Source of the DNA: Candidatus Auribacterota bacterium | Lineage (GTDB): Bacteria > Auribacterota > JAFGBW01 | NCBI GenBank assembly: GCA_016932965.1 | Contig: JAFGBW010000016.1 | Span: forward strand, 1 to 9,917 | Reading direction: 5' to 3' | Length of the DNA: 9,917 nucleotides | Shown: positions 1 through 9,917 of the stretch, one piece after another | Layout: every line of letters starts with the position of its first letter | Numbering within the stretch: the first letter of the stretch is position 1 | Made by a program: the position numbers and the translations under genes | Notes under the pieces: generated by a model | What the model was told of the DNA's origin: nothing | Databases searched by the model: none | What the model saw: only the letters and a program-made list of their open reading frames with translations

Positions 1-521
1 AGATGGTCCATCAGCATATTTATGATTCATTGATCGCCACTCCTGTTTCCGTGGAGGATGCCATTGCCGGTGACATTGTTTGGGGGGCTTTCCGGGGATG
101 GATCAGCGGTTTTTTAATGCTCATTGTGTCTTTGGCCTTGGGTGTTTTTCCGTTTTCATGGTTCCATGCCGGGATCCTTCTTGTTTTTATGGCTTTTATT
201 GGGATTTTATTTGCATCGTTTGCCATGATCGTGACCTCCTTTGCGCCCAATTTTGATTTTTTCAGCTATTATACGGAATTGTGTATCACCCCCATGATTT
301 TTTTTTCCTCCGTATTTTTTCCTTTGGATAAATTTCCGGGCTGGCTGAAAACGTGCTCTCTTTTTCTGCCTCTGACCCATGCGGTCAATATCTCCCGTTC
401 TCTTTTTTCAGGCCAAGCCTCTTCAATGCATGTGGGGATCAGTTTTATTGTTTTGGCTATGGCTTGTTTGGTTGCCTTTTTTTCGGGATTAGCTTTGATG
501 AAAAGACGTCTGGTGAAATGA
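1..521 (+). CDS. ABC-2 type (NodJ/DrrB-like) transporter permease, C-terminal part
   Basis: This is the membrane subunit of an ABC exporter, which would pair with a separate ATPase to move a lipid, polysaccharide or drug-like substrate across the inner membrane. The visible 172 residues start mid-protein. The opening peptide (QHIYDSLIATPVSVEDAIAG) matches the cytoplasmic loop region 'T/YE..LATPvsveDi..GE' found in the middle of this family, so the ATG at base 3 is an internal methionine and the gene begins left of the window. Several hydrophobic segments follow (about residues 33-50, 55-80, 90-105 and 145-166), together with the characteristic re-entrant segment with TPMIFFSSVFFPLDKFPGW and PLTHAVNISRSL (about residues 96-134). 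The TGA ends at 521, directly against the stop of the opposing methyltransferase gene. The substrate cannot be told from this fragment. The family is firm. Confidence 0.85.
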   Translation, partial: MVHQHIYDSLIATPVSVEDAIAGDIVWGAFRGWISGFLMLIVSLALGVFPFSWFHAGILLVFMAFIGILFASFAMIVTSFAPNFDFFSYYTELCITPMIFFSSVFFPLDKFPGWLKTCSLFLPLTHAVNISRSLFSGQASSMHVGISFIVLAMACLVAFFSGLALMKRRLVK

Positions 522-1781
522 TCATTTGTGTTTAACCGGTTTGAATAAGGCAATGGTTTCAATGTGTTTGGTCTGGGGAAAAAAATCAAAGGGTTTGAGA
601 TAGACCAATTCGAGACCGTAATTAAAAAAGTACCGGATGTCTCTGAATTGGGTGGCTGGATTGCAGGAAATGTATATCACCAGATTGGGGCTCAGGGAGG
701 CAATCTGTCTCACCACTGTTTCCGATGCGCCGATTCTGGGGGGATCAATTAGAATGATGTCATAATGTTTCTTAAGCGATGCAAACGCCTTGTGAGCAGG
801 ACGGCACCATGCTTCACTATTACTTTTGAGGCTGTTTAATTCGATATTTTTTAAAAGAAAACGGAACGAGACCTTATTTTCCTCGACGAAATCGATTTTT
901 TTTACTTGGTCTGATAACAAAATACCAAAGAATCCTACTCCGCAGAATAAATCCAACAGGGTTTCGCTTTGGGGAGCAAAGCGTTTGATTAAATCCACAA
1001 GTATTTTGAATAAAGAAGGGAAAATGGAGTGGTTGATCTGAAAAAAACTTTCCCTGTTATGGGTATAATGTTTACCTAGAACTTCCGTCTCCACTTCCTG
1101 ATTGGGGCCCAAATTATCCACGACCGTATTTTTTGTTTCCATGAAAGCCAGATTGTAGGAACGGATATTTCTATCCTTGAAAAAGGCAAAATCATTTTCT
1201 CTGACTTTAGCAAGATAATCGTTGAGTCCTTTTGATGCTATATGGCAATGATCCACGTCCAGGAGAACGTTGTGATCAAAGTAATCGAAATAACCGAATC
1301 GGACTCCCTTTTTGTTGTTGATGAATTTCATTCTGATTTTGGTTCGATAATGATAGGACAGGGGGGAGGAGCAGGTTTCCTCAAGGACTGACATCTGATT
1401 TCCCACGATTTGACGGTAAACTTCAGCAACCTGTTTTTTTTTCAATTCAAGCTGGTCTTGATACGGAATATGCTGATAGGAGCAGCCTCCGCAGCGGGTA
1501 AAATAGGGGCAGGGTGCTTTGATGCGCAAGGGTGAGGGGACCATCACTTCCGATAATGCCGCTTCCGCATAACGGGATTTGATTTTTTTTATTTGAACTC
1601 TGACCTGTTCGTTTTCCATCACAAAAGGAACAAAAATAACAAAATCGTTTTTTCGGGCCACCCCGAACCCGCCAAAAGCAATGGAATCAATGGTAAGGAT
1701 CAATTCCTCTCCTGTCTGGAAGGGAGGTTTTTCCTGTTTGTCGGGTATATCCGCATTTTTTAGTTGGGAGGGGGTCATCAT
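522..1781 (-). CDS. rlmD: 23S rRNA (uracil-5-)-methyltransferase, RlmD/RumA (TrmA) family
   Basis: This SAM-dependent enzyme makes 5-methyluridine in RNA; in the RlmD branch the target is 23S rRNA U1939. The 419 residues show the full family layout. A TRAM-like RNA-binding domain lies at about 22-80. The 4Fe-4S ligands are C91, C97, C100 (CPYFTRCGGCSYQH) and C179 (DHCHI). The SAM-binding motif is LLDLFCGVGFFGI at about 275-287. The DPPR motif is at 346-349, the catalytic nucleophile C373 is in ISCNP, and the general base is E408 in KHIET. All catalytic and cluster residues are present, so it should be active. Two ATGs sit together at 1781 and 1778, with only a weak GGGA upstream. RlmC, RlmD and dual-site RlmCD enzymes share these motifs, so the exact uridine is inferred. 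It is 145 bp downstream of mntP on the same strand and may or may not be cotranscribed. Confidence 0.92.
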   Translation of the reverse strand: MMTPSQLKNADIPDKQEKPPFQTGEELILTIDSIAFGGFGVARKNDFVIFVPFVMENEQVRVQIKKIKSRYAEAALSEVMVPSPLRIKAPCPYFTRCGGCSYQHIPYQDQLELKKKQVAEVYRQIVGNQMSVLEETCSSPLSYHYRTKIRMKFINNKKGVRFGYFDYFDHNVLLDVDHCHIASKGLNDYLAKVRENDFAFFKDRNIRSYNLAFMETKNTVVDNLGPNQEVETEVLGKHYTHNRESFFQINHSIFPSLFKILVDLIKRFAPQSETLLDLFCGVGFFGILLSDQVKKIDFVEENKVSFRFLLKNIELNSLKSNSEAWCRPAHKAFASLKKHYDIILIDPPRIGASETVVRQIASLSPNLVIYISCNPATQFRDIRYFFNYGLELVYLKPFDFFPQTKHIETIALFKPVKHK

Positions 1782-1817
1782 GTTTGTCCCGTCTATGTTT
1801 TGGATAAAATCACCAAT

Positions 1818-1881
1818 AACACGAAATTCATGAATAATGAAAAGAAATTATTCCATTCGTCTGATATGTGTCATTCGTGTT
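1818..1881. repeat. Imperfect inverted repeat bounded by AACACGAA / TTCGTGTT
   Basis: This lies in the 145-bp gap between mntP and the rRNA methyltransferase. AACACGAA (1818-1825) is matched by its reverse complement TTCGTGTT (1874-1881). Inside is a second perfect 7-bp stem, GAATAAT (1832-1838) with ATTATTC (1847-1853), and an 8-nt loop. An alternative pairing uses ACGAA (1821-1825) with TTCGT (1856-1860). There is no T tract directly after the stem on either strand, so it is not a standard terminator. The CACGAA core recurs at 6961-6990. It is best read as a small dispersed palindromic element; any effect on methyltransferase expression is speculative. Confidence 0.55.
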
Positions 1882-1926
1882 CTACAAAAAAGGTATCATG
1901 ATTCAATCAGGTCAGCCATATTATCG

Positions 1927-2490
1927 TTACAAACCGAGCAGGTGATCCATAAGGATTTTTAATCCGATAGCTATCAGGATGATTCCGCCTATCAATTCAG
2001 TTTTATTTTTAAGTAAAAGAGCCAAGATTTTCCCCATGAATGACCCGATAAAGGAAAGTAAAAAAGTGATCACTCCAATTATACCGGATGCGATCAATAT
2101 GGGGGTCTGAAGCAGTGCCAGACTAAATCCGACACAAAGGGCATCGATACTTGTGGCAAGGGCCAAAAGAATCAATAGGTTTGTGCTAAAGGGGTTGATT
2201 TCCTGTTTCTGTTCTGGTTCTTTGAATGATTCGCAACCCATTTTAATTCCGATTGCTGCAAGAAGTATAAAGGCGATCCAATGGTCGAAATGCCGGATCC
2301 ATTGAATGATTCCCTTTCCTATTTTCCATCCCAGAACGGGCATGAATGCCTGAAAGAAACCGAAAAAAAACGCCATTTTGAAGGAGTTTTTAAAACGTTC
2401 CTTTTTCAGTGATGCGCCGCTTGAGATGGCCACCGTTAAAGCATCCATCGACAGTCCTAATGCAATCAGGATAACTAATGCTGTATTCAT
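1927..2490 (-). CDS. mntP: Manganese efflux pump MntP (YebN family)
   Basis: This small inner-membrane protein exports Mn(II) and protects against manganese overload. The length is 187 residues, against 188 in E. coli. It is almost wholly hydrophobic, with about six membrane segments arranged as two homologous halves. Each half carries the signature acidic motif: LGLSMDALTVAISSG with D16, and LATSIDALCVGFS with D116. These correspond to the conserved aspartates of the family. A short charged loop (about 87-100, EPEQKQEINP) joins the halves. The ATG at 2490 is the natural start because the next residues already form the first helix, but no clear Shine-Dalgarno precedes it. It is transcribed divergently from trpC. 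In many bacteria mntP follows a yybP-ykoY Mn riboswitch; I could not recognise one in the 5' region here. Confidence 0.95.
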   Translation of the reverse strand: MNTALVILIALGLSMDALTVAISSGASLKKERFKNSFKMAFFFGFFQAFMPVLGWKIGKGIIQWIRHFDHWIAFILLAAIGIKMGCESFKEPEQKQEINPFSTNLLILLALATSIDALCVGFSLALLQTPILIASGIIGVITFLLSFIGSFMGKILALLLKNKTELIGGIILIAIGLKILMDHLLGL

Positions 2491-2673
2491 AAATAGGGGA
2501 GTGACGTAAAAAGGAATGCTTTTTTTATCTGTTTTTTTATTGGCTGTCCAATGAATTAGATATGCCGCCTTCAGCTGGGGACTGAGCCGTTGAATTTTTA
2601 ATTCTGTAAAATAACCTTTAACTTTAACTGCAATCTCTGTTATAATTTTTCACTTTTGATGAGGACTACTATT
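2491..2673. promoter_or_regulatory. Divergent intergenic region between mntP and trpC
   Basis: This 183-bp region carries the control signals for both flanking genes. It contains T-rich tracts near mntP (about 2519-2538), a GC-richer core (CAGCTGGGGACTGAGCCG, about 2573-2590), a small inverted repeat GAATT-TTT-AATTC (2592-2604), a tandem TTTAACTTTAAC (2617-2628), and the trpC promoter. For mntP, a poor candidate on the minus strand is TTGGAC (2551 to 2546), 16 bp from GATAAA (2529 to 2524). No Trp-codon leader peptide or attenuator-like terminator was seen ahead of trpC. Confidence 0.5.
2618..2646 (+). promoter_or_regulatory. Sigma70-type promoter for trpC-trpF-uvrA
   Basis: A perfect -10 box, TATAAT (2641-2646), lies 17 bp downstream of TTAACT (2618-2623), a 4/6 match to the -35 consensus. 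Transcription would start near 2653, leaving only about 20 nt of leader before the trpC ATG at 2674, just enough for the ribosome site GATGAGGA. The spacing is optimal and it faces the start of a three-gene cluster. Confidence 0.6.
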
Positions 2674-3447
2674 ATGTTTTTCAGCGAAATCATGGCTCAT
2701 AAGAAGAAGGAAGTGGCAGCATTCAAGAAGAGCCATTCTTATGCTGAATTTGAGAAGAAGATTCTTTTGAATTCAGCCCCTCATTTTTACCATGCCTTGA
2801 AGAACAAGGGTATTGCCATTATAGCTGAAATTAAAAAGGCCTCTCCTTCAAAGGGAGTGATTTCCCATGAGTTCAATCCAGCTTTGATTGCCAGAAGTTA
2901 TGAAAAGATTGGTGTGCACGCCATCAGTATTTTAACTGATGAAAAGTTTTTCCAGGGAAATATGGCTCATCTTCAAGCCGTGAGAGAGGTGACAATACTT
3001 CCTTTGCTTAGGAAGGATTTTATTCTGGATGAAATTCAGATCCTGGAAGCGAGAGCTTCCGGCGCTAATGCCTGTTTGCTGATCGTCAAGGCCCTTTCCT
3101 ACAGGCGATTGTCGGAGCTCGTTCAATTCATTCATGATTATCATATGGAAGCTTTGGTGGAAATCCATCATGAAGATGAATTAAAAATGGCTTTGGATGC
3201 TGGTTCTCGGATCGTTGGTATCAACAACCGTGATTTAGATACTTTTCAAGTCTCGCTGGATACGTCTTACAAACTCCTGCCTTCTGTTCCGGATTCCTGT
3301 CTTAAGATCACTGAAAGCGGGATTGAGAACCGAGAGCAAATTCAGCAATTAAAAAAAGCGGGCGCCGATGCCTTTTTAATTGGCACCCGGTTCATGCAAA
3401 CGGAAGATAAAGAGAACTTATTTAAGGAATTGACCCTTGAAGATTAA
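2674..3447 (+). CDS. trpC: Indole-3-glycerol phosphate synthase
   Basis: This enzyme converts carboxyphenylamino-deoxyribulose phosphate to indole-3-glycerol phosphate in cytoplasmic tryptophan synthesis. The protein has 257 residues with a TIM-barrel fold and intact active-site motifs: IIAEIKKASPSKG with E52 and K54, LLRKDF with the catalytic K114, VEIH with E163, GINNRDL with N184, and ITESG with S215. The spacing matches the well-studied archaeal enzyme. I chose the ATG at 2674 because MFFSEIMAHKKKEV aligns with the usual family N-terminus and GATGAGGA (2658-2665) sits 8 nt upstream. In-frame TTG (2656) and ATG (2659) codons overlap that ribosome site and are less likely. It is first in a trpC-trpF-uvrA cluster and overlaps trpF by 11 bp. 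The other trp genes are not in view. Confidence 0.97.
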   Translation: MFFSEIMAHKKKEVAAFKKSHSYAEFEKKILLNSAPHFYHALKNKGIAIIAEIKKASPSKGVISHEFNPALIARSYEKIGVHAISILTDEKFFQGNMAHLQAVREVTILPLLRKDFILDEIQILEARASGANACLLIVKALSYRRLSELVQFIHDYHMEALVEIHHEDELKMALDAGSRIVGINNRDLDTFQVSLDTSYKLLPSVPDSCLKITESGIENREQIQQLKKAGADAFLIGTRFMQTEDKENLFKELTLED

Positions 3448-4060
3448 AATATGCGGGCTCACCAGCTATGAGGATCTGATCCTGGCGGATCAACTGGGTG
3501 CAGATTACACGGGTTTTATTTATTATTCTTCTTCACCGAGGCATAATTTTTTTTCTTCCCTTTGCCGGATATTGAATAAATATTCAGGTAAAGCGGTTCC
3601 TGTTCTCGTAACCGTGGATGAGAAGGTGGAGAAAATCATGCAGATCGTCCGGGAAACCGGCATCCGGATTGTCCAACTTCATGGGAATGAGTCTCAAAAG
3701 ACCATTGACATATTGCAATCTTCCTCTTTGCAGGTTTTTAAGGTGCTTTCCGTACGCAACGCCTTGTCTTTTAATAAAATCAGGAAATGGATGCCTGATC
3801 GTTTTCTACTGGATGCGTGGCATCCAAAGAAGAAAGGTGGGGTAGGCAAGCCTTTTGACTGGAATTTATTGAAAGAAGAGGAACCTTTGGTGCGGAAATC
3901 ATTTATTGCTGGAGGGATTGGGACCGATTCCATTCCGGAGCTTTTGTCACACGTGCGGCCGTGGGGAATCGATGTTTCTTCAGGCATAGAAGCTAAACCC
4001 GGGAAGAAAGACCCTAAAAAAATGGAACAACTTTTTAAGTTATATCATTCAATGGAGTGA
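3437..4060 (+). CDS. trpF: Phosphoribosylanthranilate isomerase
   Basis: This enzyme carries out the Amadori rearrangement of phosphoribosylanthranilate, the step just before TrpC. It is a TIM barrel of 207 residues. The general base is C6 in [10 protein letters not shown] and the general acid is D126 in FLLDAW. The phosphate-binding ends are also present: AGGIG near residue 160 and GIDVSSGIE near 177-185. TTG is the start: it places MKIKICG exactly at the family N-terminus and AAGGA (3424-3428) is 8 nt upstream. Start and ribosome site lie inside trpC, so translation is probably coupled. uvrA begins 9 bp after the stop. The protein is complete and looks functional. Confidence 0.97.
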
Positions 4061-4069
4061 AAGGACAGC

Positions 4070-6922
4070 ATGTTTAACGAAATCAAAGTGATAGGCGCCA
4101 GAGAAAATAATCTTAAAAATCTCAATGTAACCATACCGAGAGACAAATTTGTGGTTTTAACAGGCGTGAGCGGTTCAGGAAAGTCCTCACTCGCTTTTGA
4201 TACCGTTTATGCGGAAGGTCAGAGGCGTTATGTGGAATCCTTATCTACGCATGCCAGACAGTTTTTGAACCAGATGAATAAGCCGGATGTGGACTCCATT
4301 GAAGGATTATCCCCTTCCATTTCCATTCAGCAGAGAGTGGCTGCAGGAAGTCCCAGATCCACCGTAGGGACAACGACTGAAATTTATGATTACTTGAGGC
4401 TGTTATTTGCCAGAATCGGTCAGGCTTTTTGTTATAAATGTGGAACCCCGATTCATTCTCAGACAAATCAGGAAATTGTCGATCAGATCATGAAAGTAAA
4501 AAACGGGGAAATGGTTCAGATTCTGGCCCCTGTCATCAAAGGAAAGAAAGGCAATTTCATTTCCCTCATCAAGGATTTACAGAAGGCCGGTTTTGTCCGG
4601 GCCCGGGTTGACGGAAAAGTCGTCAAGTTGAGTGATGAACTTAATCTGAAGAAGAATCTCACTCATGATATAGAAGTGATTGTAGACCGGCTCGTCATCA
4701 AAGAGGACATCACCAAAAGACTGAGTGAGTCCGTCGGAATGGCTTTGAATTTAGGAAAGGGTTTGCTCTTGGCCCTGTTCGGTGAGAAGAAACCGGAAGA
4801 GGTGCTTTACAGTGAGTTGAACGCCTGTCCCGACTGCGGTATTTCCGTGGAAGCTTTGACGCCTTCTCTTTTTTCGTTTAATTCCCCGTATGGCGCCTGT
4901 GAATTATGTCATGGTCTCGGTGTCATTGACCTTTTAGATCCCAACCTCATGGTAGTGGATGAAGATAAAACCATTGCGGAAGGGGCTATTCCTGTTTTGA
5001 CGTTAGAAGATGTGCCGATGATTGATTCCAATAAACGTATGCTGGAAATGATTTCTAACCGATATAAGATTGATCTCTCGAAAACCTGGAGAGACTGGCC
5101 TGAGAAACATAAACAGATTCTGATGGACGGTTCCGGAGAAGTCATTAAAACACCTTTTTGGCGCAATGGCCAGATGGAATATCGTGAAGTTCGTTTCGAG
5201 GGTTTCAGAAAGATTCTATTTGACCGTTTTCAGACCTCACAGCAAACCCAGCCTAAGGAAATCATCCGGCGTTACATGAGCTCAGGCATTTGCCCTTTCT
5301 GCAAGGGAAAAAGGCTTAAACCTGAATCCCTTGCTGTTAGGATCGACCGTTTTTCCATCATTGATATCACGGAACAGCCCATCGAGGACCTTTTCCAGAC
5401 TTTTCAGACAATCAAACTATCCACGCTCCAGCAGACAATAGGCAGGGAAGTAATCAAGGAGATATTGCTCCGGCTGGAATTCTTAAATAATGTGGGGCTC
5501 GGTTATCTGACTCTTTCCCGCCCTTCCAATACTCTGGCAGGAGGAGAGGCGCAGCGTATCAAGCTTGCCACTCAAATCGGTTCGGGGCTCATGGGGGTTC
5601 TCTATGTGCTGGATGAGCCCAGCATTGGATTGCATTACAGGGATAACGGCCGTCTTCTTCAGGCGTTGCAGCGATTAAAAGTGATAGGCAATTCCGTGCT
5701 GGTGGTGGAACACGATGAACAAACAATCGCATCAGCTGAATATGTCATTGAAATGGGGCCTGATGCAGGTGTCGGCGGCGGACATGTCATCTTTCAGGGA
5801 ACATTGGATGAGATGCTTCAAAAGGCGCAAACCAAGACCGCAAAATATCTCCGGCGTGAGCTCAAGATTCCTGTGCCGGAAAAGAGACGCCCCTTTAATC
5901 ACAAATCCTGTCTCACCCTGACCGGCTGCACGGAAAATAATCTGAAAAATATAACGGTTTCATTTCCGCTTGGTTGCATGGTGGCTGTCTCCGGCGTTTC
6001 AGGCTCAGGAAAAAGTTCCTTGATCCATCATATTCTTTATAAGGTGCTTTTACAGAAATTAACCCGCTCAAAAGTGGTCCCCGGAGATTTTAAAAGCATT
6101 TCAGGTTTTGAGAAACTGGATTCGGTGATTGAAATCAACCAGTCTGCTATCGGCAGGACACCCCGGTCAAACCCGGCAACCTATTCGGGAGTTTTTGATT
6201 TGATCCGGGACTGGTATGCACAGCTCCCTGAATCAAAGATGCGGGGGCTGAAATCCACGCATTTCAGTTTCAACGTGCGCGGAGGCCGTTGTGAAGCATG
6301 CCAGGGTGACGGCATTAAAAAAATCGAGATGCATTTTCTGCCGGATGTTTATGTCCCCTGTGAAGTTTGTAATGGTCAGCGTTATGATCGTGAAATTCTG
6401 GATGTGAAGTACAAGAATAAATCCATTTCGGATATTTTGAATTCGACAGTGGAGGAAGCGATCCTGGATTTTAAAAATGTTCCCCTGATTCACAATCAGT
6501 TGAAATTATTGAAGGATGTCGGGCTTTCTTATATTAAATTGGGCCAATCTGCCACGACTTTATCGGGTGGAGAAGCTCAGCGCATTAAACTGGCATCCGA
6601 ACTTGGCAACAGGACAAGAGGTCCAAGTGTTTATCTTTTGGATGAACCCACAACGGGTCTGCATTTTGCCGATATCCATAATTTGCTGGATGTATTGCAG
6701 CGCTTGGTTAATATGGGGCATACGGTCATCATCATCGAGCATAATATGGAAGTCATTTACGCCAGTGATTATGTCATTGATCTTGGCCCGGAAGGAGGAA
6801 ACAGGGGAGGTGAGGTCGTCGCAGCCGGTACACCTGAGGATATCATCAAGGTCCAATCTTCCTATACTGGACAGTATTTAAAGCAGCATGCTGAGAGGCT
6901 TCTTTCCATTAAGGGAGAATGA
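4070..6922 (+). CDS. uvrA: UvrABC system protein A (excinuclease ABC subunit A)
   Basis: This is the damage-sensing ATPase of nucleotide excision repair, which loads UvrB at lesions as a dimer in the cytoplasm. It has 950 residues, close to the usual ~940. NBD1 carries Walker [10 protein letters not shown] (32-40), a zinc module with C253, C256, C277 and C280, and signature/Walker B LAGGEAQR and LDEPSIGLH (about 489-522). NBD2 carries Walker [10 protein letters not shown] (642-650), a zinc module with C741, C744, C764 and C767, signature LSGGEAQR (831-838) and Walker [11 protein letters not shown] (about 856-865). The first signature reads LAGGE rather than the usual LSGGE, a conservative change that I expect is tolerated. 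The ATG at 4070 has AAGGA (4061-4065) just upstream. It lies 9 bp after trpF, so repair capacity may be transcribed from the trp promoter; no separate SOS box was recognised in the short gap. Confidence 0.99.
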
Positions 6923-6948
6923 TTCCCGGCTGAGTGTATGATATCATC

Positions 6949-6954
6949 AGGAGG
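6949..6954 (+). promoter_or_regulatory. Strong Shine-Dalgarno AGGAGG, misplaced relative to the glycosyltransferase start
   Basis: AGGAGG, with following TG giving AGGAGGTG, matches the anti-Shine-Dalgarno closely and resembles the site in front of hpf (9309-9318). Yet the best glycosyltransferase start, GTG at 7021, is 66 nt away. The nearest usable start is TTG at 6959 (4 nt spacing), which opens a 21-codon reading frame that stops at 7022-7024. Confidence 0.55.
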
Positions 6955-6960
6955 TGTGTT

Positions 6961-6990
6961 GCCACGAAGGATACAAAAAACACGAAGGCA
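6961..6990. repeat. CACGAAGG-type interspersed repeat unit
   Basis: The stretch holds GCCACGAAGGATAC followed by AAACACGAAGGC, two imperfect copies of a CACGAAGG motif separated by A-rich sequence. In one frame it reads as ATKDTKNTK, a low-complexity peptide I know from over-extended N-termini in many environmental genomes. It shares the ACACGAA core with the element at 1818-1881. It lies between a strong ribosome site and the conserved start of the next gene, which suggests insertion or expansion there. Confidence 0.55.
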
Positions 6991-7020
6991 TTTAAAAAAG
7001 ACCGGAAACCCTGCAGGGAT

Positions 7021-8133
7021 GTGAAAATCGTTTTCTATACACGGGAAGGGGCAGGTCAGGCTGGTGCGGAGTTTCGTTCATACGCCTTGTGTAGGGAATT
7101 AAGGCAAAAAGGTCTTGAGGCAGAGGTCCTATCCTTTCAGGATTTTCATTTCGTCCGTCCCAGGTTCCCGGGATGGCTTAATAAAACAGCCGTCAATGTC
7201 AAAGTTTTTCTGAAACTGATGAAATTAAGGCCAGGTGTCCTGGTTTTGCAAAGGATCAACCATCATTTTCCGGCTGCTTTTTTATACTTTCTTGTGAAAC
7301 GGCCCCGCCTGATACTGGATGTGGATGACTGGGAAAGCCGGGAGGACATGCATATCGGTTTCTCAGGTATGAGTAATTCCATCTCTGATATGGTCCTGAA
7401 AATAGTTTGCCGGTTTGCTGAATGTACCGTGGTATCCAGCCGATTTTTATTCGAGTACCTGACTCCATATTCAAAAAGGATCACACTCATTCCAAGCGGG
7501 ATTGATGACACTCGTTTTTATTTTGAAAGGAAACCCCTTCCCCTTATGCGTTTCGTCTGGTGCGGTTCTTTGGATAGAAAGGATACCCTGGAAGAAATCC
7601 TGCATTTAACCTCTCGGTTTCATCAAGCGGCCTTGAAAACATTGGAACTTCTCCTGATCGCAAGAGGGCTTTTTGTTTCTGATTTATCCAGGCATTTGCG
7701 GTCTCTGGGAAATTCTTCGATTAAATTGATGTCCCATGTTTTGTATTCTCGGATTCCAATTCTCTTACAGACCTGTCAGGCAGGGTTGTTGCCTTTATTT
7801 TCCCCGACCTGTTTCAATAGGGCAAAATCTCCGGTGAAACTGTTTGAATATATGGCATCAGGTCTTATTCCAGTGACCACCTATATCGGTGAAGCGGCTG
7901 AAATCATCACGGCTTCGTCAGGCTTTGCCGTATCGGATTCAAAGGAAATGATCCAGACAATGAATGATATTTCCAGCATGAATATCGAGGTCATTGAATC
8001 CATGATACGTAAAAACAGGGAAATGGTCCGGTCCCGGTTTTCCTTGTTACAGGTTGGACAATCCTGGGAGACTTTGTTGAAGAATGGAGGAAACAGCCTT
8101 GATCAGGTTATTTTGACAGGCGTATCAACATAA
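7021..8133 (+). CDS. Glycosyltransferase, GT-B fold (GT4-like)
   Basis: This probable glycosyltransferase uses a nucleotide sugar to build a surface glycan or glycolipid; donor and acceptor are unknown. From the GTG it has 370 residues. The N-terminal domain opens with VKIVFYTREGAGQAGAEFRS, a beta strand followed by a glycine-rich loop, and holds LILDVDDWE (about 98-105). The C-terminal domain has the GT-B landmarks TLIPSGID (155-162), FVWCGSLDRKD (178-188) and SPVKLFEYMASGLIPV (270-285), followed by GEAAEII. I chose GTG 7021 because the homologous fold starts there. The 29 codons upstream (from GTG 6934) are low-complexity repeat sequence, ATKDTKNTKAFKKD. Ribosome binding at 7021 is not obvious: AGGG is too close, and the strong AGGAGG is 66 nt away. 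It begins 98 bp after uvrA and ends 20 bp from the convergent hotdog operon. Confidence 0.85.
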   Translation: MKIVFYTREGAGQAGAEFRSYALCRELRQKGLEAEVLSFQDFHFVRPRFPGWLNKTAVNVKVFLKLMKLRPGVLVLQRINHHFPAAFLYFLVKRPRLILDVDDWESREDMHIGFSGMSNSISDMVLKIVCRFAECTVVSSRFLFEYLTPYSKRITLIPSGIDDTRFYFERKPLPLMRFVWCGSLDRKDTLEEILHLTSRFHQAALKTLELLLIARGLFVSDLSRHLRSLGNSSIKLMSHVLYSRIPILLQTCQAGLLPLFSPTCFNRAKSPVKLFEYMASGLIPVTTYIGEAAEIITASSGFAVSDSKEMIQTMNDISSMNIEVIESMIRKNREMVRSRFSLLQVGQSWETLLKNGGNSLDQVILTGVST

Positions 8134-8153
8134 TTTTCGAGCAGATCATCATA

Positions 8154-8579
8154 TCAAAGCCGTTGGTTGATTGGCCTCTTGGAATGATTCGTTGTAGTAC
8201 AGGCAAGTTCGAAACGGCTTTTTTCTATTGTGCCCATGTCCGTTATTTTTACTGATACGAGAACCGTTTCATCTTGATGAACTGGGATGCATGAAATGCG
8301 CAGGGTTTGATCCGGAAGAACGGGATTTTTGAAACGCGCTTTGGAAACAGCTCTTACACAAAGTGTTGCTCTGGTGACTTTTTCCATCATCATTTTAATG
8401 CTCATTACTTGCACGACAGCAGGAAGGATTTTTTCATCAGGAAAATGCCCTGAAAAAGCCGGGAAATCAGCAGGAAAGCATAAGTCGAAAACGATTCCTC
8501 CCGGTCCATTTTGTTGCGGCTCAGGCAGGATCATTTGAAGGGCTTTTTCTATGGTCATCCGGGGATTCATTTTATCCAT
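8154..8579 (-). CDS. ApeI-like hotdog-fold thioester dehydratase subunit
   Basis: This small hotdog protein (141 residues) is related to FabA/FabZ 3-hydroxyacyl-ACP dehydratases. FSGHFPDEKILPAVVQ (about 42-57) matches the GHFPG-P-LPGVVQ signature, with the catalytic histidine at H45, and KARFKNPVLPDQTL (80-93) matches the second family motif. The central-helix acid that completes the active site (Glu in FabZ, Asp in FabA/ApeI) is not seen: the segment reads VVQVMSIKM. It may therefore be inactive alone. The ATG at 8579 has GAGG 7 nt upstream and overlaps the upstream hotdog gene by 13 bp. A second in-frame ATG at 8570 would make an ATGA overlap. No ketosynthase or ACP lies nearby, so the pathway (aryl-polyene-like lipid, modified fatty acid or other) is unknown. 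Confidence 0.72.
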   Translation of the reverse strand: MDKMNPRMTIEKALQMILPEPQQNGPGGIVFDLCFPADFPAFSGHFPDEKILPAVVQVMSIKMMMEKVTRATLCVRAVSKARFKNPVLPDQTLRISCIPVHQDETVLVSVKITDMGTIEKSRFELACTTTNHSKRPINQRL

Positions 8580-9025
8580 ACGGCAACCTCGCCACGGGCC
8601 AATTTTTCTTTGACGGAATATACGGTTCCTTCAACCCAGGAAAGATTTTCTAATTTTGAGATATATTTGATTCCGACAATGAGAAGTTCTCCACTTGTTG
8701 CACAACGATTGATTATAATATTTCTGAAAGCGGTGAGATAGGCTTGTGCTTTATGATTTGGATGCTGCCATGCTTCATGGATCAGGGCTGTCTGGGCAAT
8801 CAATTCTGGAAAAATCATTTCATCAACGGTTTTATCTTCTTTAAGGAAAAGGTTGTCATCCCTGATGAAGACTTCGGCTGTGGAGCGGGTCTTTTCTGTT
8901 TTGATCAGTCTATCAATGAGAAGCATCGGCGGTTTGTGTGGAACGAGATCAGAAATCATCTTTTTGTCAGCTATATGATCCAATAAGTTTTTAGCGGATA
9001 TGGGATGTTGTAAGCATTTAGGCAT
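8567..9025 (-). CDS. ApeP-like hotdog-fold dehydratase subunit
   Basis: This is a 152-residue hotdog-family protein, first gene of a two-gene operon. LVPHKPPMLLIDRLIK (about 27-42) is the conserved N-terminal strand and helix of FabZ/ApeP proteins, and FPELIAQTALIHEAW (72-86) is the central helix with the acidic residue E74. The GHFP histidine motif expected between them is absent; the region reads DDNLFLKEDKTVDEMI. The partner gene downstream shows the reverse pattern, keeping the histidine and lacking the acid. The two overlap by 13 bp and probably act together on an acyl thioester in the cytoplasm. The ATG at 9025 is the most upstream start. It lacks a clear Shine-Dalgarno, and an internal ATG at residue 23 just before the conserved domain is a possible alternative. 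It diverges from hpf. Confidence 0.7.
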   Translation of the reverse strand: MPKCLQHPISAKNLLDHIADKKMISDLVPHKPPMLLIDRLIKTEKTRSTAEVFIRDDNLFLKEDKTVDEMIFPELIAQTALIHEAWQHPNHKAQAYLTAFRNIIINRCATSGELLIVGIKYISKLENLSWVEGTVYSVKEKLARGEVAVWIK

Positions 9026-9187
9026 AGATAGTTTCTTGGTTGTTTTAGGGAGATTATAATCAAAATATTATAAAGATATGAATAATATAAAATATTCCTA
9101 CTGAGATAGAGAATAGGTTTTCATTTTACTAATATTGTACCGGCTTTGATAATTTTTCATAACCAGCTTATTTACAATTATTTAAGA

Positions 9188-9210
9188 ATATAATCCTGTT
9201 AAGATTATAT
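9188..9210. repeat. 8-bp perfect inverted repeat, possible operator
   Basis: ATATAATC (9188-9195) is followed after 7 nt by its exact reverse complement GATTATAT (9203-9210). The left arm overlaps a TATAAT (9189-9194). The half-site ATAATC also forms the palindrome at 9052-9061. The arrangement suits a dimeric regulator, but strong AT bias makes chance symmetry more likely than usual. Confidence 0.4.
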
Positions 9211-9275
9211 GAAGTGAAGCCTATTCATGCTTCTCAACCATTTTTCAAATTCTTATTTCCTTTTTTAGGGGATTC

Positions 9276-9284
9276 TGCTAAAAT
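9276..9284 (+). promoter_or_regulatory. Possible extended -10 promoter element for hpf
   Basis: TGCTAAAAT fits an extended -10 (TG, one base, then TAAAAT, 5/6 to consensus). The expected -35 position holds only TTTCCT (9256-9261), so it would rely on the extended element. Transcription would start near 9291, about 30 nt ahead of the TTG start. No -24/-12 sigma54 site was seen. Confidence 0.35.
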
Positions 9285-9308
9285 TTCGATAGCAACTAAC
9301 AATCTTCT

Positions 9309-9318
9309 AAGGAGGTGT
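9309..9318 (+). promoter_or_regulatory. Near-perfect ribosome binding site that fixes the hpf start
   Basis: AAGGAGGTGT is complementary to the 16S rRNA tail over its first nine bases and precedes TTG at 9322 with normal spacing. It decides the start in favour of TTG over the in-frame GTG at 9214, which has no comparable site and adds 36 residues foreign to the family. Confidence 0.85.
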
Positions 9319-9321
9319 CAT

Positions 9322-9687
9322 TTGAAAATTCAGCTTACCGGACGGCATGTGGAAGTGACTGAGGCAATGAAATCTTTTACAGAAGAAAAGCTCTATACTT
9401 TAAACAAGTATTTTCATGCGCTTCTCAAGGCCCATGTCTTAATGGAAGTACAGAATTACAACCATAAATGCGAAATCAATCTCCACGGACGGCATTTGAA
9501 TTTAAACGCCAGCGAAACGACAAAAAATATGTATGAGTCTATATCGAAATGCGTTGACAAGCTTGAAAATCAGTTGAGGGCTTACAACCATCCCGAAAAG
9601 AAAAAGAGGAAAAAAATATCTTTGAAGGACATGGAACAAGAGATTGTAGGAATGCAGAATGACCTGCTTCTTCAGGAAACAGTCTGA
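9322..9687 (+). CDS. hpf: Ribosome hibernation promoting factor, short form (HPF/RaiA family)
   Basis: This protein binds the decoding region of the 30S subunit in stationary phase or stress and silences ribosomes, as dimers or inactive 70S. From TTG it has 121 residues. MKIQLTGRHVEVTEAMKSF is the conserved first strand and helix. EEKLYTLNKYF (21-31), HVLMEVQNYNHKCEINLHG (38-56) and LNASETTKNMYESISKCVD (61-79) complete the beta-alpha-beta-beta-beta-alpha fold. A lysine-rich patch (PEKKKRKK, 91-98) and a short tail follow. It lacks the extra C-terminal dimerisation domain of long HPF, so it is the short type. In many proteobacteria hpf sits beside rpoN and ptsN; here it stands alone, diverging from the hotdog operon and converging on an unknown gene that it overlaps by 16 bp. 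Confidence 0.92.
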   Translation: MKIQLTGRHVEVTEAMKSFTEEKLYTLNKYFHALLKAHVLMEVQNYNHKCEINLHGRHLNLNASETTKNMYESISKCVDKLENQLRAYNHPEKKKRKKISLKDMEQEIVGMQNDLLLQETV

Positions 9688-9917
9688 TTTGTTTTCAGAG
9701 ATGCGTGTCCCGGCTCACCGGGAGTCATGCCTTTTAATAGATAGAAATCAATGTCTTCAAACGTGGTCAGCATTTGATAATGTTCATCAAGAATATTTTT
9801 GAAAAACAAGGTGGACTCTGAGCTAAGCACGTTTTTTTTCCCTTTGAGAAATAAGGAAGGAAGATTTTTTACAAAGATTTTTCTTCGTTCTTTTTCGAGA
9901 ACGGAATCGTTGGTGTG
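9672..9917 (-). CDS. Unidentified protein, C-terminal fragment
   Basis: An uninterrupted minus-strand reading frame of 81 codons enters from the right edge and ends at TGA (9674 to 9672). The peptide begins HTNDSVLEKERRKIFVKNLP and later reads TFEDIDFYLLKGMTPGEPG before a short polar tail. Its mix of charged and hydrophobic residues looks like real protein, and the competing plus-strand frame (ATG at 9701) is only about 33 codons. I do not recognise the family. No membrane segment or signal is visible in this part. The end overlaps hpf by 16 bp in antisense. A GC hairpin (TCCCGG CTCA CCGGGA, 9708-9723) falls inside it. Existence is probable; function unknown. Confidence 0.6.
   Translation of the reverse strand, partial: HTNDSVLEKERRKIFVKNLPSLFLKGKKNVLSSESTLFFKNILDEHYQMLTTFEDIDFYLLKGMTPGEPGHASLKTNQTVS

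Follow-up and report, generated by a model that had tools for sequence, protein, structure and literature searches.

The two overlapping hotdog genes described here probably encode two unlike subunits of a single (3R)-3-hydroxyacyl-ACP dehydratase of the ApeI:ApeP kind, an enzyme that takes water out of fatty or polyene chains as they grow, as judged by comparison of their sequences with those of known systems. The genes, hereafter UP and DN, lie in a window of 9,917 bases, which is an entire contig of a 3.14 Mb genome (92.6% complete). The preliminary description of this DNA had proposed either an obligate heterodimer with one working active site or a non-catalytic acyl-binding complex. Descent lends good support to a heterodimer with one composite site, in that UP and DN fall in the clades of the two partner families and lead to the same three gene clusters; the split-site design itself, however, was already known from aryl polyene pigment clusters, and the pair is therefore less novel than that description implied. 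UP and DN are a divergent example of this design, and the unusual part is their orphan state.

UP (8567..9025, minus strand), the first gene of the putative operon, is called as an open reading frame (ORF) for an ApeP-type hotdog protein of 152 amino acids, and DN (8154..8579, minus strand), the second gene, as an ORF for an ApeI-type hotdog protein of 141 amino acids. The gene coordinates and the 13-bp overlap given previously match these ORFs, UP running from 9025 to 8567 and DN from 8579 to 8154, so that positions 8567..8579 of the minus strand belong both to the last codons of UP and to the first codons of DN. Reading of the same strand revealed a Shine-Dalgarno-like GAGG (8587..8590) within UP, 7 nt 5' of the DN start codon, and a sigma-70-like promoter match, TTCATA-18-TATAAT (9053..9082), 27 nt upstream of the UP start, although sigma-70-like sites are no commoner in this region than in shuffled sequences. 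A convergent glycosyltransferase gene (6934-8133, plus strand) is located 20 bases from the end of DN, and an HPF-like gene (9214-9687, plus strand) is divergent from UP; between these two neighbors UP and DN form a closed two-gene unit. The 13-bp overlap suggests translational coupling, and the closed layout, taken together with the overlap, the GAGG and the promoter-like match, suggests a single transcript with coupled translation. Both subunits would thus be made from one two-gene operon.

The catalytic residues of the FabZ family are divided between the two proteins, as had been noticed in the preliminary description. DN, which reads GHFPDEKILPAVVQVMSIKMM, keeps the histidine of a GHFP motif (H45; codon at 8445-8447, minus strand) and has no acid at the catalytic position: the residue 14 after H45, where FabZ has Glu, is a methionine (M59; codon at 8403-8405, minus strand). 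In UP the alignment likewise agrees with what had been read earlier from the sequence, namely that a GHFP motif is missing and that an acidic residue is kept within the stretch FPELIAQTA. This residue, E74 (codon at 8804-8806, minus strand), is aligned to the FabZ Glu, and the following Q78 to the Gln of the FabZ motif 'EAMAQ'. One MAFFT alignment (A4) set E66 of DN under the FabZ Glu, and in alignments A4-A7 MAFFT interrupted the central helix of DN with a gap; we rejected the E66 placement because the gapless motif puts M59 at that position. Both His and Glu are present in 57 of the 59 distinct FabZ-like ORFs of a sample collected by searches using UP and DN as queries, and the only two exceptions are UP and DN themselves.

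In FabZ, the His and the Glu face one another across the dimer interface. An AlphaFold2 model of UP (pLDDT 79.4) has the hotdog fold, with E74 placed within the central helix (residues 67-86), and matches FabZ with a Z score of around 21 and chain 6qsr_B with a Z score of 18.6. The latter chain belongs to PDB entry 6QSR, entitled 'The Dehydratase Heterocomplex ApeI:P from Xenorhabdus doucetiae'. The alignment underlying the UP model consisted of FabZ sequences, which favors that fold, and structure matches were dropped as a means of discriminating between FabZ and ApeP, since Z scores of 21 and 18.6 do not separate them. A monomer model of DN, made from alignment A7 with FabZ sequences only, reached a pLDDT of 38 and was discarded.

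Searches of Pfam, NCBIfam and PDB with the single sequences showed that UP and DN are both recognizably, though weakly, hotdog/FabZ-like. The ApeI-like and ApeP-like families of Pfam had been named earlier as a check on the pair, and the outcome was mixed: DN reached the ApeI-like family PF22818 with 23.8 bits (E 5.6e-5) but stayed under its cut-off of 28.5, and UP matched no hotdog family in Pfam, with no match to the ApeP-like family PF22817 at E<=1. The score of DN being under the PF22818 cut-off, we refer to an ApeI-type clade and not to membership of the Pfam family. A flexirubin-type I (ApeI-type) protein also falls narrowly under the PF22818 cut-off, and two flexirubin-type P (ApeP-type) proteins gave no PF22817 match either; Pfam-based annotation thus misses the ApeP-type half. 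The E-values to FabZ models in NCBIfam were 3e-7 for DN and 1.4e-8 for UP. Both proteins fall below the curated FabZ cut-offs, with 34.8 (UP) and 30.5 (DN) bits against 113 for NF000582, and 28.6 (UP) and 26.8 (DN) bits against 155 for TIGR01750, and neither combines His and Glu in one chain. A MaoC match in Pfam was obtained for DN, under the cut-off (E 0.036), and none for UP. In PDB, FabZ chains came top for both proteins, and the two chains of the ApeI:P heterocomplex appeared lower in the lists (6qsr_A for DN, E 0.044; 6qsr_B for UP, E 0.19). A wide search for relatives over 84,980 species genomes yielded eight loci, none of them a close relative, since each is FabZ-like and has the full active site, and no relatives were found among the viral contigs searched.

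Plasmids, searched in six frames, were more informative. UP matched the ApeP region of an aryl polyene cluster from Klebsiella aerogenes, as well as a hypothetical protein from a flexirubin-type cluster of Aureispira. DN matched a hypothetical protein from another flexirubin-type cluster, this one from Persicobacter, and also one of the two proteins of a tandem hotdog pair beside a ketosynthase in Streptomyces. Profiles A1 (P-type) and A2 (I-type), built from these plasmid matches, were run over 384 genomes and detected tandem I-P pairs in three (G063, G210 and G348), full aryl-polyene-like clusters in three others (G077, G260 and G307), and further members in G376, G133, G135 and G273. By pairwise score, the nearest relatives of UP are the P domains of G077 (66 bits), G260 (45 bits) and G307 (40 bits), and those of DN are the I proteins of G260 (42 bits), G307 (40 bits) and G077 (35 bits). 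The most convincing indication that UP and DN descend from a pair of partners is this convergence of two mutually unrelated searches on one set of three clusters.

A tree of 34 sequences agrees with this placement. UP is found in a P clade that holds the Klebsiella ApeP (support 97/95), and DN in an I clade beside the I proteins of G077, G260 and G307 (support 92/91), both separate from FabZ; the Streptomyces pair lies outside the I and P clades, on long branches. A UP-type profile made without any ApeP found 6qsr_B as its best PDB match (9.5e-13), the next being FabZ (3e-8). A DN-type profile made without ApeI matched FabZ (1.1e-8) slightly better than the ApeI chains (8e-8 and 2e-7); since these values are about equal, the assignment of DN rests on the tree, on the Pfam result and on a shortened stretch after the central helix that DN has in common with most ApeI-type proteins. 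Among 290 genomes around G077 there were no closer relatives, only the same three P-type clusters and FabZ, and in 43 other genomes of the phylum neither the protein searches nor the profile matches listed included a UP/DN-like pair, all matches being at the level of FabZ.

The gene arrangements of the relatives are diverse. The three genomes with tandem pairs (G063, G210 and G348) have an operon in the order ACP, ApeI-type, ApeP-type and AMP-ligase, with the I and P genes closely packed, and their I proteins carry Gly where the catalytic acid would be. In G260, G077 and G307 the ApeP-type domain is the C-terminal part of a fusion protein with radical SAM (about 500 amino acids), within the aryl-polyene-like clusters. 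G135 and G273 contain the I-type gene in a ligase/glycosyltransferase/acyltransferase locus and the P-type gene in a separate KR/KS locus, and these loci represent a split aryl-polyene-like pathway.

Residue patterns across the two families are consistent with a site shared between partners. All 13 P-type proteins keep the Glu and the Gln of the central helix, whereas the acid of the I-type proteins is kept in five of 15 and replaced in the other ten (by Met in DN, and by Gln, Phe or Gly elsewhere); this fits a site that needs the P-type Glu only. The presence of GHF in I-type and its absence from P-type proteins is not counted as independent evidence, because this feature was used in part to pick the sequences and would be circular as the sole column. 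Wherever an I-type gene was found among the sampled genomes (ten cases), a P-type gene is present too, even where the two are at separate loci, as in G135 and G273, and such co-occurrence is expected if the working site of the dimer combines the His of I with the Glu of P. The I-type proteins that keep the acid are likewise always accompanied by a P-type gene, either in the same genome or, for two stretches known from plasmids only, in the same cluster. Homologues that occur alone with a full active site had been named earlier as evidence against the pair; no P-type protein has a full site.

The preliminary description had also called UP and DN an orphan pair without ketosynthase, ACP or reductase. 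The absence of these genes is correct for the window, and hence for the whole contig, but the genome has ketosynthases and ACPs on other contigs. Three ketosynthase genes were found: a FabF with an ACP and a KR on contig C176, one in a lipid cluster on C106 with an ACP, a BioF/serine-palmitoyltransferase-like enzyme and an HpnA-like epimerase, and one on C120 (3-1103, minus strand) that is truncated at the contig edge. Within the sequence available on these contigs, none of the three loci lies in an aryl polyene/flexirubin-type cluster. No ketosynthase/chain-length-factor pair was seen in the genome, an aryl-polyene-type exporter was not found in it by a search run without a positive control, and its radical SAM proteins gave remote matches only. 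The genome has one canonical FabZ, which is fused to LpxC. The pair is accordingly an orphan in this assembly, with no aryl polyene cluster detected.

As candidate partners we weighed the lipid cluster of C106 and the ketosynthase of C120, and set both aside because nothing links them to UP or DN. The former (6413-15507 of the stretch C106:18000-34033) encodes a UbiA-like prenyltransferase, an FMN (OYE-like) oxidoreductase, the ACP, the BioF/serine-palmitoyltransferase-like enzyme, DAG-kinase-like and AIRS/ThiL-like proteins, the ketosynthase, the HpnA/OleD-like epimerase and a radical SAM protein, and represents a putative lipid-type pathway. Beyond its ketosynthase, the stretch C120:1-12000 contains genes for curlin-like repeat proteins, Csg-like genes and a BcsA-like glycosyltransferase gene, as read by eye from the translations. 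At 6229-7915 of C200, an ACP adjoins an AMP-ligase and a 586-amino-acid protein with a possible methyltransferase domain; this locus is a possible acyl-ACP source.

In the proposed heterodimer, the catalytic His (H45) would come from DN, and the central helix of UP, on the other side of the dimer interface, would contribute E74 and the neighboring Gln78. By the FabZ mechanism, H45 would abstract the alpha proton, and E74 would donate a proton to the hydroxyl as it leaves. Each heterodimer would then have one working site and one dead site, the latter formed by Met59 of DN and the His-less side of UP. The substrate may be an ACP-bound intermediate from the ketosynthases encoded elsewhere in the genome. 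As to its role, we tentatively suggest, as a possibility short of an even chance, that an aryl-polyene-type split dehydratase has come out of its cluster and is now a stand-alone two-gene module: a second, heterodimeric dehydratase for fatty acid or lipid synthesis, from which catalytic redundancy has been removed, leaving one His and one Glu per dimer.

Other explanations accept less of this scheme. The same heterodimer could have ceased to be a dehydratase, serving in non-catalytic acyl-ACP binding or in another hotdog reaction, for example thioester hydrolysis or decarboxylation. Hotdog proteins switch reaction readily, a precedent being AmcE, a FabZ-like hotdog protein with a conserved His that acts as a decarboxylase in cispentacin biosynthesis (PMC10698177), and both the loss of the second acid (M59 in DN) and the lack of a pathway context in the genome point the same way. 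However, the catalytic dyad is complete across the pair, the E-x-x-A-Q of UP is intact, and the other P-type proteins are all in the same state as UP, including the ApeP of working aryl polyene clusters; we therefore regard a change of function as unlikely. It is very improbable indeed that UP and DN act apart, as two homodimeric enzymes or thioesterases that merely adjoin, even though the hotdog fold, which both have, usually forms homodimers: each homodimer would be without half of the FabZ dyad in both of its sites, the two proteins were assigned independently to the two families that partner in a known heterocomplex, and the ten genomes sampled that have one partner type all have the other.

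The pair could also be a disused remnant of an aryl-polyene-like cluster that was lost or horizontally acquired. Its nearest relatives belong to full aryl-polyene-like clusters, none of which was found in this genome; the 43 other genomes of the phylum have no such pair among the matches listed; and no partner ketosynthase or ACP is assignable. The third-position G+C content of the pair is slightly low (0.39, compared with 0.45-0.49 in its neighbors), and acquisition from elsewhere is plausible. Disuse nevertheless seems quite unlikely, because both reading frames are intact with the key residues kept, the overlap and the GAGG before DN look maintained, and the two genes persist together though nothing else of a cluster did.

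If UP and DN do form a dehydratase, as we believe probable, they would be a minimal, naturally bicistronic ApeI:ApeP enzyme without the spare acid. With the dyad divided exactly in half between the subunits, the one-site model is directly testable. The pair indicates, moreover, that pairs of the ApeI:ApeP type can occur outside pigment clusters.

Among known systems, FabZ resembles UP and DN in fold and in residue positions, but FabZ forms homodimers with both residues in every chain. The mycobacterial HadAB and HadBC are also heterodimeric hotdog dehydratases, in which one partner has the catalytic residues (PMC5902629). They are of the MaoC/hydratase-2 type, with Asp and His both on HadB, whereas UP and DN are FabZ-like with a divided dyad and do not show a hydratase-2 motif that unites Asp and His in a single subunit. 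Flexirubin clusters, whose dehydratases include FlxF and FlxS in Chitinophaga (Bacteroidota) (PMC3992019), provide a closer parallel: their I proteins, like DN, retain GHFP but no longer the acid, in place of which they carry Gln or Phe, and their P proteins, like UP, keep the Glu and are without GHFP. Their I and P genes, however, are far apart in large pigment clusters, unlike the adjacent UP and DN. The radical-SAM/ApeP fusion clusters of G077, G260 and G307 are the nearest relatives of both proteins, but there the P domain is part of the fusion protein and the I gene is several genes away, whereas UP is free-standing and adjoins DN. ApeI/ApeP of aryl polyene biosynthesis has been described as heterodimeric with a single active site (PMC8041823), and the crystallized ApeI:ApeP complex (6QSR; PF22818 and PF22817) is like UP and DN in having unlike hotdog subunits, with the His on the ApeI-type and the Glu on the ApeP-type chain. 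It differs in that the UP and DN genes adjoin and overlap, P preceding I, and have none of the genes for KS, CLF, KR, ACP, ligase and exporter nearby; that DN has Met in place of the Asp found in the ApeI of 6QSR and of Klebsiella; and that both proteins score under the Pfam cut-offs. Thus, what the pair adds to an already known design is modest: an orphan two-gene form whose chains each have no more than one half of the dyad.
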